Positions 1 to 64,000 of a stretch of DNA of 64,000 nucleotides are shown here, piece by piece; positions within the stretch are counted from its first letter, which is position 1; the number at the start of each line of letters is the position of its first letter. This DNA comes from an uncultured Flavobacterium sp. GTDB taxonomy: Bacteria > Bacteroidota > Bacteroidia > Flavobacteriales > Flavobacteriaceae. Below the pieces are notes generated by a model. It searched no databases. It had not been told where the DNA came from and saw only the letters and a program-made list of their open reading frames with translations. The position numbers and the translations under genes are program-made. The stretch is from contig NZ_CAMLDD010000001.1 of assembly GCF_946478785.1 (NCBI RefSeq), forward strand, positions 62,001 through 126,000, in the 5' to 3' direction.

Positions 1-650
1 GCCGCATCCATTAGCCCGAGTAAAGGATTGTTGTGTGCCATTTCTATCATGGCAATGGCGAAAACAGGAACTGTAAATACAACCGCTATTTTCATTTTCT
101 TAACCAAACCCTTATAAATCCTTTGTTCTTCGCTTTCGCTTGGTTCCATTGGTACTAGATCCATCCCGCAAATAGGACATGATCCTGGCGCATTGGTTAT
201 AATTTCCGGATGCATAGAGCATGTGTATTGCTGAACCTGAACAGCGGCTGGTTCTTGTACCAAATGCATTCCGCATACAGGACAATCTCCCGGTTTATCA
301 TACATTTTATCGCCTTCACAATGCATCGGGCAATAGTATTTTCCACCCGCATCATTATGAGGCGCAGCTAACTTTTTATGATCACGATCGTTAGCAGTAC
401 TACAGCATGGTTTCTCAGCTGTTTTTTCTTGCAAATGAGTTGTGTGTGTCATTTCAATGGTGTACTTTCCAACCGCAGTCAATGCTTCCTGCAGCTGTTC
501 GGTCGCAATATGTTTTTCCATTGTAATGGTTGCCAATGGAGGATCTAAGGAAACAGTTGCCTTTATCCCCTGTACAGCATTTAATGTTTTTTCTACTTTC
601 GTACGACATCCATCGCAAGTCATTCCCGATATTGTATAGGTGTGTGTCAT
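1..650 (-). CDS. copA: CopA-type heavy-metal P-type ATPase, N-terminal part (runs off window edge)
   Basis: This is the first ~216 residues of a cation-translocating P1B ATPase; the catalytic part lies outside the window. The ATG at 650 opens an HMA domain with the metal-binding motif GMTCDGC near residues 9-15. Two heavy-metal-binding (HMBD) modules follow, recognisable by YYCPMHCEG...CPVCGMHLV and YTCSMHPEI...CPICGMDLVPM. The first membrane helix then begins (IAVVFTVPVFAIAMIEM). Such ATPases pump Cu(I) or Ag(I) from cytoplasm to periplasm. It is the last visible gene of a same-strand efflux cluster, 176 bp after the DUF3347 lipoprotein gene. Copper or silver is inferred from the HMA and HMBD modules and from the Cus-type neighbours; the CPx motif itself cannot be seen. 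Confidence 0.9.
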   Translation of the reverse strand, partial: MTHTYTISGMTCDGCRTKVEKTLNAVQGIKATVSLDPPLATITMEKHIATEQLQEALTAVGKYTIEMTHTTHLQEKTAEKPCCSTANDRDHKKLAAPHNDAGGKYYCPMHCEGDKMYDKPGDCPVCGMHLVQEPAAVQVQQYTCSMHPEIITNAPGSCPICGMDLVPMEPSESEEQRIYKGLVKKMKIAVVFTVPVFAIAMIEMAHNNPLLGLMDA

Positions 651-826
651 AATGTTGTTTTTTTTTATAAAATTCGATGTGTTATATATTTAATATATAG
701 AAAGTTAGCTTTTTTTTAGTAAACCTGAAATTTTGATTTGCTTAAAATGATCTTATTCCCAATAAGCTTTGATATCCATTTTTTAACACTGAAAAAAATT
801 ACAAGTAGTTTTGTTTTAGAACCTAA

Positions 827-1366
827 TTATTTAATTGTTTCTTTCACCTCACCGCACTTGAGCATTTTTGCTCCAAAATAAGGATTACGTACTTCTTTGG
901 TAGAACTAATCCATACGGCCCCCTTATTGTCAAACGCCATTGGACAATATTCCACGTACAGCTCAGCCTGGGTCATTCCTGCTTTTTTTAGCAGGTAAAT
1001 GAGTTCATTGCTTAGCTTAGAATAGGCAGCCCGCTGGTTTTCAATATCAGGAGCTGAAACGATTGCTGCGGCACTTACTGCAAGAGTACTGTTGTTGCTA
1101 ATTTGCCGTGCTCCCGCTTCAATCGCATTGGCCGCCAGTTTTGCTTCCGCGAGATTATCTTGGGTAAGGGCTACTGTTAAATGTGCATACTGGCTGTATA
1201 TCGCGTTTAAGACATCATCATTTATCCTGATTTCGGCTTCCTTTGAAATTGGGACAGAAGTTTCACTATCCTTAGGATTCTCTTGCTTTTTGTTTTCATT
1301 ATTACCGCAGGCAATAAGTAAGAAGATTGATACTATTGGGATTCCTATTTTGATTATTTTTTTCAT
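827..1366 (-). CDS. DUF3347 lipoprotein of the metal-efflux cluster
   Basis: The 179-residue protein has a lipoprotein signal peptide (MKKIIKIGIPIVSIFLLIACG, lipobox Cys at about residue 20). A DUF3347 domain follows: a helical stretch (about 50-120) and the conserved C-terminal pattern YCPMAFDNKGAVWIS...NPYFGAKMLKCGEV. The paired Cys (CPM and KCG) and Met residues suggest metal handling in the periplasm. DUF3347 domains are typically found in or beside CusB-like adaptors in Bacteroidota, but their biochemical role is not established. It is one of three DUF3347 proteins in this operon. It lies 21 bp downstream of the second adaptor gene, so co-transcription is likely. Confidence 0.85.
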   Translation of the reverse strand: MKKIIKIGIPIVSIFLLIACGNNENKKQENPKDSETSVPISKEAEIRINDDVLNAIYSQYAHLTVALTQDNLAEAKLAANAIEAGARQISNNSTLAVSAAAIVSAPDIENQRAAYSKLSNELIYLLKKAGMTQAELYVEYCPMAFDNKGAVWISSTKEVRNPYFGAKMLKCGEVKETIK

Positions 1367-1387
1367 CGTCTGTTGTGAGATTGGTTA

Positions 1388-2602
1388 TTACATTTTCATT
1401 CCTGACATTGGGTTTTTGCCTTTCTTTAATATAAATTCACTGTACAGGAGATAGGCGCCAGATGCAACAACGACATCACCTTTTTTTAAGCCGCTAGTAA
1501 TTTCGACTTCATCGAAGGTTTCCGAACCAATCGCTACCATTCTAGGCTGATATTTGCCTTTTCCAATTTCAATCCAAACATGTGTGCCGCTTCCGTCTCT
1601 TATAACAGCATCCACAGGTATGGTCAATTTCATTTTCTGTTCTGATGAAGGCAATAGAACAATCGCCTGCTGACCTGCCTGCCATTGATTGTTTGGATTG
1701 GCAATAGTACCGCGCAACTGTATTATCTGCTTGCTTGTCTGCAAGGCAGGATTTATAAAATCTACGGTCATTGTTTGGGGCTGATCTTCATAACCAGAGA
1801 CTAAAACTTTAACCTTTTGGCCGGTTTTAATTTTACCTGCATCGGCTGGATAAACATCAGCTTCGACCCATAAACGATTGTAATCTTCTAATTTCATAAT
1901 AGAGGCTCCTTCTGCTACATATTGGCCTTCCGTTATGGAAAGTTCCGCAACTATTCCTGAATTTAGAGAATAATAATCAACATAAGGGGATGCTTTTTGT
2001 TTTTTGAATAATTCATTAAGCTGGGCTTCGGACTGCCCATACAATAATAGTTTTTGTTTTGCAGCATTTTTTATTTGGGCAAAGCGTTTATCCTCGGCAA
2101 AGCTTGTGGCCTGTGCTGTGGCGATGAGGTACTCCTGTTGCAGGGCTGATAGCTGCTCTGAATATATTCTGTATAAAGGCTGGCCTTTTCGAACGGGAAC
2201 ACCAGTTTCTTTTACATACAACTCTTCAATCCTTCCTGCCACTCTGCTTGAGATGTAAATAGTTTGCTCAGGGTCAGTAACCAAATGTCCATTGAGACGG
2301 GAAGAATTCGAAAATTCATTTTCTCCCGCAGTAATTGTAGTCAAATTGGCTAGAGCTTGCTGGCTTGGCCCCAAGGTTAGAAAGTCCTGTGCGTTGTTTT
2401 TTTCGAAGGGCACTAAATCCATTCCACAGATTGGGCATGAGCCAGGACCATCTTTTACAATTTGCGGATGCATGGGACAGGTATAGGTTTGAATTTTCGC
2501 CTGACTGACTTTTTTTTCTTCTTTTTGGGCACATGCTGTAAATAGAAGTGGAAAAACCATTGCAATGAGCAAAATAGTACGAATTATTAATTTATTGTTC
2601 AT
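1388..2602 (-). CDS. RND efflux periplasmic adaptor subunit with HMBD domain (CusB-like), copy 2
   Basis: A 404-residue membrane-fusion (adaptor) protein that would bridge the inner-membrane RND pump and the outer-membrane channel. It has a lipoprotein signal peptide ending LFTACAQ, then a heavy-metal-binding module (YTCPMHPQIVKDGPGSCPIC, residues ~40-65). A barrel-sandwich hybrid follows (ISSRVAGRIEELYVKETGVPVRKG and later GIVAELSITEGQYVAEG), with a helical hairpin between its halves and a C-terminal beta-barrel/membrane-proximal part (GLKKGDVVVASGAYLL). Only 3 bp separate it from the upstream adaptor gene. Two consecutive adaptors of different length suggest paralogues working with the same pump, or a hetero-oligomeric adaptor ring. 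Confidence 0.92.
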   Translation of the reverse strand: MNNKLIIRTILLIAMVFPLLFTACAQKEEKKVSQAKIQTYTCPMHPQIVKDGPGSCPICGMDLVPFEKNNAQDFLTLGPSQQALANLTTITAGENEFSNSSRLNGHLVTDPEQTIYISSRVAGRIEELYVKETGVPVRKGQPLYRIYSEQLSALQQEYLIATAQATSFAEDKRFAQIKNAAKQKLLLYGQSEAQLNELFKKQKASPYVDYYSLNSGIVAELSITEGQYVAEGASIMKLEDYNRLWVEADVYPADAGKIKTGQKVKVLVSGYEDQPQTMTVDFINPALQTSKQIIQLRGTIANPNNQWQAGQQAIVLLPSSEQKMKLTIPVDAVIRDGSGTHVWIEIGKGKYQPRMVAIGSETFDEVEITSGLKKGDVVVASGAYLLYSEFILKKGKNPMSGMKM

Positions 2603-2605
2603 GAC

Positions 2606-3955
2606 TTAATTTTTTAGTTTATTTTCTGAAGCTATCTTGATAAAACTCTCACTGTCTATCATATAGGCTGCATTGCTGGCAATACCCCAATCACTGATGT
2701 CTTGATCTATCAGGACCATTCCATCAGCATTGTTTTTCGTTTTAACTTCTCTGGGAACAAATACGTCCTTTTCTCTTTTGAAAACGATGGATTTATTACC
2801 TAGATCGAGAACGGCACTTTGCGGAAGCCACCAGCCTTTACTGACAATAGGAATGGTTGCAGTTACTAATTTTCCAGTCTGAAATTTATTATCCTGTAAA
2901 TAAATCCTTGCTACAGTAAAGTTGGTCCCCTCTTTAAAGACGGGCTGAATTAGTCCGACAGTACCAGTATATACGGTTTGCTTATCTGATGGTTCATAAA
3001 ACACCAGTTTTTGCCCTTTTTTAACCTGGGGTGATACAGATGGATCAAAAGCAAATTCAGCGATAAGGTTTTTATTGGTATAGATTGTAAAAAGTGATTG
3101 TCCTGCACCGATATATTGCCCTTCTCTTAACATAATAGCAGAGACAGCAGGACTAGATGTGCTACTATTTGATGCTGCATTGCCACTTGAACCCATAGCG
3201 CCCATGCCATCATCTGACACTATGCTTTGAGGCGAAGCCGCCGGAGCTGCCGTAGAACTATTTCCTGCTGCAGTGTTGTCTAAGATGTATCCGGTAGCAT
3301 TACTGTAAACAGGAATGCGATAGGAAATTTTACCTGTCTTTAATACCTGTTGTATTTGTTTCTGCTGCATACCTAACAGATACAGTCTCTCTTTTGCTTT
3401 TTGCAGCATCGGATTGTTTGCATCAGATTGATAAATAAACAACAATTCTCTTTGCGCGGCAGCGAGGTCAGGTGAATAGATTTCCATGATTAGCTGTCCT
3501 TTTTTTACGGGCTGGTAATTGTACTTAATCAGCAGGCGCTCAATCCTTCCGCTTACCCTGCTCGAAATGCTGGTCTGCTCACGGGTATCGTAGGTAATAA
3601 TTCCCTGCACCTGCAGAGAGAATATTTTAGTCCCTCCCTGAGGTTTTATGACAGATATATTAGAAACGACCTGTTCGTTGACGGGTTTTAAAAGGTGTTT
3701 TAGGCTGCTGTCTATAGCTGTTTCCGTACCAGGGGTATGTCTTGGAACCAATTCCATACCGCATATTGGACAGCTGCCGGGCTTATCCTGAATAACTTCG
3801 GGATGCATTGGACAGGTATATTCCTGATTTGTAACATGCTGATGTGATGGCTTATTGTTATGCTCGGTTTTCTTGTTACAGGCTGTCAATAATAATATCG
3901 AAACGAATAACAATGCGACTAACTTAGCGATAGAGTTCTTTTTCATAATCGACAA
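2606..3955 (-). CDS. RND efflux periplasmic adaptor subunit with HMBD domain (CusB-like), copy 1
   Basis: A 449-residue adaptor paralogous to the next gene. The signal peptide carries a lipobox (LLLTACNKK). A heavy-metal-binding module follows ([20 protein letters not shown], residues ~47-70). The barrel-sandwich halves are [20 protein letters not shown] and [17 protein letters not shown]. Between them is a Ser/Ala/Gly-rich insertion (about residues 225-270) rich in Met and Ser that is absent from copy 2; it may be a flexible loop. The gene overlaps the TolC-like gene by 32 bp, implying translational coupling. The substrate (Cu or Ag) is inferred from the HMBD modules and the CopA neighbour. 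Confidence 0.92.
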
Positions 3956-5192
3956 TCATTTGATATAGTTTTAATTTTTCATCTAATAAGTTATTCTGCA
4001 GCATATTTAAAGCTTCCCAGGAATCAATTACTACAGGAATCTGCAGTTTGTTTTCCTGATAGTTCAGAAAGTTTACATCCAGGGACTTTTGCATAGAAGG
4101 GATTATTTTTGTTTCGAGTCCCAAAATCCTTTTTTGCATGGTCAGTATTTCATATTGCATACCGTACAACATTCCCTGGGTTTCCTGCAGCATGGCGGAT
4201 TTCTCTTTCTCCATTGCCTGCACATTATATTGCATTGCTTTGGTATCTGATTTATACATTTTTGATGACCAGGGAGCAATAGGAATAGACATCATTGCCA
4301 TTACCGAATAGGCTTTGGGCATCATTTTATCAAAAGAATTCATATGATCAAACTGGATTTTAAAAGAGGGATTTTTCTCTGCTTTCATGGCCTCAATACT
4401 GAGCTGCATCGATTCAATCCCTGCATCCATCTTCTTAATATCACCACGCACTCCTGCAAGACTTGTGGTGTCGTGTAAAGCAGGGTTAAAGACGGGGATA
4501 ATACTCGTGTCTATGGCAAAATCAGCATTGCCGGGCTGGTTCATCAAGCTGTTGAGCCATGCTCTTGCTTTTGCGATTTCACCTTCCTGCATGCGGACCA
4601 TATTTTTATTTTCTTCAATCCTTGCATCGATCTTGTATACATTACCCAATTGCGATTGGTTGTAGGGATAGCGCACTTCCTCAATCTTTTTCATGGTCAG
4701 CATTATCTTTTCGTTCTGATCCAAAACTTTCATTCGCTGCTCGGCCACCATCCAACTGTAATATAGTTGTTTGGCCTGTGCTTTATACTCGTTAAGGGTA
4801 ACGGCACGGGTAGCGTTCTCAATGTTTCCTTGGGACTGGATGAATTTTTTCTTCTTGTTTAGTTTTCCTACATTGGGGATGTCCTGTTCAATTCTGAACA
4901 TTAAAGATCCTTTGTCGCGGTCATCCATAACTTCCTGAAAAGGATAGGGGGTCATAAAGGTTCCCACACCCACCATTGGTGCCATCCATGCTGTTGCGGC
5001 ATCGGCACTGTATTTATATCCTTCTGCTTTTAAACTATAGCTTTGCAGGAGCACATTTTTTTTATCAATCCTTTGAAGGATTGTATCGAGAGACAAGACC
5101 TGTTTGGTCTGGCTCAATAGCTGTAATGGCAGTAAAAGCAATAGTACTGCCAGTATTTTAATGTTTGACATCATGTACTTCAAGTTTGCCAT
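3924..5192 (-). CDS. TolC/CusC-family outer-membrane efflux channel
   Basis: A 422-residue outer-membrane factor. A cleavable signal peptide lies near the N-terminus ([21 protein letters not shown], preceded by a possible short extension MANLKYM). The body is mostly long amphipathic helices with the internal repeat of TolC-like proteins: Gln- and Lys-rich coiled helices at about 95-215 and 300-420. It would form the tunnel through the outer membrane for the adjacent RND pump. Its start overlaps the end of the pump gene by about 35 bp and its end overlaps the first adaptor gene by 32 bp, so the three are very probably coupled. The true start could be the internal Met at about residue 8. Confidence 0.85.
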
Positions 5193-7107
5193 ATTTTCTT
5201 AGTTCATATTCTTTGGACATTAGGAAAATAAGCGGGGTTACTAATAAGATATGTACGGCAGAGGTAAATACGCCGCCAATCATGGGCAATACAATTGGTT
5301 TCATTACATCCATTCCAACACCATTGGACCACAGGACAGGTACTAAGCCAAATAATGAAACGCAGACGGTCATTAGCTTTGGGCGCAATCGTTTTGCGGC
5401 GCCGTGTACCACATATTCCCTGAGATCTTCTTTAGTGATGGTTTCCCTTGAGTTTCCTTTGGCCTTGATAAGTTGCTCCATGGCATCATTGAGATAGATA
5501 ACCATCACAATTCCGGTTTCCACGGCAATTCCAAAAAGGGCAATAAAACCTACCGCTACCGCCACTGATAGATTGACATCCCAGAAAAAAATGATATAGG
5601 CACCTCCAATTAAAGCAAAAGGAACTGTTATAAGGCTTAAAAAGGCTTCTCTAAGGGAATTAAAGGCAAAATAGAGGGCGAAGAAAATAATAAGCAATAC
5701 TAGTGGTGCAATGATTTTAAGTGTTTTTTCTCCGCTAATCAGGTTCTCATACTGTCCGCTCCATTCTATAAAGTACCCTTCAGGAAGTATGTTTTTGGCG
5801 CTTTCCAATTTTTTCATGGCTTCCTGTACGGTTCCTCCCATATCACGATCCCGTATATTGAACATAACAGCTCCACGCAATAATGCATTTTCAGAACTGA
5901 TCATTGGCGGGCCATCTACGAATTTAATATCAGCAACGGCAGATAAAGGTACTTCTCCAAAGGTTGGAGACTGTAAGGGAATGCGTTTAATGCGTTCCAC
6001 GCTATTTCTATAATCCTGCGCTATACGCACACTTATTGAAAAACGTCTTCGTCCTTCAACAGTATTACCAATGGATGCACCACCTAAAGCAAATTCCACC
6101 GTTTGGTTTACATCATCTACTGTTAATCCATATCGGGCCAATTCCTGGCGATTAACATCAACATCAAGGTATTTACCTCCGGTAATAGGATCTACAAATA
6201 AATCAGACACTCCTGGAGTTCCTTCTAAAGCCATTTTCACCCTTTCAGACACACGGGCAATGGTGTCGAGATTTTGTCCGTAGACTTTAATTCCTACATC
6301 GGTACGAATTCCTGTTGCCAGCATATTGATTCGGTTAATAATGGGCTGTGTCCAACCGTTTACTACACCAGGTATCTGGAGTTTGGTGTCGAGTTCCTTA
6401 ATAATATCTTTTTTATCTATTCCTTCACGCCACTGTGATTTTGGTTTTAGCATGATAATGGTTTCAATCATGCTCATTGGGGAATTATCCGTAGCTGTGT
6501 TAGCTCGCCCTGCCTTACCCAAAACACTTTCTACTTCAGGAACCGATTTGATTATTTTATCCTGGACCTGCAAAATGCGTTTGATTTCTCCATTAGATAC
6601 ATCAGGAAGGGTAACAGGCATAAATAAAATACTCTGCTCATCCAATGGAGGCATAAACTCCGTTCCCAGCCGCATCAATAATGGTATAGAAATCAATAAT
6701 GCAAGAATATTGACTGCAAGAGTTGTTTTTCTCCATTTCAGAACCCAGCGTATAATTGGCTCATAACCTCTTTCCAAAAAGCGATTTACCGGATGTGAAT
6801 CGGTTGGACGGAATTTTCCTTTCATAAAAAAAGATATCAGTACCGGAGCTAATGTAAGTACCAAGAGGGCATCCACAATCAATATGAATGTTTTTGTATA
6901 AGCTAAAGGATGGAATAGTTTTCCTTCCTGTCCGGTAAGCATAAACACAGGTAAGAAAGAAGTAATTATAATTACAGTGGCAAAGAATACGCCACGAGAA
7001 ACCTGCTTGCTACTTTTCTCAATTATTTTGAGCCTTTCCTCTTCGGATATCCATTGTGGTTTTTTGCGAAATATATTTTTAATTCTTTTCATCAGAGTTT
7101 GTTTCAT
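5158..7107 (-). CDS. cusA: CusA/CzcA-family RND metal pump, C-terminal part (frameshifted from the N-terminal part)
   Basis: This frame encodes the second two thirds of a heavy-metal RND transporter, from just after transmembrane helix 4. It includes helices 5-6 (SFLPVFMLTGQEGKLFHPLA), the second periplasmic porter domain (PVTLPDVSNGEIKRILQVQD and so on) and the last membrane helices (FIALFGIAVETGIVMVIYLN). Homology is continuous with the upstream frame ending at 7079; together they would make about 1,070 residues, the normal family length. The open frame extends to 7167, but the residues before 7107 are not family-like. An ATG at 7107 could allow re-initiation. If the split is real and not bypassed, the pump is probably inactive, because helices 1-4 and 5-12 are separated. 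Confidence 0.85.
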   Translation of the reverse strand: MKQTLMKRIKNIFRKKPQWISEEERLKIIEKSSKQVSRGVFFATVIIITSFLPVFMLTGQEGKLFHPLAYTKTFILIVDALLVLTLAPVLISFFMKGKFRPTDSHPVNRFLERGYEPIIRWVLKWRKTTLAVNILALLISIPLLMRLGTEFMPPLDEQSILFMPVTLPDVSNGEIKRILQVQDKIIKSVPEVESVLGKAGRANTATDNSPMSMIETIIMLKPKSQWREGIDKKDIIKELDTKLQIPGVVNGWTQPIINRINMLATGIRTDVGIKVYGQNLDTIARVSERVKMALEGTPGVSDLFVDPITGGKYLDVDVNRQELARYGLTVDDVNQTVEFALGGASIGNTVEGRRRFSISVRIAQDYRNSVERIKRIPLQSPTFGEVPLSAVADIKFVDGPPMISSENALLRGAVMFNIRDRDMGGTVQEAMKKLESAKNILPEGYFIEWSGQYENLISGEKTLKIIAPLVLLIIFFALYFAFNSLREAFLSLITVPFALIGGAYIIFFWDVNLSVAVAVGFIALFGIAVETGIVMVIYLNDAMEQLIKAKGNSRETITKEDLREYVVHGAAKRLRPKLMTVCVSLFGLVPVLWSNGVGMDVMKPIVLPMIGGVFTSAVHILLVTPLIFLMSKEYELRKYGKLEVHDVKH

Positions 7108-8389
7108 TTTTTTGTTCAGATTCCCATTGTGCATACCTTTGTGAGAGATGCTGGTAGGCATTTTCACTCATAATAATACCATTGTCAACTATTACTCCAA
7201 TGGCAAGTGCTATACCTGTAAGTGACATAATATTGGAGGATATGTCAAAGGCATTGAGCAGTATGAAACTTGCTGCAATTGTAATTGGTATCTGGATGAT
7301 AATACTCAGTGCACTACGCCAGTGAAAAAGAAAAATAATAACGATAAGGGACACTACAAGCATTTCTTCAATTAAGGTACGCTTCACCGAATCAATAGAT
7401 TCTTTAATCAGATGCCCCCGGTCATATACAATATTGAATTTTACCCCTTTTGGAAGCCCTTTAGCAACTTCCTTCATTTTTTCTTTTACATTATCAATTA
7501 CAGCATCTGCGTTTTCACCATAACGCATCACTACTATACCGCCAACGACTTCGCCAGTACCATTATGATCAAAGATTCCCAATCGGGTTTCCCCGCTCAT
7601 CTGAACAGTTCCTATATCGCTGACTTTTATAGGAATACCATTTTGGTTTTTCAGTGGAATATCCTCAATCTCTTTGATGGATTTCAGATAACCGGATGTC
7701 TTAATGATGTAGCCAATATCACTCATGTCGAATTTTCTTCCGCCGCTTTCATTATTATTGGCACGTACAGCACTTATAACCTCTGGGACAGACAGCTTAT
7801 AATATAGCAGTTTGTTTGGATCAATGGTAACCTGGTATTCTTTTTGAAATCCTCCAAACGAAGCAATTTCACTCACTCCGGGAACATTTTGCAACGCAAA
7901 CTTGACGTACCAGTCTTGTAGGGCTCTTTGTTCGCCAAGGTCAATACCGGGTGCCTCCAAAGTATACCAGAGTATATGCCCAACCCCAGTTCCATCGGGT
8001 CCTAATTGCGGGGCAACTCCTTTGGGCAAGGTGCTGCTAATAGTACTGAGCCTTTCCAGTACTCTTGATCTTGCCCAGTATACATCAACATCATCTTCAA
8101 AAATGACATAGATAAAACTCATACCAAACATGGAAGCAGCTCTTACATATTTAATTTTGGGCAATCCCTGAAGGTTGGTAACCAAGGGATAGGTGATCTG
8201 GTCTTCAACGAGCTGTGGAGCACGTCCCATCCATTCTGTAAATACGATTACCTGATTTTCAGATAAATCGGGAATAGCATCTATAGGATTTTTTTGAATA
8301 GAGATGATACCCCATACAAATATTCCTGCCGATAATAGTAAAACGATATAACGGTTTCGCAGCGACCATTCTATTAATTTATGTACCAT
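7079..8389 (-). CDS. cusA: CusA/CzcA-family RND metal pump, N-terminal part
   Basis: The 436-residue frame holds the first membrane helix (IVLLLSAGIFVWGIISI), the first periplasmic porter domain (DAIPDLSENQVIVFTEWMGR, characteristic of heavy-metal RND pumps) and helices 2-4, ending with the conserved LAIGVIVDNGIIMSENAY segment. It then runs into a non-homologous tail (SEQKNETNSDEKN) and stops at 7079. The neighbouring +1 frame carries on the family sequence. The pump would drive proton-coupled export of Cu or Ag from periplasm to exterior with the adaptors and TolC-like channel encoded downstream. The start MVHKLIEWSLRNRYIV matches the usual N-terminus of the family. It follows the haem-binding-domain gene after 4 bp. 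Confidence 0.88.
   Translation of the reverse strand: MVHKLIEWSLRNRYIVLLLSAGIFVWGIISIQKNPIDAIPDLSENQVIVFTEWMGRAPQLVEDQITYPLVTNLQGLPKIKYVRAASMFGMSFIYVIFEDDVDVYWARSRVLERLSTISSTLPKGVAPQLGPDGTGVGHILWYTLEAPGIDLGEQRALQDWYVKFALQNVPGVSEIASFGGFQKEYQVTIDPNKLLYYKLSVPEVISAVRANNNESGGRKFDMSDIGYIIKTSGYLKSIKEIEDIPLKNQNGIPIKVSDIGTVQMSGETRLGIFDHNGTGEVVGGIVVMRYGENADAVIDNVKEKMKEVAKGLPKGVKFNIVYDRGHLIKESIDSVKRTLIEEMLVVSLIVIIFLFHWRSALSIIIQIPITIAASFILLNAFDISSNIMSLTGIALAIGVIVDNGIIMSENAYQHLSQRYAQWESEQKNETNSDEKN
7107..7113 (-). other. A7 run at the cusA frame break
   Basis: Seven T on the plus strand (seven A in the sense strand) sit exactly where the two cusA frames change over. Six A would restore one open frame reading SEQKMKQTLMKRI. 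A -1 slip would run into TGA at once, so only a +1 shift, or polymerase slippage changing the A count by one (or by two in the other direction), restores the protein. Sequencing or assembly miscount of the homopolymer is equally possible. Confidence 0.75.
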
Positions 8390-8393
8390 AGAT

Positions 8394-8864
8394 TTAATTT
8401 ATTTGTGCAAGACTATCGCTTACTTTTTCAATCCAATTGAGCAGCTGTTCTTTCTGAACAGTATTCAGCACTGCATTTTTATGGATAAGCGTATAGGAAG
8501 CCAAAGGCATTTCGTTGGCTTTTATCTGCTTGGCAATTCGGTCTAATTTATTTTCCTGTTTTCGTTTGGAATAACTTCCCCATTGGCTAAAATTCAAATT
8601 TTCTTTACCCTTAGTAATATGCCCCTCCATGAAAGTACGTGCCGGCTGTATGTAGGAGTACCATGGATATTGCGTGTTGTTGCTGTGACAATCATAACAG
8701 GAAGTCTGAAGAATCGTTTGTACATTTTTGGGAATAGGATAGAATCTCGAAATGTGAATTGGTAAAACCTGCCCGTAATCGGAATTTCGGGCAGGCTGAT
8801 ACAATTGCATCAGTAGAAAAATAATTAACCCAATAAAAAGAATTTTTCTGATGAATCGTTTCAT
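8394..8864 (-). CDS. Haem-binding-domain (Haem_bd) protein, cytochrome c-like CxxCH
   Basis: A 156-residue exported protein. An N-terminal hydrophobic helix (ILFIGLIIFLLMQLY) acts as signal or anchor. The haem c attachment motif CYDCH is at about residues 56-60, within the family signature SCYDCHSNNTQYPWYSYIQP. The second half is helical (KLDRIAKQIKANEMPLASY). Proteins of this small family occur in Bacteroidota metal-efflux and respiratory clusters; the axial ligand and redox partner cannot be told from sequence. It sits 1 bp after the DUF3347 gene and 4 bp before cusA, so it belongs to the operon. A redox role in periplasmic copper handling is a reasonable inference but unproven. Confidence 0.85.
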   Translation of the reverse strand: MKRFIRKILFIGLIIFLLMQLYQPARNSDYGQVLPIHISRFYPIPKNVQTILQTSCYDCHSNNTQYPWYSYIQPARTFMEGHITKGKENLNFSQWGSYSKRKQENKLDRIAKQIKANEMPLASYTLIHKNAVLNTVQKEQLLNWIEKVSDSLAQIN

Positions 8865-8865
8865 T

Positions 8866-9555
8866 TTACAATTGTTTTTTCATTGATCCGCAGGTAAGCA
8901 TTTTGGAACCATAGTAAGGGTTTTTTATGTCTTTTGTTTCACTAATCCAGATAGCTCCTTTCCCTGCATCATACATAGGGCAGAAGTCCTGATACAATTT
9001 TTGTTCTGACTTGAAAGATTTTATCAAATCATTCATGTCTTTACTGAGCATGGCGAAATGCTCTCTTTGGTGCTCAATATTTCCACCATTAGCTCCAATA
9101 TGTTGGGCGTGTTCTTTGGCATCATCAGCTATATCAAGATATTCTGTCTTTAATTTCGCATCGATTGAATTGGGATTTACACTATTAAAAATTGTGTATA
9201 ATGTATTTGCGGCATTTGCGGCACCTTTTGTATCATCTTTGGTTAATGCATTTTTTAGAGACAGGTAATTATTAACGATTTCGTTAATAGAAAATGTTGC
9301 CTGAGCAGCCTGGGTTGTTTTTGCTTCTGCGTTTTTTTCAGTAGTAGTTTGCTTTACTGGCTCGGTTAATTCCATTGCGCACTTGGAGCATTTGTCTCCT
9401 TTTTTTCCTGTAACTTCAGGATGCATGGAACAGGCATACAATTGTGATGCTGTTTCTGTTGCTTCAGAGGTAGTTGTTGCCGCTTCGGTGTTTTTTTGGT
9501 TACAAGAAACCATTACTAATGCCATTGCTATAGTGGAAAGAATTACATTTTTCAT
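8866..9555 (-). CDS. Lipoprotein with HMBD and DUF3347 domains
   Basis: Read from the ATG at 9555 the protein is 229 residues: a lipoprotein signal peptide (MKNVILSTIAMALVMVSCNQ), a heavy-metal-binding module (YACSMHPEVTGKKGDKCSKC, ~39-65), a Lys/Thr-rich linker and a DUF3347 domain ending CPMYDAGKGAIWIS...NPYYGSKMLTCGSM. The frame is open for 39 codons upstream, but that extension lacks signal-peptide character, so the internal start is preferred. It resembles the 827-1366 protein but adds the HMBD module. It may act as a periplasmic copper-binding partner of the adaptors. It is followed 1 bp later by the haem-binding-domain gene. Confidence 0.87.
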   Translation of the reverse strand: MKNVILSTIAMALVMVSCNQKNTEAATTTSEATETASQLYACSMHPEVTGKKGDKCSKCAMELTEPVKQTTTEKNAEAKTTQAAQATFSINEIVNNYLSLKNALTKDDTKGAANAANTLYTIFNSVNPNSIDAKLKTEYLDIADDAKEHAQHIGANGGNIEHQREHFAMLSKDMNDLIKSFKSEQKLYQDFCPMYDAGKGAIWISETKDIKNPYYGSKMLTCGSMKKQL

Positions 9556-9584
9556 TTTTATTGTTTTTATTTTTTTTTGATTGA

Positions 9585-10439
9585 TTATTTGATTGTTTCT
9601 ATAGTTGATCCACAGCTTAACATCTGGGAGCCGTAATACGGATTCTTGATACCGCTTTCTTTGCTGAGCCAATTCGCATCAACCATTGGACAATGGTTAT
9701 AATAAACCGGTTGTGGCTGATTGGCAGTTTTTATAAGATCGTAAGTGCTTTTCGATAAGTTTTTGAAGGATTCTCTTTGTTTTTTAATATCCTGGGTCTC
9801 AGAAATATTTTTTGCATCCGTAGCTAAGCTTTTCATTACATTCATCCATGTGGTATGTTCTTTGGGCTTTAGCTTGTCCATTTCAACAGCATTGATCGCA
9901 TTAAGAAGCTCTTTGGATTTCATTTTGGCAGTTGTAGCATCTGTTTTCACCAAAGCATCTTTTAGCTCAAAGTAGTTCTCGAAAATGGCTTTAAAGGGAC
10001 TGTCTTGTTGTGCATCTGGAAGAACTGCGGTTGTATGCTGGGAATGATCCATTTTCTCCATATCCATTTTTGATTCTTTCATTGGGACAGCCATCTTATT
10101 TGTTCTTTCATATTGGCAGCATTTTGGAAGTTTTGCATAAGCATCACCAGGAGATAAGAATTGCTCGCTGTCGTATCCCGCTAAGGCAATTCGTTTTAGG
10201 ATCTCATCTTGATTTGTTTTCTTCTGGTCGTAGGTAATTGCCGCAATTTTGGTGTTTTCATCCCAGTTTACCGATGCGATGTTTTTGATGTTTCCTGCTT
10301 TTTCAATAGCAGTTTTGCACATTAGACAATTGCCATAAATTTTTGTGTTTACGGTTTTTGCATTTTTTATAGGTGCACCAAAACTTATGGCTGATAACAA
10401 TATAGTAATTGCCATCAATGCTTTTTTGATTGTTTTCAT
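9585..10439 (-). CDS. HMA-like plus DUF3347 exported metal-binding protein
   Basis: Starting at the ATG at 10439 the product is 284 residues. A signal peptide (MKTIKKALMAITILLSAISF) precedes an HMA-like ferredoxin fold (~25-95) in which the metal motif is GNCLMCKTAIEKAG, that is, CxxC within NCLMC. A Met/His-rich linker (MKESKMDMEKMDHSQHTT) follows, then a DUF3347 domain with the terminal CPMVDANWLS...NPYYGSQMLSCGS. The upstream 42 codons of open frame look non-coding. The combination of HMA, Met/His-rich linker and DUF3347 strongly suggests periplasmic Cu(I) binding and delivery to the Cus-like pump. It is the third DUF3347 protein in this cluster. Confidence 0.87.
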   Translation of the reverse strand: MKTIKKALMAITILLSAISFGAPIKNAKTVNTKIYGNCLMCKTAIEKAGNIKNIASVNWDENTKIAAITYDQKKTNQDEILKRIALAGYDSEQFLSPGDAYAKLPKCCQYERTNKMAVPMKESKMDMEKMDHSQHTTAVLPDAQQDSPFKAIFENYFELKDALVKTDATTAKMKSKELLNAINAVEMDKLKPKEHTTWMNVMKSLATDAKNISETQDIKKQRESFKNLSKSTYDLIKTANQPQPVYYNHCPMVDANWLSKESGIKNPYYGSQMLSCGSTIETIK

Positions 10440-10588
10440 TTTAAAATATTTGAAGTGGATAAAGCCTTTGAGAATTAAGCGTATAGGCGAAGTGCATAGA
10501 CTACATTCTATAAAAGCAAAAAATAAAAAGTAATGAAGCGCAAAGGGCTTCCTTTTTTGACACACTTATGGCTGTCAAAAATGGTGTT

Positions 10589-10957
10589 TTAGCTTATTTT
10601 AGGAATAAGCCAGATGGAATAGAAACCCGATAAAGGTGAGGTTTGGGAATCGGAAAATTTTTGTTTTTGAGAAAAAACACTTATGACATTGTTTTTGAAT
10701 TCCAGCTCGCTTGTAAAACAGATACCTCCATTACAAACCGAAGCACAGCTGCACATCGAATGTCCGCATTTTCCACCGCAGCCATCATGTTCTTTGCTGC
10801 CTGAATGATTTGTTTTGGAACAGCAATTATCATTATCAGCATTAGGGCCTTTTTTGGTACAGGAATGATTTACCTCAATTTTTTCACATGCAAAAGTCAC
10901 TGCCGGCTTTAAAAATAAGCCCAGCATAACAATTAATATGAGGTGAAATCTGTTCAT
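10589..10957 (-). CDS. Small Cys-rich exported protein, probable metal binding
   Basis: A 122-residue protein with a signal peptide (MNRFHLILIVMLGLFLKPAVTFA) and a central segment dense in Cys, Gly and His (NCCSKTNH..., DGCGGKCGHSMCSCASVC). I do not recognise a named family. The Cys pattern is typical of exported metal-binding proteins found at the head of Bacteroidota copper-resistance operons. It is the first gene of the efflux operon on this strand. The long AT-rich, gene-poor stretch upstream (10958-11179) probably holds the operon promoter, though no clear -7/-33 pair could be assigned. Metal binding is inference from composition and position. Confidence 0.65.
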   Translation of the reverse strand: MNRFHLILIVMLGLFLKPAVTFACEKIEVNHSCTKKGPNADNDNCCSKTNHSGSKEHDGCGGKCGHSMCSCASVCNGGICFTSELEFKNNVISVFSQKQKFSDSQTSPLSGFYSIWLIPKIS

Positions 10958-11179
10958 GTAAAAAATTTAATGAAAACAAAAATACTTATATTATCTTATA
11001 TTTTAACAAAAAAAATGTTAAAAAGCGCAGTTCTGCAGCGGCAAATTATACTGGATAGGTTAACCTGTTGTACTGCTCATACTCTTGCTAAGGCAATAAG
11101 AGGCGCTTTGCCATTTGGGTTAGGGTAAAGGCAATACGTTCAATGAATCTTTTATTGACCTATATGCCCCATATAAATA

Positions 11180-11398
11180 TTATCCGTTTATTTTCTCCTT
11201 ATGATATTCCTCGAGCCATTTTTCCATTTTTTGCAATAGCTGGATTTCTTTAGGGTTGCCGGCCGGATCTAAAAGGCCCGTTATGGTCCTTTTGTAATTG
11301 AATTTCTTGTCCTCAAAAAGGCAGGTGAACTTAGGGAATTCATTGTGGGAGACAAGCCATTTGTTCTGATCGGTATTTGTAATTGTAAATTTTTTCAT
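11180..11398 (-). CDS. Hypothetical small protein
   Basis: A 72-residue protein when started at MKKFTITNTDQNKW (11398); the frame opens six codons earlier. It has an N-terminal beta-rich part (WLVSHNEFPKFTCLFEDKKF) and a charged C-terminal helix (KEIQLLQKMEKWLEEYHKEK). I recognise no family. It lies between the metal operon and the conjugation module and is separated from both, so it is probably an independently transcribed accessory gene. Confidence 0.5.
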   Translation of the reverse strand: MKKFTITNTDQNKWLVSHNEFPKFTCLFEDKKFNYKRTITGLLDPAGNPKEIQLLQKMEKWLEEYHKEKING

Positions 11399-11416
11399 GT
11401 CTAATAATCTCCCCAA

Positions 11417-12497
11417 AGCTGCCTGCAGGCAAGATTGCTTTTTTTTAGGTTTTTGCTGCTGGATATAAGCGCAAAATTAGCGTATTTATTGCAGTGGTTC
11501 AAGTATCTGTTTCAGATCGGGATATTTTTTCATGCCCTTTAGTATTCGTTGATGCAGCCTGATTAATATTAAAGACGGCAGACGAATGTTAGGCCTTATG
11601 TTGCAAGTAGCATTTACTGGTAAGCCTATGGGTTTCTTAAGAGTTAATTCACCCGGGTGCTTACTGCTTTTCTTCAGGGCTATCTTTATCCATACTATCC
11701 CAATTGCTTCCCTTTTCTTTTTACCCGAGACCCAGTATGCTTTTGTTTTATTTCAGGAGCAAAGGTAGTCCGTGTCCTGAAGCCAAAGCAAGGCCGGGCC
11801 TTTCAGGTCTTGCTGAAAAATCTCCACCCCTCCGGGTTTTTCAAGCCTATAGGATACTTTTATAATACTTCGTTCTATTGAAAAGCGATTTAGATTGAGG
11901 GTTGCTAACAGCATAATTGTGTTTCCGCATATCGTAATTCATATAATGCCTATTTTTGATTATTGGGAATCCTCTTTTGTAATAGCGAAAATAATGCTAT
12001 CTTTTAGGAGCTTTTCCCGCTATACGTTCCAATCTTTTGTGCCGAACCCCGGCATAAAAGGATTTCCACTGCTATCGGGGCTACGAAAGCTATAAATAGT
12101 TAGGGCCAATTTATTATTTATCATTATCTGGGGCACTTCCTGCACATTAATAGAGCTTTTATCTTAGGTGCTTTTAGTCCGTTTCGATTGCAAATTGATT
12201 TTTATAAAATGTGATGTAAAATTAAAAGGGGGTATTTTTAGTGTATACCGTATTTTTTTAATATTAGATTTGTGGCAGCGCTATAATTTCACTGTACTTA
12301 TATTTGATTATTTGATCTGAATAATTCTCAATTACTGAAATAACCTGCTTAAAATAGCTTTGGAACACAATATAGGTTAATATAGTCCCAGAGCCTCTGA
12401 AGTAATAGAACGGTATGGATCAATGTTGAAAACAGATAAAATACAGAAAACTTATAATTTGTCTGTTAATTGAACATCATCTTCATTTAATTATAAT
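11417..12497. other. 1.1-kb stretch without a convincing gene
   Basis: Only short plus-strand frames are open here, and none has a recognisable domain or start context. The stretch has a locally GC-rich block at about 11765-11855 (CCGGGCC..., CACCCCTCCGGG) that stands out from its AT-rich surroundings, and a hairpin repeat at 12011-12090 listed separately. It ends upstream of the small winged-helix-like gene, so it may mark the boundary between the tra module and the metal cargo. Confidence 0.5.
12011..12090. repeat. Dispersed intergenic hairpin repeat, copy A
   Basis: About 75 bp nearly matching 31980-32058. Both share CCCGCT..., a central hairpin with arms CTTTT..CCG and CGG..AAAAG around ACCCC, and the downstream ATCGGGGCT. 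Differences are single substitutions scattered along the repeat, several of them compensating within the stem. The two copies are 20 kb apart in intergenic DNA with no gene in common. This is a dispersed palindromic element; similar-looking intergenic elements are, from memory, frequent in flavobacterial genomes. Confidence 0.65.
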
Positions 12498-12797
12498 TTA
12501 CAGCGGAAAGTAAATTGTGCTTCTCTGCTTTCTATTTTTTTTAGGTAAATATTGAATGTAGCCATACTCATGTAATTCCCTAATGCATTTATGGTAGGTG
12601 ACTGGCCCTGTTATCTTTGCGATCTTCATGATTTCATATCTGTAAGCCTGAACAGGATTGGCAAACCCTTTATCGTATCTGAATTGCAATAGTGCAGCAT
12701 ATAACCCTATATGTGTTATACTGATACGATAATCATTTTCTATAGCCTTGAAGAAGTTGGATAAAGATTTTAAGGATTCCATAATATTATGCTTCAT
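12498..12797 (-). CDS. Small winged-helix-like protein of the conjugation module
   Basis: A 99-residue protein: an N-terminal helix (ESLKSLSNFFKAIE), a segment ITHIGLYAALLQFRYDKGF, then AYRYEIMKIAKITGPVTYHKCIRELHEYGYIQYLP. The last part resembles a winged helix: two helices followed by a turn and strand, as in replication initiator or MarR-like folds. It overlaps the next upstream gene by one base (12797), so it is co-translated with it. A DNA-binding role is inference from fold resemblance only. Confidence 0.6.
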   Translation of the reverse strand: MKHNIMESLKSLSNFFKAIENDYRISITHIGLYAALLQFRYDKGFANPVQAYRYEIMKIAKITGPVTYHKCIRELHEYGYIQYLPKKNRKQRSTIYFPL

Positions 12798-13852
12798 TAA
12801 TGGACAGGAGAACTATTCCGTAAGGACAGGCTTGGCCTGCTCTGTTCGTTTTCTGCTTTCATTTGTTTTACGCTTCCCAGCGTTTTGTTTCCCAATGCAG
12901 CTGCAATTGTTATTTTTCTGGACCGGTCATCAAAAATGTTTACTGATTTATATTGGGGATTTGCTTCAATATAAAATCGATGTTCATTTCCGTCTCGTGC
13001 CATAGTTACAGCGATTCGGCTTCCTTGTTTTAAAGAATCTATCCAATTTTGTTCTTCCCTCTTGTCTAAGGTTCTTTTTAATGGCAGCTCCCTTATTACT
13101 TTTTCAAGATCATAGCCGTATCCCATGGGGAACTCTTTTATTCGATGGTTGCCCTGGGGATCTTTATCATTGAAATCAAGCTGTTGCCAGGAGGCCTTAA
13201 TTTGCACCGAGCGGCCGGCTAGTAAATTGTATGCCTGGGTTAGGTCTGCAATTTCATCACCCTGCAGCTTAAAATATTGCTGTCTGTTATTTTCAGGATG
13301 TAGTTCATTTTGCAAAGTGCTTTTATACCCTTCCAATTGGTAACGGCCCGAGGTGTCCTTAGAAAAAGAAAGCTGATGATTTATTTTCTCTTTCTCGCTG
13401 ATGTAATAGGACAGTGGAATACTAAACTTTTCTTGCCCCTCTCTGATATGCTGATTTATTCGGGCAGATAAATCAGGAAAACCGATTCGCTGCATCTTTG
13501 CATGCAGCAAATCGATGTTTAGTTCCAATTCTTTTGATTCCCGTCGTGCCAATGCCTGAATAAATAAGGGACTAATAACAAGTTTTCGGAAAAGCCGAAC
13601 AAGCAGATTGGGATGAAGTAGCTTTATCATCCTTGCGTTTTCTTGTTTTAGAACTCTTAGCGTGAATTGTTCCTCAGTATTCTGTGTTGTTTTATACTTG
13701 GCTGCAATTCGCTGATAATCTCTCAGTTTTTCTTTAAGAAGTGACTTGTTATTCGAAAGATTAAATGAAAATACCTTAGTGAAACGATCCTCTCTAAGGC
13801 GCCACTGGTTTAATTCCGCCTCTACTCTGTTAACGGGAAACTGCTCGTTCAT
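12797..13852 (-). CDS. Conserved conjugative-element protein, paralogue of 13872-14675 (DUF3945-like C-terminus)
   Basis: 351 residues, with a helical N-terminal half (Lys/Arg-rich, residues 1-130) and a C-terminal module that closely parallels the neighbouring gene: AYNLLAGRSV, W.QLDF...GN..., YGYDLE..., SLKQGSR, and FYIEANPQYKSVNIFDD. These landmarks resemble proteins of Bacteroidota conjugative elements I associate with DUF3945, but I cannot confirm the family without a search. It is 19 bp downstream of its paralogue. A role in element maintenance or DNA processing is only a guess. Confidence 0.65.
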   Translation of the reverse strand: MNEQFPVNRVEAELNQWRLREDRFTKVFSFNLSNNKSLLKEKLRDYQRIAAKYKTTQNTEEQFTLRVLKQENARMIKLLHPNLLVRLFRKLVISPLFIQALARRESKELELNIDLLHAKMQRIGFPDLSARINQHIREGQEKFSIPLSYYISEKEKINHQLSFSKDTSGRYQLEGYKSTLQNELHPENNRQQYFKLQGDEIADLTQAYNLLAGRSVQIKASWQQLDFNDKDPQGNHRIKEFPMGYGYDLEKVIRELPLKRTLDKREEQNWIDSLKQGSRIAVTMARDGNEHRFYIEANPQYKSVNIFDDRSRKITIAAALGNKTLGSVKQMKAENEQSRPSLSLRNSSPVH

Positions 13853-13871
13853 AACTCAACTTTTTGGTGTG

Positions 13872-14675
13872 CTACACTGAATTGGATTGATTTTTTCTTT
13901 TCTTCTTTCCTTCTTTAGGTAGGTCCGGACCGTCGCCGTCCTCAGCCTGGTTTTGTTTTTTATTTTCCATCTTGATCGTACTTTTTTCCCCTTCAGACTG
14001 CTTTTCATTTGCGGACTGACGAGTATCAATGCGTTTCAGATTGATATCATAGACGTTAATAGTCTTAAATTGTGGACTGGCTTCAATATATTGCTTAATC
14101 TCATTTCCTTCTTTATGGAAAGTAGCGGATTGCAGGTTTCCCTTTTTCAAAGAATTGATCAGGTCTTCTTTGTATTTTGGGGTTTCGAGTTCTTTAATTG
14201 GATGTTTGAAGAGTGCTGCTTCTAAATCATAGCCGTAATTCTGATGGTAATGGTTTAGTTTAAAGTTTCCATTAGCTTCGGATTGCTTAAAATCGATTTG
14301 AAGCCAGGCGTTGTAAATTTCGCCCTCCTTGTTGCTAAGATCTTTGTTTACTGATCTGCCGTCAATAAGATTGTAAGCTTCTTTCATGGTTATGTTGTTG
14401 CTTTTATTGATATAAAAGGTCTGCTCCAAATCTTCTTTGGAATTTTCCTTTTGCAGTTCCACTTTATAAGAATTAAAGAAATACAGGTCACTTTCTTTTG
14501 ACTTATTAAAATTCAATGTAGCTACAGCAGTATCATTGCCATATTGCGCATTATGCGTCAAAGTGAAAGTAGGCTCTTCTTTCTGCATTTTTTCTTTTAA
14601 TTCAGACTCTAATGCATCTCCAAAACCAGTGTACTTTAACTGGTCGCGCAGGTATTCAAAATTTTTCTCGTTCAT
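13872..14675 (-). CDS. Conserved conjugative-element protein (DUF3945-like module)
   Basis: 267 residues. Two similar modules are apparent. The first (~25-90) has QYGNDTAVATLNFNKSKESD. The second has AYNLIDGRSVNKDLSNKEG, WLQIDFKQSEANGNFK, NYGYDLEAALFKHPIKELE, LKKGNLQSATFHKEGNE and YIEASPQFKTINVYD. The C-terminus is a highly charged, low-complexity tail (KEGKKKRKNQSNSV). It is paralogous to the next gene. No signal peptide or membrane helix is seen, so the protein is probably cytoplasmic. The function is unknown; genes of this type travel with Bacteroidota ICEs. Confidence 0.65.
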   Translation of the reverse strand: MNEKNFEYLRDQLKYTGFGDALESELKEKMQKEEPTFTLTHNAQYGNDTAVATLNFNKSKESDLYFFNSYKVELQKENSKEDLEQTFYINKSNNITMKEAYNLIDGRSVNKDLSNKEGEIYNAWLQIDFKQSEANGNFKLNHYHQNYGYDLEAALFKHPIKELETPKYKEDLINSLKKGNLQSATFHKEGNEIKQYIEASPQFKTINVYDINLKRIDTRQSANEKQSEGEKSTIKMENKKQNQAEDGDGPDLPKEGKKKRKNQSNSV

Positions 14676-14703
14676 GATTTCAATTTTTTAATTATTAAAT
14701 AGT

Positions 14704-15549
14704 TTATAGTTTAGGAAGTACAGTCACCTGTACCAGTTTTGGATTCTTGACATGTTCCTCCAAATGGCGGCCACCATTTTTTTCCATGAGCTGTATGGCT
14801 AAATATTTTTTCTCGGGAATTGTAAATTTTGGCAGCGCAAATACAAAGATGTTTTCTGCTTCAGCTTCAATTTTATCAACATCATTCAGGATATAATTGG
14901 GTGTAATTTCGATTTCCTGTGAAGCCGTTCGTTTTACTTTTTTAGCATCACGAATAAAAAAACGAATCTGGTCGATATCGTAACTGATTTTAGAATTGTT
15001 GGTTACTTTTATCCTGTAGTACATCACCTGCTCACGAATAAAAATCCCGTTGAGCTTAAGGTCAATATCGTATTTACTTTCCTTTTGACCTCGCAGCTTT
15101 TTTTTGTCATATAGCGCTAACTTTGAGTATTCCTGAATATCCTTCTCATTAGTAATTTCATCTGAAAAATGAATTTCCTGTCCATCAGGCTTGGTTTTAT
15201 TAAGTGTCAGATTCAGCTGTGGAAACTCTTCATTATAGTCCAACACGAAAGAGTAGAGTTTACCATCTGCAGTTACTACCGTAAGATTGGTCTGGAAAAA
15301 TCCCTTTTGGGCAGCCTTAATCTGAAGGATGTTTTCAAGACCTATTGCTTTTTGTACCAGTATGTCAGGACTTCCCTTGTCAACACTTTTTATGGCAAAA
15401 GGGAATACAATACTCGTCGTTTTTGAATAGGCTATCATTAGAGAGTCCGATTCTGTTTTAGATAAACGGTTTTTATTTGTTGGCTGTGCCAATACACCGA
15501 TGGTCATAAATAATAGAGGAACCATCAGCAATAGTTTTAAATTTTTCAT
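14704..15549 (-). CDS. traN: Conjugative transposon protein TraN
   Basis: 281 residues from the ATG at 15549, which gives a good signal peptide (MKNLKLLLMVPLLFMTIGVLAQ); another ATG lies three codons upstream. The mature part is beta-rich with the TraN features STTSIVFPFAIKSVDKGSPD (variant here TTSIVFPFAIKSVDKG), LQIKAAQKGFFQTNLTVVTADGKLYSF and, near the end, YLAIQLMEKNGGRHLEE. TraN is the VirB9-like outer-membrane-side component of the Bacteroidetes type IV secretion system and partners TraM and TraO. It directly follows traM after about 19 bp, the standard order. Confidence 0.92.
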   Translation of the reverse strand: MKNLKLLLMVPLLFMTIGVLAQPTNKNRLSKTESDSLMIAYSKTTSIVFPFAIKSVDKGSPDILVQKAIGLENILQIKAAQKGFFQTNLTVVTADGKLYSFVLDYNEEFPQLNLTLNKTKPDGQEIHFSDEITNEKDIQEYSKLALYDKKKLRGQKESKYDIDLKLNGIFIREQVMYYRIKVTNNSKISYDIDQIRFFIRDAKKVKRTASQEIEITPNYILNDVDKIEAEAENIFVFALPKFTIPEKKYLAIQLMEKNGGRHLEEHVKNPKLVQVTVLPKL

Positions 15550-15567
15550 CTGTATCATTTTTAGTTT

Positions 15568-16851
15568 TTAATTGGAATCTTTTTGTTTCTGTTTTTCATC
15601 ACGCAGCAGTACCTTATAACCTGCTTTCACAACTACTTTAACCAGTTTTACTTTTTTACTTAGCAGGCTTTTAGCTGCTTCAATTCCTGCTCCCGCCGCC
15701 TGAGCTCCCCAGGAATCATCCAATGTTGCAACTCCCAAAGTTTGCATGGAGCGATCAGCTGATGCTTTGGCAACATCACGATTGATAGCTCCCGGAATAT
15801 ATATACCAACAAGTCCATCCATATCATAAACCGATAAGTCCACCGGAAATAGGGAGTTGTTGTATCTGATACTATTAATGTTTATTGTTAATCTTTCTCC
15901 TTTTAAGGAAGCTGTTCCAAATAAAAAATTGTCTTTTGGAATTTTAATGCCATTTATGAATATGGCGTTCATGAGTCGGAACTTAACTGTTGACCCATTT
16001 ACAATTGTTTGTGTATCGTGAATCATAGCTTCCACGGCATTCTGCTCTAAATCATTATCTTCAGATTCATCTAAAGCGTAAAAACCATTCTGTTTGTACT
16101 CAGAACTTTTCAATGCTTTGTTTTGTAAAGAAGAAACAGGATCTTCATGCTCTTTGGTTGAAATAGTAAAGACTTGTCCACGCTGGGCTTCGGAAGCTTC
16201 TTTTAATTTTTCCTGTACCCTGCCCGGATGTTGGATATCCAAAATACTCTCCAGCATTCCACCGAGCTGCTGCAGTTCCGGATCCTGACTGTCCTGCTTC
16301 TCATTCATTGAGTGCATCATTTGTTCGAGCCTGTCCACATCATTGGAATGTATTGACGTTTCATTTGATTTCGTATATCTGGCATAATCCCTGTTTTGCT
16401 CTGGGACTGATACTGGCGTATTGATTGCTTTTTGCAATGCTTCCAATTTTTGATGCACTTTTTTTTCGTTTGGATCGCGATAAACGGATTTATTTAAACC
16501 ATGTTGTTCTTTTCCTGGAGTAACAGCACTGCTGTCCTCAGTGGAATCAATATGAAACGACTGGCTTAAATAGTTGGGATCTTTTCGGATAAGTTCATCA
16601 AGCTTTGCCGAGTCAAGAGCAGCCAGATCATAATAATTCATTTTATCGAGCGGAAGTCCTTCTTTCAGGTTCGCATTGGGAAGTTTTAGATTAAAACCTT
16701 TTTGCTGAGGTTCTGCCGGGTTGGCAGCATCCATTTTTCCACCGCCCAATGCCCAAAATAGGGCAGTCAGAAATGGCAACGCCAATATTGGCAGTATCAG
16801 GAGCATCTTGCGATGCTTTAAGGGCTTTAATGATTTTGTGTTTTGTTCCAT
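15568..16851 (-). CDS. traM: Conjugative transposon protein TraM
   Basis: 427 residues. One membrane helix lies near the N-terminus (MLLILPILALPFLTALFWALG, ~16-36). A long, charged, flexible periplasmic region follows (about 60-260), with coiled-coil-like, Gln/Glu-rich sequence. A conserved C-terminal beta domain (about 265-400) has QNAVEAMIHDTQTIVNGSTV, FLFGTASLKGERLTININSI and VDLSVYDMDGLVGIYIPG. The layout matches VirB10/TraM, the protein that spans the periplasm and links inner and outer complexes of the mating pore. It lies 4 bp downstream of the TraL-like gene. Confidence 0.93.
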   Translation of the reverse strand: MEQNTKSLKPLKHRKMLLILPILALPFLTALFWALGGGKMDAANPAEPQQKGFNLKLPNANLKEGLPLDKMNYYDLAALDSAKLDELIRKDPNYLSQSFHIDSTEDSSAVTPGKEQHGLNKSVYRDPNEKKVHQKLEALQKAINTPVSVPEQNRDYARYTKSNETSIHSNDVDRLEQMMHSMNEKQDSQDPELQQLGGMLESILDIQHPGRVQEKLKEASEAQRGQVFTISTKEHEDPVSSLQNKALKSSEYKQNGFYALDESEDNDLEQNAVEAMIHDTQTIVNGSTVKFRLMNAIFINGIKIPKDNFLFGTASLKGERLTININSIRYNNSLFPVDLSVYDMDGLVGIYIPGAINRDVAKASADRSMQTLGVATLDDSWGAQAAGAGIEAAKSLLSKKVKLVKVVVKAGYKVLLRDEKQKQKDSN

Positions 16852-16855
16852 GATA

Positions 16856-17350
16856 TTAATTTTTAAGATGTGAGTAATAATAATTTTCTAGTATTGTTAA
16901 ACTGTCCAGAAGTCCGGGACGGTCAGAGACAATACTGTCATACGTTTTTTTTCCTGCCGGACTTCGGCCCAGACTATCCATATATTTCCTAAAACCTTTA
17001 ATTTTTTCAAATTCAGTTTCGCTAATACTTGTATTAAGTTGGGGAGGCTTTTCTTTTGTGGGTACCAGATTGGTTGGTTTGGTAATCGGGGTTACTGTTA
17101 TATTTCTATTTGTATTACCTGAAAAACTATTAACGATCAGGTATATACTGCAAGTAGTTGTAAATACTATAAAACACAACAGAATCACAATCCAGTTAAG
17201 ACGCGAAAAATGAGCTGTTTTACGTTCAAGCCAATTGGCACATTTATACTGCAATCGCAGATTAGCCTGGTCAAACTTTTGCCACAGGTTATTTTGAGCA
17301 GTTCCAGGAACATCGCTCTTTTTGATATTTCGTTTAAAAGTGAATTTCAT
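16856..17350 (-). CDS. TraL-like small membrane protein of the mating-pore operon
   Basis: 164 residues with one transmembrane helix (LNWIVILLCFIVFTTTCSIYLIV, ~49-71) after a basic cytoplasmic N-terminus (MKFTFKRNIKKSDVP) and a polar periplasmic tail. The position between traK and traM is that of traL in Bacteroidetes elements. The sequence is not distinctive, so the name is by position. Its first ~120 residues are repeated almost exactly in a truncated copy at 17487-17855, produced by a 505-bp tandem duplication. This full-length copy is probably the functional one. Confidence 0.75.
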   Translation of the reverse strand: MKFTFKRNIKKSDVPGTAQNNLWQKFDQANLRLQYKCANWLERKTAHFSRLNWIVILLCFIVFTTTCSIYLIVNSFSGNTNRNITVTPITKPTNLVPTKEKPPQLNTSISETEFEKIKGFRKYMDSLGRSPAGKKTYDSIVSDRPGLLDSLTILENYYYSHLKN

Positions 17351-17488
17351 GATTGCAGCTTTATTATTTTCTGTTTTCGGTACTTATGTCCCTGTTCTCA
17401 ATAGTATTCCATCGCTCGATTAAAAAGCCATGGGGATTGTTGTCACTTCTCGATACATTACGAAGGTTGCCTTCTGTTATAAGGTTTC
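16984..17488 (-). repeat. 505-bp tandem duplication, unit 1
   Basis: This unit repeats 17489-17993. It contains the 5' three quarters of the TraL-like gene and, at 17364-17488, a copy of the last ~41 codons of traK. The two units are identical except for a cluster of about a dozen differences in some 50 bp, around 17025-17075 in this unit. The join reads GGTTTC/ATTTCC with no obvious transposon or short direct repeat at the break. Confidence 0.9.
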
Positions 17489-17855
17489 ATTTCCTAAAAC
17501 CTTTAATTTTTTCAAATTCAGTTTCGCTAATAATTGATTTGAGTTCGACAGGTTTTTCTTTTGTCGTTACTAGATTGGTTGGTTTGGTAATCGGGGTTAC
17601 TGTTATATTTCTATTTGTATTACCTGAAAAACTATTAACGATCAGGTATATACTGCAAGTAGTTGTAAATACTATAAAACACAACAGAATCACAATCCAG
17701 TTAAGACGCGAAAAATGAGCTGTTTTACGTTCAAGCCAATTGGCACATTTATACTGCAATCGCAGATTAGCCTGGTCAAACTTTTGCCACAGGTTATTTT
17801 GAGCAGTTCCAGGAACATCGCTCTTTTTGATATTTCGTTTAAAAGTGAATTTCAT
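17487..17855 (-). pseudogene. Truncated duplicate of the TraL-like gene
   Basis: The 122 residues match the N-terminus of 16856-17350 (same basic start, same membrane helix) up to KIKGFRK, where the duplication junction creates a TGA stop. The periplasmic end (KYMDSLGRSPAGKK... onward) is missing. In the divergent patch this copy reads LVTTKEKPVELKSIISETE where the full-length copy reads LVPTKEKPPQLNTSISETE. The membrane anchor is intact, so a short product could still be made. It lies 13 bp after traK. Confidence 0.8.
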
Positions 17856-17993
17856 GATTGCAGCTTTATTATTTTCTGTTTTCGGTACTTATGTCCCTGT
17901 TCTCAATAGTATTCCATCGCTCGATTAAAAAGCCATGGGGATTGTTGTCACTTCTCGATACATTACGAAGGTTGCCTTCTGTTATAAGGTTTC
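17489..17993 (-). repeat. 505-bp tandem duplication, unit 2
   Basis: The second unit holds the true 3' end of traK and the truncated copy of the TraL-like gene. The differences from unit 1 sit at about 17530-17580. Because they are clustered and keep the frame open, they argue for a real, older duplication or partial conversion rather than an assembly error. Confidence 0.9.
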
Positions 17994-18489
17994 GATGCGC
18001 AATACTGGTGGTACGAATGATATTTTGAGTAGCATAACATCGGAATCCATAGGGATAGCGGTTAAGGTCAATAGTCACACTGTCAATCTGTATCGTCTGG
18101 CTGACATTCCCTGATATAATACCGGAGTAGTAACCGTTTTCCTTTAAATCATCATAAACCCGTTTGGCACTGTCATCGGCCAGATAAAGCGCCTTTGTTA
18201 CATTGCTTTTAATGACTTTATCATCCGGGTCAAGTGTAAAAAACAGCTTATGGAACGTTTTTACATGATCCCTGGCCTCCACTGGAATATTATCTTTTCG
18301 GTCTGAAGCATAGGCTTCAAGGGCTTTTCCGTTAGCCAGTATATAAACCTTATTTTGCATTTGAGACACCAGTGAGAAACTCTTATAAAGTGAAAAACAG
18401 CTAATTAAGATACATCCCGTAATGACCAGCAGGGTAAAACCACGAACATGCCGAAAGGCAGTGTCAATATTTTTCATTTTGCTAAACAT
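17869..18489 (-). CDS. traK: Conjugative transposon protein TraK
   Basis: 206 residues with a membrane helix near the N-terminus (FTLLVITGCILISCFSLYKSF). A conserved periplasmic domain follows, with KVYILANGKALEAYASDR, IPVEARDHVKTFHKLFFTLDPDD, NVTKALYLADDSAKRVYDDL and NRYPYGFRCYATQNIIR. This is the VirB8-like TraK family, an assembly factor of the mating-pore inner complex. It follows traJ after 17 bp, and its C-terminal 41 codons are duplicated further downstream by the 505-bp tandem repeat. The start MFSKMKNIDTAFRHVRG fits the family. Confidence 0.93.
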   Translation of the reverse strand: MFSKMKNIDTAFRHVRGFTLLVITGCILISCFSLYKSFSLVSQMQNKVYILANGKALEAYASDRKDNIPVEARDHVKTFHKLFFTLDPDDKVIKSNVTKALYLADDSAKRVYDDLKENGYYSGIISGNVSQTIQIDSVTIDLNRYPYGFRCYATQNIIRTTSIAHRNLITEGNLRNVSRSDNNPHGFLIERWNTIENRDISTENRK

Positions 18490-18506
18490 AAACTTTGAAT
18501 TTAGGG

Positions 18507-19703
18507 TTACGATTTACCTTTTAATTTATCAGCCATATAATTATCCCTGTCCTTGAAGTAAGGCGCAGAATTTCCGGAATCTGACATGCTTTGATACATA
18601 CGACCGGCAGCATTCCCCATAGCATCCGCTGCCATTGTTGTCCCTTGAGATGTAGTATTGACAATGGAAGTTGTAGAATTACTAAACATACTAGTCACTT
18701 TTTGTCCGAGTGCACCGCCACCGCCGGCATGAACAATATAATTGGCAACAGAGGGAACAGTGAAATAGCCTATAATTCCAATAATCATAAAGACCAAGTA
18801 GGCAACATCAGTTCTGCTAAAGAAAGTATCTCCATATTCTCCAGCTTGCGCAATATCAATCTTTAGCATATTCTCCTGAATTTTTCCAATGATGCTTCCA
18901 AATATGTTAGCCACAGGAAGCCACAGATAGATATTGATGTAACGTGCCAGCCAGACGGTAAGGGTGTGTTGAAAACCATCGAAGACCGAAATGCCAAAAA
19001 CGATTGGACCTAAAATAGAAAGTACCACCAATTGAAAAGTCCGCAGCGTATCGATGCACAGGGAAGCAGCTTCAAATAATACACGCAGTAACTCGCTCAT
19101 CCACTCCTTTACTGAATTTCGGAAATTATAAGAGGCCTTGCTCATGGCAAATTTGATATCATTTCCAATACCATCGAGCATTCCCTGCCCATTTGGATCT
19201 GCATCATCATGGGTATAGCGATACCATTTATCCTGGTCGCCGCTTCCTGTCAAGCCCACATACATTTTCCAGGGATCTGTTTCTTTGAGCGCTTCTTCTT
19301 TTTCTTTGAGCAGTCTTTCAATCGCCATATTTGATCCTTCCACCATTGCAGCGGTTGCTGTAACGGTAGGTTTCATGACACCATTTATCATATAGAGGAC
19401 AGAGGGAAAAATCATAATACAGAATCCGATAACAAAGGGTCGAAAGAGCGGGTAAAAATCTATGGGCTCAGCACTCGCTATATGTCGCCAGACTCTTGAG
19501 GCGATATACCAAATAGCTGCAAAACCGGCAAGTCCCTGTCCTACGCCAATCAGGTTACTGCATAAAGGCATCATTTCATCATACAATTTTTCCAGTACAC
19601 TATGCAGGCCGTTCATGTCTTCAGCAATTCCTTGTGCGTGAATGGTAAATGGCATTATCATTGCAAAAAGAGCAAGTAGTAATGGCTTACTTATCTTTAT
19701 CAT
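18507..19703 (-). CDS. traJ: Conjugative transposon protein TraJ
   Basis: 398 residues, polytopic. After a signal-like N-terminal segment (LLLALFAMIMPFTIHAQG) the protein has about five further hydrophobic helices. Landmarks are LYDEMMPLCSNLIGVGQGLAGFAAIWYIA, FRPFVIGFCIMIFPSVLYMIN, VVLSILGPIVFGISVFDGFQHTLTVW, YINIYLWLPVANIFGSIIG and the Gly-rich AGGGGALGQK. These match the TraJ (VirB6-like) inner-membrane channel component of Bacteroidetes type IV secretion. It sits between the TraI/TerB-like genes and traK in the usual order. Confidence 0.94.
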   Translation of the reverse strand: MIKISKPLLLALFAMIMPFTIHAQGIAEDMNGLHSVLEKLYDEMMPLCSNLIGVGQGLAGFAAIWYIASRVWRHIASAEPIDFYPLFRPFVIGFCIMIFPSVLYMINGVMKPTVTATAAMVEGSNMAIERLLKEKEEALKETDPWKMYVGLTGSGDQDKWYRYTHDDADPNGQGMLDGIGNDIKFAMSKASYNFRNSVKEWMSELLRVLFEAASLCIDTLRTFQLVVLSILGPIVFGISVFDGFQHTLTVWLARYINIYLWLPVANIFGSIIGKIQENMLKIDIAQAGEYGDTFFSRTDVAYLVFMIIGIIGYFTVPSVANYIVHAGGGGALGQKVTSMFSNSTTSIVNTTSQGTTMAADAMGNAAGRMYQSMSDSGNSAPYFKDRDNYMADKLKGKS

Positions 19704-19714
19704 AACCGTTAGAT

Positions 19715-20350
19715 TTAATTATTTAGTTTATAAATACTGCGCATTGCGCGGGTATCATTGCGCTCTTTTGCACGCTGCAGAGCCAGTACCGCAGTATTAT
19801 TGTTGAAGTTTCTCAGGAATAAAAGTTTGTCCTGCATATCGGCATATATTTTGTCAATAGAGGCCAGCCTTTCATCATCTGACATTCTCATTTTATTAGC
19901 TGTAATCACCAAGGTCAGTTCATCAAGATTTCTAAGACTTTGTTTAAACAGATTATCGTACACCCTTTCGAAATAGGCAATTTCTTTAGAATTAAAATTT
20001 TTACTGTCCCTAAAGCGGCTAAAAGCGGACTTGTATTCTTTTACCAAGAGCACCTGATAATTCACAATATCACCTATACGCCTGTAATTCTTAACTGTGG
20101 GACTGACTTGCATCAGCGCATCAAGAAATGTTTCATGAAGGCTGAAATTCCCCTCGGACAAATCCTTTACCGTATTATAACCTCCGCTCAGTATTTCATA
20201 GCCCTTTTTCATATCCTTTAGAATCTGTTTGAACTGGGCCAACTTCTCTATGTTCAAAATCAATTGTTGGATTTCCTGTTTTTGGGCTGTTATCTGCGAT
20301 GGGAATAAGAGTCCCATAAATACCATTCCTGTAATCAGTAATTTTTTCAT
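19715..20350 (-). CDS. TraI/TerB-like exported conjugation protein, paralogue 3
   Basis: 211 residues with a signal peptide (LITGMVFMGLLFPSQITAQ) and an all-helical mature part. Its core pattern KYF/YFERVYDNLFKQSLRNLDELT...ANKMRMSDDERLASIDKIYADMQDKLLFLRNFNNNTAVLALQRAKE parallels the two upstream genes. Proteins like this in Bacteroidetes elements are annotated as TerB-family or TraI. The start overlaps the end of the upstream paralogue by 4 bp (ATGA type). It probably serves as a periplasmic structural part of the mating pore, resembling the VirB5 position, but this is inference. Confidence 0.8.
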   Translation of the reverse strand: MKKLLITGMVFMGLLFPSQITAQKQEIQQLILNIEKLAQFKQILKDMKKGYEILSGGYNTVKDLSEGNFSLHETFLDALMQVSPTVKNYRRIGDIVNYQVLLVKEYKSAFSRFRDSKNFNSKEIAYFERVYDNLFKQSLRNLDELTLVITANKMRMSDDERLASIDKIYADMQDKLLFLRNFNNNTAVLALQRAKERNDTRAMRSIYKLNN

Positions 20351-20976
20351 GGCAAATCAGTATTTATGCCGTTTAGGTCACGGCTGTTTTTTGCTTCTTG
20401 CAATTCGGCTGCTCTCGATACAGCCAGGATTTTGGTTTCATTACTGAAGCTCTCAGAGAAAGCATAGTTATCAAGCATACTCTGGTAAATCGTATCGATT
20501 CGTTTCATTCGCTCATCGTCTTTCATTTCTAACTTTCCGTCCGTAACGATTGTCAGTAGCTCATCCAGATTGGTATCGCAACTTTTGATTAACCTTTCAA
20601 AGACCCTTTTGATATAATCGACCTCATCTCCGTGAAACAAATCATCTTGCCGTATTTGCTGATGTAAGCTCTTGTAGCTTTTCATGATTTTTATCTGGAG
20701 CCCTATAATTTGCGTTACCCTGGCATACTTTTTTATTTTGGGATTGACGGCCTTGAGGGAATTCAGGTAATCGGTATGAAGATTAAATTCTCCACGTTTG
20801 AAATCTCCTATGGTATTGAGTCCTTTTTTGACTGCCGAATAGCCTTTTTGAGCATATCCGATATAGACTTGCAGGGCTGCAATTTGCTCTAAAAGCATCC
20901 TTTGCTGTTTTGCCTGTGCATGAAGATTCCCTGTGGTCAGTACTGTAAAAAGCACCAGTAAGAATATCTTTTTCAT
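20347..20976 (-). CDS. TraI/TerB-like exported conjugation protein, paralogue 2
   Basis: 209 residues with a signal peptide (MKKIFLLVLFTVLTTGNLHAQ). Helical landmarks are QRMLLEQIAALQVYIGYAQK, LNTIGDFKRGEFNLHTDYLN, IKKYARVTQIIGLQIKIMKS and DERMKRIDTIYQSMLDNYAF. These match the set of TerB-annotated proteins found after traI in Bacteroidetes elements. It is closely related to paralogue 3, whose start it overlaps by 4 bp. There is no evidence for tellurite resistance; the name is a family label only. Confidence 0.82.
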   Translation of the reverse strand: MKKIFLLVLFTVLTTGNLHAQAKQQRMLLEQIAALQVYIGYAQKGYSAVKKGLNTIGDFKRGEFNLHTDYLNSLKAVNPKIKKYARVTQIIGLQIKIMKSYKSLHQQIRQDDLFHGDEVDYIKRVFERLIKSCDTNLDELLTIVTDGKLEMKDDERMKRIDTIYQSMLDNYAFSESFSNETKILAVSRAAELQEAKNSRDLNGINTDLP

Positions 20977-20990
20977 GATTTATTGTTTGT

Positions 20991-21677
20991 TTACGGAATT
21001 CCGTAAAATTGTTTAACGGATTTAACATCATGCTCTGTTTTGGCTCTTTGAAGACTCAGTAGTATATTCTGCCTGTTGAAGAGTGTCAGGTCATCATAAT
21101 TGGCATCAATCTGATCTGCAGCAGCATTTATGATCTCCAGCCTTTTGGCATCACTCATCTGGGTGGTAAAAGAATCCAGTACCAGGAAAATCTGATCAAT
21201 GTTTTTTAAGCTTTCATCGAGTATCCCCGAATACACACTTTGCATATAATCGAGTTCGCTCGCGTTAAAATGAGCATCTTTTTGAAACAGGCTCCAGGCT
21301 CTTTCGTACTCATCTACCAAGCGAACCTGCTTTTCACTGATGTCCTTGATCCGCTGGTAATAGGTAATAATGGATTTAACTTTTGCCAGTTCCTCGTAAT
21401 AATTCCTGTAGAGTTCTTTTTGTTTCTGGGTCCAATCTGAAATCTCATCCAGCTTTAGTTTGGAGAGGATATTTTCTATTTTTTTTTGTGCATTCTGCAG
21501 CCAGATCGTTTTGTTCTGTAGTTTTTGGATCCTTAGGTCAATAGCTTTAATTACCTTTTTTGCAACTGCTTTTACGATTTCCAAAATCGGTATTGCCGCA
21601 ACTGTTGCCGGTCTTGCCGGTGTGCTGATCAGTAAAAAGCACAACAGGCAAATCATGATTTTCTTTTTTGCTTTCAT
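20991..21677 (-). CDS. traI: Conjugal transfer protein TraI
   Basis: 228 residues, exported (MICLLCFLLISTPARPATVA). The conserved body has IPILEIVKAVAKKVIKAIDL, NKTIWLQNAQKKIENILSKL, ISDWTQKQKELYRNYYEEL, IITYYQRIKDISEKQVRLVDEYERAW, YMQSVYSGILDESLKNIDQ and, at the end, NRQNILLSLQRAKTEHDVK. I recognise this as the TraI family of Bacteroidetes elements (not the F-plasmid relaxase of that name). It is 28 bp downstream of traG and heads the three related genes. Confidence 0.88.
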   Translation of the reverse strand: MKAKKKIMICLLCFLLISTPARPATVAAIPILEIVKAVAKKVIKAIDLRIQKLQNKTIWLQNAQKKIENILSKLKLDEISDWTQKQKELYRNYYEELAKVKSIITYYQRIKDISEKQVRLVDEYERAWSLFQKDAHFNASELDYMQSVYSGILDESLKNIDQIFLVLDSFTTQMSDAKRLEIINAAADQIDANYDDLTLFNRQNILLSLQRAKTEHDVKSVKQFYGIP

Positions 21678-21704
21678 AATTATTGTTGTTAGTTTTAATA
21701 ATTT

Positions 21705-24173
21705 TTATGTTCTTAAGTCATTAGCAAGTGCTGCAATGCCTTTTCTGATATCACCATCAAATTTCTTAGCATAACCCTGTACTTTTACTTTTTCGGTTTC
21801 TTCGGTTGTGTAGGCGTAATACTCCTCAAGGGATACCTCTGTACGGTATACTTTAGACATCATGCCTCCAAGGGAGATAAACACTTCTTTGTATTTCTTA
21901 TCAGGATCATTGGCTTTGTTTACAGATAATACGAGTGCCTTTTCTTTTTCTGTAAGCCCAAGCAGTTCCTGAATTTGCTCGAATTTGTTTTGATACTTGC
22001 TTTGGTCTAATAATATCTTGCAGTCACTGTTATTGATAATAGCCTGTTTAACGACAGGAGAGGATATAATATCTTCTACTTCCTGCGTGACCACTATGGC
22101 TTCTCCAAAGAATTTACGCACAGTCTTGAATAAATACCGAATATATTCGGCCATTCCTTCCTTGGCAATAGCTTTCCAGGCTTCTTCTATCAGGATCATT
22201 TTACGCACTCCCTTAAGCTTGCGCATTTTACTGATAAAGACTTCCATGATTATGATGGTCACCACTGGAAAGAGTATCGGATGGTCTTTGATATTATCGA
22301 GTTCAAAAACAATAAATCGTTCTTTTAACAGGTCCAGGTTCTCGGTAGCATTGAGCAGGTAATCAAATTCACCTCCCTTGTAGTAAGGACGCAGTACATA
22401 CAGGAAATTGTTCACATCAAAATCCTTTTCCTTTACCTTGTCACCTTCCAATATGGATACAAAATCCTTTTTCAGAAATTCATAAAAGCTGTCAAAGCAG
22501 GGAAACAAATCAGAATTGCTGTCTAATTTTTCATAATACAATTGAAGTGCATTGGACAGTGCTACATATTCACTTCGATTGAACGTTTCATTGTCTTTTT
22601 TCCAAAGTGCCAATAAGAGTGTTTTAATACTTTCTTTTTTCTCAGTATCAAGCAAGTCGCCTTCGCTGATATAAAAGGGATTAAACCGAATTGGGTTCTT
22701 TTCATCATAAGTAAAGTAGTAGCCCTTTACCATATCACACAATCCTTTGTAGCTGTGCCCGACATCCACAAGTACAACATGGGTTCCTTGCTCATAATAG
22801 CTTCTGACCATATGGTTGGTAAAAAAGGATTTACCGCTTCCTGAAGGTCCCAGTATAAATTTGTTCCTATTGGTACAAATCCCCATCTTAACAGGTTCGT
22901 CACTAATATCAACATGGACCGGTTTTCCAGTCAAACGATCTCCTAATCGAATTCCAGTTGGACTAAGTGAAGAACGATAGCCCGTTTCCAGATTCAGGAA
23001 GCATGTCGCTTGTTCTGTGAACGTGTCGAAAGTGTCATTCATTGGGAAATCTGCGGAATTCCCGGGAATTCCTGCCCAAAAGATTTGTGCTGCGCCCACT
23101 GTTTCCTGTTTAGCCGAGGCATCCATCTGAGCCAATGCAGACGAAACTTTGTTTTTCAGGTCTTTGAGCTCTTCTTTATTATCGGTCCAGATCAGCACAT
23201 TAAAATGTGCTTTGACTGGCAGTCGCTGCAGGCTGATAGCCTCGTTAAGAAAATCATTAGTAGCATCTCGCGCAATAAGGTTCTCCCTGCTGTAGGCTGA
23301 TAAGGATTGCAGTCGCAGTCTTTTACTTTCTAGTTTTTGCAGCGTTTTCTGGAAATCTTCTATAAAAATATATTGATTGTATATATGGTTACAGGAAAGT
23401 AATTGTCCCAGAGCAGAAGCAAATCCAATGCTGAATTTGGTCTTGTCAGTGGAATACCTGTCATAATTGATCCTCGAACCGCATAAGGTAGGCAGATCAG
23501 CTGCATCACCCAATGTATAAATCTGGCAATGTTTGTCACCAACCTGCAGACCTTCATCAAAAGCAATATCTTTAAAGACAAATGAGTTTTGTTTTTCAGA
23601 CAAAAAACAATATTGCTCTATAATGCCAATTTTTCTGCTGTGGCTTCTGAGCTCATCGTTTCCAAGACGGGTAATTTTTACAAAACCACTATCTTCCAAT
23701 ATGCGTCTGAATTGTCCGGTACTATCTATAAAATCCTGGCGCAGTTGCGCTTTTAAAGTTTCTTCCGGGGCAATAGAGGGTCTTAGTAAATTCGAAAATA
23801 AGGAGCTGGATGTTTTTCTCCCTGCCGGTTTTTTGGTCAGGAAAATATAACAGGAATGGTCCAAAAAAGGACGTTCATTAAAAAAACGATCACTGCTTCG
23901 GGTCAGAAAACTTGAATCTTCACCGGTGAAATCAGGCTCAAACTTGCTATCGATAAACCAGTCCTGTTTATGGAAAACAGTAAACTTGGGCAACAGTTTT
24001 ATGGCTTTTAGCCAGGCTTGGTGGAATGCCTCATATTCCTGATCCGATAGGGTGAATATCTCAGGCAGTTCCGCTTTGAACACCACTGTAACATCCCCTT
24101 GTTTGGATAGGATGCAATCGTGCTGAACATCCATTATCGGTAAAATATCATCTATCATCTTTTCCATTTTCAT
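21705..24173 (-). CDS. traG: Conjugation ATPase TraG (VirB4-like)
   Basis: 822 residues. The N-terminal half is the TraG/VirB4 amino-terminal domain (ILPIMDVQHDCILSKQGDVTVVFKAELPE; FFNERPFLDHSCYIFLTKKP). The C-terminal half is the ATPase with Walker A GPSGSGKSF at about residue 441 and Walker B-like MILIEEAWKAIAKEG at about residue 660, plus VVTQEVEDII. It is a cytoplasmic, membrane-associated motor for assembly of the mating pore. The first Met may be residue 3 (MEKMIDD) instead of residue 1. It follows the TraF-like gene by 24 bp and heads the longer part of the operon. Confidence 0.95.
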   Translation of the reverse strand: MKMEKMIDDILPIMDVQHDCILSKQGDVTVVFKAELPEIFTLSDQEYEAFHQAWLKAIKLLPKFTVFHKQDWFIDSKFEPDFTGEDSSFLTRSSDRFFNERPFLDHSCYIFLTKKPAGRKTSSSLFSNLLRPSIAPEETLKAQLRQDFIDSTGQFRRILEDSGFVKITRLGNDELRSHSRKIGIIEQYCFLSEKQNSFVFKDIAFDEGLQVGDKHCQIYTLGDAADLPTLCGSRINYDRYSTDKTKFSIGFASALGQLLSCNHIYNQYIFIEDFQKTLQKLESKRLRLQSLSAYSRENLIARDATNDFLNEAISLQRLPVKAHFNVLIWTDNKEELKDLKNKVSSALAQMDASAKQETVGAAQIFWAGIPGNSADFPMNDTFDTFTEQATCFLNLETGYRSSLSPTGIRLGDRLTGKPVHVDISDEPVKMGICTNRNKFILGPSGSGKSFFTNHMVRSYYEQGTHVVLVDVGHSYKGLCDMVKGYYFTYDEKNPIRFNPFYISEGDLLDTEKKESIKTLLLALWKKDNETFNRSEYVALSNALQLYYEKLDSNSDLFPCFDSFYEFLKKDFVSILEGDKVKEKDFDVNNFLYVLRPYYKGGEFDYLLNATENLDLLKERFIVFELDNIKDHPILFPVVTIIIMEVFISKMRKLKGVRKMILIEEAWKAIAKEGMAEYIRYLFKTVRKFFGEAIVVTQEVEDIISSPVVKQAIINNSDCKILLDQSKYQNKFEQIQELLGLTEKEKALVLSVNKANDPDKKYKEVFISLGGMMSKVYRTEVSLEEYYAYTTEETEKVKVQGYAKKFDGDIRKGIAALANDLRT

Positions 24174-24197
24174 CTTATTTACCTGTTTATTGAAATT

Positions 24198-24524
24198 TCA
24201 AATGTTTTTCTGCATTTGAAATATTCTTCTGCTTCGTGTTCTCACTGCACTGGGAATCTGCCGTTTTGCCAAAGTTTTCATGAGTCCATACTCGCCGTAT
24301 TTGTGACTCATCTTATATATCTTCAGCACCCATAGCGTACCGGAAATTCCAATGACAGCGATACAGAGAAAAGGGGGCAGCCCCGCTATGTACATTGCGG
24401 CAAAAAGAATCATCAGTACTATAATGCCGCCGCCTAAATACCAGATGTATTGCGCTTTTAACCCTTTAAATTCAATGCTTTGGTTGATCCCCTTGTTAAT
24501 TTGATATACGCTGTTTGACATCAT
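24198..24524 (-). CDS. traF: DUF4133 protein, TraF-like (VirB3-like)
   Basis: 108 residues. The N-terminal YQINKGINQSIEFKGLKAQY is diagnostic of DUF4133. Two adjacent membrane helices follow (YLGGGIIVLMILFAAMYIAG and FLCIAVIGISGTLWVLKIYK), then a basic tail (KRQIPSAVRTRSRRI). It is the VirB3-like inner-membrane subunit that partners the TraG ATPase, whose gene is 24 bp downstream. Size and position are normal for the family. Confidence 0.92.
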   Translation of the reverse strand: MMSNSVYQINKGINQSIEFKGLKAQYIWYLGGGIIVLMILFAAMYIAGLPPFLCIAVIGISGTLWVLKIYKMSHKYGEYGLMKTLAKRQIPSAVRTRSRRIFQMQKNI

Positions 24525-24561
24525 TTTTACTTTTAAAATTATTTGAGCTGTATCCTGATTT

Positions 24562-25014
24562 CTATAAGCTGTCGCTTTTCTGAAGCCTGTTTAGATAGTT
24601 GGTTATTTTTGGGATCAGCGTATTTTTGAAGTTGGGATCTGTTTTACTTTCTGCTGTAAAACCATTTGTTTCAAATAATTCACTACAGGCACCCATAAGG
24701 TTCAATACTTCATAAGTGAGCGTACCCGAACGGGCAAAATCCACGTAGGTGTCCTCAAATTCTTCTAAGAGAAGCGTGCACAGGTAGGCAAAACGGGAGG
24801 GCTTTAGCTCAGCCGTAAGTACATTAAGGCATATTTCTTCGATGATCTCCCGAGGTGTACACTCTGAGGCCATCTCGTCTGCCAGGGCAAGAACGCTTTG
24901 TACTTTCTGGTCAAGATATTCCGAAACGCCATATTGTTCCTGTAGTTTGTACATCAGCTCAGGATTGTTATGAATGATGTACTCCCACAACTTTTCTTTG
25001 AGAATATTTTCCAT
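24562..25014 (-). CDS. Conserved hypothetical protein of the tra operon
   Basis: Started at the ATG at 25014, the product is 150 residues (MENILKEKLWEYIIHNNPEL). The frame is open 40 codons further upstream, but that part is Cys/Arg-rich, overlaps traE and is not protein-like. The sequence is entirely helical and acidic (EYLDQKVQSVLALADEMASE, TPREIIEEICLNVLTAEL), with no signal peptide. It resembles small cytoplasmic proteins found between TraE and TraF in Flavobacterium-type elements. Its function is unknown. Confidence 0.75.
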   Translation of the reverse strand: MENILKEKLWEYIIHNNPELMYKLQEQYGVSEYLDQKVQSVLALADEMASECTPREIIEEICLNVLTAELKPSRFAYLCTLLLEEFEDTYVDFARSGTLTYEVLNLMGACSELFETNGFTAESKTDPNFKNTLIPKITNYLNRLQKSDSL

Positions 25015-25025
25015 GATTGCCCGCT

Positions 25026-25364
25026 TTAAATTCCAAAGAAAGATTGGATGACAGTTGCGACAACAACCAGAAACACGCAGCTGCCAAACCACGCGGCAGC
25101 AACTTTTCCGGTATCCGGGTCTCCGGCATTCCATTTTTGATATACTTTTACCGCGCCAATTAAACCCAGAATTGCCCCAACGGCATACATAAGTTCCGTT
25201 CCCGCATCGAAATAGCTTCTGACTTTCTCATTAGCCTCATTGATCCCGGCAAGTCCGTCTTGGGCATAACTGTGATAGTTGATAAATAACAGCAGAACGT
25301 GCAGGGTAACAATAATAATTTTTTGTTTAGTTGATTTTCTAAAAATCCAGCTCCATTTTTTCAT
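25026..25364 (-). CDS. traE: DUF4134 protein, TraE-like (VirB2-like pilin candidate)
   Basis: 112 residues. After a long signal-like region (KIIIVTLHVLLLFINYHSYAQ), the mature part is DGLAGINEANEKVRSYFDAG, then two hydrophobic helices (LMYAVGAILGLIGAVKVYQK and AAAWFGSCVFLVVVATVIQS) joined by the conserved NAGDPDTGK loop. This is the DUF4134/TraE family, the likely pilin-type subunit of Bacteroidetes conjugation systems. It is preceded by a 137-bp leader containing a candidate hairpin (25400-25483). Confidence 0.92.
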   Translation of the reverse strand: MKKWSWIFRKSTKQKIIIVTLHVLLLFINYHSYAQDGLAGINEANEKVRSYFDAGTELMYAVGAILGLIGAVKVYQKWNAGDPDTGKVAAAWFGSCVFLVVVATVIQSFFGI

Positions 25365-25399
25365 AACACATTATTTTAAAGTTCAAATAATCAGATAAA

Positions 25400-25483
25400 A
25401 CGGAGGAGCTGCCGCTGTCACAATTCCATTTCCATTGTCACATAAGCCATACCGCACAGGAATGGACAGGGGATTTCCTCCGT
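25400..25483 (-). promoter_or_regulatory. traE: Candidate structured leader upstream of traE
   Basis: An inverted pair (ACGGAGGA and TCCTCCGT) encloses about 68 bp in the gap between the 25502-25981 gene and traE. Inside are two near-copies of a TGTCACAAT/TTGTCACA motif. The arms are perfect over 8 bp. The element lies 36 bp before the traE start, in a position to influence its translation. That it is regulatory is inference from location. Confidence 0.35.
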
Positions 25484-25501
25484 AATATTTTGCAGAATTT
25501 C

Positions 25502-25981
25502 CTAACCCCATAAAGCTTCAGCTTCTGGTTGGGTTAAGATGGAATATCCGAGTTTATTACACTCTAAGACTATCAGTTCACTTATTGAGGAGCTAAAGGA
25601 GGAATCTCTAATTAAGGGATACTGCTGAAGGACTGATTTTAGCCTATAGGCAAATTCCTGCTTGACAAGTTTTGTTTTAGCCGCATCGGCAATAACAGTT
25701 TTCAATTGATCAATTAAAGCATCGACCTGTGTAAATGTGGTATCAAATTCTTCTGAAGAAGAATCTGTTGTCGTAGTTTTTGGTAAATACGGTGTGTTTA
25801 ATTGGGATTCGAACTCCTGATAATTTTCTTTTTGGAATCCGTGAAATTTTAGTTTTCTTTTCCCTGCAGCGATTTCTTTAAGGTCATTAAAGTAAAATCG
25901 TAATCCAACAAATAGGTACCAGCCCACTGCTGAAAGAACAATCACAACTATGTAATTGTTCCATGAAATGTTTGTAAACAT
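25502..25981 (-). CDS. Hypothetical membrane protein at the head of the tra operon
   Basis: 159 residues with one N-terminal membrane helix (NYIVVIVLSAVGWYLFVGLRFYF), a basic juxtamembrane part (KEIAAGKRKLKFHG) and a soluble cytoplasmic domain with a Thr/Ser-rich linker (TTTTDSSSEEFDTT). A gene of this kind commonly precedes traE in Flavobacterium-like elements; I know no function. It is the first gene before the structured leader of traE and appears co-directional with the operon. Confidence 0.7.
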   Translation of the reverse strand: MFTNISWNNYIVVIVLSAVGWYLFVGLRFYFNDLKEIAAGKRKLKFHGFQKENYQEFESQLNTPYLPKTTTTDSSSEEFDTTFTQVDALIDQLKTVIADAAKTKLVKQEFAYRLKSVLQQYPLIRDSSFSSSISELIVLECNKLGYSILTQPEAEALWG

Positions 25982-26171
25982 ACGCTCTTCATTTTATCGT
26001 TCGACATTAGTTTCTCATCATCCTTTTTGATTAATTTTTCAATACGGATGTTAATCATTACAGGGCAAAGGAACAATAGTCATTAGGGCTGTACAAGTCC
26101 AGCTTTTTGTTGTACCCCTGCTGGACTCCGCTGGACCCTCTATAAAACATGGAGAAAAAAAATGAAAAAAG

Positions 26172-26205
26172 TTTAAAAAAAATAAAAGCCTCCCGATGGG
26201 AGGCT
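26172..26205 (-). terminator. Rho-independent terminator after the 26262-27470 gene
   Basis: The stem AGCCTCCC/GGGAGGCT has a 3-base loop (GAT). On the minus strand it is followed by a T-rich run (CTTTTATTTTTTTT). It lies 57 bp after the stop of the minus-strand gene and insulates it from the tra operon. Confidence 0.8.
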
Positions 26206-26261
26206 AATTTATAATTAGGCAAAGTGTTTTGAATATTGAGTAGAACTATAATAACATCTAC

Positions 26262-27470
26262 TTAATATTCTTTTATTTTTTTAATCATTCTTTCAAGTGT
26301 CTCTATTGCTATTTCCTTATCCCGGTCCTCTGCCACATAAGCTTTGCTCCGCATCGAATCATAGGAGAGGAAATCCTTATTAGGGGTAGATAAATAGGGA
26401 ACGATTGTCTTGAATAGTTGATTCATCGATTTTGAAATTAAGATGTCCAGCTCACCCGATGCCCTGAGAATCAGCGCTGTTTGATCCGTTGACAATCGGC
26501 AGAGAACCTTCTCACTTTTCTTTTCTGCTATAGTAGGTGCAGGGTGTTTTTGAGCTGTAGAGGTAGAGGATGTTGAGGTGCTTAGCTGCTGTTTTTTTTC
26601 TTGAAAGATTATTTCCTGTTCAAACCAGTCTCGCAGTATTTTCTTTAGGTTTTGACAATTAGGATACAAAGCCACTCCCTCAATAGTGCTGATTTGATTG
26701 AATTCTTTGAAGTAAAAAAGCAGGCACTGCATTCTATCGTGCATGTGTTCAAACTCCTCAATCTTATTTATAATTTTCAGCGTGTAATAGTTGATAAAAA
26801 TCTGGCTGTTAAAATTCATATAAATCAATAATTCTTCGAGGCTCATATTAGCTGCGTCTTTACTGTAACTGCGGGTTAAAGATTCTAATTCCTTTACGAG
26901 TAGTTTTTGGTAAAGGATTTCCCGAAAAGTGATTTTCTTTTTCTTTTTTGGACTGGCAAAACAATACAGTGTATTAAAGACAATATCGACCAGTACCTTT
27001 TCCTGGGTTTCAAAAAAAAGGCTGCTTCTGAGTTTGTCAAGCCTTTGTTTCTGCTTTTTATTGGACGTGGTGAGGTACGAGGCAGGAATTCTCGAATCCA
27101 AACTTAAAAAGCGGGTAAACCGGGACTCTATAAAAGTAAGTAATTCATCGAGTGATGACAGTAAAGCCGCGACAACTTCCCGTACTTCATTCCGCTGTAG
27201 ATGCATAGTGGAGTTTATGGCAATAAGCTGCTCCCAAAGATTAATAAGTCCGGAATGGTAATTTTTTACAAGCACTTTAATATGCTTTTCCCGGTTAAGG
27301 GAGAAAACCTGAATGGTAAGCTGGGTCTGGATTAACTGTGTTTCCTCTATCGCTTTATTAATTATTGCTTTGCACTGGGGGGATGTCAATTGATTAACAT
27401 CATTTTTTTTCGGGTTTAAATTTAAAGTAACAACCGAATCCAGCCACTCTAAAAGATAGGTTTGAGTCAT
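26262..27470 (-). CDS. Hypothetical protein, all-helical
   Basis: 402 residues, predominantly helical, with no signal peptide or membrane helix. I recognise no family. Visible features are a basic patch KKKKKITFREILYQKLLVKELE (split here by position ~180-200), a Ser/Thr-rich linker at about 300-315 (STSTSSTSTAQKHPAP), and a C-terminal part SKSMNQLFKTIVPYLSTP. I considered the element regulator RteC but saw no matching landmarks. It has its own terminator, lies between the tra operon and an AraC regulator, and is probably cytoplasmic. Confidence 0.6.
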   Translation of the reverse strand: MTQTYLLEWLDSVVTLNLNPKKNDVNQLTSPQCKAIINKAIEETQLIQTQLTIQVFSLNREKHIKVLVKNYHSGLINLWEQLIAINSTMHLQRNEVREVVAALLSSLDELLTFIESRFTRFLSLDSRIPASYLTTSNKKQKQRLDKLRSSLFFETQEKVLVDIVFNTLYCFASPKKKKKITFREILYQKLLVKELESLTRSYSKDAANMSLEELLIYMNFNSQIFINYYTLKIINKIEEFEHMHDRMQCLLFYFKEFNQISTIEGVALYPNCQNLKKILRDWFEQEIIFQEKKQQLSTSTSSTSTAQKHPAPTIAEKKSEKVLCRLSTDQTALILRASGELDILISKSMNQLFKTIVPYLSTPNKDFLSYDSMRSKAYVAEDRDKEIAIETLERMIKKIKEY

Positions 27471-27569
27471 GTCTTTAATTTTTTAGTAAATACAGCTCTA
27501 TTTCTGAATTCAGGTGTCCTTAAATCAATTCCTTCAAAGCATTTTTAACGGTTGTTTTTGTGCAAATTT

Positions 27570-28430
27570 TTAACGAACATTTAATCGTATGCGATATTCA
27601 GAGGGCGACATTGAAGTATGTCTTTTAAAAAAAGTACTGAAAAAGGAAGTATTGGCAAATTGAAGCTCTTCTGATATGTATAAAATGGTTAAATCATTAT
27701 TTTGAAGCAATATTTTGGCTTCCAGAATTATGGCATTCTCTATACATTGTTTTGCAGTGATCTCCGTAACCTGTTTTACAATTTTGGTAAGGTGGCCTGC
27801 AGAAACATGCAGGGAATCGGCATAGAATTTTACACTGTGCTGTTTTCTGCAATTGAGTTCCAATAGCCGGAAAAAATGAACTACCAATTTTTCAGTACTG
27901 GAATGTTTTACATGATTGTACCACGATGAAATATAATAAGCTCTGGCAAGTTCGTATAGGAAAAGATTAAAACTTAAAAGTAATGTTTCCCTTTTATAGA
28001 TATGTTTGTTTGAACTTCTCACTTTGCTGTGAACCAATTTGAGTAAATCGATTAGAGGTATTATATCTTTGTTCTTAAGAAAAATTTTGGAAACATATTG
28101 TGAAATGAAATATTCAAAATAGCCAACATGCGGCCATCTTATGCTGTTCTCCAAAGCGAACTCTGAGGTAAAGGAAAGCAGGCAGATCTGCAATTGATGG
28201 CTCATGATCAAAATTTCACAGTTGGACCTCTTAGGTATGACGATCAGCTCATTTATAAATAAGTGGATTTTTCTGTTGTTAATTTGTATGCATACGGCTC
28301 CTGAGTTTATAATTAGTACCGTAAACCTGTCCATTATAAGTAATTCCTTAAAAGCAATTCTTGAGTGAAATGTTTTAAAGATATAGACCTGAATGCCTGA
28401 AGGGTTATATTTTGATTTGCGTGATGCCAA
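27570..28430 (-). CDS. AraC-family transcriptional regulator
   Basis: 286 residues. The C-terminal 100 residues form the two helix-turn-helix AraC domain: VKFYADSLHVSAGHLTKIVKQVTEITAKQCIENAIILEAKIL (given here by its ends, ~190-245), then LYISEELQFANTSFFSTFFK and SPSEYRIRL. The N-terminal part is cupin-like (VLIINSGAVCIQINNRKIHL; LIVIPKRSNCEILIMSHQLQ), likely a sensor. The start at 28430 is preceded by about 70 bp of AT-rich DNA. Its targets are unknown; the adjacent lipoprotein/membrane gene pair is a plausible candidate. Confidence 0.88.
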   Translation of the reverse strand: MASRKSKYNPSGIQVYIFKTFHSRIAFKELLIMDRFTVLIINSGAVCIQINNRKIHLFINELIVIPKRSNCEILIMSHQLQICLLSFTSEFALENSIRWPHVGYFEYFISQYVSKIFLKNKDIIPLIDLLKLVHSKVRSSNKHIYKRETLLLSFNLFLYELARAYYISSWYNHVKHSSTEKLVVHFFRLLELNCRKQHSVKFYADSLHVSAGHLTKIVKQVTEITAKQCIENAIILEAKILLQNNDLTILYISEELQFANTSFFSTFFKRHTSMSPSEYRIRLNVR

Positions 28431-28500
28431 AATAGATGCTTTATGATTTTTAATTTGTATGTATGGGAAGGAAAAGAGTTTCCTGTATGTAGTCGGCAGT

Positions 28501-28749
28501 TTAATTTTTAAATACTCTGGCCATGACTATGACGCAGACAAAAAATAAATTTGACATACCATTTACAAAAAACAGAAACGCTAATTTGCGGGAAGAATCA
28601 CTTTGTATGCCTCCCTCTATCAGATTGCCTGATATTTCATCATAGACTAAAAGATCTATGATGAAATAAAGGCACACTAGATTGAAAAGGATCAAAAAAA
28701 CACAGTATGCGTACTGCAGTTTTTTTTCAACCAGCTCAGTTATATACAT
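28501..28749 (-). CDS. Small two-helix membrane protein
   Basis: 82 residues with two hydrophobic segments (AYCVFLILFNLVCLYFIIDLLV and LAFLFFVNGMSNLFFVCVIVM) separated by a polar loop (DEISGNLIEGGIQSDSSRK). I recognise no family. It starts 2 bp after the lipoprotein gene stops, so the two are co-transcribed. Confidence 0.55.
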   Translation of the reverse strand: MYITELVEKKLQYAYCVFLILFNLVCLYFIIDLLVYDEISGNLIEGGIQSDSSRKLAFLFFVNGMSNLFFVCVIVMARVFKN

Positions 28750-28751
28750 GG

Positions 28752-29480
28752 CTACGGCGTTTGTAGATTTTGAACCATAATTCCTGCAACGGTTGATCTT
28801 TTAACTGCGGCAGAAGAATTGGCAACAGCACCCTGTACAGCTCCAACACGATTTCCAACAGAGGTTTCCCAATCTTTATCCTTGCGTTCCTTGGTATAGT
28901 ATATGGCATATCTTGTAATGGATGAGGTGGTCAGGATTATCCTTTTCTCCTCTTGGCTAAACTGAACATTAGACAGAACAGCAGCCTCAAATGAAATAAT
29001 GGATTGATGAATAATGCTGTATTCATTAGCCTCCCATAGGAGCATAGAGGCCATAAAACCGGAAAGGCAATCCTTTGCAGTACTTGTCATTGGAGAACTG
29101 GCAATCGCCTGTTCTAATGCTGTTTGGGGATTATCAATAATCTCCTGTATGTCACCGTAAATGATAGGGGAGCTGGTTTCTAAATTTAAAAGATCATTAT
29201 TCAAAGCTGAAATTGAATCGACCTTCTGGCTGACCTGGGCAATTGTGCTGCAGGTATGGTATCCTGTCAGGTAGGCGTCCAGGATGTCATTGTGTATTTT
29301 GCCCGCTATATCATAAGGGTTAGCCGTGTTTTCGGGTTGGAGTCCGGTAAGCATTTTTCCTGTTTTAATGGATTTTTCTTTAGCAGTGCTATTGTCTATA
29401 TTTTTAGTACTCTCAATATTCTCGCTTGTACAGGAAGCTAGTAGTGATGTGATGATCACTAATGATAAAAGATTTTTCAT
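28752..29480 (-). CDS. Hypothetical lipoprotein
   Basis: From the ATG at 29480 the product is 242 residues with a lipoprotein signal (MKNLLSLVIITSLLASCTSE). The frame opens 15 codons earlier without a better start. The mature part is helical: DIAGKIHNDILDAYLTGYHT, SPMTSTAKDCLSGFMASMLL and SSITRYAIYYTKERKDKDWE. It ends in a Ser/Ala/Val-rich stretch (GAVQGAVANSSAAVKRSTVA). I do not recognise it; similar lipoproteins occur in flavobacteria as lineage-specific genes. It is followed 2 bp later by the small membrane protein gene. Confidence 0.6.
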   Translation of the reverse strand: MKNLLSLVIITSLLASCTSENIESTKNIDNSTAKEKSIKTGKMLTGLQPENTANPYDIAGKIHNDILDAYLTGYHTCSTIAQVSQKVDSISALNNDLLNLETSSPIIYGDIQEIIDNPQTALEQAIASSPMTSTAKDCLSGFMASMLLWEANEYSIIHQSIISFEAAVLSNVQFSQEEKRIILTTSSITRYAIYYTKERKDKDWETSVGNRVGAVQGAVANSSAAVKRSTVAGIMVQNLQTP

Positions 29481-29829
29481 GATAAATTTGTTAAATGTAA
29501 AGACTGATTTTCGCAGCCAGTTCATTTCACCCGGGTTAGCAGAACCTTAATGGGGCGCCTTGCCCAATATTTTTGCTTTTGAATTCCCGACAAATCTAGA
29601 GGCAGAAATCCAGCCCTGCAAAACATTATGTGTGGATTTCCGGTAATTGGTATATGGATTTTCCGAAAATACATATATCTTTTTTTGTGTCAAATACCTT
29701 AATTATCAAGATATTACGTTATATTTGAGGCTCTTTTTTTGTATCCGTTACATTATCCTCATTGAATTGCGTGTTTTTTCTGTTAAACTGCATTTTGTAT
29801 TCAGATGGTACTTAATTTTAATTAAACTT
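29481..29829. other. Divergent intergenic region with a candidate -7 element
   Basis: This region separates the lipoprotein gene (minus) from the TPR regulator (plus). TATATTTG at 29720-29727 matches the Bacteroidota -7 consensus TAnnTTTG for the plus-strand gene; no well-spaced -33 TTG is seen. The plus frame of the regulator is open through much of it, but the residues are not protein-like. Confidence 0.4.
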
Positions 29830-31503
29830 ATGATCAAAAATTATCTATTACTAGTTTTTCTTTGCTTTGGAGTTCAATTTTATGCCCGTGATTTGCATCC
29901 TGAAATTTCCGATACGCTGCGGTCGAAGAGTTATGATTATCTTTTTGATCGCATTGAAGCTGAAGCTGAGGATAAATCAAAACAAGCTTATTATCTAAAG
30001 TACTTTTTGGATAAGGCAAATAGTGAGGGAAATGCCGAGGAAATCGTAAATGGCTATAAAAATTATCTGCACTACGCGCCGGATAAATTAAAACTCATAT
30101 ATGCTGACAGTATGATTTATGCTGCCAGGCGGTCGAAAGATAATGCCTTGATTGGCTCAGCGTATCTTTCCAAAGGAATCGTTTACTACGGCCAGAAAAA
30201 GCATAAATATGCTCTTGATAATTATCTGATAGCAGATAATTATATTTCTAAAACCGGTGATAAATACCTCACATATAAGGTCAAGTATAACATTGGAAAT
30301 ATAAAATACTATCTGGGGTTTTATGACGAGGCAATTTCTCTTTTTAGCGAGTGCAGGGATTTTTTTAAAGCCAAAAATGAAAGGGCATACCTCAATTCGT
30401 TGCATCTGCTTGGCTTATGCTATAATAAGATTGGCAACTACGGTCAATGCTCTGAAATAAACGGGAAGGGTCTTGAGGAGGGGAGAAGACTGGAAAATAA
30501 TGAAATGAGAGATTACTTTATTCATTCAGAGGGAATCAATCAGTATTTTAAAAATAATTATGGGACCGCTATCCAGAAAATTAACCAGTCACTGCCAGCC
30601 TTAAATAAAAATAAGGATTTTGGAAATATCTCTGTTGGATACTTTTACATTGGTAAAAGTTATTGGGCGCTTGGAAAACCCGAAATGGCATTGTCGTATT
30701 TTATGAAAGTGGACCGGATTTTTGATGATAAACAATACATACGCCCGGACCTCAGGGAGAATTATGAACTGATAATAAAATATTATAAGTCTAAAAAGGA
30801 CCTGTCCAAACAGCTTTTTTATATCGAAAAGCTGCTTAAAGCGGACAGTGTACTGGATAACAATTTTAGGTACCTGTCAAATAGGGTCCGCAAAGTATAC
30901 GACACCAATATACTGGTAAAAGAGAAAAAAGAGATTGAAGACTCATTCAACAAAAGAAAGTACAATGACCTTATTTTTACGGCTATAACTGTACTCTTGT
31001 TTTTAATTGTACTCTTCATGGCCTACAGGCATATTAGAAATAAAAAAATCTACAGACAGAATTTTGAACAGGCAATGAAGCAAAACGGTTCTGCCCCGAA
31101 GCTGGAAGTCAAAAATGGGCATAACGGAATTGGGGATATTCATAAGGACACGGTTGCACAGATACTAAAGCAGCTTGAGAAATTTGAAAGAAATCAAAAA
31201 TTTCTTGAAAAAGATCTGACTTCCATCAAACTTGCAGCAGTATTCAAATCCAACCCTAAATATTTGTCAAAGATAATTTATCATTTCAGGGGCAAAAAGT
31301 TTACAAACTATATAGCAGATCTGAAGATAGATTATATAATCTCGGTATTGAAAGAGGATCCTAAAGTGAGGAAGTATTCCAACAGAGCATTGGCCCAGGA
31401 GGCTGGTTTTAGCAGCACGCAAAGATTTGCACAGGCATTTTTTGCAAAAGCGGGATGCCCAACTTCATATTTTATTAGTGAACTCAATAAGATATCGGAG
31501 TAA
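29830..31503 (+). CDS. TPR-containing membrane-bound AraC-type regulator
   Basis: 557 residues from the ATG at 29830, chosen because it starts a signal peptide (MIKNYLLLVFLCFGVQFYAR); the frame extends 61 codons upstream without family-like sequence. The periplasmic part contains about five TPR-like repeats (for example SAYLSKGIVYYGQKKHKYAL; IGKSYWALGKPEMALSYFMK). A membrane helix lies at about residue 385 (LIFTAITVLLFLIVLFMAY). The cytoplasmic C-terminus is a helix-turn-helix of AraC type (LEKDLTSIKLAAVFKSNPKY; NRALAQEAGFSSTQRFAQAF). The architecture is that of Bacteroidota TPR-HTH regulators that sense an external signal. The target genes are not evident. Confidence 0.88.
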   Translation: MIKNYLLLVFLCFGVQFYARDLHPEISDTLRSKSYDYLFDRIEAEAEDKSKQAYYLKYFLDKANSEGNAEEIVNGYKNYLHYAPDKLKLIYADSMIYAARRSKDNALIGSAYLSKGIVYYGQKKHKYALDNYLIADNYISKTGDKYLTYKVKYNIGNIKYYLGFYDEAISLFSECRDFFKAKNERAYLNSLHLLGLCYNKIGNYGQCSEINGKGLEEGRRLENNEMRDYFIHSEGINQYFKNNYGTAIQKINQSLPALNKNKDFGNISVGYFYIGKSYWALGKPEMALSYFMKVDRIFDDKQYIRPDLRENYELIIKYYKSKKDLSKQLFYIEKLLKADSVLDNNFRYLSNRVRKVYDTNILVKEKKEIEDSFNKRKYNDLIFTAITVLLFLIVLFMAYRHIRNKKIYRQNFEQAMKQNGSAPKLEVKNGHNGIGDIHKDTVAQILKQLEKFERNQKFLEKDLTSIKLAAVFKSNPKYLSKIIYHFRGKKFTNYIADLKIDYIISVLKEDPKVRKYSNRALAQEAGFSSTQRFAQAFFAKAGCPTSYFISELNKISE

Positions 31504-31585
31504 AATATAATTTTAAATAAACAAATCGAGAGCAATTGCGAACCAATTCAGTATTGCTTTTATTTTTTATCTGGGAAAATTAGGG

Positions 31586-31613
31586 TTGTATAATAAGTGA
31601 AATTTTATTTTTG
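31586..31613 (+). promoter_or_regulatory. Candidate promoter of the histone H1-like gene
   Basis: TATTTTTG at 31606-31613 fits the TAnnTTTG -7 element. TTG at 31586-31588 is 17 bp upstream, roughly the position of a -33 element. The predicted transcript would start about 20 bases before the ATG at 31638. Confidence 0.5.
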
Positions 31614-31637
31614 CTCCCTTAACTTAAATAAATAATC

Positions 31638-31814
31638 ATGAAAGATTTAGTAGCAAAAATAAACGCCGAAATCGAAACATTTAAAACAGAATCTGAGTCT
31701 TTATTGGATAAAGGTGTTAAAGCGGCAGGGGCAAGAGCCCGTAAGTCTACTTTGGAAATTGAAAAATTATTGAAAGAGTTTAGAAAAGTTTCAATCGAGG
31801 AGTCTAAGAAGTAA
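31638..31814 (+). CDS. Histone H1-like protein (Bacteroidota Hc1-like)
   Basis: 58 residues beginning MKDLVAKINAEIETFKTESE, with LLDKGVKAAGARARKSTLEI and a Lys-rich end (FRKVSIEESKK). This matches the short histone H1-like proteins widespread in flavobacteria. They are basic, coiled proteins thought to bind DNA, although their in vivo role is little known. A good promoter lies upstream and a clear terminator downstream, so it is a single-gene unit. Confidence 0.85.
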   Translation: MKDLVAKINAEIETFKTESESLLDKGVKAAGARARKSTLEIEKLLKEFRKVSIEESKK

Positions 31815-31846
31815 TTTTTAGCAGTCTTACTTACTTTAAAGGAAGG

Positions 31847-31875
31847 AAATGGAGTTTTTAAGCTCCATTTTTTTT
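31847..31875 (+). terminator. Terminator of the histone H1-like gene
   Basis: The stem AAATGGAG/CTCCATTT with an 8-base loop is followed by TTTTT. It lies 33 bp after the stop codon, a canonical intrinsic terminator on the plus strand. Confidence 0.85.
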
Positions 31876-31979
31876 ATGCTGTTTTTATTCTGATTCGAGG
31901 GTTGATTTTTATCTTATTTTTAAGCCGACAATAGCATTGCTTTTTTGGAATAGAATTATTAGGATTTTCAATTAGGCAG

Positions 31980-32058
31980 CTTATCCCGCTTTGCGCTTCA
32001 ATCTTTTATACCGGACCCCGGCAGAAAAGGATTTCCTCTTCAATCGGGGCTGGAGAAA
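31980..32058. repeat. Dispersed intergenic hairpin repeat, copy B
   Basis: Second copy of the element at 12011-12090. It keeps the hairpin arms CTTTT..CCG/CGG..AAAAG and the flanking CCCGCT and ATCGGGGCT. It lies in the gap between the histone-like gene and the cassette array. Copies A and B differ by scattered substitutions, so it is an old dispersed repeat rather than a recent duplication. Confidence 0.65.
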
Positions 32059-32149
32059 CATTCTGCTTTTTTATAAGCATTTAAAAAGTGATTATTAGGA
32101 TGAGGTGTATTGACAGATGAGTATATAAGCGTTCGGCTTTTTCCAATTG

Positions 32150-32297
32150 CAAAATTACATTTTTTCATTAATCCACTTGTCCAAATCTGTTGTAGATATT
32201 GGCAGTGCTAACTTTAATTAAAGATTAATTTTTCAGATACAAACCAATTTTTATATTCATCTTATAACCCCAATCTCGCCAAGCGACTGTCAGCACC
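32150..32297 (-). repeat. Two half-sites of the attC-like repeat at the end of the array
   Basis: Two right-arm-like sequences without proper left arms: CCAAATCTGTTGTAGATATT at about 32181-32200, and CCCCAATCTCGCCAAGCGAC at about 32268-32287, which runs into the stop codon of the HEPN-like gene. They look like remnants left by deletion or cassette loss and mark the distal limit of the array. Confidence 0.45.
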
Positions 32298-33147
32298 AGC
32301 TTCTATATGTGTTTTTAAATTCTTCTAAAATCTCGAATGGTATATCAAAAATTTGCATAGTGGAATTACCGTTAGTATTTTCATAAGTGTAAGCTTTGAT
32401 TTGATTACTTTTAGTTTTTCGACTTCCAACAAACATTTCAATATTTTCAATAGCTTCATCAAGTTCATTACGTTCACTAAAATAAATGAATTTTTGAATT
32501 GATATGATATGAAATGATAATTCGTTTATTAACGGAATCAAATCTAAATCCTCTGTCATTTCATTAAGATTTCGATAAATTATACTACCGAATAAATCTT
32601 TTTCTTTTTTTAGGGATTCTATGTTTAGAAGCAATTGTGAAGAATGTTTGCTTGATTCAGGAAATTCATTATTAAAATCAATTTTGAATAAAACAATTTC
32701 TAAAGGAAAGCCTAAATGTGCTGAATAATTTCTAAGTTTAGAAAGAAAGCGATATGCAAAGGAATTGTCGAATAAATTATGAGTAAGTTCTGTAAAATCT
32801 TTAGCTATTATAGATTCTTTACCGTATTTTCTTTTAAGATAAGTTTGTGCGTTATCTAAAAAGAATTTAAAGCTCATTAAAACGTTAGAAATTCTTTTAT
32901 TAAATTCTAATACAAAATGAATATTAGTCGAAATCATTAAGTCCATTTTGTATGCTGGTACATTTGTCCATTCTAATACAAAGTCAGCGTAGTCTTTTAA
33001 ATTTAATTGAAGGTATTTAAAAACAACAAATTGAATATACGATTTCGTTAAAACTTCACAATCCTGTTTCAGAAGATTGTAAGTTTCTTCAGTTAAAGTC
33101 TGAAAAGGTTCAAATGAGTTATCTTCGAATGTTGATAATCTAATCAC
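32290..33147 (-). CDS. Hypothetical cassette protein with a HEPN-like Rx4H motif
   Basis: 285 residues, helical, no signal peptide. The segment SKLRNYSAHLGFPLEI contains RNYSAH (R139, H144), matching the Rx4-6H catalytic motif of HEPN RNases. Nothing else identifies the family, so a nuclease role is only suggested. Other parts are amphipathic helices (YADFVLEWTNVPAYKMDLMI; LIPLINELSFHIISIQKFIY). It is the last gene of the cassette array; its stop lies inside a half attC-like site. The motif can occur by chance. Confidence 0.6.
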   Translation of the reverse strand: MIRLSTFEDNSFEPFQTLTEETYNLLKQDCEVLTKSYIQFVVFKYLQLNLKDYADFVLEWTNVPAYKMDLMISTNIHFVLEFNKRISNVLMSFKFFLDNAQTYLKRKYGKESIIAKDFTELTHNLFDNSFAYRFLSKLRNYSAHLGFPLEIVLFKIDFNNEFPESSKHSSQLLLNIESLKKEKDLFGSIIYRNLNEMTEDLDLIPLINELSFHIISIQKFIYFSERNELDEAIENIEMFVGSRKTKSNQIKAYTYENTNGNSTMQIFDIPFEILEEFKNTYRSWC

Positions 33148-33166
33148 GATTTTTTTTTATTTTAAG

Positions 33167-33288
33167 ATTGGTACTACAGCGGGTTTTGGACTAAATTAAG
33201 CCCTATTTTCGGATTTGCCAATCATTCCAAATACAAAACTAACTTTTAATTTAGCCAATTGCCCAAATCCGTTGTAGATGTTAGGCAC
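33167..33288 (-). repeat. attC-like palindrome b
   Basis: The outer arms are GGTACTACAGCGGGTTTTGG and CCCAAATCCGTTGTAGATGT. The right end is GTTAGGC (33280-33286), a perfect match to GTTRRRY; read in the gene direction it is GCCTAAC, 4 bp after the stop of 33292-34080. The left end is degenerate. Confidence 0.6.
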
Positions 33289-33291
33289 AGT

Positions 33292-34080
33292 TTATTCTGT
33301 TGTCGATAAGTATTTATTTATGTCTGCAGTTAGTCTGTCAATTATCATCTCTTGAACCTTTGCCTTATTTTCGGTTTCCATGTCCTCCGATATTTTTAAT
33401 GCCAGACTAATGTTTTGAGTTATTACAAGTTTTTGATGATACTGACTCATTTTTAAAACCGTTCTATTGTATAAGTAAAAGAAAACAGCTGCAATGAATT
33501 CTGAAATTACTCCAGCGGCTGTAGTTACATATGCAGGTTCAGTTTTATCGAAAAACATCATAATTATTCCAATACTAATAATTACAAGTCCCGTTATAGA
33601 TGCGTTTGATGCAAGTCTAAAACTTTTATCAGCTTGTTCTTGAGTCTGAAGATAGTACTGGTCAATATATTTAAAATTTATTTTTACAAGTTTTGTAAAG
33701 AAATTCTCTTCAATTTTATCCTGCAATTCTTCTGCTCCTAATTGCACTAATTTATATTCGATTCTTCTTAATCGATTTTGTGCAGAGATTCTAAAAAAGC
33801 TAAAAGCATAACCATATGTAAACGTGCCAAACAAGGCTCCGATTACAACATAAGATAATCTCCTATCAATCATTTGAGTTAGATTTTCATAATGACGAAA
33901 ATCTGTTATTGCTGCAAATGAGTAGCCTGCAAGTCCACCAGCTATTATGACAAGTATAAACCAGCCAGCTTTAAACTTTAAGCTTTCAACACGTTCTTGT
34001 AAATGCTCTTTTCTTTTTTTGAGAACTTCTATTGACTCTTCAAATTCGGAGTCTGTTACCGGTTTTTCGTCTTCTGCCAT
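33292..34080 (-). CDS. Cassette membrane protein resembling TRADD-N-associated membrane domain proteins
   Basis: 262 residues from the ATG at 34080; an upstream extension to 34167 would run through the attC-like site and is rejected. A charged coiled-coil N-terminus (EESIEVLKKRKEHLQERVES) is followed by four hydrophobic helices: WFILVIIAGGLAGYSFAAI, VVIGALFGTFTYGYAFSFF, ITGLVIISIGIIMMFF and VTTAAGVISEFIAAVFFYLY. The signature NRTVLKMSQYHQKLVITQNI and the C-terminal helix resemble the TRADD-N-associated membrane domain family described from conflict systems. The match is by pattern, from memory. It could be a membrane effector; no activity is proven. Confidence 0.6.
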   Translation of the reverse strand: MAEDEKPVTDSEFEESIEVLKKRKEHLQERVESLKFKAGWFILVIIAGGLAGYSFAAITDFRHYENLTQMIDRRLSYVVIGALFGTFTYGYAFSFFRISAQNRLRRIEYKLVQLGAEELQDKIEENFFTKLVKINFKYIDQYYLQTQEQADKSFRLASNASITGLVIISIGIIMMFFDKTEPAYVTTAAGVISEFIAAVFFYLYNRTVLKMSQYHQKLVITQNISLALKISEDMETENKAKVQEMIIDRLTADINKYLSTTE

Positions 34081-34094
34081 GTCTTTTAAATTTT

Positions 34095-34225
34095 GCCTAA
34101 CTTCTGGCGCTTGGCAAGGTTGGGGATTAAAGATGCGGGATTTGTGGGTTGAACACAAATTTACCAATACAAAACCAACTTTCCATTATGTTTACCCCCC
34201 AATCTCGTCAAACTGTTGTTAGCCG
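34095..34225 (-). repeat. attC-like palindrome c
   Basis: The left end GCCTAACTTC (34095) and right end GTTGTTAGCCG form the outer arms; the inner arms are CTTGGCAAGGTTGGGGATT and CCCCCAATCTCGTCAAAC. Between them is the shared block ACCAATACAAAACCAACTTT. GCCTAAC fits RYYYAAC exactly. It lies between the TRADD-N-like gene start and the 52-codon frame. Confidence 0.6.
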
Positions 34226-34249
34226 TTCATTGTTTTTTGATTCATTATT

Positions 34250-34408
34250 CTATTTCAATTTTATTGTAAGCAATCTACGTTTCAAATTTCCAACCATTCT
34301 TTTTAAATGCTCTTCATTTAAAAAAATATTCGTCCAATATTCAAATCTGTCTTTGCCAAGTTCGTTTGGTGAAAGTGTACTGTTTATTGTCGGGAATTTC
34401 TCTAGCAT
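34250..34408 (-). CDS. Small cassette ORF (52 residues)
   Basis: ATG at 34408, stop at 34250. The protein reads MLEKFPTINSTLSPNELGKD and later FEYWTNIFLNEEHLKRMVGN, ending in a basic tail (KRRLLTIKLK). I do not recognise it; it could be the remnant of a larger cassette gene. Its place exactly between attC-like sites c and d, on the cassette strand and in cassette spacing, is the main reason to list it. Confidence 0.45.
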   Translation of the reverse strand: MLEKFPTINSTLSPNELGKDRFEYWTNIFLNEEHLKRMVGNLKRRLLTIKLK

Positions 34409-34450
34409 TAATTCTTCGATTGCCTTTGGTTATGGTTGCTTTTTACAATG

Positions 34451-34587
34451 ACGGCTCACTTCTGTTACGACAAAGGGTTTGGGAGTAAATTAAGCCCTAT
34501 TTACGGATTTGCTAAATTATTCCCAAATACAAACCCAACTTTCCATTAAGCCAAATGCCAAAATCAATTGTAGTGACTGTTAGCAGT
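34451..34587 (-). repeat. attC-like palindrome d
   Basis: The arms are GTTACGACAAAGGGTTTGGG and GCCAAAATCAATTGTAGTGA; the outer ends are ACGGCTCAC and GTTAGCAG. The inner block AATACAAACCCAACTTTCCA matches site c. The left outer box GTGAGCCG, read on the minus strand, is a degenerate form of GTTAGGC. Confidence 0.55.
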
Positions 34588-34658
34588 TTGGTATTTAATT
34601 CAATATCATTTTTAGCAACCCTTTTTTGTTTGAAAATATAATGACAACATTAAAAATT

Positions 34659-35076
34659 TTAATTTATTGGTAGAACAATTCTGTCTTTGGGCTCAGCTGA
34701 CCATTGAACTTGCCAAACACGTCCATCAATTTGGTCAAGCAAAATGAAATTATATATGTTTGTTGTCGGATAAAGAAAAAATCTTCCGTTCTTCTCATCT
34801 TCCTTTGTAACTCGGGTTATTAAGGATAGCGGAGATTCAAACTCATTACCTTTTGCAGACCATTGAACTTGCCACATTTGTCCATCTTTTGTATTCATTT
34901 TAATAAATGTATACATATTTTTTGTTGCGAATAGCCTATACCCAATATCACTATCTGTAGAAATATTTTGAGTTGGTGTGTCAGATGTGCTTTGGGGAAA
35001 AAGCAGAAATTGTCGTCAAAGTAATAATTGTTACAAAGAATAATTTTACCATTTGTTTCAGTGTTTTAATTGTCAT
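34659..35076 (-). pseudogene. Secreted WQVQW-repeat cassette protein, broken by one base
   Basis: The ATG at 35076 opens a signal peptide (MVKLFFVTIITLTTISAF within it). The frame is lost at about 34994-35002, where the sense strand reads CTTTTTCCCCAAAG. One T fewer would join it to the downstream frame reading STSDTPTQNISTDSDIGYRL and onward. The mature part has two related repeats ending DGQMWQVQWSA and DGRVWQVQWSA, about 50 residues apart. As given, only the 85 C-terminal residues (34659-34916) have an ATG. It could be an exported small repeat protein inactivated recently, or a sequencing error. Confidence 0.65.
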
Positions 35077-35100
35077 TATATCTGTAGGGTTTTTATGCTG

Positions 35101-35243
35101 ACCGATAATGTCTTGGCGCTAAACGAGGTTTGGGATTTTGGGATTAATGATGCGAAATTTTTCGGTAGCTCAAATTTTACAATTACAAAACCATTTTTAA
35201 AATTCAGCCAAATGCCCAAATCTCGTGTACGGCTGTTATTCAC
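35101..35243 (-). repeat. attC-like palindrome e
   Basis: The arms are TTGGCGCTAAACGAGGTTTG and CCCAAATCTCGTGTACGGCT; the outer ends are ATAATG and GTTATTC. The inner block ACAATTACAAAACCATTTTT follows the family. It starts about 14 bp after the stop of the caspase-like gene. Confidence 0.6.
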
Positions 35244-35256
35244 TTTTTTTTTTTAT

Positions 35257-35973
35257 TTAAATTATTGTTATTACAAATGGGAAATCCACATCTCCAATTT
35301 TTGTCGGATTCTGATTTCCTTTTGTTAATTCTACAACTTGTTTGTTTGTCAGTTCAAATATGTAATTTGCGCCTACAATTTCTTCTCTAAAATATTCGTG
35401 AATGTAAATTGAAATGTCTATTATTAATTGAAGAAATAAAAAACCACTTGCACTTTCCCCAATACTTGAAGCAAAAAGATATAATGTCCCTTCGTCAGAA
35501 TTCTGTATTGATTGATTAAATTTTAAGAGCGATTCTTCTCTTGTTAATGGTCTTTTTACAATTCCTCCATACTTATATTTTGGTATAAGTCTATTTATTC
35601 TTTTTATATCAAGTTCAAAGTCGATAATATCTCTGCAAGTTTCAATAATGTGTAGTTGTCTTTTGCAATGAAATTGTATTTGTCCGGGTTGAACAAATAA
35701 TTCTTTTTGCATTTGAAAAACTTGATTACCGTCTTTATTTGCACCGTGTCCAATAAGTAAAACAACTAAATAATCACTCGTGTTTAAGAATTCAAGATTT
35801 TGAAGTGTCTCTAATTTGGGTTCTTCATAAATAAATATCTCATTGTCAAAATCAAAAGCACCACCTGCATTGCTACAAAAATAGTCAATATATAGTTGAA
35901 TGATTTTGCGGTCATTTGTTAGTTCAATTTCTGTTTTACTATGTCCTTTGATTATTAAAATTGATTTCTTCAT
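35257..35973 (-). CDS. Caspase-like (peptidase C14-type) cassette protein
   Basis: 238 residues with the spacing of a caspase fold: an N-terminal strand (SILIIKGHS), an acidic helix and linker, then the catalytic His in LVVLLIGHGANKDG (H76) and the catalytic Cys in HIIETCRDI (C113). The p20-like core ends at about 120. The downstream part (PLTREESLLKFNQSIQNSDEGTLYLFASSIGESASG, given by its ends) is consistent with a p10-like region: strand, then SIGESASG. Bacterial caspase-like proteins often act in defence or programmed death. It lies in the cassette array, one site on each side. Activity is not shown. Confidence 0.7.
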   Translation of the reverse strand: MKKSILIIKGHSKTEIELTNDRKIIQLYIDYFCSNAGGAFDFDNEIFIYEEPKLETLQNLEFLNTSDYLVVLLIGHGANKDGNQVFQMQKELFVQPGQIQFHCKRQLHIIETCRDIIDFELDIKRINRLIPKYKYGGIVKRPLTREESLLKFNQSIQNSDEGTLYLFASSIGESASGFLFLQLIIDISIYIHEYFREEIVGANYIFELTNKQVVELTKGNQNPTKIGDVDFPFVITII

Positions 35974-36002
35974 TTTTCGGAATATCTCGGTCTTTAAAAT
36001 AG

Positions 36003-36137
36003 TGCATAATGTTCTCGCGCTACAAGCAGTTTGGGATTAAGAAAGCCAAATTTCGGATAAACACAAATTTATCTGATACAAGACCAACTTTAAATTAAAC
36101 CTAAAACCCAAATTGCTTGTAGCGTGTGTTATATGCA
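36003..36137 (-). repeat. attC-like palindrome f (best-preserved)
   Basis: The arms TCTCGCGCTACAAGCAGTTT and CCAAATTGCTTGTAGCGTGT pair over about 20 bp with few mismatches. The outer ends are TGCATAATG and GTTATATGCA. Within lies the block ATACAAGACCAACTTTAAAT. Its right end is 5 bp after the stop of the 36142-36642 gene, as expected for a cassette. Confidence 0.65.
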
Positions 36138-36141
36138 GGTT

Positions 36142-36642
36142 TTATTTTATGTTTGAGTTGACTGAAATAGGTTCAACTTTTTTCGGATTAATGTTTGTCG
36201 AATCTTTTTTAGATTTTGGCGAAACTTTCAGTTTCTGTGGCTCGTTCGTTGATTCAATTTTAGGTTTACTTTCTGCATAAGATTTTGCCATTTCAACTAT
36301 ACTATAAATACCTCCAACAATGCCCAAAACGAGTGCAGGCCAAAGAGTATAATATTTAAATTTAGATATTTTGTATTCATAAAATTGTTTATCATCTAAA
36401 ATCTTTTTTTCTTTCGCTTTCGCTAAATTATACGACTTCCATCCTCCAGCTTGTAAAACTTCTTCACCAGTTTTACTAAGTTCAAAGATATTAGTATTTA
36501 TATGAGGAGTAACTAAATATCCTTTACATTTAAGTGCGATTGCAACTCTAGAATATTCTCTATTGTCAAAAGGAGATATATCAGTCCAACCATTTCTTAA
36601 TATTGTATTAAATATTTCTTCATTAATTTCATCTTCTTCCAT
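36142..36642 (-). CDS. Cassette protein with winged-helix-like N-terminus and one membrane helix
   Basis: 166 residues. The N-terminal part (FNTILRNGWTDISPFDNREY; IALKCKGYLVTPHINTNIFE) is compatible with a winged helix. A membrane helix lies at about 101-118 (TLWPALVLGIVGGIYSIV), followed by a Lys/Ser-rich tail (KSKKDSTNINPKKVEP). I do not know the family. It is the first gene of the cassette array on this strand; no further attC-like site is found upstream. Confidence 0.55.
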   Translation of the reverse strand: MEEDEINEEIFNTILRNGWTDISPFDNREYSRVAIALKCKGYLVTPHINTNIFELSKTGEEVLQAGGWKSYNLAKAKEKKILDDKQFYEYKISKFKYYTLWPALVLGIVGGIYSIVEMAKSYAESKPKIESTNEPQKLKVSPKSKKDSTNINPKKVEPISVNSNIK

Positions 36643-36934
36643 AATGTTTTTTTTCTACTGCGGTAAACTTGGATATAACTTAATTATTTAGGCGATAAAA
36701 TTGCTTACATAAGTACTATTGTGGATGGCTTTATGCCATTCTTTAAATTTCTAAATCAAACGTACAAAACCGCTTTTGTTTTATTTTACGGTTTTCCGTA
36801 GTTCATATAATTAAAAAAGTTGCAAAATAATTCGTTAATGATGAAATCATACCGTATAAATACCTGTTTAATGCAAAAAACACCCTCAAGGTACTTCTAG
36901 TTATATTATAATTAAGAATTAGAGTGAACTAGCT

Positions 36935-37177
36935 TTAAAAAATGACAACTGCTAAAGAGAATATTAGACCAGTAACAATTATTATAAAAGATAACACCAT
37001 TAATATCCTTTCAATTAACGTAACCAACCACGCTTGTTGATAATTCTTAAAATGTTGTAAACCACCAGGACCTCTGCGATTAAATCTACGTTTATTAACT
37101 TTATATCTAATAACAAACCCTAAAACAACAAAAAAGATTCCAATCGCAATTACGGTAATTTCAGAGCTAACTTTCAT
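36935..37177 (-). CDS. Small two-helix membrane protein
   Basis: 80 residues with two transmembrane helices (ITVIAIGIFFVVLGFVIRY and ILMVLSFIIIVTGLIFSLAV) and a basic cytoplasmic loop (KVNKRRFNRRGPGGLQHFK). I recognise no family. It lies upstream of the cassette array, with no attC-like site beside it, so it is not obviously a cassette. It is transcribed in the same direction as the XRE regulator gene. Confidence 0.55.
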   Translation of the reverse strand: MKVSSEITVIAIGIFFVVLGFVIRYKVNKRRFNRRGPGGLQHFKNYQQAWLVTLIERILMVLSFIIIVTGLIFSLAVVIF

Positions 37178-37267
37178 ATTTGGTGATTAATATGATATAA
37201 AAATAATGAAAATTACATAAAGGAAGGTTTATCAATATAAATACATAAAAAAAGATGCCTATGCTTC

Positions 37268-37528
37268 TTATTTATGAATATCAATTTTTTTTAGGTCGAA
37301 ATCAAAATCAAGTAATTCCTTCGGATGTATACCTAGACCAGTTGCTATACTAACGAGTGTTTCAAGTGTTGGATTTCCTGTGCCAATTTCATATTTATGG
37401 TAATTGCTGGAATCAAACTTAGTAGTGCTATCTACTCCGCTTAAAGTTTTTATTTTCTCTGCCCTAATTTTTTTTAAGTTTTCGCCAAAGGCTTTCTTAT
37501 AAGCCTTCAATAGTTCTTCCCTAGCCAT
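37268..37528 (-). CDS. XRE-family helix-turn-helix regulator
   Basis: 86 residues forming a compact Cro/C1-type HTH: GENLKKIRAEKIKTLSGVD, then YHKYEIGTGNPTLETLVSIA and a terminal helix (LGIHPKELLDFDFDL). There is no extra domain, so it is a small DNA-binding repressor. The start is 38 bp from a perfect 38-bp palindrome (37567-37604), very likely its own operator, which suggests autoregulation and possibly control of divergent genes. Confidence 0.85.
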   Translation of the reverse strand: MAREELLKAYKKAFGENLKKIRAEKIKTLSGVDSTTKFDSSNYHKYEIGTGNPTLETLVSIATGLGIHPKELLDFDFDLKKIDIHK

Positions 37529-37566
37529 ATAACTTTAATTTTAAGGAACAATATTTGACTTTTATT

Positions 37567-37604
37567 AAAAATATTTATGGTGATATATCACCATAAATAT
37601 TTTT
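37567..37604. promoter_or_regulatory. Perfect 38-bp palindrome, probable operator
   Basis: The palindrome is perfect from end to end, centred at 37585/37586, with a core of GGTGATATATCACC. It sits between the XRE gene (minus) and the start of the downstream RNA (plus). TATATTTG at 37610-37617, a -7-like element, abuts it, so a bound regulator could block plus-strand transcription. Confidence 0.65.
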
Positions 37605-37656
37605 TTACATATATTTGTAACAATTCAATTGAAAATGAATTAATATCTTTGCGATT

Positions 37657-37830
37657 CTTCAAATCAAAATATTGAAGCATTCGCTTTGAATCTCGTTTCA
37701 GAAAATTGGCGTTTTTAAAACCACGAGATGATAAGTAAGATGCTCACGACCTTTACGGGCGTGGGCTCACTTATTTGTGGTTGGGTATGCCAATGCCTCT
37801 GAAACAATAAGCTGAGTTCGCGCCTTTTTT
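37657..37830 (+). ncRNA. Long-hairpin structured RNA, candidate 6S-like RNA
   Basis: A TATCTTTG -7-like element lies at 37644-37651. The predicted RNA folds into one long hairpin with several paired tiers: GTTTCAGA/TCTGAAAC, ATTGGC/GCCAAT, AACCAC/GTGGTT, ATAAGT/ACTTA and GCTCACG/CGTGGGC around the loop ACCTTTACGGG. Large internal bubbles separate the tiers. The 5' GAATCTC can close against GAGTTC near the end, followed by GCGCC and a T6 run. The overall shape is that of a 6S-like RNA (Flavobacteria have the 6S-Flavo family), but I cannot run a covariance search. It is the only gene-like feature between the XRE regulator and the SusC gene. Confidence 0.5.
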
Positions 37831-37979
37831 ATAATAACTCAGATAACATTCAAAGTAGAATCTTCCTTTTTTTAAAGTTTCGCATTGCAAGTGTTGAATC
37901 TTTAATCAATGTAATGTGAACTAAACAAATTAATTCCCTTATGACCATTAAGACGTTTACTTAATGCATAAAAAATGGC

Positions 37980-38011
37980 CCTCTGCAGCAGCGACTAAAC
38001 TATAGCAGAGG
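37980..38011 (+). promoter_or_regulatory. Leader hairpin before the SusC gene
   Basis: The 7-bp stem CCTCTGC/GCAGAGG with an 18-base loop lies 45 bp upstream of the SusC start codon. No T-tract follows, so it is not a typical terminator. It could protect the leader or affect expression of the SusC operon. Confidence 0.4.
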
Positions 38012-38055
38012 ACCTTAGCTAATCAAATACCATTTAACTAACCAATCCCAATATT

Positions 38056-41000
38056 ATGAATTATTTTTCATTTTTCAAGGATGGGAAAGCTCTTTATTGC
38101 CTATTTTTTATATGGCTCTGTTTTTCTTTTTCATCTCTTTATGCCAAGAATTCCAACAAGCATAGTACTTCATTTTTTCAACAATTTCAGGTTCAGGGAA
38201 CTATTAGCGACGGATCCAATCCGCTTCCTGGTGTAACGATCGCCATTAAAAATAAACGCAATTCCGCAACTATTTCGGATTATAGCGGTCAGTATGCTCT
38301 TTCTGCTTCTCCATCGGATACCTTGATCGTTTCTTTTATAGGATTTAAAACTGTTCTTGTTCCTGTTCAGAATCGTAAAACAATCAATATTTCATTAGAG
38401 TATGATACCACAACACTGAAGGAAGTGAAAGTCAATGCAGGCTACTATTCAATAAAGGAAAGCGAGCGTACAGGAAGCATTGCCCGAATTACTTCGAAAG
38501 ATATTCAAACCCAACCCGTAACAAATGTGCTTGCAGCTATGCAGGGGCGAATGGCCGGTGTGAGTATAATACAGACCACAGGGGTTCCCGGTGGAGGATT
38601 TGATATTAAAATTCGTGGACAGAACAGTATTCGAAGTGATGGTAATAATCCCCTATACATTATAGATGGTGTTCCGTATGCCTCAGATCCAATCGGCTAT
38701 AATCAGACAGCCTCCACATTTCCCACCGTTACAAGTCCGCTCAACAGTATAAATCCCGATACAATTGAAAGTATCGAGATACTTAAAGATGCTGATGCCA
38801 CCTCGATTTATGGGTCAAGAGGCGCCAATGGGGTGGTGCTTATCACTACTAAGAAAGGAAAAGGCGGAAAAACTGTTGTGAGTGTTAAAGCTACAACAGG
38901 GGCCGGAACAGTTACTAAATTCATGAAACTGATGGGTACCGAGCAGTATCTTGCTATGAGGAGACAGGCTTTTGTCAATGATGGTCTGACCCAGTATAAT
39001 CCTTGGGACTATGATATTAACGGGACATGGGACCAGAATCGTGAAACAGACTGGCAGAAAGAATTTTTAGGTGGTACTGCCGAAATAACGGATCTGCAGG
39101 CAACGCTCTCGGGCGGGTCTGATAAAACGCAGTTTTTGTTAAGCAGTTCTTACCACACAGAGTCTACCGTGTTCCCTGGCCAGTATATGTACAAGAAAGG
39201 AGGGACGCAGTTCAGCATGAGCCACCGCTCAGAAGATAATAGGTTCAAACTTACTTTTTCAGCAGGATACAATATTCAGGATAATGATCAGCCTGCATAT
39301 GATGTTACTGCAAGCTCAAGGTATCTCGCGCCAAATGCTCCTGCGCTGTATGATGCCTCGGGCAACTTAAACTGGGAAAATGGAACTTGGCAGAACCCGC
39401 TTCGTTACAGGGATGCAAAGTTTAGATCCAAAACAAATGATCTTGTTACCAGCGCCGTGTTGTCTTATGATTTACTGGATAATTTAGTTCTGAAAAGCAA
39501 TTTTGGTTTTACGGACTTAAGGCACGAAGAAACCCGAACTTCGCCTTCTACCATCTATAATCCTGCTTATCAGCTGACAAGTGCCTTTTCCGGTATTTAC
39601 TTAAATAATACAGACCGACAGTCCTGGATAGTGGAGCCTCAGATAAGTTGGGAAAAAGAAATGACTTTTGGCAAAGTCAATATTCTTGCCGGAGGAACTT
39701 TCCAGAGCCAGATAACGGATCGGCTTTATCAATTCGGAAACGGTTTCACATCAAATGATCTGATCTATGACCTTGCATCTGCAGCTACTGTGCGGGTTTT
39801 ATACAGTGATGAAGCTCTGTATAAATACCAGGCTTTTTTCGGAAGGATCAACTATAATTGGCAGGAGCGATATATCGTGAACCTTACAGGAAGGCGGGAC
39901 GGTTCAAGCCGATTTGGGCCGGGAAATCAGTTTGCCAATTTCGGTGCAGTGGGTGCGGCATGGATTTTCACCAAAGAAAGATTTTTCAAAGATATTTCAT
40001 GGCTGAGTTTCGGCAAACTGCGTGGCAGTTACGGAACGACCGGAAATGATCAGATTGGTGATTACCAGTTTCTCGACACCTATACCTCTTCGGGACTTAA
40101 TTATGATAACAATGTCGGATTACAGCCATCACGACTTTATAATCCTGACTTTGGATGGGAAACAAATAAAAAAATTGAAGCTGCTCTGGAAATGGGCTTT
40201 CTGCAGGATAAAATATTTCTAACCGCCGCTTGGTATCAGAACCGTTCATCCAATCAGCTCGTGGGCATACCTTTGGCAGGAACTACTGGATTCCAGTCCA
40301 TGCAGGCCAATTTAGATGCTGTTGTGCAAAACACAGGATTTGAATTCACTATCCGGACTCAAAACTTCAATACTCAGAACTTTAAATGGACGACCAGCCT
40401 TAATCTTACTTTTGCCCGAAATAAGCTTATTAGTTTTCCCGGACTTTCCGCATCTCCATACAATGAGCAATATCGTATCGGAGAACCCTTAAATATTGAG
40501 CTGAATTATAAATATACCGGTATTGACAGCCAGACAGGTGTTTATCTTTTCGAGGATATTAATAAGGATGGCGCCATATCGTTTCCCGAGGACAAACAGA
40601 GTGTAGTTGATTTCAACCCGCAGTACTTTGGAGGACTGCAAAATCAGCTCTACTACAAACGATGGAAGCTTGATTTCCTTTTTCAATTTGTAAAACAGGA
40701 GAATCGCAGCTATTATAATGGTTTTGCCGGACAGATGTCCAATCAGCCAGCAAGGGCTGCGGACAGCTGGATAAAGGCCGGTGATAATGCAGCACAGCAA
40801 ATTTATACCAGCGGCTATAATGAAGATGCCGTCACTGCCGACTATCTCTATAACCAGAGTACGGGTTCTATCACTGATGCGTCTTTTATTCGCCTAAAGA
40901 ATATAGCTTTTTCCTATGACCTGCCTTTAGGTACGAAAAATACACATTGCCAACTAATCCTGCAGGGGCAGAACCTGCTCACTTTTACAAAATATAAGGA

Positions 41001-41079
41001 CGGAGATCCTGAATTTATAGCCTCAGGTTACCTGCCTCCCCTGAAAATTATAACTGCTGGAATTCAACTCACTTTTTAA
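38056..41079 (+). CDS. SusC/RagA-family TonB-dependent outer-membrane receptor
   Basis: 1007 residues. A signal peptide (LYCLFFIWLCFSFSSLYA) is followed by a carboxypeptidase-regulatory-like domain (VQGTISDGSNPLPGVTIAIK) and the TonB plug (NVLAAMQGRMAGVSIIQTTG; NPLYIIDGVPYASDP; SIYGSRGANGVVLITTKKG). The rest is a long beta-barrel with the family motif NLTGRRDGSSRFGPGNQF, ending LTF. It imports bulky nutrients with the SusD partner encoded next. The S9 peptidase downstream points to peptides as the substrate. It starts an operon of three plus-strand genes; the cognate sigma or anti-sigma pair is not visible. Confidence 0.94.
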   Translation: MNYFSFFKDGKALYCLFFIWLCFSFSSLYAKNSNKHSTSFFQQFQVQGTISDGSNPLPGVTIAIKNKRNSATISDYSGQYALSASPSDTLIVSFIGFKTVLVPVQNRKTINISLEYDTTTLKEVKVNAGYYSIKESERTGSIARITSKDIQTQPVTNVLAAMQGRMAGVSIIQTTGVPGGGFDIKIRGQNSIRSDGNNPLYIIDGVPYASDPIGYNQTASTFPTVTSPLNSINPDTIESIEILKDADATSIYGSRGANGVVLITTKKGKGGKTVVSVKATTGAGTVTKFMKLMGTEQYLAMRRQAFVNDGLTQYNPWDYDINGTWDQNRETDWQKEFLGGTAEITDLQATLSGGSDKTQFLLSSSYHTESTVFPGQYMYKKGGTQFSMSHRSEDNRFKLTFSAGYNIQDNDQPAYDVTASSRYLAPNAPALYDASGNLNWENGTWQNPLRYRDAKFRSKTNDLVTSAVLSYDLLDNLVLKSNFGFTDLRHEETRTSPSTIYNPAYQLTSAFSGIYLNNTDRQSWIVEPQISWEKEMTFGKVNILAGGTFQSQITDRLYQFGNGFTSNDLIYDLASAATVRVLYSDEALYKYQAFFGRINYNWQERYIVNLTGRRDGSSRFGPGNQFANFGAVGAAWIFTKERFFKDISWLSFGKLRGSYGTTGNDQIGDYQFLDTYTSSGLNYDNNVGLQPSRLYNPDFGWETNKKIEAALEMGFLQDKIFLTAAWYQNRSSNQLVGIPLAGTTGFQSMQANLDAVVQNTGFEFTIRTQNFNTQNFKWTTSLNLTFARNKLISFPGLSASPYNEQYRIGEPLNIELNYKYTGIDSQTGVYLFEDINKDGAISFPEDKQSVVDFNPQYFGGLQNQLYYKRWKLDFLFQFVKQENRSYYNGFAGQMSNQPARAADSWIKAGDNAAQQIYTSGYNEDAVTADYLYNQSTGSITDASFIRLKNIAFSYDLPLGTKNTHCQLILQGQNLLTFTKYKDGDPEFIASGYLPPLKIITAGIQLTF

Positions 41080-41088
41080 TTATCTGTC

Positions 41089-42492
41089 ATGAAAACAATC
41101 TCCTTTAAAATTATTTCTATACACCGATTATTGCTTTTTCAAGCGATAACAATAGTGTGTCTGAGCTCATGTGATTCTTTTGTAGAAGTTGATCTGCCAA
41201 AATCACAATTAACAACAGTTTCAGTTTTTGATAACTATTCAACTGCAAACGCTGCATTGTCGGATATTTATTCTAAAATGAGGGATCATGGCTTACTTTC
41301 CGGTACTGCCTCAGGAGTTTCCAATCAGCTGGGCAATTACGCTGATGAGTTAACCTGTTTTGCAAGTCCTGGCGATCCGACACTTCGGTTTTACACCAAT
41401 ACACTTTTGCCTGCAAATTCAACTATCACCGATTATTGGAATATCAGTTATAATCAGATTTATGCAGCTAATGCCGTCATGGAAGGGATGGAGTTAAGCA
41501 ACAAATTAACTGTAAAGGAAAAAGAACAGCTAAAAGGGGAAGCTCTTTTTATCAGGGCTTTGGTGCATTTTTATCTAACAAATCTCTATGGAGACATTCC
41601 TTATATTACTTCGACGAACCATAAGATCAATAACACAGCTGAGAAGATTAAGGTCAAAGAGGTTTATGCCAAAGTTATTGTGGATTTGGAATCAGCGATA
41701 GCCCTAATGACACCGGATTATAAAAATGCAGAAAGAATACGGCCGAACCAATTTACGGCCAAAGCATTATTGGCAAGGGTATATCTGTATAACGAGTCAT
41801 GGGCGGAAGCAGCAAACGCTGCATCAGCGGTATTAAATGCTGTAAATCTGTATGCTATTGAAGATAATCCAGCCCTTGTATTTATAAAAGGTTCCAAGGA
41901 AACAATTTGGCAGTTTCAGCCATCCGCTTCCGGAAAAAACACAGATGAAGCAGCTATTTTTATATTTTTTTCAGGCCCTCCGCCCCTTGTGGCTTTAAGT
42001 AATAATCTGATCACTTCATTTGAAACAAATGACCTGCGAAAAACTAATTGGACTGCATCTATTAGTGACGGTACTACTACGTGGTATCATTCCTATAAAT
42101 ATAAGGAGTTTGATTATACAGCTTCCTCAGTTGAGTACTCGGTGATATTTCGCCTAGCTGAACAATATCTAATAAGAGCAGAAGCAAGGGCATATCAGGG
42201 AGATCTCATAGGTGCTAAAGAAGATTTAAATGTTATAAGGAACCGCGCGGGGCTGGCCGACACAGAGGCTGTCTCCAGGCAGGAAATTAGTGATGCCGTT
42301 TTACGCGAAAGGAGGTGGGAATTGTTTACAGAATATGGACACCGATTTTTTGACCTCAAACGCTCGGGAGAAATTGATAATGTTCTCTCTGTGTCAAAAG
42401 CAGGCTGGAATTCGACAGATATTTTATTTCCCCTTCCCCAAAACGAACTGAGTATTAATCCAAACCTGCGTCCGCAGAATAGCGGTTATTAA
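41089..42492 (+). CDS. RagB/SusD-family nutrient-binding lipoprotein
   Basis: 467 residues. A lipoprotein signal (AITIVCLSSCDSF) is followed by the helical TPR-like SusD fold with SQLTTVSVFDNYSTANAALS, YNQIYAANAVMEGME, EQLKGEALFIRALVHFYLTN, YGDIPYIT and, near the end, RRWELFTEYGHRFFDLKRSG. It is surface-exposed and caps the SusC barrel encoded 9 bp upstream. Length and order are normal. Substrate specificity cannot be read from sequence. Confidence 0.93.
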   Translation: MKTISFKIISIHRLLLFQAITIVCLSSCDSFVEVDLPKSQLTTVSVFDNYSTANAALSDIYSKMRDHGLLSGTASGVSNQLGNYADELTCFASPGDPTLRFYTNTLLPANSTITDYWNISYNQIYAANAVMEGMELSNKLTVKEKEQLKGEALFIRALVHFYLTNLYGDIPYITSTNHKINNTAEKIKVKEVYAKVIVDLESAIALMTPDYKNAERIRPNQFTAKALLARVYLYNESWAEAANAASAVLNAVNLYAIEDNPALVFIKGSKETIWQFQPSASGKNTDEAAIFIFFSGPPPLVALSNNLITSFETNDLRKTNWTASISDGTTTWYHSYKYKEFDYTASSVEYSVIFRLAEQYLIRAEARAYQGDLIGAKEDLNVIRNRAGLADTEAVSRQEISDAVLRERRWELFTEYGHRFFDLKRSGEIDNVLSVSKAGWNSTDILFPLPQNELSINPNLRPQNSGY

Positions 42493-42495
42493 TGT

Positions 42496-45159
42496 ATGAT
42501 ACTTCAAAATAATTTACCAGTAGGAATCAAGAAACAGGAATTTCTGTGCAAGAAGCTCAAGCAAGCTTTATTTTTATTTTTTATTTTGCCATTAGTAGCC
42601 TGCCCCTTATGGGGGCAGGTGGTGCAAAAGAAACAGTTGACAGAAGCCGATTATCAGAAATGGGGAGAACTCTTAGTTGAAAATATTTCTCCAAATGGCC
42701 AGTGGATAAGCTACAGGATGATTTATGATCATGAGATAGATACTTTATTTGTACGCCATACAGCTAACCTTCAGACTTATAGTTTTTCAAAAGGGATATT
42801 TCCTCGTTTTGCGGGTAATGAACACCTTATTTATAAAGATAAAAATAACCTCAGGATTGTAGATTTAACTTCAGGAGATCAGGAAGCTTATCCCATTGAT
42901 ACACAGGTTGAATATTCATCTGCGAGAGACCAGATAATTACACTTTTAAAAAAAGACAAAATTCTGCAAATCCTTAATTTATCAACTAATGAGATCAAAA
43001 CAATTCGTGAAGTGCTCCACTTTTCCCTGAGCCCTAATGAAAAAGAACTTATTATTTTGATAAAAGAGAATTCAAATTATTCTGTTGGACTTTTAAGTCT
43101 GAATAATACATCGGCAATAAACTGGATTTTAAAGCAGCAGAGCGCTGATTTTTACAACTTTTCATGGGAGGAAAATGGAAAAGCAGTTGCTTTTTACACC
43201 GCATCGGATTCTATTGATCATAGTATGAGTCTTTGTTTGTATAACCTACAGCTAAAGAAATTGTATAAGCTTGATGCAGGTGAGCAAAATAATTTTCCTT
43301 TGGATAAAAATTTTGACAAGAATGGGACTTATCCATTAAGCATATCACCTGATTTAGAAAAGGTATTCTTTGGACTTGCTCCAAAAAACCGGCCTTCTCA
43401 AAAAAAAGCAAGCGATACGGTGGAAGTTTGGAATACTGCTGATAAGTGGATTTATCCCCGAGAACAAAGATCTGGGAGGTTTTACGAAAAAGCAAATCTG
43501 GCTGTGTGGCATCCTGCATCTGGACATCTTGTCCAAATTTCATCTGCGGAATTTCCCAGCGTTATGCTCAGCGGGGACAAAACTATGGCAATTGTATCAA
43601 ATCCTAAACAATATGAACCCCAGTTTGAAAGTGAAGCTCCTAGGGACTTTTATACTGTAGACTTGAACACAGGGGAAAAGGAAATTTTGGTAAAACAACA
43701 GAGTGAATTTTATTCAGATCTGCTGCCATCTCCTTCTGGCAGGTTTATTGCGTACTATAGGGATAGTAACTGGTGGATTTATAATGTTAAATTAAAAACG
43801 CATAGCAATATTACGCAGAAAATAAAGATTCCCTTTTTTGGCAGGGTCCATACACTAGGGAGTGATTCGGCTTATGGAAATCCAGGATGGACTTCAAATG
43901 ACGATGAAATCTTATTGTATGATCAATATGATATATGGGCAGTAAAACATGACGGAACATCAAGCAGGAGGCTAACTAGAGGAAGAGAAAATAAAACTAA
44001 ATTTAGACTAAATACTCTGGGAGATTTTGATCTTCTGACCCAAAATTATGACGGCTGGAAAAGTGTTACTATTAATTTAAATGACAAGTTGATTCTGCGT
44101 GCGGAAGGTAATGATGGCAAGACCGGATATTACAGTGTGGAGAAAGCAAAGACAATCAGACAAATTATATACGGCGATAGTTATTTTGATAAGATGCATT
44201 ACATAAAAAAACATCAGCTATATATCTGTCAGCAGCAGCGATTTAATCTTCCGCCACGGCTGATTTTAAAAGGAAATAAATCCTTGGAGAAAATAATTTT
44301 TCAAAGCAATCCGCATTACAGTAAATTTCAGTGGGGAATGTCCGAACTAATCAGATACAGTAATTCAAAAGGAAAGGAGTTACAGGGTGTTTTGTACTTT
44401 CCTGCAAATTACAGTCCAAAGAAAAAGTATCCTATGATTGTGTATATATACGAAAGGCAGTCTCAAGGACTTCATAAATATATTAATCCTACCTTATTTT
44501 CCGGGAATGGCTTTAATGAATCTGTGTTCACAACAAATGACTATTTTGTTTTATGTCCTGACATTGAACATGAAACTGGAAAAGTGGGAGATGATACGGT
44601 AGATTGTACTGTTAGTGCAACCCATCACATCATAAATAAAAATTTGGTTGATCCATTGAAAATCGGATTGATGGGGGAGTCATTCGGAGGATACGAGACA
44701 AACTTCATAATTACCCAGACAGACCTTTTTGCGGCAGCTGTTTCGGGAGGTTCAATTGCAGATCTAACCAGTTTTTATCTGACCGTAGGCTGGGAATTAA
44801 ATATTTCTGATATGAGCCGTTTTCAAAGCGAGCAATGGCGAATGGGGAAAACACCTTTTGAGGATCCGGACTTATATTCAAAAAATTCTCCGGTTGCCAA
44901 TGCTACCTCTATTAACACCCCTGTTTTATTATGGACTGGAAAATCAGATGTGCATGTCAACTGGCAGCAGAGTGTGGAATTTTATATGGCCCTGAGAAGA
45001 TTGGGAAAATCTGCAACAATGCTTTTGTACCCAGATGAAAAGCATGTTTTAATGAAAGGAAAAAATCAAATAAATCTGAGTCGCAGAATCAGTCAATGGT
45101 TTGATTATTACCTTAAAAATGACCAGTCTGTTAGGTGGACTAAAGATGCAATTAATTAA
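42496..45159 (+). CDS. S9-family (prolyl oligopeptidase-type) peptidase, exported
   Basis: 887 residues. A signal-like segment (LFLFFILPLVACPLWGQ) may make it periplasmic or lipid-anchored. A beta-propeller-like N-terminal domain of about 600 residues precedes the alpha/beta-hydrolase domain. The catalytic triad is predicted as S729 (GESFGGY), D818 (GKSDVHVNW) and H850 (PDEKHVLM). The enzyme would hydrolyse peptides, probably the cargo of the neighbouring SusC/SusD pair; it is 3 bp after susD. The triad is complete and the length normal, so it is likely active. Confidence 0.92.
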   Translation: MILQNNLPVGIKKQEFLCKKLKQALFLFFILPLVACPLWGQVVQKKQLTEADYQKWGELLVENISPNGQWISYRMIYDHEIDTLFVRHTANLQTYSFSKGIFPRFAGNEHLIYKDKNNLRIVDLTSGDQEAYPIDTQVEYSSARDQIITLLKKDKILQILNLSTNEIKTIREVLHFSLSPNEKELIILIKENSNYSVGLLSLNNTSAINWILKQQSADFYNFSWEENGKAVAFYTASDSIDHSMSLCLYNLQLKKLYKLDAGEQNNFPLDKNFDKNGTYPLSISPDLEKVFFGLAPKNRPSQKKASDTVEVWNTADKWIYPREQRSGRFYEKANLAVWHPASGHLVQISSAEFPSVMLSGDKTMAIVSNPKQYEPQFESEAPRDFYTVDLNTGEKEILVKQQSEFYSDLLPSPSGRFIAYYRDSNWWIYNVKLKTHSNITQKIKIPFFGRVHTLGSDSAYGNPGWTSNDDEILLYDQYDIWAVKHDGTSSRRLTRGRENKTKFRLNTLGDFDLLTQNYDGWKSVTINLNDKLILRAEGNDGKTGYYSVEKAKTIRQIIYGDSYFDKMHYIKKHQLYICQQQRFNLPPRLILKGNKSLEKIIFQSNPHYSKFQWGMSELIRYSNSKGKELQGVLYFPANYSPKKKYPMIVYIYERQSQGLHKYINPTLFSGNGFNESVFTTNDYFVLCPDIEHETGKVGDDTVDCTVSATHHIINKNLVDPLKIGLMGESFGGYETNFIITQTDLFAAAVSGGSIADLTSFYLTVGWELNISDMSRFQSEQWRMGKTPFEDPDLYSKNSPVANATSINTPVLLWTGKSDVHVNWQQSVEFYMALRRLGKSATMLLYPDEKHVLMKGKNQINLSRRISQWFDYYLKNDQSVRWTKDAIN

Positions 45160-45172
45160 TTATTAAAAAAAA

Positions 45173-45201
45173 CAATGCAGTTCTTTTTTAGAACTGCATT
45201 G
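45173..45201 (-). terminator. Intrinsic terminator between convergent genes
   Basis: A perfect 11-bp stem (CAATGCAGTTC/GAACTGCATTG) has a T-rich loop. On the minus strand it is followed by a run of eight T, so it best serves the DUF6520 gene; on the plus strand the T-tract is weak. Confidence 0.8.
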
Positions 45202-45215
45202 CCTTTTAGCATCCT

Positions 45216-45479
45216 TTAATTCATAGGACGATAAAGGATTTCTTGACAGTTATTGTCCTTCCCAAAAGCCTGCTGTCCATTGGCTTGACAGATTTGAGGT
45301 CTAGGTGTAGTGTCGCAATTTACAGGAACATTACAGGGCAATTGAGCGCTGTTTACGTATCCATTTTTAGGGGCAGCCTTTGAAGCACTCTGCATAGAAG
45401 TGGTCAAAAAAGCACCTGAGATTCCCATTACTGCAACTAGTGCAAAGGGCATTGTCGATTTTAAAAATGTGGTTTTCAT
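45216..45479 (-). CDS. DUF6520 small exported protein
   Basis: 87 residues with a signal peptide (PFALVAVMGISGAFLTTSMQ) and four Cys in the mature part (PCNVPVNCDTTPRPQICQAN; NNCQEIL). This matches DUF6520, a flavobacterial family usually found next to MauE/DoxX genes. The function is unknown. The paired Cys may form disulfides. It is downstream of, and co-oriented with, the MauE/DoxX gene and probably co-transcribed with it. Confidence 0.85.
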   Translation of the reverse strand: MKTTFLKSTMPFALVAVMGISGAFLTTSMQSASKAAPKNGYVNSAQLPCNVPVNCDTTPRPQICQANGQQAFGKDNNCQEILYRPMN

Positions 45480-45574
45480 AATAATATGTATTAAGGTTAA
45501 AATGATCTACTATTTTATACAGGTGTTCGATCTTATTCCTGGTACCGGCCGGTATACTTTTGTAAGTTTTTATG

Positions 45575-47092
45575 TTAATCAGTTTCCATCTCTTTTTTAA
45601 GGTTTTCCCTTAGCTCATACATCAATAGTTTTGTACCGATCATAACATACAAATGTCTATCGGTTAAAAACAAAGATTTAAGTTTGTCATCCCCTATCTC
45701 AAAAATGGGAAAACTTAAAATATAACTGTTTTTTCTAATGTTGTAAACATCAATAACCGAAGCATGTTTCCAGATCGCAGGATCTTCATAAAGTCCTGGA
45801 ATTTTTGATTCAACAAGCAGCAGGTTGTTATGCAGAGTGCTTTGTGAATTAACCATAAGCGGCGGAGCGGACATTTTACGTACAGTTTCGTTTTTGAGAT
45901 ATGCTACCTTAATTTTTGCTTTGGAAATAGTATCGATGGTCTTGCCGCGGTAATCTAATTTTCCATTCTTATCTGCTATTATAATTTCATTCCGGTAAAA
46001 ATAAACATGCACAGCCCTTTCCATTTTACTGCTGTACAACAGCATACCATCGGTATCAAAAATTCCGTCAATCTGCTGTATTAATAAACCCGGCGCATAC
46101 TTAATTTTAGTTCCGTTTTTTGCTGAATATGTACCAAGAATGTTGGCAGATTTGACCCCGCTGTTATTGCGAAAAATAAAAGTTGATTTATCAATTGGCT
46201 CCGCTGATGTAAAATGGGGAGGCTCTTTTAAATGAGAAGTAATCTTCCAGTTTTCAGTGCTGCCTGCATATATATAGGGAACGGTTCCATCCATTAAGTA
46301 AAAATGTTTTTCCCTTACTAAAGTTTTGATGGCACCAAGAGCAATACGGTGGCTATTAAGATCTATTTTATTTCTTTGCTGAAACTTGAATGAGGTATCG
46401 ATCGATAAAATTTGAGAAGGTGTTGTGTAATTGCCCAAGTACAGTTTGCCTGTGCTACTGCCTGAGAAATAATAAGAATTATATTTTAAATCTGTGGAAT
46501 GTACAAGGTGTACTGATCTCTTAATATAGCGTCTGATAAATGGATTTTTATGGTGCATTATTTCTTCAGAGGATAGAAATAAAACGATAATTAAGATTGT
46601 GCTTAATAATATCGAAATAGGAATAGTTTTAGTTGGGGACAATTTGTTTTTTAGACTATTATTCTCCGTTTTATATCGATGACTAAAAACTATTCCCAGC
46701 ACAGCTATTCCAACAAAGAAAAGATTAAAGACTAAATGAACATTCCAGCTCATTTTCTCTAAAATTCCGCCACAGGAACAGGGAACGAAAGAACTGTAAT
46801 GCAGGACAATATAAATATATGCCGTAAACATAGTCATCAAACAGAGACAGGCATACAAACCATAATTGCGGAATTTCGGAACAAAGAGTAGAAACGCAAT
46901 TAAGAGCTCGAGAGTTGGGACCATCCATGATACGTACGATGCATAAGAACTCAATAATGGGGATTGTCCAAGCTGCACCTGAAAATTCTCAAAATCCAAT
47001 AATTTGCTCACAGCTGCATAAACAAACAGCATCACGTATAAAAGACATATTATTTGTATGGTAATTGTTCTTATGTTTTTGTTTAATTGCAT
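45575..47092 (-). CDS. MauE/DoxX-family membrane protein with C-terminal extracytoplasmic domain
   Basis: 505 residues. The N-terminal ~150 residues hold four membrane helices, with the redox-associated motif FVPCSCGGILEKMSW at about 105-120, typical of MauE/DoxX proteins. After another helix (TKTIPISILLSTILIIVLFL) comes an extracytoplasmic part of about 310 residues rich in beta strands, resembling a propeller or beta-sandwich. The partner DUF6520 gene lies downstream. A role in disulfide or electron transfer is suggested by the CxC motif, but no substrate is known. Confidence 0.8.
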   Translation of the reverse strand: MQLNKNIRTITIQIICLLYVMLFVYAAVSKLLDFENFQVQLGQSPLLSSYASYVSWMVPTLELLIAFLLFVPKFRNYGLYACLCLMTMFTAYIYIVLHYSSFVPCSCGGILEKMSWNVHLVFNLFFVGIAVLGIVFSHRYKTENNSLKNKLSPTKTIPISILLSTILIIVLFLSSEEIMHHKNPFIRRYIKRSVHLVHSTDLKYNSYYFSGSSTGKLYLGNYTTPSQILSIDTSFKFQQRNKIDLNSHRIALGAIKTLVREKHFYLMDGTVPYIYAGSTENWKITSHLKEPPHFTSAEPIDKSTFIFRNNSGVKSANILGTYSAKNGTKIKYAPGLLIQQIDGIFDTDGMLLYSSKMERAVHVYFYRNEIIIADKNGKLDYRGKTIDTISKAKIKVAYLKNETVRKMSAPPLMVNSQSTLHNNLLLVESKIPGLYEDPAIWKHASVIDVYNIRKNSYILSFPIFEIGDDKLKSLFLTDRHLYVMIGTKLLMYELRENLKKEMETD

Positions 47093-47331
47093 GACTTCAG
47101 GTAAAGTAATTAGTTGAAAAGTTCCTGATGAGTTTTAGGACTTGATAGGACCTCTATACTCTTTTGTAAATCTTAAAAAGCATCCAATAGGATCATGTAT
47201 TTTGTTGATTACAACTAAGACAAATTTACAATGGTCTATTATTTTGGCTGTTATCAAAAACAGGCACAGATTATTCAATAGCATTCAATTGCTAGTTAAA
47301 AATTAAAGATTGCCTTCCAACATAAAAAAGA

Positions 47332-47365
47332 GATGCCAATAAACACTATTTTGTTTATTGGCATC
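47332..47365 (-). terminator. Terminator of the 47386-47688 gene
   Basis: A 13-bp stem (GATGCCAATAAAC/GTTTATTGGCATC) is followed on the minus strand by CTTTTTTATG. It is 20 bp after the stop. Confidence 0.85.
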
Positions 47366-47385
47366 AATTGATTTTTCTTAATTCT

Positions 47386-47688
47386 TTACTTTCCGGTATC
47401 GCTCAATGTACTGAGCTTTTCACTGAATTCTATGAGTCCGGCTTTTTGAAGAAATTCATCTCCAAATTGTTTTAATTCCTGAAGATTTTCCTGTGGAATA
47501 CTGGCCAAGAAAAGCGATGATTTATCATCACCTTTTGCCGTAAGCCCGCGTTCAATTACATGGTTTAATAGAAGTACATTTTTGCGTGAAATTTTCAAAT
47601 CAATCTTCACCGTTTCATTCATGCCCGGGATACTAAATATAGTATCAAAAACTTTTGCTACATCATTTGTTGTCATCATAATTTTCAC
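47386..47688 (-). CDS. Hypothetical protein
   Basis: 100 residues (perhaps 97 if started at the third Met), soluble, no signal peptide. It contains VAKVFDTIFSIPGMNETVKI, LKISRKNVLLLNHVIERGLT and SIPQENLQELKQFGDEFL. I do not recognise a family. It has its own terminator and lies in front of the mobilization region, transcribed away from it. Confidence 0.6.
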   Translation of the reverse strand: MKIMMTTNDVAKVFDTIFSIPGMNETVKIDLKISRKNVLLLNHVIERGLTAKGDDKSSLFLASIPQENLQELKQFGDEFLQKAGLIEFSEKLSTLSDTGK

Positions 47689-47931
47689 GTGTTTAAATTA
47701 ATATTATTTAATACAAAGGTAGAAATAGGCTTCTTAATTATCATGGACATAATATGTCCATGATAGGCTCAATAGGCAGAGCTTGCCTAACTTCGTACAG
47801 ATTTAGAAACAATCCGTAGGCATTTACTCAAGGCAATTTATTGTGATTGGATTTAAGGATTGCTTCAGGAAATGTCGAAATCCTAAAAAGACATTATTAA
47901 AGCTGAAAGATTGCCACGTTCCTGCAATCGG

Positions 47932-47993
47932 CCAGATGTCCGGTTGTTAAACAACCGAATCTGGCTGCCCCTTTACTCGGAACTCGTGGGCAG
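47932..47993 (+). other. Candidate oriT of the mobilization region
   Basis: Two inverted repeats lie 50-110 bp before the mobA-type gene. The first is CCAGAT..CGGTTGT/ACAACCG.ATCTGG (47932-47964). The second is CTGCCC/GGGCAG (47965-47993) around CTTTACTCGGAACTCGT. Their adjacency to the relaxosome genes is where oriT of such elements is expected. The 353-bp gap (47689-48041) holds nothing else recognisable. The nick site is not identified. Confidence 0.5.
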
Positions 47994-48041
47994 TGACACT
48001 GAAAAGAGAAAAGAGTTTGAAATTAATGAAAAGTAAAGAAG

Positions 48042-48434
48042 ATGGAAAAGGAAAATTCAAACAGAACGCGTCTTGTAGGCCTGCGTTTTACGCCTGCAGA
48101 GTACGCAAAAATTGAGCGTAAATGGAAAGCTACAACCTGTAGAAAATTAAGTGAATATATCCGCAAATATCTATTTAATAAAACCATTACAACCAATTAC
48201 CGAAATGAGTCACTTGACGAATTTATGGGTGAAATTATCCGCCTGCGAAGTGAACTTAAAGCAATAGGAAATAACTTAAATCAGGCGGTGAAAAAATTGC
48301 ACACACTGAATCAGATTCCTGAGTTTCGCACCTGGATTATAAGCCATGAACTCGAACAGAAAATACTGCTGGGTAAGATTGAAGAGATAAAAAAAAATAC
48401 TCAAAAAATTTCTGAAAAATGGTTGCAATCATAA
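48042..48434 (+). CDS. mobA: Mobilization accessory protein (MobC/MobA-type, relaxosome)
   Basis: 130 residues. A ribbon-helix-helix-like N-terminus (RLVGLRFTPAEYAKIERKWK) is followed by KLSEYIRKYLFNKTITTNYR and a helical end (FMGEIIRLRSELKAIGNNLN; QAVKKLHTLNQI). This matches the MobC-like accessory proteins that bind oriT in Bacteroidetes elements (called MobA there). Its 3' end overlaps the relaxase gene by 16 bp. It is cytoplasmic and would bind the candidate oriT upstream. Confidence 0.9.
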   Translation: MEKENSNRTRLVGLRFTPAEYAKIERKWKATTCRKLSEYIRKYLFNKTITTNYRNESLDEFMGEIIRLRSELKAIGNNLNQAVKKLHTLNQIPEFRTWIISHELEQKILLGKIEEIKKNTQKISEKWLQS

Positions 48435-49708
48435 AGACAGGATCCTCTGTTCATAATGTTTTTAATTATAATGAGAACAAAGTAAAACAAGGTGTTGCAG
48501 AGTGTATAGCAGAAGGAAATTACCCTGTTGATCTGGAGCATATGAATGTTTCAATGAGACTCAACAGACTGCTAAAACAAAATGCCCTGAACGAGAATGT
48601 AAAGCGTAATAGTGTTCATATCTCACTGAATTTTGATCCTTCTGAAATTACATTATCCAGAGAGAAATTAATTGAAATTGCACATACTTACATGGAAAAA
48701 ATTGGCTTTGCAGAGCAGCCCTATCTGGTATACCAGCATCACGATGCAGCTCACCCGCACATCCATTTGATATCCATAAAAGTCAAGTCTGACGGAAGCC
48801 GGATTGATATGCACAACATCGGCCGGAACCAATCTGAAACTGCCCGAAAGGAGATTGAGAAATCTTTCGGGCTTATAAAAGCACAAGGCCGTAAAAGTAA
48901 TAGTGATTCTACACTAAAACCTATAGCTGCATCAAAGGTCAGTTATGGCCGGATACAATCAAAAAAAGCAATTTCAGCAGTGCTCGAAGGTGTATTAACG
49001 TCTTATAAATATACCAGCCTTTCAGAACTGAATGCAGTATTGCAGCTATATAATGTAATGGCTGACCGGGGAAACGAGAACTCAAGGATATTTAAGGCAA
49101 ATGGACTGGTATATCGAATACTTGACACGGATGGAAAACCTATTGGGGTGCCTATTAAAGCAAGTGACTTTTATAACAAGCCGACACTTAAGTTTTTAGA
49201 GCGGAAATTTGCATCCAATAATAATGTAAATACAGGAATGAAAAACAGGATAAAAAATGCGGTTGACCTTGCTCTTTTTGCGAAAAATATTCGGTTTTCC
49301 CAGCTGACCAAATTACTTGAAAAAGAAGGAATCAACATCGTGTGCCGAAAAAATACTGAAGGATTAATCTACGGGATTACCTACGTGGATCATACCACTA
49401 AATGTGTTTTTAATGGCAGCGCATTAGGTAAACAATACAGTGCAAAAGCAATGCAGGAGCGCTGTAGTTTAATGGGCAGTAACAAGCCTAATTTTGACAA
49501 TGACAGCTCTTTAAAAACACATGCGAATAAGATTTCCTATACAAACAGCAAGGATTTATTCCAGGATGATAATGCGGCCGGTACAGATCTACTGGGCACG
49601 ATCGTGGATCTTTTGACCCAGTCAGAACATACCACAAGTTATATTCCAAATCAGCTTAAAGGCAAGCGAAAAAAGAAAAAAAGAAAAGGACAATCTGATA
49701 ATCAATAA
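48419..49708 (+). CDS. mobB: Relaxase/mobilization nuclease (MobB-type)
   Basis: 429 residues. A catalytic Tyr candidate lies near the start (Y17 in VHNVFNYNENKV). The metal-binding three-His motif is HHDAAHPHIHLISIKV at about residue 106, and NSVHISLNFDPSE precedes it. These are the hallmarks of MobP-like relaxases. The C-terminal part (~180-429) is less conserved and basic, ending KRKKKKRKGQ. It nicks oriT and stays bound to the 5' end. It overlaps mobA by 16 bp and precedes mobC by 11 bp. Confidence 0.93.
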   Translation: MVAIIKTGSSVHNVFNYNENKVKQGVAECIAEGNYPVDLEHMNVSMRLNRLLKQNALNENVKRNSVHISLNFDPSEITLSREKLIEIAHTYMEKIGFAEQPYLVYQHHDAAHPHIHLISIKVKSDGSRIDMHNIGRNQSETARKEIEKSFGLIKAQGRKSNSDSTLKPIAASKVSYGRIQSKKAISAVLEGVLTSYKYTSLSELNAVLQLYNVMADRGNENSRIFKANGLVYRILDTDGKPIGVPIKASDFYNKPTLKFLERKFASNNNVNTGMKNRIKNAVDLALFAKNIRFSQLTKLLEKEGINIVCRKNTEGLIYGITYVDHTTKCVFNGSALGKQYSAKAMQERCSLMGSNKPNFDNDSSLKTHANKISYTNSKDLFQDDNAAGTDLLGTIVDLLTQSEHTTSYIPNQLKGKRKKKKRKGQSDNQ

Positions 49709-49719
49709 CATTAAATATC

Positions 49720-51702
49720 ATGGCGATGCAGACAGGAGAAAATGAACAGGCGCTTAGAAAAATACTTGATATGACAAGGCTGATTGGCATTATCATTCTT
49801 ATAATTCACTTTTACTTTTATTGCTACTACGCTTTTAGGCAATGGGAGCTCACTAGCGCGTTTAGCGATAAAATATTGGGCAATATCTACCGTACGGGAT
49901 TGTTCTCGCATTTCCATAAATCCAAATTTTTTGCACTCGGTTTTTTAATGATTTCACTCTTGGGTGCAAAGGGTCGCAAAAATGAAAAACTTAATTATAG
50001 AACAGCTTTTGCCTATTGCTTAACGGGGCTTGTAACTTATTTTATTAGTTATTTTTCGCTGTTCCTGTTTTCACGTGACTCCCATAATGCTATTGCTTAT
50101 ATGATGTGCACCTCGGCTGGATTTCTGATGATTCTTTCCGGTGGCACTATGCTTTCACGTATTATAAAAAACAGGCTCAGCCAGAAAGATATTTTCAATA
50201 AGCTCAATGAGACTTTTCCTCAGGAAGAAAGACTGCTGGAAAATGAATATTCCATCAACCTGCCCGCCCGATATTATCTAAAGGACAAACAGCGTAGCAG
50301 CTGGATCAATATTATAAATCCATTTCGTGCCCTGATGGTTTTGGGCACTCCGGGATCAGGTAAATCTTATTTTGTGATCCGTCACGTTATAACCCAGCAC
50401 ATTCGGAAAGGGTTCAGCATGTTTGTCTATGATTTTAAATATGATGACCTCTCCAAAATTGTCTATAATACATTTGAGAACAACAAACATGTTTATAAAA
50501 TAGTGCCTAAATGTTACTTTATAAATTTTGATAAGATCATGCACCGATGCAATCCTTTGGATCCCCAGAGTATGGAAGATATAACCGATGCTTCGGAATC
50601 GGCTAGGACTATTTTAATGGGACTCAACAGGGAGTGGATTAAAAGGCAGGGTGACTTTTTTGTGGAGTCGCCAATTAATTTTTTATCGGCCGTAATCTGG
50701 TATCTCAGAAAGTATAAAGATGGAGAATTCTGCACCCTGCCTCATGTAATTGAACTCATGCAGATGGATTATGACAGTCTCTTTACACTGCTTCGTACAG
50801 AGAAGGAAATTGAAGTCCTTATAAATCCTTTTATTAATGCTTACCTCAACGAGGCGACTGACCAGCTTGAGGGGCAGATTGCTACGGCGAAAATCGCCAT
50901 GGCCCGGCTTTCCTCCCCGCAGTTATACTATGTTTTATCAGGAAATGATTTCACTTTGGATATCAACAATCCCGAGGAGCCTAAAATTGTGTGTATGGGC
51001 AACAACCCGCAGAAAATACAAATATACGGAGCCGTATTATCCCTCTATGTAAACAGGCTTGTCAAGCTGGTAAACAAAAAAGGAAAAATGAAATCAAGTC
51101 TGGTCTTTGATGAATTCCCTACTATATATCTCAATAATATGGACAGTTTAATTGCCACTGCAAGAAGCAATAAAGTGGCAACCTGCCTGGGTGTTCAGGA
51201 CTTTACCCAGCTTCGAAAAGACTACGGGCGGGAACAGGCAGATGTAATTATGAATATTGTCGGAAATATAATTAGTGGACAAGTGACAGGAGATACTTCC
51301 AAGCAATTATCAGAGCGATTCGGAAAAATTATGCAGGACAGGGAAAGCCTCTCTATCAACAGTGCAGACACATCGATCAGCCGATCCAAACAACTGGAAT
51401 CTGCTGTTCCGCCTTCGAAAATCTCGGCGCTGAGTTCCGGAGAATTTGTGGGCATGGTTGCCGATGATCCCGATTGTAAAATTGAGCTCAAAACCTTTCA
51501 CAATGAAATTATAAATGATCATGAAGCGCTCAGAAAAGAGATGGAGAATTACAAGGAAATACCACCTGTCCGAAAACTTGACAACGCAATGATCCAGCGT
51601 AATTACCTTCAGATAAAGCAGGATATTCAGGACATAAATCATTCCGAAATGGAACGCCTGCTGAACGATCCCGCGCTGGCTTATTTAGTATTAAAGAAAT
51701 AA
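49720..51702 (+). CDS. mobC: Type IV coupling protein, VirD4/TraG-like (MobC of the element)
   Basis: 660 residues. Several N-terminal membrane helices (IGIIILIIHFYFYCYYAFRQW; FFALGFLMISLLGA; AFAYCLTGLVTYFISYFSLF) are followed by the ATPase domain with Walker A GTPGSGKSYFVIRHV at about residue 207 and Walker B-like SSLVFDEFPTIYL at about 459. The usual TCTCP motifs (QDFTQLRKDYG) follow. It would bring the relaxase-DNA complex to the TraG-based pore. Size and order (mobA-mobB-mobC) match Bacteroidetes conjugative elements. Confidence 0.94.
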   Translation: MAMQTGENEQALRKILDMTRLIGIIILIIHFYFYCYYAFRQWELTSAFSDKILGNIYRTGLFSHFHKSKFFALGFLMISLLGAKGRKNEKLNYRTAFAYCLTGLVTYFISYFSLFLFSRDSHNAIAYMMCTSAGFLMILSGGTMLSRIIKNRLSQKDIFNKLNETFPQEERLLENEYSINLPARYYLKDKQRSSWINIINPFRALMVLGTPGSGKSYFVIRHVITQHIRKGFSMFVYDFKYDDLSKIVYNTFENNKHVYKIVPKCYFINFDKIMHRCNPLDPQSMEDITDASESARTILMGLNREWIKRQGDFFVESPINFLSAVIWYLRKYKDGEFCTLPHVIELMQMDYDSLFTLLRTEKEIEVLINPFINAYLNEATDQLEGQIATAKIAMARLSSPQLYYVLSGNDFTLDINNPEEPKIVCMGNNPQKIQIYGAVLSLYVNRLVKLVNKKGKMKSSLVFDEFPTIYLNNMDSLIATARSNKVATCLGVQDFTQLRKDYGREQADVIMNIVGNIISGQVTGDTSKQLSERFGKIMQDRESLSINSADTSISRSKQLESAVPPSKISALSSGEFVGMVADDPDCKIELKTFHNEIINDHEALRKEMENYKEIPPVRKLDNAMIQRNYLQIKQDIQDINHSEMERLLNDPALAYLVLKK

Positions 51703-51735
51703 CATGAACAATAAGAAACTTAAAATTTAGAAGCG

Positions 51736-52644
51736 ATGTTACAGGAGCAATTTTCAGATGTAGTCCAGTTAATAAAGCAATCCAGATCAAAAGCTATCTC
51801 AGCGGTCAATACCGAAATGATAAATCTGTATTGGAATATTGGTCAGTACATCCATATCCGTGTTGAAAGCCAGCAGTGGGGACAATCGGTAGTTAGCGAA
51901 TTAGCACTGTTTTTAAAAAATACCGAACCTGAAATAAAAGGTTTTTCAGATAAAAATCTTTGGCGAATGAAGCAGTTTTATCAGGCCTATAAAGATTTTC
52001 CAAATCTCTCAGCGCTGCTGAGAGAAATCAGCTGGACAAATAATCTAATCATTTTAAGCCGGGCAAAATCCATCGAGGAGCGCGAGTTTTATCTGGGGCT
52101 CTCCAGGCAGGAGAAGTTCAGTTCGAGAGAGCTCGAGAGACAAATAAACAGTGGTGTTTTTGAAAGGACTATTCTGGGAAATACAAAACTCTCATCAGCG
52201 ATGAGAGAATTACATCCCGATATCGCAAATACATTTAAGGACAGTTATATTTTTGACTTTCTTAATCTTTCAGATTCCTACAGCGAGAACGATCTCCAAA
52301 AAGGACTTATAAGTCAGATGAAAGATTTTATACTTGAACTTGGTAAGGATTTTCTATTTATTGCAGAGGAGTATAAAGTTCAGGTAGGGCATAGCGATTT
52401 TTTTATTGACCTGCTTTTTTATCACAGAGGACTTCAATGCCTTATAGCCTTTGAGCTTAAATCAGATAAATTTAAACCGGAACATTTAGGCCAGCTCAAT
52501 TTTTATTTGGAAGCATTAGATCGTGATGTTCGCAAACCAAATGAAAACCCCAGTATCGGAATATTATTATGCAAGGATCAGGATCATGCTGTGGTGGAAT
52601 ATGCGCTAAGCAGAAGTCTTTCTCCCACTATGGTAGCAGAATAA
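51736..52644 (+). CDS. DUF1016 (YhcG-type) PDDEXK nuclease
   Basis: 302 residues. The N-terminal DUF1016 helical domain (INLYWNIGQYIHIRVESQQW; FSDKNLWRMKQFYQAYKDF) is followed by a PDDEXK nuclease fold. Catalytic residues are D225 (FFIDLLFY) and E240/K242 (AFELKSD). This family is common near restriction-modification and mobile element genes. Its action on DNA is inferred from the fold. It follows mobC after 33 bp and may be co-transcribed with it. Confidence 0.9.
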   Translation: MLQEQFSDVVQLIKQSRSKAISAVNTEMINLYWNIGQYIHIRVESQQWGQSVVSELALFLKNTEPEIKGFSDKNLWRMKQFYQAYKDFPNLSALLREISWTNNLIILSRAKSIEEREFYLGLSRQEKFSSRELERQINSGVFERTILGNTKLSSAMRELHPDIANTFKDSYIFDFLNLSDSYSENDLQKGLISQMKDFILELGKDFLFIAEEYKVQVGHSDFFIDLLFYHRGLQCLIAFELKSDKFKPEHLGQLNFYLEALDRDVRKPNENPSIGILLCKDQDHAVVEYALSRSLSPTMVAE

Positions 52645-52806
52645 AAAATACAGTTGCCGGATAAAAAAATGCTTGTTACTAAACTGAACGGCCTAGGCTG
52701 AAATAAATTGTGGTTCATCCATACTACTACGGTTGAGTGTAGCAATTTTTTTATTGAAGTATTTATAAATATTTGTAAATTAGGGTTTAATATAAAATAA
52801 CATGAT

Positions 52807-53136
52807 ATGGAAGCACATACTCTTGTTTTATCAACAGCAAAGGTTGTTATACCTGAAACCATCACAATTGATTTTGTCACCGGGCTGATTAACCGGGGAT
52901 TGACCCAGGTTGAGTATTTCGGTGTGGAAATTGATAATCACTGCGATATTATCAGCGATGACATGGAGGCGATAAGCAGTGAAATCTGCTATATTGATAT
53001 CCACTTTGATTCTGAGCAAAGCATTGCGTACGAGTCTTTGAGTGAAACCGACGTGGACCGTATGGCACTCGATTTGCTGCAGGAATGCCGTCCGGAGATC
53101 AGGACAGATTCAAAAGATATAACGATATACCTGTAG
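52807..53136 (+). CDS. Hypothetical small acidic protein
   Basis: 109 residues, soluble. It begins MEAHTLVLSTAKVVIPETIT and contains IDNHCDIISDDMEAI and DRMALDLLQECRPEI. I recognise no family. It is acidic, with a beta-rich core and no signal peptide. Confidence 0.55.
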   Translation: MEAHTLVLSTAKVVIPETITIDFVTGLINRGLTQVEYFGVEIDNHCDIISDDMEAISSEICYIDIHFDSEQSIAYESLSETDVDRMALDLLQECRPEIRTDSKDITIYL

Positions 53137-53178
53137 AGAAGGGTTCACCAATGATGGGAAAACTATTTTTTTGCTACT

Positions 53179-53212
53179 TTGCAATTTAAAAATTTAGCTA
53201 CTTTTATGTTTG
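53179..53212 (+). promoter_or_regulatory. Candidate promoter for the 53244-53708 gene
   Basis: TTG at 53179-53181 and TATGTTTG at 53205-53212 are spaced 23 bp apart, fitting the Bacteroidota -33/-7 pattern. The ATG is 31 bp downstream of the -7 element. Confidence 0.5.
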
Positions 53213-53243
53213 AATTTACATGTAACTTAAAATATTGTACAAC

Positions 53244-53708
53244 ATGAATATTGATTTTCAAGACACTAATTTTTTTAATACAGATTATATATATCGCATT
53301 CAAACCTTTGAAAAGTACTTGGCCAATTCAATATCTTCACAGGAGCATTATGCGAATTATAAGGTAGGACTTATACCTAATATTTTTTACGGACATAATA
53401 TACCAGCAGTTTTAGGTTTGTTCAGAAAAGAGTTCCTTGATGTTAAATCTGGAATAGAAAGGTACGAACAGGACAATAATAATGATTTTCCAATGTTAAA
53501 ATCGTTTATCAATACCGAGAGAAATTTACGAACGGTTTTTGACGGTAGTCAACTTCAGGATTATACCGCACTTTTGGAGCGGTCATTTGATAATCAAAAA
53601 AAAGATGCGAATGGGGCGGCAGTAAGCCGTTTCTTTTTAGCAACGCCAATATTAAATACGTATATATTTCAGGTAGAAAAAGTATTTGGGAAAGGTATTC
53701 TGGATTGA
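53244..53708 (+). CDS. Hypothetical protein
   Basis: 154 residues from the ATG at 53244 (a TTG start three codons earlier is less likely). It begins MNIDFQDTNFFNTDYIYRIQ and contains ANYKVGLIPNIFYGHNIPAV, LRTVFDGSQLQDYTALLERS and AVSRFFLATPILNTYIFQVE. There is no signal peptide. I do not recognise it. It has a good promoter upstream, so it is probably expressed by itself. Confidence 0.55.
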   Translation: MNIDFQDTNFFNTDYIYRIQTFEKYLANSISSQEHYANYKVGLIPNIFYGHNIPAVLGLFRKEFLDVKSGIERYEQDNNNDFPMLKSFINTERNLRTVFDGSQLQDYTALLERSFDNQKKDANGAAVSRFFLATPILNTYIFQVEKVFGKGILD

Positions 53709-54351
53709 TTTTACTAATTTATTAAAAAACTCTTTTCGTAAATATTTTACTATTTGGCGATCTCAATATTGATCGTTTTATGGGGGCTACATCTTGAAGA
53801 TTTTGCAGTCACTATTAAAGCTGCGGATTTGGAGTTCCCATATAATTTGATTGACCAGCCTATGTTTTGGCAATTCACTCTCATTTTAGTGATCTATTAG
53901 CTAACAAGAAAGCAGAAATTTTCGCTTTGGTGTGGCTCCCGACAATATCGCAGTCGGACATGATGTAACTTTTGCAAAAAAGGGTTTTATAACGCATTTT
54001 AGAGCTATAGAAGAGTTTAGGTGTCGATTTGGAAAGTTCTTCTCAAGAGCTTGTTTATGCTTTCCCTAATTTAGTGGATAGCCTCCAGCCCATATGTAGT
54101 ATAGTTTTTATCGAGCAGGGACTGACCAAAAAAGAGCGTAGTATTGAACTTATGTATTAGGAAGTATTTTAAAAAAAAACTTCTCCAGGTTCCAGGATCC
54201 TGCCATAGATTAACTTCATATGCAAGCATAGATTCCTTAAACCAGTAATGTGGAATTATTAGTCAGGAATTTGAAAACGGGACAAGGAATTTTTATCTAA
54301 TTGCAATTTAAACCAGTAATTTAACCATCTACTAAACTAAAACAACTCCTT
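53709..54351 (+). other. 643 bp with degraded coding remnants
   Basis: No complete gene. Several plus-strand fragments read like protein before hitting stops: LEDFAVTIKAADLEFPYNLI, FGVAPDNIAVGHDVTFAKKG and SSSQELVYAFPNLVDSLQPI. They lie in different frames in order, as expected of a decayed gene. I cannot name the ancestor. Confidence 0.35.
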
Positions 54352-54789
54352 ATGAATCCAGATGACGGTATAGAAAGATTTGTTGTGGCGCAAGAGAATG
54401 TTTACCTCCGGGCTTTGAATGAAATCAAAAACGGAAAAAAGCAAAGTCATTGGATGTGGTTTGTTTTTCCCCAAATCAGAGGCTTGGGTTTTACGGACTA
54501 TAACGTGTATTATGGAATTAAGGACCTAGAGGAGGCCCGGCATTATCTTAATGATCCGGTACTCGGTAAACGCTTAATTGAAATTTCAGAAGCAGTACTT
54601 TCTCAACAGGGCAAGACAGCAATAGGAATCTTTGGCAAGCCGGACGATAGAAAACTTAAATCCTGTATGACCCTATTTAGCCAGATTGAAAATACAGATC
54701 CTATTTTCCAGAAAGTTTTAGAAAAATATTACTTGGGATTAAAGGATGATAAAACTATAGCAATACTAATGTCTCAAGACAAGAATTAG
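54352..54789 (+). CDS. DUF1810 family protein
   Basis: 145 residues with the DUF1810 signature: IERFVVAQENVYLRALNEIK, KKQSHWMWFVFPQIRGLGFT, YYGIKDLEEARHYLNDPVLG and DRKLKSCMTLFSQIENTDPI. The family is a small cytoplasmic protein of unknown biochemical function found in many bacteria. The length is normal. No link to its neighbours is evident. Confidence 0.92.
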   Translation: MNPDDGIERFVVAQENVYLRALNEIKNGKKQSHWMWFVFPQIRGLGFTDYNVYYGIKDLEEARHYLNDPVLGKRLIEISEAVLSQQGKTAIGIFGKPDDRKLKSCMTLFSQIENTDPIFQKVLEKYYLGLKDDKTIAILMSQDKN

Positions 54790-54926
54790 CAAACTTTAAT
54801 CGAATTACCATCGAATAAATTACAGTTTTTTTTGATGAGGAGCTTTATGATTTTACCATTTTTGTCAATCCGCAGTTGCAACCGTCACGATAAGTCCATG
54901 AAGAGCGGGCTGGATAAAATATAAAA

Positions 54927-55373
54927 TTATAAATCAATAAAATGAAGTTTTACTTTCCTTAAATAATCAGCTGTTAATTTGTTGAGTTCTGGCCTTAGTT
55001 CCTGCATTTTTGCCCTGACAATGATATTGCGATGGCCTTGCTCAATTGCATACCTTTCAGTCCTTTGTTCTTTAGTTTCTTGAATTTCGATTTGGTCGTG
55101 ATCAGCCTGATGGTCGTTGGTGTTCGAAAATTCTGCTGCTTCCTTCTTTTCCTTTTGCCATCTTTGAAATTTTGCTTCAGCATAGGTGTTGTAAAGGTAT
55201 TCATATAGAATTCCCTCGCATCTGTTGAAGTGTTCCCACGGAAGAGGCTCCTCCTCGGTCATCTCATGGGGATAAGTGTAGAGTGAAATTTCCATACGCG
55301 AAAACAAATCTACTTTATAGTAATCAAGAAATTCCTGATTGGTAACGCCTTTAAAATAATCAATTTCTTCCAT
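54927..55373 (-). CDS. Hypothetical protein downstream of the SRAP gene
   Basis: 148 residues from the ATG at 55373; the frame is open 33 codons upstream into the SRAP gene, but the extension is not protein-like. It is acidic and helical: YFKGVTNQEFLDYYKVDLFS, EEEPLPWEHFNRCEGILYEY and a Lys/Glu-rich coiled part (FQRWQKEKKEAAEF). I do not recognise a family. It is 10 bp after the SRAP gene and probably part of the same DNA-repair operon. Confidence 0.6.
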   Translation of the reverse strand: MEEIDYFKGVTNQEFLDYYKVDLFSRMEISLYTYPHEMTEEEPLPWEHFNRCEGILYEYLYNTYAEAKFQRWQKEKKEAAEFSNTNDHQADHDQIEIQETKEQRTERYAIEQGHRNIIVRAKMQELRPELNKLTADYLRKVKLHFIDL

Positions 55374-55383
55374 AGCTATAATT

Positions 55384-56007
55384 CTAAACTTGAAATGCGA
55401 CAAGGTTTCCTTCATAAGGAAATGCAAAATCTTCAATTTTGACAGACTGATCCAGCCATGCCGACTCATCATCTCTTTTAAGCATTATAGGCATTCGCAT
55501 TTTATGGTTGTGAATATACTGCATGGTTTTATTGGCTTTTGTAGTAACCATGGTATAGGTGTTTTTAATTTCGTCGGAAATAGGATCTGTCCATGTGGAA
55601 TATAAGCCTGCAAAGGTAAAGATTTCATCATCCTGCGAATTGATCTGATATTTATCCTTGCTTTTTCCTTTTTCATCATTCCAGTGCCATTCATAATAGG
55701 CAGATGCTATTATAAGGCAGCGGTTGTGGGTGATGGTCTTGAAAGATGCTTTCTCTTCAATGGATTCAATTCTTGCATTGAGGGTGTTTTTTCTAAATTC
55801 TATATCTTTTGCCCAAGTTGGAAGCAGTCCCCATGTGTAGTCCGTTGTAATTAAATGAGGCGCGGAATTAAGTATTATCGGTATGTTCGGATGCGCAAAT
55901 CCATTTATAAAATCAGACTGGAGGTAGTTTTCCTCGTTATCCACTTCTGCATTAAAGCGTCGTTTTACATTTTCAATTGTTGCCGACTGCTGGGTATAGT
56001 AACACAT
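55384..56007 (-). CDS. SOS response-associated peptidase (SRAP, YedK/HMCES-like)
   Basis: 207 residues. The catalytic Cys follows Met1 (MCYYTQQSATIENVKRRF). Other conserved residues are N77 in NTLNARIES, E106 in SAYYEWHW and the His in YIHNHKMRMPIML (H166). The family forms a DNA-protein crosslink at abasic sites and shields them. Its place beside two error-prone polymerases fits a damage-tolerance operon. Length is normal for the family. Confidence 0.93.
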   Translation of the reverse strand: MCYYTQQSATIENVKRRFNAEVDNEENYLQSDFINGFAHPNIPIILNSAPHLITTDYTWGLLPTWAKDIEFRKNTLNARIESIEEKASFKTITHNRCLIIASAYYEWHWNDEKGKSKDKYQINSQDDEIFTFAGLYSTWTDPISDEIKNTYTMVTTKANKTMQYIHNHKMRMPIMLKRDDESAWLDQSVKIEDFAFPYEGNLVAFQV

Positions 56008-56036
56008 GATTTCTTGCGTTGTTAAATTAAATCAAC

Positions 56037-56255
56037 TTATCTTAATAGTATCTGAACCTTTCCAGGCAATCTGCTGAAACGTCCTGTTCTAAATTCATCA
56101 TCAAAAATTGCATAAATGAACCGATGCCTGTTTGATGTCATAAACATAGAGAGTTGCTGCTTTTGGAAAACACACAGAGAAAAAATAATCTGCTTTGCAG
56201 AAACAACAATAGACTGCTGACGCTTTTGTTCGTTCTTATCTGTGTTTTTTTTCAC
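56037..56255 (-). CDS. Hypothetical small basic protein between SRAP and dnaE-type genes
   Basis: 72 residues, basic: MKKNTDKNEQKRQQSIVVSA, then KQIIFSLCVFQKQQLSMFMT and FDDEFRTGRFSRLPGKVQIL. No family is recognised. It is co-oriented with the polymerase and SRAP genes and fills the gap between them, which supports it as a gene, but it could be a chance frame. Confidence 0.4.
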   Translation of the reverse strand: MKKNTDKNEQKRQQSIVVSAKQIIFSLCVFQKQQLSMFMTSNRHRFIYAIFDDEFRTGRFSRLPGKVQILLR

Positions 56256-56302
56256 TCTCTACCAAATTTAATTCATAATTAGGAATTAACATCGATAATA
56301 AA

Positions 56303-59300
56303 TCAAAATTTCATTCGGTGACGCGGCAGGTTGATCTCATGCTCCTGAGGATAGGGCGCACGCTCGGTAGTGCTGACATCTTCACGTATCAGTGCCTGCG
56401 TTTTGTATTGGTCTTTGGTATCCATATACCGCGGATCGGGTATAAAGGGCATTTTCGCCATTTTGTGAATGGTAATGGTCGGGAAATGATAATCTATTTC
56501 CACAGTCCCTAAAAGCAGGTAGCATCCACCTCCAAGAAATGGAAAATCGATTAGGCTGTCGGGAAAATGCGCCGTATCAAAATAGCCCCCTTCATTATCG
56601 ATCCAGGTTCCAAAATACATGTTGCCTTTTTTGGTAGGCACCTGTTTGGTGGATATCAGGTAGGCGAGCATCCGCACTTGTTTTTTATGGCAGCGGGGAA
56701 GGTCCCTGACCTTGATATCACCTCTGTGCGAGGTCTGTAGCAGGTCAAATACTGTACAGGAAATCGGAAAGCTTAGCAGTTCGATTTCATCAAATGCATC
56801 TTCAAAAATGGACCTTTCCAGTGTCGGAAGTTTATATTCCTTAACTGGCTCCTGTATCAGCATAAGTCCCCTGTTTTCTGGCTTAAAATTGTTTAATAAC
56901 AGGCTTGCAACAACCAAAAGCTGGTTTTTGGTTTTGCCAGTAAAACGAAATGCCCCTATAAAAATCAGGATTTTTACACTTTCAATGCCCATTGGGATGC
57001 GATTAATAAAATCTTCGAGCGAACGAAATTCCCCATTTCTTTCCCTTTCCGATTCAATAAACTGCGCCATTTTAGCGTCAAGGCTTTTCAGGTGCATAAA
57101 TCCAAGATAGATGTCATTCCCATAAAGCGTTGTTTCAAAAAAGCTTTTGTTCACGCAGGGATTGTGAATAACCGCCCCGGCCATCCTCGCTTCGTGCACA
57201 TATATTTCAAGTCTGTAAAAACCTCCCCCGTTATTAATAACCGCTACCATAAACTCTATGGGAAAATGTACTTTCAGGTAAAGGCTCTGGTAACTTTCAA
57301 CCGCGTAGGATGCCGAGTGTGCCTTGCAGAAGGAATATCCGGCAAACGATTCAATCTGGCGGTAAATTTCCTCACTAAGCGCGAAGGGATGCCCTTTCTT
57401 CTCGCAGCTGGCAAAGAAATTATCTTTTACCTTTTGGAGCGCCGATTTGGAACGTCCTTTTCCCGACATCGCACGGCGCAGTATATCACCGTCTGCAGCA
57501 GGCAGACCCCCATAATGCAGGGCAATTTTAATTACGTCTTCCTGATACACCATAATGCCGTAGGTTTCCCCGAGCTGCTGCTCAAACACGGGATGAAAAT
57601 ATTCGAAGTGATCAGGGTGGTTGTGCCTGAAAATATATTCCTTCATCATTCCACTTTGGGCAACACCTGGGCGAATAATGGACGAGGCAGCCACCAGTGT
57701 TTTGTAATTGTCACATTTCAAACGTCTAAGCAGGCCCCGCATAGCCGGGCTTTCAATATAGAAACATCCGATCGTTTTCCCCTCTGCCAGATATTTATTA
57801 GCTGTTGCTTCATTTTTTGAAATGGATGTGTCCCGGATATTGATTCGGATACCCCTGTTTTTCTCAACCAGTCTTACGCTCTCATCGATGTGCCCTATGC
57901 CCCTTTGGCTTAGGATATCAAATTTCTCAAAACCGATATTCTCGGCAACATGCATGTCAAAAAGGGCGATAGGGAATCCCTTGGGAGGCATTTCCAGAGG
58001 CGTATAATTGGTAATGGGTTCCTCGGAAATCAGAACCCCGCAGGAGTGCATGCTTCTCTGGTTGGGATACTTCTCGAGCATCATGCCATATTCCTGCACA
58101 AACTTTACAATGTGGTTGGAGTCATGATGCTTCATGGGATTTTTGGCCAGCATGTCAAGCTCCTCTTTGGGAAGCCCAAAAACTTTGCCGACCTCCCTGA
58201 AAATGGAGCGGTACTTGAATTCCACATTTGTGCCGCAAAAAGCGACATGTTCATAGGTGTAACGGTTGAATATATATTCCAATATCACATCACGCTCCTT
58301 CCAGCTCCAGTCGATATCAAAGTCAGGAGGGCTCTTTCTGTTTTCATTTAGGAAACGTTCAAAATACAGATCCAGTTCCAAAGGGCAGATGTCGGTAATT
58401 CCCAAACAATACGCTACAATACTATTGGCACCGCTTCCCCGTCCAATGTGCAGGAAGCCCTGACTGTTGCTGAACCGGATAATATCCCAGGTAATAAGGA
58501 AATAGCCGCTGAATTCCATCTGGTCAATGACTTTCAGCTCTTTTTCCATACGTTCCCTTGCCGGGATGTTTTTACTTCCATAGCGCCAAACCAGCCCCTG
58601 CTTTGCCAAGGAAGTGAGCAGGTCCATATCACTTTTTCTGTTGGAGGTGTAGTATTTTTTATTTTTCGGCGTTTCGAAATCATATGCAAAATTACAGTTA
58701 TCCACAATTTTCTGCGTATTGGAAAGTATTTGCGGATATTCACTATACTGACTTATCAATAAATCAACAGCCATCATTTTATCATTGGTCGTGCAGCAGT
58801 CCTCAGGAGTGAGTTTTGATAGTATAACATTTCGGTCAATGGCGCAGAGTATCCTGTGCAGGTTGTATTCTCTTTTGGTGCGAAAGGTCACAGGCTGGAG
58901 AATTACCATTTTTCCAATCTTTTTTTTCCAATCAGATAAAATCAATCTTTGAAGCTGTTCGGGCCTGATGCCGATGAACTCATTTTCTTTTAAAACAGGG
59001 GGCGTATTTTCCAGGGGATAAATGACATAAACATCCTTAAAACCGGGAGCAAAAGCAGGAAGGGCAGTTTTTTCAAAGTTGTGACGAGTAAGGAACCGGT
59101 TCATCTCGGCAAGGCCTTTATTATTTTTGGCAAGTCCTATAAAACGAAAATGGAATTCTGATCGAAATTCCATACCGACTAGTGGTTTGATACCTGCGTG
59201 CTCACAGTTTTTTATAAAATCATAGATTCCTGTTACGGTATTAATATCGGTAAGTGCCATGGCTTTGACCCCGCAGGCGACGGCCTGCGGTACCAGTTCG

Positions 59301-59356
59301 TCCAGCGGTATGGTGCCGTAGCGAAGGGAGTGGAAGGAGTGGCAGTTGAGATACAT
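56303..59356 (-). CDS. DNA polymerase III alpha subunit, DnaE type (error-prone DnaE2-like)
   Basis: 1017 residues, shorter than replicative DnaE (~1160), as in error-prone DnaE2. An N-terminal PHP domain (LNCHSFHSLRYGTIPLDELV; GVKAMALTDINTVTGIYDFI) is followed by the C-family polymerase core with HIGRGSGANSIVAYCLGI and the catalytic motif PDFDIDW at about residue 345 (usually PDIDIDF). Helix-hairpin and OB-like parts are at the end (YLISTKQVPTKKGNMYFGTW). The start is 4 bp from the dinB-type gene, showing an operon of two translesion polymerases. Confidence 0.92.
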   Translation of the reverse strand: MYLNCHSFHSLRYGTIPLDELVPQAVACGVKAMALTDINTVTGIYDFIKNCEHAGIKPLVGMEFRSEFHFRFIGLAKNNKGLAEMNRFLTRHNFEKTALPAFAPGFKDVYVIYPLENTPPVLKENEFIGIRPEQLQRLILSDWKKKIGKMVILQPVTFRTKREYNLHRILCAIDRNVILSKLTPEDCCTTNDKMMAVDLLISQYSEYPQILSNTQKIVDNCNFAYDFETPKNKKYYTSNRKSDMDLLTSLAKQGLVWRYGSKNIPARERMEKELKVIDQMEFSGYFLITWDIIRFSNSQGFLHIGRGSGANSIVAYCLGITDICPLELDLYFERFLNENRKSPPDFDIDWSWKERDVILEYIFNRYTYEHVAFCGTNVEFKYRSIFREVGKVFGLPKEELDMLAKNPMKHHDSNHIVKFVQEYGMMLEKYPNQRSMHSCGVLISEEPITNYTPLEMPPKGFPIALFDMHVAENIGFEKFDILSQRGIGHIDESVRLVEKNRGIRINIRDTSISKNEATANKYLAEGKTIGCFYIESPAMRGLLRRLKCDNYKTLVAASSIIRPGVAQSGMMKEYIFRHNHPDHFEYFHPVFEQQLGETYGIMVYQEDVIKIALHYGGLPAADGDILRRAMSGKGRSKSALQKVKDNFFASCEKKGHPFALSEEIYRQIESFAGYSFCKAHSASYAVESYQSLYLKVHFPIEFMVAVINNGGGFYRLEIYVHEARMAGAVIHNPCVNKSFFETTLYGNDIYLGFMHLKSLDAKMAQFIESERERNGEFRSLEDFINRIPMGIESVKILIFIGAFRFTGKTKNQLLVVASLLLNNFKPENRGLMLIQEPVKEYKLPTLERSIFEDAFDEIELLSFPISCTVFDLLQTSHRGDIKVRDLPRCHKKQVRMLAYLISTKQVPTKKGNMYFGTWIDNEGGYFDTAHFPDSLIDFPFLGGGCYLLLGTVEIDYHFPTITIHKMAKMPFIPDPRYMDTKDQYKTQALIREDVSTTERAPYPQEHEINLPRHRMKF

Positions 59357-59360
59357 GGTA

Positions 59361-60542
59361 TTATGGCTTACGTCTTAAAATTTCATTTTTGTTGTTGGGT
59401 TTGAAGGAAGCACCGGCGCATCGCATCACGGCATCAAAACCATAGCGGCTTTTCATTTTGTCCATTGCCTGATACAGTGCCAGCATTTCCTCGGTATCCT
59501 GAAAAAGATCAATCTGGTAGGTACCGCGTACCAGCCCGCTGAATTTCACCCCTATCAGCCTAAGACGCATACGGCGCTGGTATAATTTATCGAAAAGTTC
59601 CTGAACTGTTTTGGTCAGGATATGATCCGCTGAGGTATACTGCACCCGGCATTGTTTGGTTTCCGTATCAAAATTGGCATAACGTATTTTGATAGTAACA
59701 GTCGAGGTAAGCCACTCTTCAGAGCGCAGCTGAAAGGCAAGTTTTTCTACCATGCCCAGAATTACTCTTTTTAATCGGGGTATGTCAATGGTGTCCTGAC
59801 CAAAGGTATGTTCGGTTGAAATTGATTTTCTCTCCGTATAAGGCTCGACAGGATTATTATCAATGCCGTTTGCTTTTTTCCATAACTCCGAGCCGTTCTT
59901 GCCGATCATTTCCTGAAGGACCTGCTGAGGCATTTCCGAAAGTGTACCTATGGTACGGATTCCAATTCGAGATAAAAGCTGGAAGGTTTTTTCGCCTACC
60001 ATGGGCATTTTCTGAATAGACAGCGGATTTAAAAATGGGCGTACCAGATGTGGTGGAATCTCCAGATTTTGTTTCTGTTTTCCCTCTCCGGTTCCGATTT
60101 TAGAGACCGTTTTATTGATTGAAAGGGCAAAGGTGAGGGGCAAACCAGTTTCTTTTGTTATGGTACTGGCCAGTTCATCGGTCCATTTGTAGCTGCCATG
60201 GAATTTATCCATCCCGGTAATATCCAGATAAAATTCATCAATACTTGCTTTCTCCACTACGGGCGCTTTTTCCTGAATGATCTCGGTGATGTCGTGGGAA
60301 AGGCGTGAATATAACTCCATATCGCCTTTCATGATTTTGGCCTGCGGGCAGAGTTTCATGGCCAGGTGGATAGGCATGGCTGAACGGACGCCAAAACGTC
60401 TTGCTTCATAAGAACAAGAGGCAACCACGCCTCTTTCGCCTCCGCCGATAATGAGCGGTATGCCATTCAATGCTGAATTTGTTAACCTTTCACAGGATAC
60501 AAAAAATGTATTCATATCAATATGTACAACTGACCTTTCCAT
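59361..60542 (-). CDS. dinB: Y-family DNA polymerase (DinB/ImuB-like, with active site)
   Basis: 393 residues. Catalytic residues are visible: D9 (VVHIDMNTFFVSCE) and D102/E103 (ASIDEFYLDITGM), so this is an active polymerase rather than a catalytically dead ImuB. Palm and thumb signatures are GGGERGVVASCSYEARRFGV and GIDNNPVEPYTERKSIST; the little finger region is at about 240-350. It copies past damaged bases. It heads the operon with the DnaE-type gene and has a promoter region with a palindrome upstream. Confidence 0.92.
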   Translation of the reverse strand: MERSVVHIDMNTFFVSCERLTNSALNGIPLIIGGGERGVVASCSYEARRFGVRSAMPIHLAMKLCPQAKIMKGDMELYSRLSHDITEIIQEKAPVVEKASIDEFYLDITGMDKFHGSYKWTDELASTITKETGLPLTFALSINKTVSKIGTGEGKQKQNLEIPPHLVRPFLNPLSIQKMPMVGEKTFQLLSRIGIRTIGTLSEMPQQVLQEMIGKNGSELWKKANGIDNNPVEPYTERKSISTEHTFGQDTIDIPRLKRVILGMVEKLAFQLRSEEWLTSTVTIKIRYANFDTETKQCRVQYTSADHILTKTVQELFDKLYQRRMRLRLIGVKFSGLVRGTYQIDLFQDTEEMLALYQAMDKMKSRYGFDAVMRCAGASFKPNNKNEILRRKP

Positions 60543-60564
60543 AATCTTTTCATTTTATACATGA

Positions 60565-60628
60565 CAAAATTATTACAGATCGTAACATTATTGATACATT
60601 TTTTGTTCTAATCTATAACAAAATTATT
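60565..60628 (-). promoter_or_regulatory. dinB: Promoter/operator region of the polymerase operon
   Basis: Two minus-strand -7-like TAATTTTG elements lie at 60565-60572 and 60621-60628. The second overlaps an inverted repeat at 60603-60625 (TTTTGTT.TA...TA.AACAAAA; 23 bp with one mismatched pair). Such a site could be bound by a repressor of SOS type. The 596-bp gap (60543-61138) otherwise holds a second inverted repeat and a plus-strand -7-like element. Confidence 0.4.
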
Positions 60629-60735
60629 TAATCATTATTTTCTGACGCTCAAAACACCCGTAAATATTGGAAATTGTCAAAATTCGGTTTAAATTGAACA
60701 AATAAATAATGTTTTTTTTTAATGTGTTTTTTCCT

Positions 60736-60773
60736 AATTATAATTTTCGGCGCAGCTGCCGAAAGTTATAATT
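60736..60773. repeat. 38-bp inverted repeat in the intergenic region
   Basis: Arms AATTATAATTTTCGGC and GCCGAAAGTTATAATT match at 15 of 16 positions around GCAGCT. The GC-rich centre and AT-rich ends resemble a binding or recombination site rather than a terminator, since no T-tract follows the stem. Confidence 0.6.
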
Positions 60774-61138
60774 TTCATGAAAAAGTATAATAGATTTTAT
60801 TCAAGCGGCTCCGACTTAAAAATGATTTATTTTTTAATTAGAAAGTCTTTAAGTGGTACCGCGATTACGCTAATCAAAAGTGCTCTGTCTCATAGGTACA
60901 AATAGACATTATTTGTATATCCTCACAATTGTTTTGAATTTTGTAAAATCAGGTGCACATCGCGATAATATACTGAATTAGAATATTGATTATTACCTGC
61001 ATATCAGGTTGGAAAAGGCCAAAGAGAAAAATAGCCCATTTGTTAACGGCCACAATTTTTATTAAAAAATGATATATTTGGTAATAAATAATTGAGCGAC
61101 CTGATCACTTAAATAAGCTCCCTGTCATTACTTCGACT

Positions 61139-62376
61139 ATGCAACATGCAATTGACAATACTGGAAAAAAGATTATTCCTGCTTATTCCGGCCAAAGGGC
61201 CGTTTGTGGCTTCTGTGAAAAAGAGGTCATTGGTGAAAATGTGGAGAAATTTACATTTGGCATTGGCAGCATGTCCATACCGCAGAGTGTGACTTTTGGA
61301 AAGAAGGTGAAACCGATTGGCATAGGGCCTGGAAAAACAAATTTCCATTTGAATGGCAGGAAAAAATTATAGAAAAAAACGGCGAAAAACACATAGCTGA
61401 TATTTTTACGTCAAATGGGATTGTAATAGAATTTCAAAATTCTGCGATTTCATCATCGACTATAAGGGAGCGGGAAAGATTTTATCAAAAAATGATTTGG
61501 GTGATAAATGCACAGACGTTCAAAGATAATTTGATTACTAAAAATATATCAGGGGAGCAACTGGCAGAAATCGACCGTCGTTATTCAACACAGCGAAGTC
61601 TGTTAAATAAACACAATTCTGTTGAACTGCAGAATATAAAGAAAAAACAAAATGCTGTGGCCTCTGAAATCCAATCTAGGGAAGATGATTTGAGAGCTTT
61701 AGAGTCTATGACTGCTATTTTTGACAACTTTAATAAAAACGCAGAAACATTTGCAGAGCAGATTATTATTATCTGGCAAAGCGAAAACTTATTTGTCGAC
61801 TCATCTCTTATAGACATTATCAGTGACAGTTCAATACCTACTAAAAAGACATTTTTTAAGTTATTGGGGGAATTGAAACGCAGCAAGCATTTTTTAGGGG
61901 CAGCTATCAAAAATAGTATAGAAAGTGAGGAGCTTTACAAGCAACGTAATGAGATTCTGAATGAACTTGAAAGTATGAAACCAGCCTTGAGGAAGGAATT
62001 GAAATCCGTGGCGGCGCAGTATTTAGATCTGGAAGTCGAAATTACCCAGCTTAAAAGAGAAATTTCGTTTTTGAAGTTGGAGAATGCTGAGAATGATATG
62101 GAATTTCAAGATCTAAAAAATTCAATTGACAATTACATCCAAGCAAATTTGGAAAAACTGGAGGCTGATTTTGAGGAAGAAAAAAATAATATTATTAAAG
62201 ATAAAGATAAACTGACCCTTTCCTGGAAACGCGAAAGGAAAAGCTGGGGTTTAGCTGCTGCTCCCATTTTCTTTGACATCGGGGATGGCAATTTGCTGTA
62301 CAAACATGCCGACAATAAAGTCAGCAAAGTAAAAATTTGTGATTTTATGGGTAAATATAATCCAGACGAGAGCTAG
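61139..62376 (+). pseudogene. CoiA-like competence-type protein gene, frameshifted
   Basis: The first frame starts at 61139 (MQHAIDNTGKKIIPAYSGQR) and gives the zinc-ribbon-like start AVCGFCEKEVIG. At about 61236-61239 (A4) one A fewer than the likely ancestral GAAAAATG has moved the frame. The continuing frame reads CGEIYIWHWQHVHTAECDFW and ETDWHRAWKNKFPFEWQEKI, then HIADIFTSNGIVIEFQNSAI, the nuclease-like core of CoiA-type proteins, and runs to 62376 with a coiled-coil C-terminus (AESEIQSREDDLRALE-like). Restored, the product would be 412-413 residues. Only the part from 61492 starts with ATG in the intact frame. The gene is either inactivated or misread by one base. Confidence 0.72.
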
Positions 62377-62614
62377 TGACTGCTTTAAATATAGATAGCA
62401 ATAAAATCTTCCTAGAAAAGATTTCATTTATTTTTTAAAGGCCTCTGCTGTCAACAGTGAATTTCATGTGCTCCTTGCTTTGCTCTTTCAACGTGCAATC
62501 TCAAAAAACAGGCATCGTTTTATAAATCAATATCGAAACAGATAAAGGCTTTTAATATCCTGCTTCAGCTTAACCAATCAATAAATAGTAACCCAGCTGA
62601 TAATATTTGCAAAT

Positions 62615-63445
62615 TCACTCTTTTGGTACGTTGTAAGATTTGAAATAGGTAGCCGGAAATTTCATTTTGACAGCATTTAATTTGGTGAGATCCGCACCCA
62701 TTTCACGCCCTAGTCTTCTTGCGATTTCAAGAATATATTCACCTATTGCACAGTAATATTTTTCATAATCCAGATAATTAATATTTACTTGATCTCCTAT
62801 ATTATATCCTAGATCGGGACATTTTTCCACAAAATGGCTGTCCGCAATCGATGCCCTATGAATGATTGTATTTCTTATCTGGCTTAAGTGATGAATATCT
62901 TTAATAATCAATGAATCTAAAGTGCCGCTGAAAGCGATCGGTTTTAGCAGGGCTTCAAATCGTTCAACACCATATCCAAGGGATTTATTTCCGGTTAATT
63001 TGTTTTCATATTGTTTGAAATTATATTCAATCGTCTCGTCATCGGAAGTATTATTCACTGTAAGATTTATTTTTTTGCCAGTGGCATACTCGAATTCCGT
63101 CATTTCATTATTTTTGAAATATTCGATAATAAAGTCCTTAATCGTATTCTCAAGATTCGAGTACATCATAAGCAAAGACTGTGAATAAAGAAAAGGAAAC
63201 CCTGCGTCGATTTCTTCTTTTGCGGTCTCGGACACTCTTTTAGGTTCTTTGGTCAGTTCTTCCAGATCAAGGTTTGAATTTTCCAATTGATGAAGAATTT
63301 CCATTAGTCTTGGCGTCTCCTTGACACGTAACAGCCCAATGCAGCAAGCTTCAATTATGTCATGAAGTTTAAAAATGTTATTTAAAAAATCAATCAAAGG
63401 CTGGTTTAGTTTTTTATAGTATTCCCTGCTGTCTAGCTGATCCAT
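62615..63445 (-). CDS. HEPN-like protein with Rx4H motif
   Basis: 276 residues, helical, no signal peptide. The conserved end carries SQIRNTIIHRASI, that is R191-N-T-I-I-H196, the HEPN catalytic pattern; the segment before it (SQSLLMMYSNLENTIKDFII) is a typical HEPN long helix. Toxins, abortive-infection and CRISPR-associated RNases use this fold. A membrane protein gene lies immediately upstream (29 bp), and the pair could form an effector/partner system. RNase activity is inference. Confidence 0.65.
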   Translation of the reverse strand: MDQLDSREYYKKLNQPLIDFLNNIFKLHDIIEACCIGLLRVKETPRLMEILHQLENSNLDLEELTKEPKRVSETAKEEIDAGFPFLYSQSLLMMYSNLENTIKDFIIEYFKNNEMTEFEYATGKKINLTVNNTSDDETIEYNFKQYENKLTGNKSLGYGVERFEALLKPIAFSGTLDSLIIKDIHHLSQIRNTIIHRASIADSHFVEKCPDLGYNIGDQVNINYLDYEKYYCAIGEYILEIARRLGREMGADLTKLNAVKMKFPATYFKSYNVPKE

Positions 63446-63474
63446 TCCGTTTATTTTTTGTCTATTATTTATTT

Positions 63475-63957
63475 TTATTTCGCGGAGTGCATCGAGTCTT
63501 TCAGATGCTTTAATTCTATTTTGATATTTTCGATTTCCTGATTTTTCTTGGAATTGGAAACCCAGTTGCCGATAAAAGTGATTACCGCCAGTAGAAGTAG
63601 TATAAATGTGGAAACATTTTTCAATACATCATACATATTATCACGATACTCTTTTCTGCCCTTACTAAGGTGTTTCCGGTCATGAAAGGCTGCAGTGCCT
63701 GAACCTGAAATGGAATAATAACATCTGCTGTACTCAAATTCAGTTTCATTAATTTCTTTCTCATTTATCAGATATTGGATCTGCTGGATAACATCCGTTT
63801 CCTGCAGTCCTGAGTTCTCTATGAGTTTATCGAATTCAAGGGCGGTATCGCGTATGTCAATATTGTCAGGAGCCCATTTTTCATCCTTTCTTTCCTGAAG
63901 TGTCTTTAAAAGCTGATGACGGCTGGAGTATTTCTTGTTTATTTTCATATCGTTCAC
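63475..63957 (-). CDS. Membrane-anchored hypothetical protein upstream of the HEPN-like gene
   Basis: 160 residues. The N-terminal part is charged and soluble (KKYSSRHQLLKTLQERKDEK; ENSGLQETDVIQQIQYLINE), with one membrane helix near the C-terminus (VSTFILLLLAVITFIGNWVS). I know no family. It is 29 bp before the HEPN-like gene and co-directional, so the two are probably co-transcribed. The start is close to the window edge, but the gene seems complete. Confidence 0.6.
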   Translation of the reverse strand: MNDMKINKKYSSRHQLLKTLQERKDEKWAPDNIDIRDTALEFDKLIENSGLQETDVIQQIQYLINEKEINETEFEYSRCYYSISGSGTAAFHDRKHLSKGRKEYRDNMYDVLKNVSTFILLLLAVITFIGNWVSNSKKNQEIENIKIELKHLKDSMHSAK

Positions 63958-64000
63958 TATTTATTTTGTAAAGAATACTGGAATCTTAATCATCTTGGTT

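Follow-up and report, generated by a model that had tools for sequence, protein, structure and literature searches.

A decayed cassette array on a Flavobacterium conjugative element points to an integron-type system of Bacteroidota without the I2 insert

Introduction

The closest described relatives of the locus reported here are integrons, in which an integrase, IntI, is associated with an attI site and with cassettes that carry attC sites; they include sedentary chromosomal integrons and integrase-less clusters of attC sites (CALIN). In the inverted-integrase integrons of Treponema, the integrase is on the cassette strand. 'Inverted IntIs' are also mentioned in the part of PMC8352920 that bears on this point. 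IntI carries an insert with the I2 helix, to which residues 219 and 220 of IntI1 belong and which is reported to be necessary for IntI1, as its deletion abolishes function (PMC7790495). For Escudero et al., that I2 and attC should have arisen together is a chicken-and-egg paradox, one which would be resolved by functional intermediates (PMC4792948); according to PMC7790495, direct proof is lacking because the I2 deletion is inactive. At least one survey and an archaeal study find or screen integron integrases through the additional domain (PMC8352920 and PMC9668308, in their passages on detection), and a system without I2 would therefore be missed by that route. For Bacteroidetes proper, the IntegronFinder 2.0 paper lists a single complete integron, that of Salinibacter (PMC9024848). 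We found no description of the cassette system presented below in the open-licence PMC literature.

Results

A row of six cassettes on a conjugative element

The window, by which we mean the whole 64-kb stretch of DNA analysed, contains between 36679 and 32130 on the minus strand a row of six gene cassettes, in which five of the hairpin sites are complete and a further two have decayed. A preliminary description of this stretch had reported six minus-strand genes alternating with five palindromes and two half-sites, and had proposed an attC covariance search. The pattern was borne out, as six ORFs are interleaved with the sites and R1, a covariance model built solely from sites of other genomes with the window excluded, recovered all five palindromes on the minus strand at 72–116 bits together with a weak sixth. 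The two decayed sites are the degenerate site 6 and a partial seventh site from 32195. The palindrome coordinates given earlier differ from those of R1 by no more than a few bases, apart from site 5, whose R1 match extends about 9 bases further. The elements, all on the minus strand and with R'' and R' denoting the outer boxes of each site, are as follows.

36010..36678, minus: cassette 1, 166-aa ORF (36642-36142) and site 1; start GTTATATCCAAG at 36679-36668, with 7 of the 9 bases beyond GTT pairing with its own R''
36135-36002, minus: attC-like site 1, R1 116.4 bits, E 2.7e-22; crossover box ACATT, not ACGTT
35109..36009, minus: cassette 2, 238-aa ORF (35973-35257) and site 2; 7/9 bases pair with own R''
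35242-35101, minus: attC-like site 2, R1 85.0 bits; crossover box ACATT
34459..35108, minus: cassette 3, 85-aa ORF (34916-34659) and site 3; 5/9 bases pair with own R''
34586-34451, minus: attC-like site 3, R1 104.1 bits; crossover box GTG, not GTT
34101..34458, minus: cassette 4, 52-aa ORF (34408-34250) and site 4; 6/9 bases pair with own R''
34225-34093, minus: attC-like site 4, R1 71.9 bits; GGCTAAC ... GTTAGGC intact, one base short before GTT
33167..34100, minus: cassette 5, 262-aa membrane protein (34080-33292) and site 5; 7/9 bases pair with own R''; 3' limit approximate because R' is lost
33287-33158, minus: attC-like site 5, R1 108.5 bits; R' box lost
32212..33166, minus: cassette 6, 285-aa ORF (33147-32290) and degenerate site 6; start does not pair with own R''
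32296-32158, minus: degenerate site 6, R1 26.0 bits, E 0.0023; repeat family D4, running into the seventh-site remnant
32145..32195, minus: half-site 7, left over from the end of another cassette; repeat D1, with 63% identity to the reference copy

At E up to 10, the remaining R1 matches in the 64 kb are two weak ones, in which these palindromes are read on the plus strand, and the loop motif, allowing up to three mismatches, occurs eight times in all (0.83 expected), six of them inside the array. An Rfam scan of the array returned no attC family, the only entry to reach its gathering score being the Flavo-1 RNA beside the array. The cassette 5 protein matches Pfam PF20712 (CyanoTRADDas_TM, E 6e-21), a TRADD-type gene, and that of cassette 2 has no match in Pfam, PADLOC or NCBIfam. 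The strand opposite the cassette 4 ORF holds a longer reading frame, of 87 aa. Two of the cassette proteins, searched against 150 Flavobacterium genomes, gave zero matches and one match, respectively, and searches of plasmid and phage DNA produced a sole substantial match, a homologue of the cassette 3 gene on the Flavobacterium plasmid pGSB-24, at a locus with no R1 match; in the remaining records, 16 from plasmids and 9 from phages, the matches were short and weak.

The array is hosted by a CTnDOT-type conjugative element, recognizable from TraG, TraJ, TraM and MobC (Bac_Flav_CT transfer genes and Mob), which score above cut-off, and from MobB at 294 bits, below its cut-off of 400. As had been stated from the outset, an integrase is absent: the 64 kb encode no recombinase of the tyrosine family that accompanies such arrays in other genomes, and with five attC-like sites recognised by R1, the window fits a CALIN in the sense of two or more attC without an integrase nearby. 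Only site 4 retains GTT at the crossover, and with four of its five crossover boxes degenerate, this copy of the array is probably a fossil, and inert.

Structure of the sites

Of the sites collected from other genomes, 61 passed the end rules and 45 were kept for alignment once near-copies had been removed. These 45, all selected for such ends, are invariant in AAC and CGTT. The sites form attC-type hairpins with R''/R' boxes of the form RYYYAAC/GTTRRRY. Their stems covary, with 88.4% of cells paired and double changes at 14 of 18 pairs, and none of 500 shuffles reached as high a value on any of five measures. Three mismatched stem positions are conserved in the alignment, with conserved A.C and C.C. 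More stem cells are pairable on the bottom strand (801 of 897) than on the top strand (720), the bottom-strand hairpin pairing best because the conserved top-strand A.C mismatches become T.G wobbles; of the 45 sites, however, only 30 fold more stably as the bottom strand. The conserved site lacks a T-run. The hairpins begin a median of 15 nt after the stop codon (upper quartile 182, n = 107), and among 123 cassettes the longest ORF is on the site strand in 105 and on the other strand in 8, with no ORF of 50 aa in the remaining 10.

Cassette starts match their own sites

A cassette start is complementary to the R'' box of its own site. Across 89 junctions, an average of 6.90 of 9 bases pair, while 2000 shuffles average 3.29 and never exceed 3.75; these junctions come from 103 gaps between neighbouring sites, the others having no recognised box or exceeding 2600 bases. 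Seven of the 89 match at four bases or fewer. In the window, the five testable cassettes pair at 32 of 45 bases, which ranks first among all 120 possible assignments (mean 18.2). Homologous cassettes, in four families, have different neighbours on all 19 testable sides, but only 10 of 23 pairs align from a point no more than 15 nt from where the cassette starts, so that homology lends thin support to the movement of cassettes that these sequences would imply.

The recombinase upstream of the arrays

The preliminary description had suggested looking beside the same repeats elsewhere for an IntI-related tyrosine recombinase, and one family was found there, upstream of the arrays and on the same strand. 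Its members are tyrosine recombinases of about 350 aa with an extra N-terminal domain of about 70 aa. There are 120 sites in 17 array loci (one locus being counted twice, as the overlapping L162 and L163), and within each locus all sites are on one strand. Where recombinase and sites are both present, in 14 loci, the sites are on the recombinase strand in every case, and at 34 further loci from the class Bacteroidia so are 44 of 45 R1 matches, the exception being a match at L232; 16 of these 34 loci have no R1 match at all. The fetched regions reached much further past the recombinases on the downstream side than on the upstream side, so the 'downstream' position of the sites is partly built in, which strand agreement is not. 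Thirteen of the 20 regions, from nine genomes, had been chosen for known sites near a recombinase; of the seven chosen on the recombinase alone, four have sites and three end within 0.7 kb of the recombinase.

About 105 bp past the recombinase stop lies a junction that in most cases ends in TATATACAA^GTT or a near variant and whose position suggests that it would function as attI. The first cassette starts 98–108 bp after the stop in 12 of 14 arrays and 154 bp after it in one; in the last, no start was found. In 13 of 17 cases (0.5 expected), the motif TAnnTTTG, which we take to be the Bacteroidetes -7 box, occurs no more than 60 bp from the end of the integrase.

The recombinases score about 210 bits against the IntI model TIGR02249, below its cut-off of 265, whereas three true IntI score 410–523. 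The L134 recombinase is likewise below the cut-offs of XerD (196 bits; cut-off 330) and XerC (184; cut-off 335). The spacing from KDR to HxLRH is 53–66 residues in 76 non-IntI sequences, in contrast to 100–101 in three IntI, and in the tree set it is 58–60 in 28 array recombinases as against 100–101 in 24 IntI. The recombinase is thus short by about 40 residues where IntI carries I2: located by means of the two residues named in PMC7790495 and not helix by helix, I2 falls between KDR and HxLRH, in the stretch that includes IntI1 residues 219 and 220.

In a tree containing the 28 array recombinases, hand-picked for spread, these join IntI with support of 99/97 to the exclusion of XerC, XerD and XerA, and IntI forms one clade (100/100). 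The family probably branches next to IntI, as judged from these sequences; the tree is not the last word, because topologies that unite XerA with one group or the other are not rejected by AU tests (p 0.159 and 0.184). For the N-terminal domain, we considered a likeness to the HARP domain of SMARCAL1. The idea was dropped because an eight-sequence profile, searched up to E 10, matched no PDB chain of that kind and because a fragment folded without an alignment contradicted the full-length model.

Distribution

The preliminary description had also proposed a search for the same repeats in other Bacteroidota, and such sites occur in 116 of 150 Flavobacterium genomes. Sites are present in 78 of 86 recombinase-positive genomes, eight having none, as compared with 38 of 64 recombinase-negative ones (Fisher p 8e-6). 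The recombinase family extends to 148 of 295 genomes of the class Bacteroidia at E up to 1e-50, a range whose weak end may not serve arrays, and 18 genomes examined carry other tyrosine recombinases too. In a scan of viral contigs, three of nine had sites and the matches in the other six were unlike sites. A match in Treponema (L023) proved to be due to chance, the sequence around the motif being unlike a site. At E up to 1, R1 had no match on an 11-kb stretch of a Vibrio array or on 2.3-kb class 1 and class 2 integron loci, which rules it out as a general attC detector, and near nine true IntI genes of the phylum it gave only eight weak matches (best E 0.0035).

Discussion

The window array is best explained, with a probability of about 0.86, as a decayed, integrase-less cassette cluster that was assembled elsewhere by an integron-type system of Bacteroidota and now rides a conjugative element. 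We read that system as integron-type without I2, for which recombination is predicted from the sequences. The recombinase that we assign to the sites would make its cut at the G of GTT and in this way join the circular form of a cassette with attI; its probable substrate is the cassette site in its folded bottom-strand form. A promoter may lie between the integrase and attI; as insertion would take place at attI, each new cassette would land next to it.

One could instead suppose that the sites are classical attC, acted on in trans by a true IntI, and that the neighbouring I2-less recombinase is a bystander. The arrangement of the boxes and the general architecture of the hairpin follow attC, and 105 of 395 genomes of the phylum have an IntI above the TIGR02249 cut-off; yet none of 101 Flavobacterium genomes does, in a genus where sites are widespread, and a conserved attI-like junction connects the recombinase with the first cassette. 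Together with the lack of R1 matches at the Vibrio, class 1 and class 2 loci, and their weakness near IntI genes of the phylum, this makes an ordinary integron very unlikely. The proposal that the array is a CALIN mobilised by an integrase elsewhere is retained as regards an attC-like cluster without a matching recombinase, while IntI is not the likely mover because the recombinases that neighbour arrays are below the IntI cut-off and lack its insert. The other reading offered at the time, a distinct and less described cassette system of Bacteroidota, gains support alongside the CALIN reading. That the palindromes might be unrelated terminators, or a dispersed MITE or REP-like repeat favouring gene ends, would accord with the many hairpins close to a stop codon, but terminators would not make the bases after one site complementary to the box before the next; the conserved site has no T-run, and the sites, found next to a single gene family, hold to a single strand. 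With the stem covariation and the pairing rule, this leaves such an origin scarcely credible, and copies elsewhere lie between cassette-like genes, not inside coding sequences.

If the integron-type reading is accepted, the recombinase might still be an IntI that lost I2 secondarily, in which case the arrays would be derived integrons, uninformative on evolutionary order. The grouping of the recombinases with IntI to the exclusion of the Xer proteins would suit such a loss; however, the I2-less family is outside the IntI clade and, as that clade is so well supported, not nested within it. The Xer outgroups are also without the insert (60–66 residues), which makes its absence the simpler ancestral state, and we regard secondary loss as unlikely.

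We would give even odds to the idea that these arrays are living intermediates between Xer recombinases and integrons, in which cassettes already have folded attC-like sites, an attI and a recombinase of their own while the I2 helix is absent. If so, either the folding of cassette sites is older than I2, or the same problem was solved a second time: the conserved mismatches, which are T.G wobbles in the bottom strand, would then stand in for extrahelical bases and I2, perhaps together with the N-terminal domain. A natural cassette system without I2 makes the question of how I2 and attC originated testable.

Comparison with known systems

The array recombinase is set apart from XerA, XerC and XerD by its N-terminal domain of about 70 aa, its cassette arrays and scores under the XerC and XerD cut-offs. 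In the passage on its selection, PMC8352920 kept only IntI with a complete additional domain, which the array recombinase does not have. The inverted-integrase integrons resemble the arrays in that integrase and cassettes share a strand. Relative to integrons at large, the array recombinase differs in lacking the I2 insert, in scoring below the IntI cut-off and in lying upstream of the array on the same strand, and its sites show conserved A.C and C.C mismatches, in contrast to the extrahelical bases with which attC is described. What the two have in common is one gene and one hairpin site per cassette, on one strand; RYYYAAC/GTTRRRY boxes and a cassette start complementary to its own R''; an attI-like junction beside the integrase gene; and the existence of integrase-less clusters such as the one in the window.

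The window array and its contents

The preliminary description of the window had proposed a cassette array of six minus-strand genes with no integrase, and the array is borne out: R1, a covariance model of the cassette sites built without those of the window, recovers all five palindromes with scores of 72 to 116 bits, along with a sixth site that reaches 26 bits. The absence of an integrase holds for the array-type recombinase described below, as a tblastn search of the 64-kb window found no relative (best E 0.33). The ORFs are set apart by imperfect palindromes of ~130 bases, with a loop motif common to all:

36679-32130, minus strand, six ORFs of 166, 238, 85, 52, 262 and 285 aa

The array is hosted by a CTnDOT-type conjugative element (TraG, TraJ, TraM and MobC above the NCBIfam cut-offs, MobB below its own), which also carries a strong match (E 5e-128) to the PADLOC candidate defence protein PDC-S02 at 51736-52644. 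A Flavo-1 RNA (Rfam RF01705, E 2.8e-12; 31978-32055, minus strand) lies immediately past the array's worn end. As for the cargo, the GHG ... C spacing in the protein of cassette 2 (35257-35973) resembles that of caspases by eye; a Pfam search with this protein gave no match, and the 150 Flavobacterium genomes hold one relative (34%). Cassette 5 (33292-34080) encodes a TRADD-N-associated membrane protein with ~50% identical relatives in Vibrio, Aeromonas and Moritella, and integrons occur in some of these genera. The Flavobacterium sp. GSB-24 plasmid pGSB-24 carries a gene with 74% DNA identity to cassette 3 (locus L010, 8529-8936), in a locus with no R1 match.

A family of sites that obeys the cassette rule

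When a pattern derived from the loop was scanned over one genome per species, at least 120 stretches were found, with Flavobacterium in the titles of 114 of the 120 matches listed. From 61 sites that passed the end rules, 45 with canonical ends and less than 93% alike were aligned; 88.4% of stem cells pair in this alignment vs 77.2% in shuffles, changes occur on both sides in 14 of 18 stem pairs, and none of five measures was reached in any of 500 shuffles. R1 has matches in 116 of 150 Flavobacterium genomes, in a search whose per-genome site numbers are lower bounds because 22 candidates were scored per genome. At E up to 1 it matched neither an 11-kb stretch of Vibrio integron array, nor class 1 and 2 integron loci (two, 2.3 kb), nor three XerD loci.

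In an integron, a cassette begins with bases that can pair with the R'' box close to its own end, as both derive from one site. Across 89 of 103 junctions between neighbouring sites (those with no recognised box or a spacing of more than 2600 bases being excluded), the bases after GTT obey this rule at 6.90 of nine positions, vs 3.29 in shuffles and a maximum of 3.75 in 2000 of them; it is weak (four matches or fewer) in seven junctions. Agreement is 87 to 96% at positions +4 to +9 and 60% at +10, while +11 is mismatched in 97%, and every one of the 77 junctions with good boxes carries an A there on its R' side. Within the window, the five testable cassettes score 32/45, the top among all 120 assignments; cassette 6 does not obey the rule.

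Gene direction agrees with site direction in 105 of 123 cassettes. Cassette movement is supported by related cassettes at different loci, whose neighbours differ on 19 of 19 testable sides, but such recurring families number only four, and of 23 pairs only 10 have homology that sets in close to the crossover.

A recombinase at the head of the arrays

Genomes carrying these sites contain a family of tyrosine recombinases of ~350 aa, and sites share the recombinase strand in all 14 fetched loci containing both; with palindromic double matches merged, no array has opposite-strand sites. The sites lie downstream of the recombinase, in regions that are by choice mostly downstream sequence and of which 13 of 20 were picked with nearby sites already known; the seven picked from the recombinase alone have sites in four and a contig end within 0.7 kb in three. 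Unaffected by this choice is a 5.4-Mb chromosome (G124), on which the 14 listed of 19 matches all fall within 11 kb downstream of the recombinase; another genome (G061) has an array of ~46 kb. Another 34 loci of the class gave 45 R1 matches, of which 44 share the strand of the recombinase and one, in L232, does not; R1 matched nothing in 16 of these loci, some of them being cut short by a contig end.

Between the recombinase stop codon and the start of the first cassette lie 98 to 108 bp in 12 of 14 arrays and 154 bp in one; no such start was found in the remaining array (L167). TATATACAA, or a close variant, stands before most of these attI-like junctions, as do inverted repeats whose arms vary from genome to genome; a TAnnTTTG motif follows the recombinase stop in 13 of 17. 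The stretch preceding cassette 1 of the window lacks TATATACAA, and an attI is therefore not recognisable there. GTT at the crossover is retained by site 4 alone, sites 1 and 2 reading ACATT and site 3 GTG, and the R' of site 5 is gone; we take the window copy to be inert cargo.

At E up to 1e-50, 148 of 295 genomes of Bacteroidia, the GTDB class to which Flavobacterium belongs, have a member of the recombinase family. Sites were detected in 78 of 86 recombinase-positive vs 38 of 64 recombinase-negative genomes, and these 38 resemble the window in having sites without a detected recombinase.

Relationship to integron integrases

In an alignment with VchIntI4 (2a3v), a segment of 60 residues in the integron integrase (IntI) corresponds to 18 in the recombinase. 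The stretch between KDR and HxLRH was compared in 79 sequences: it spans 53 to 66 residues in each of the 76 non-IntI proteins, and the three IntI have 100 to 101. A second set gave 58 to 60 residues for 28 array recombinases, against 100 to 101 for 24 IntI. Residues K219 and Y220 of IntI1, assigned to the additional-domain helix I2 by PMC7790495, fall inside this stretch. The recombinase scores ~210 bits against an integron integrase cut-off of 265, with three IntI at 410 to 523. Its predicted structure (mean pLDDT 80, pTM 0.50) has a beta-beta-alpha-beta-beta-alpha N-terminal domain, and the core most resembles archaeal XerA.

No IntI above the cut-off was found in 101 Flavobacterium genomes, in a search whose control genomes were also without a match. 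Across the phylum, the same family exceeds the cut-off in 105 of 395 genomes, and in the nine of these 105 that were examined R1 gave weak matches only (best E 0.0035). A phylogeny of 64 sequences (28 array recombinases selected for their spread, 24 IntI, six XerC, three XerD, two XerA and one other) unites the recombinases with IntI at 99/97 support; IntI form a single clade (100/100) and the recombinases one clade or a grade, the former not being rejected by an AU test (p 0.53). As joining XerA to either group was not rejected (p 0.159 and 0.184), a sister relationship between the recombinase family and IntI is favoured, not proven.

Discussion

By analogy with integrons, recombination would take place on a folded bottom strand at G^TT, and we infer that the recombinase acts there. 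The stems of the 45 sites have regular mismatches (24/118, an A.C, in 42; 11/130 in 41; 20/122 in 33), and the bottom strand pairs more stem cells (801/897, vs 720/897 on the top strand) because A.C turns into T.G there. It gives the more stable fold in 30 of 45 sites and four of five window sites.

L163, L165, L166 and L169 also carry copies of a gene for another tyrosine recombinase, which is 33-38% identical and lies on the opposite strand, near sites whose R'' side is GTTTAGTTCAAC; the end motif occurs 12 times in five loci, as if an element used the cassette site as its target. The crossover base of several sites marks the start of a sequence that opens with GTCAGGCTGTGAAAAAA (13 copies in nine loci, among them L008, L169, L172 and L176); this sequence is probably an insertion element targeting cassette sites, in which it would resemble the IS1111 group, which targets attC. 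In L008, an ORF read as an IS110-type transposase (1-1008) lies beside a site at 1157-1023, and a truncated array recombinase is found at 7072-6674.

We found no description of such an I2-less cassette system in the open-licence PMC literature. Since its anatomy is integron-like and one test that defines the family came out negative, it is filed here as an integron-type system without I2, whose integron-like working is read from that anatomy.
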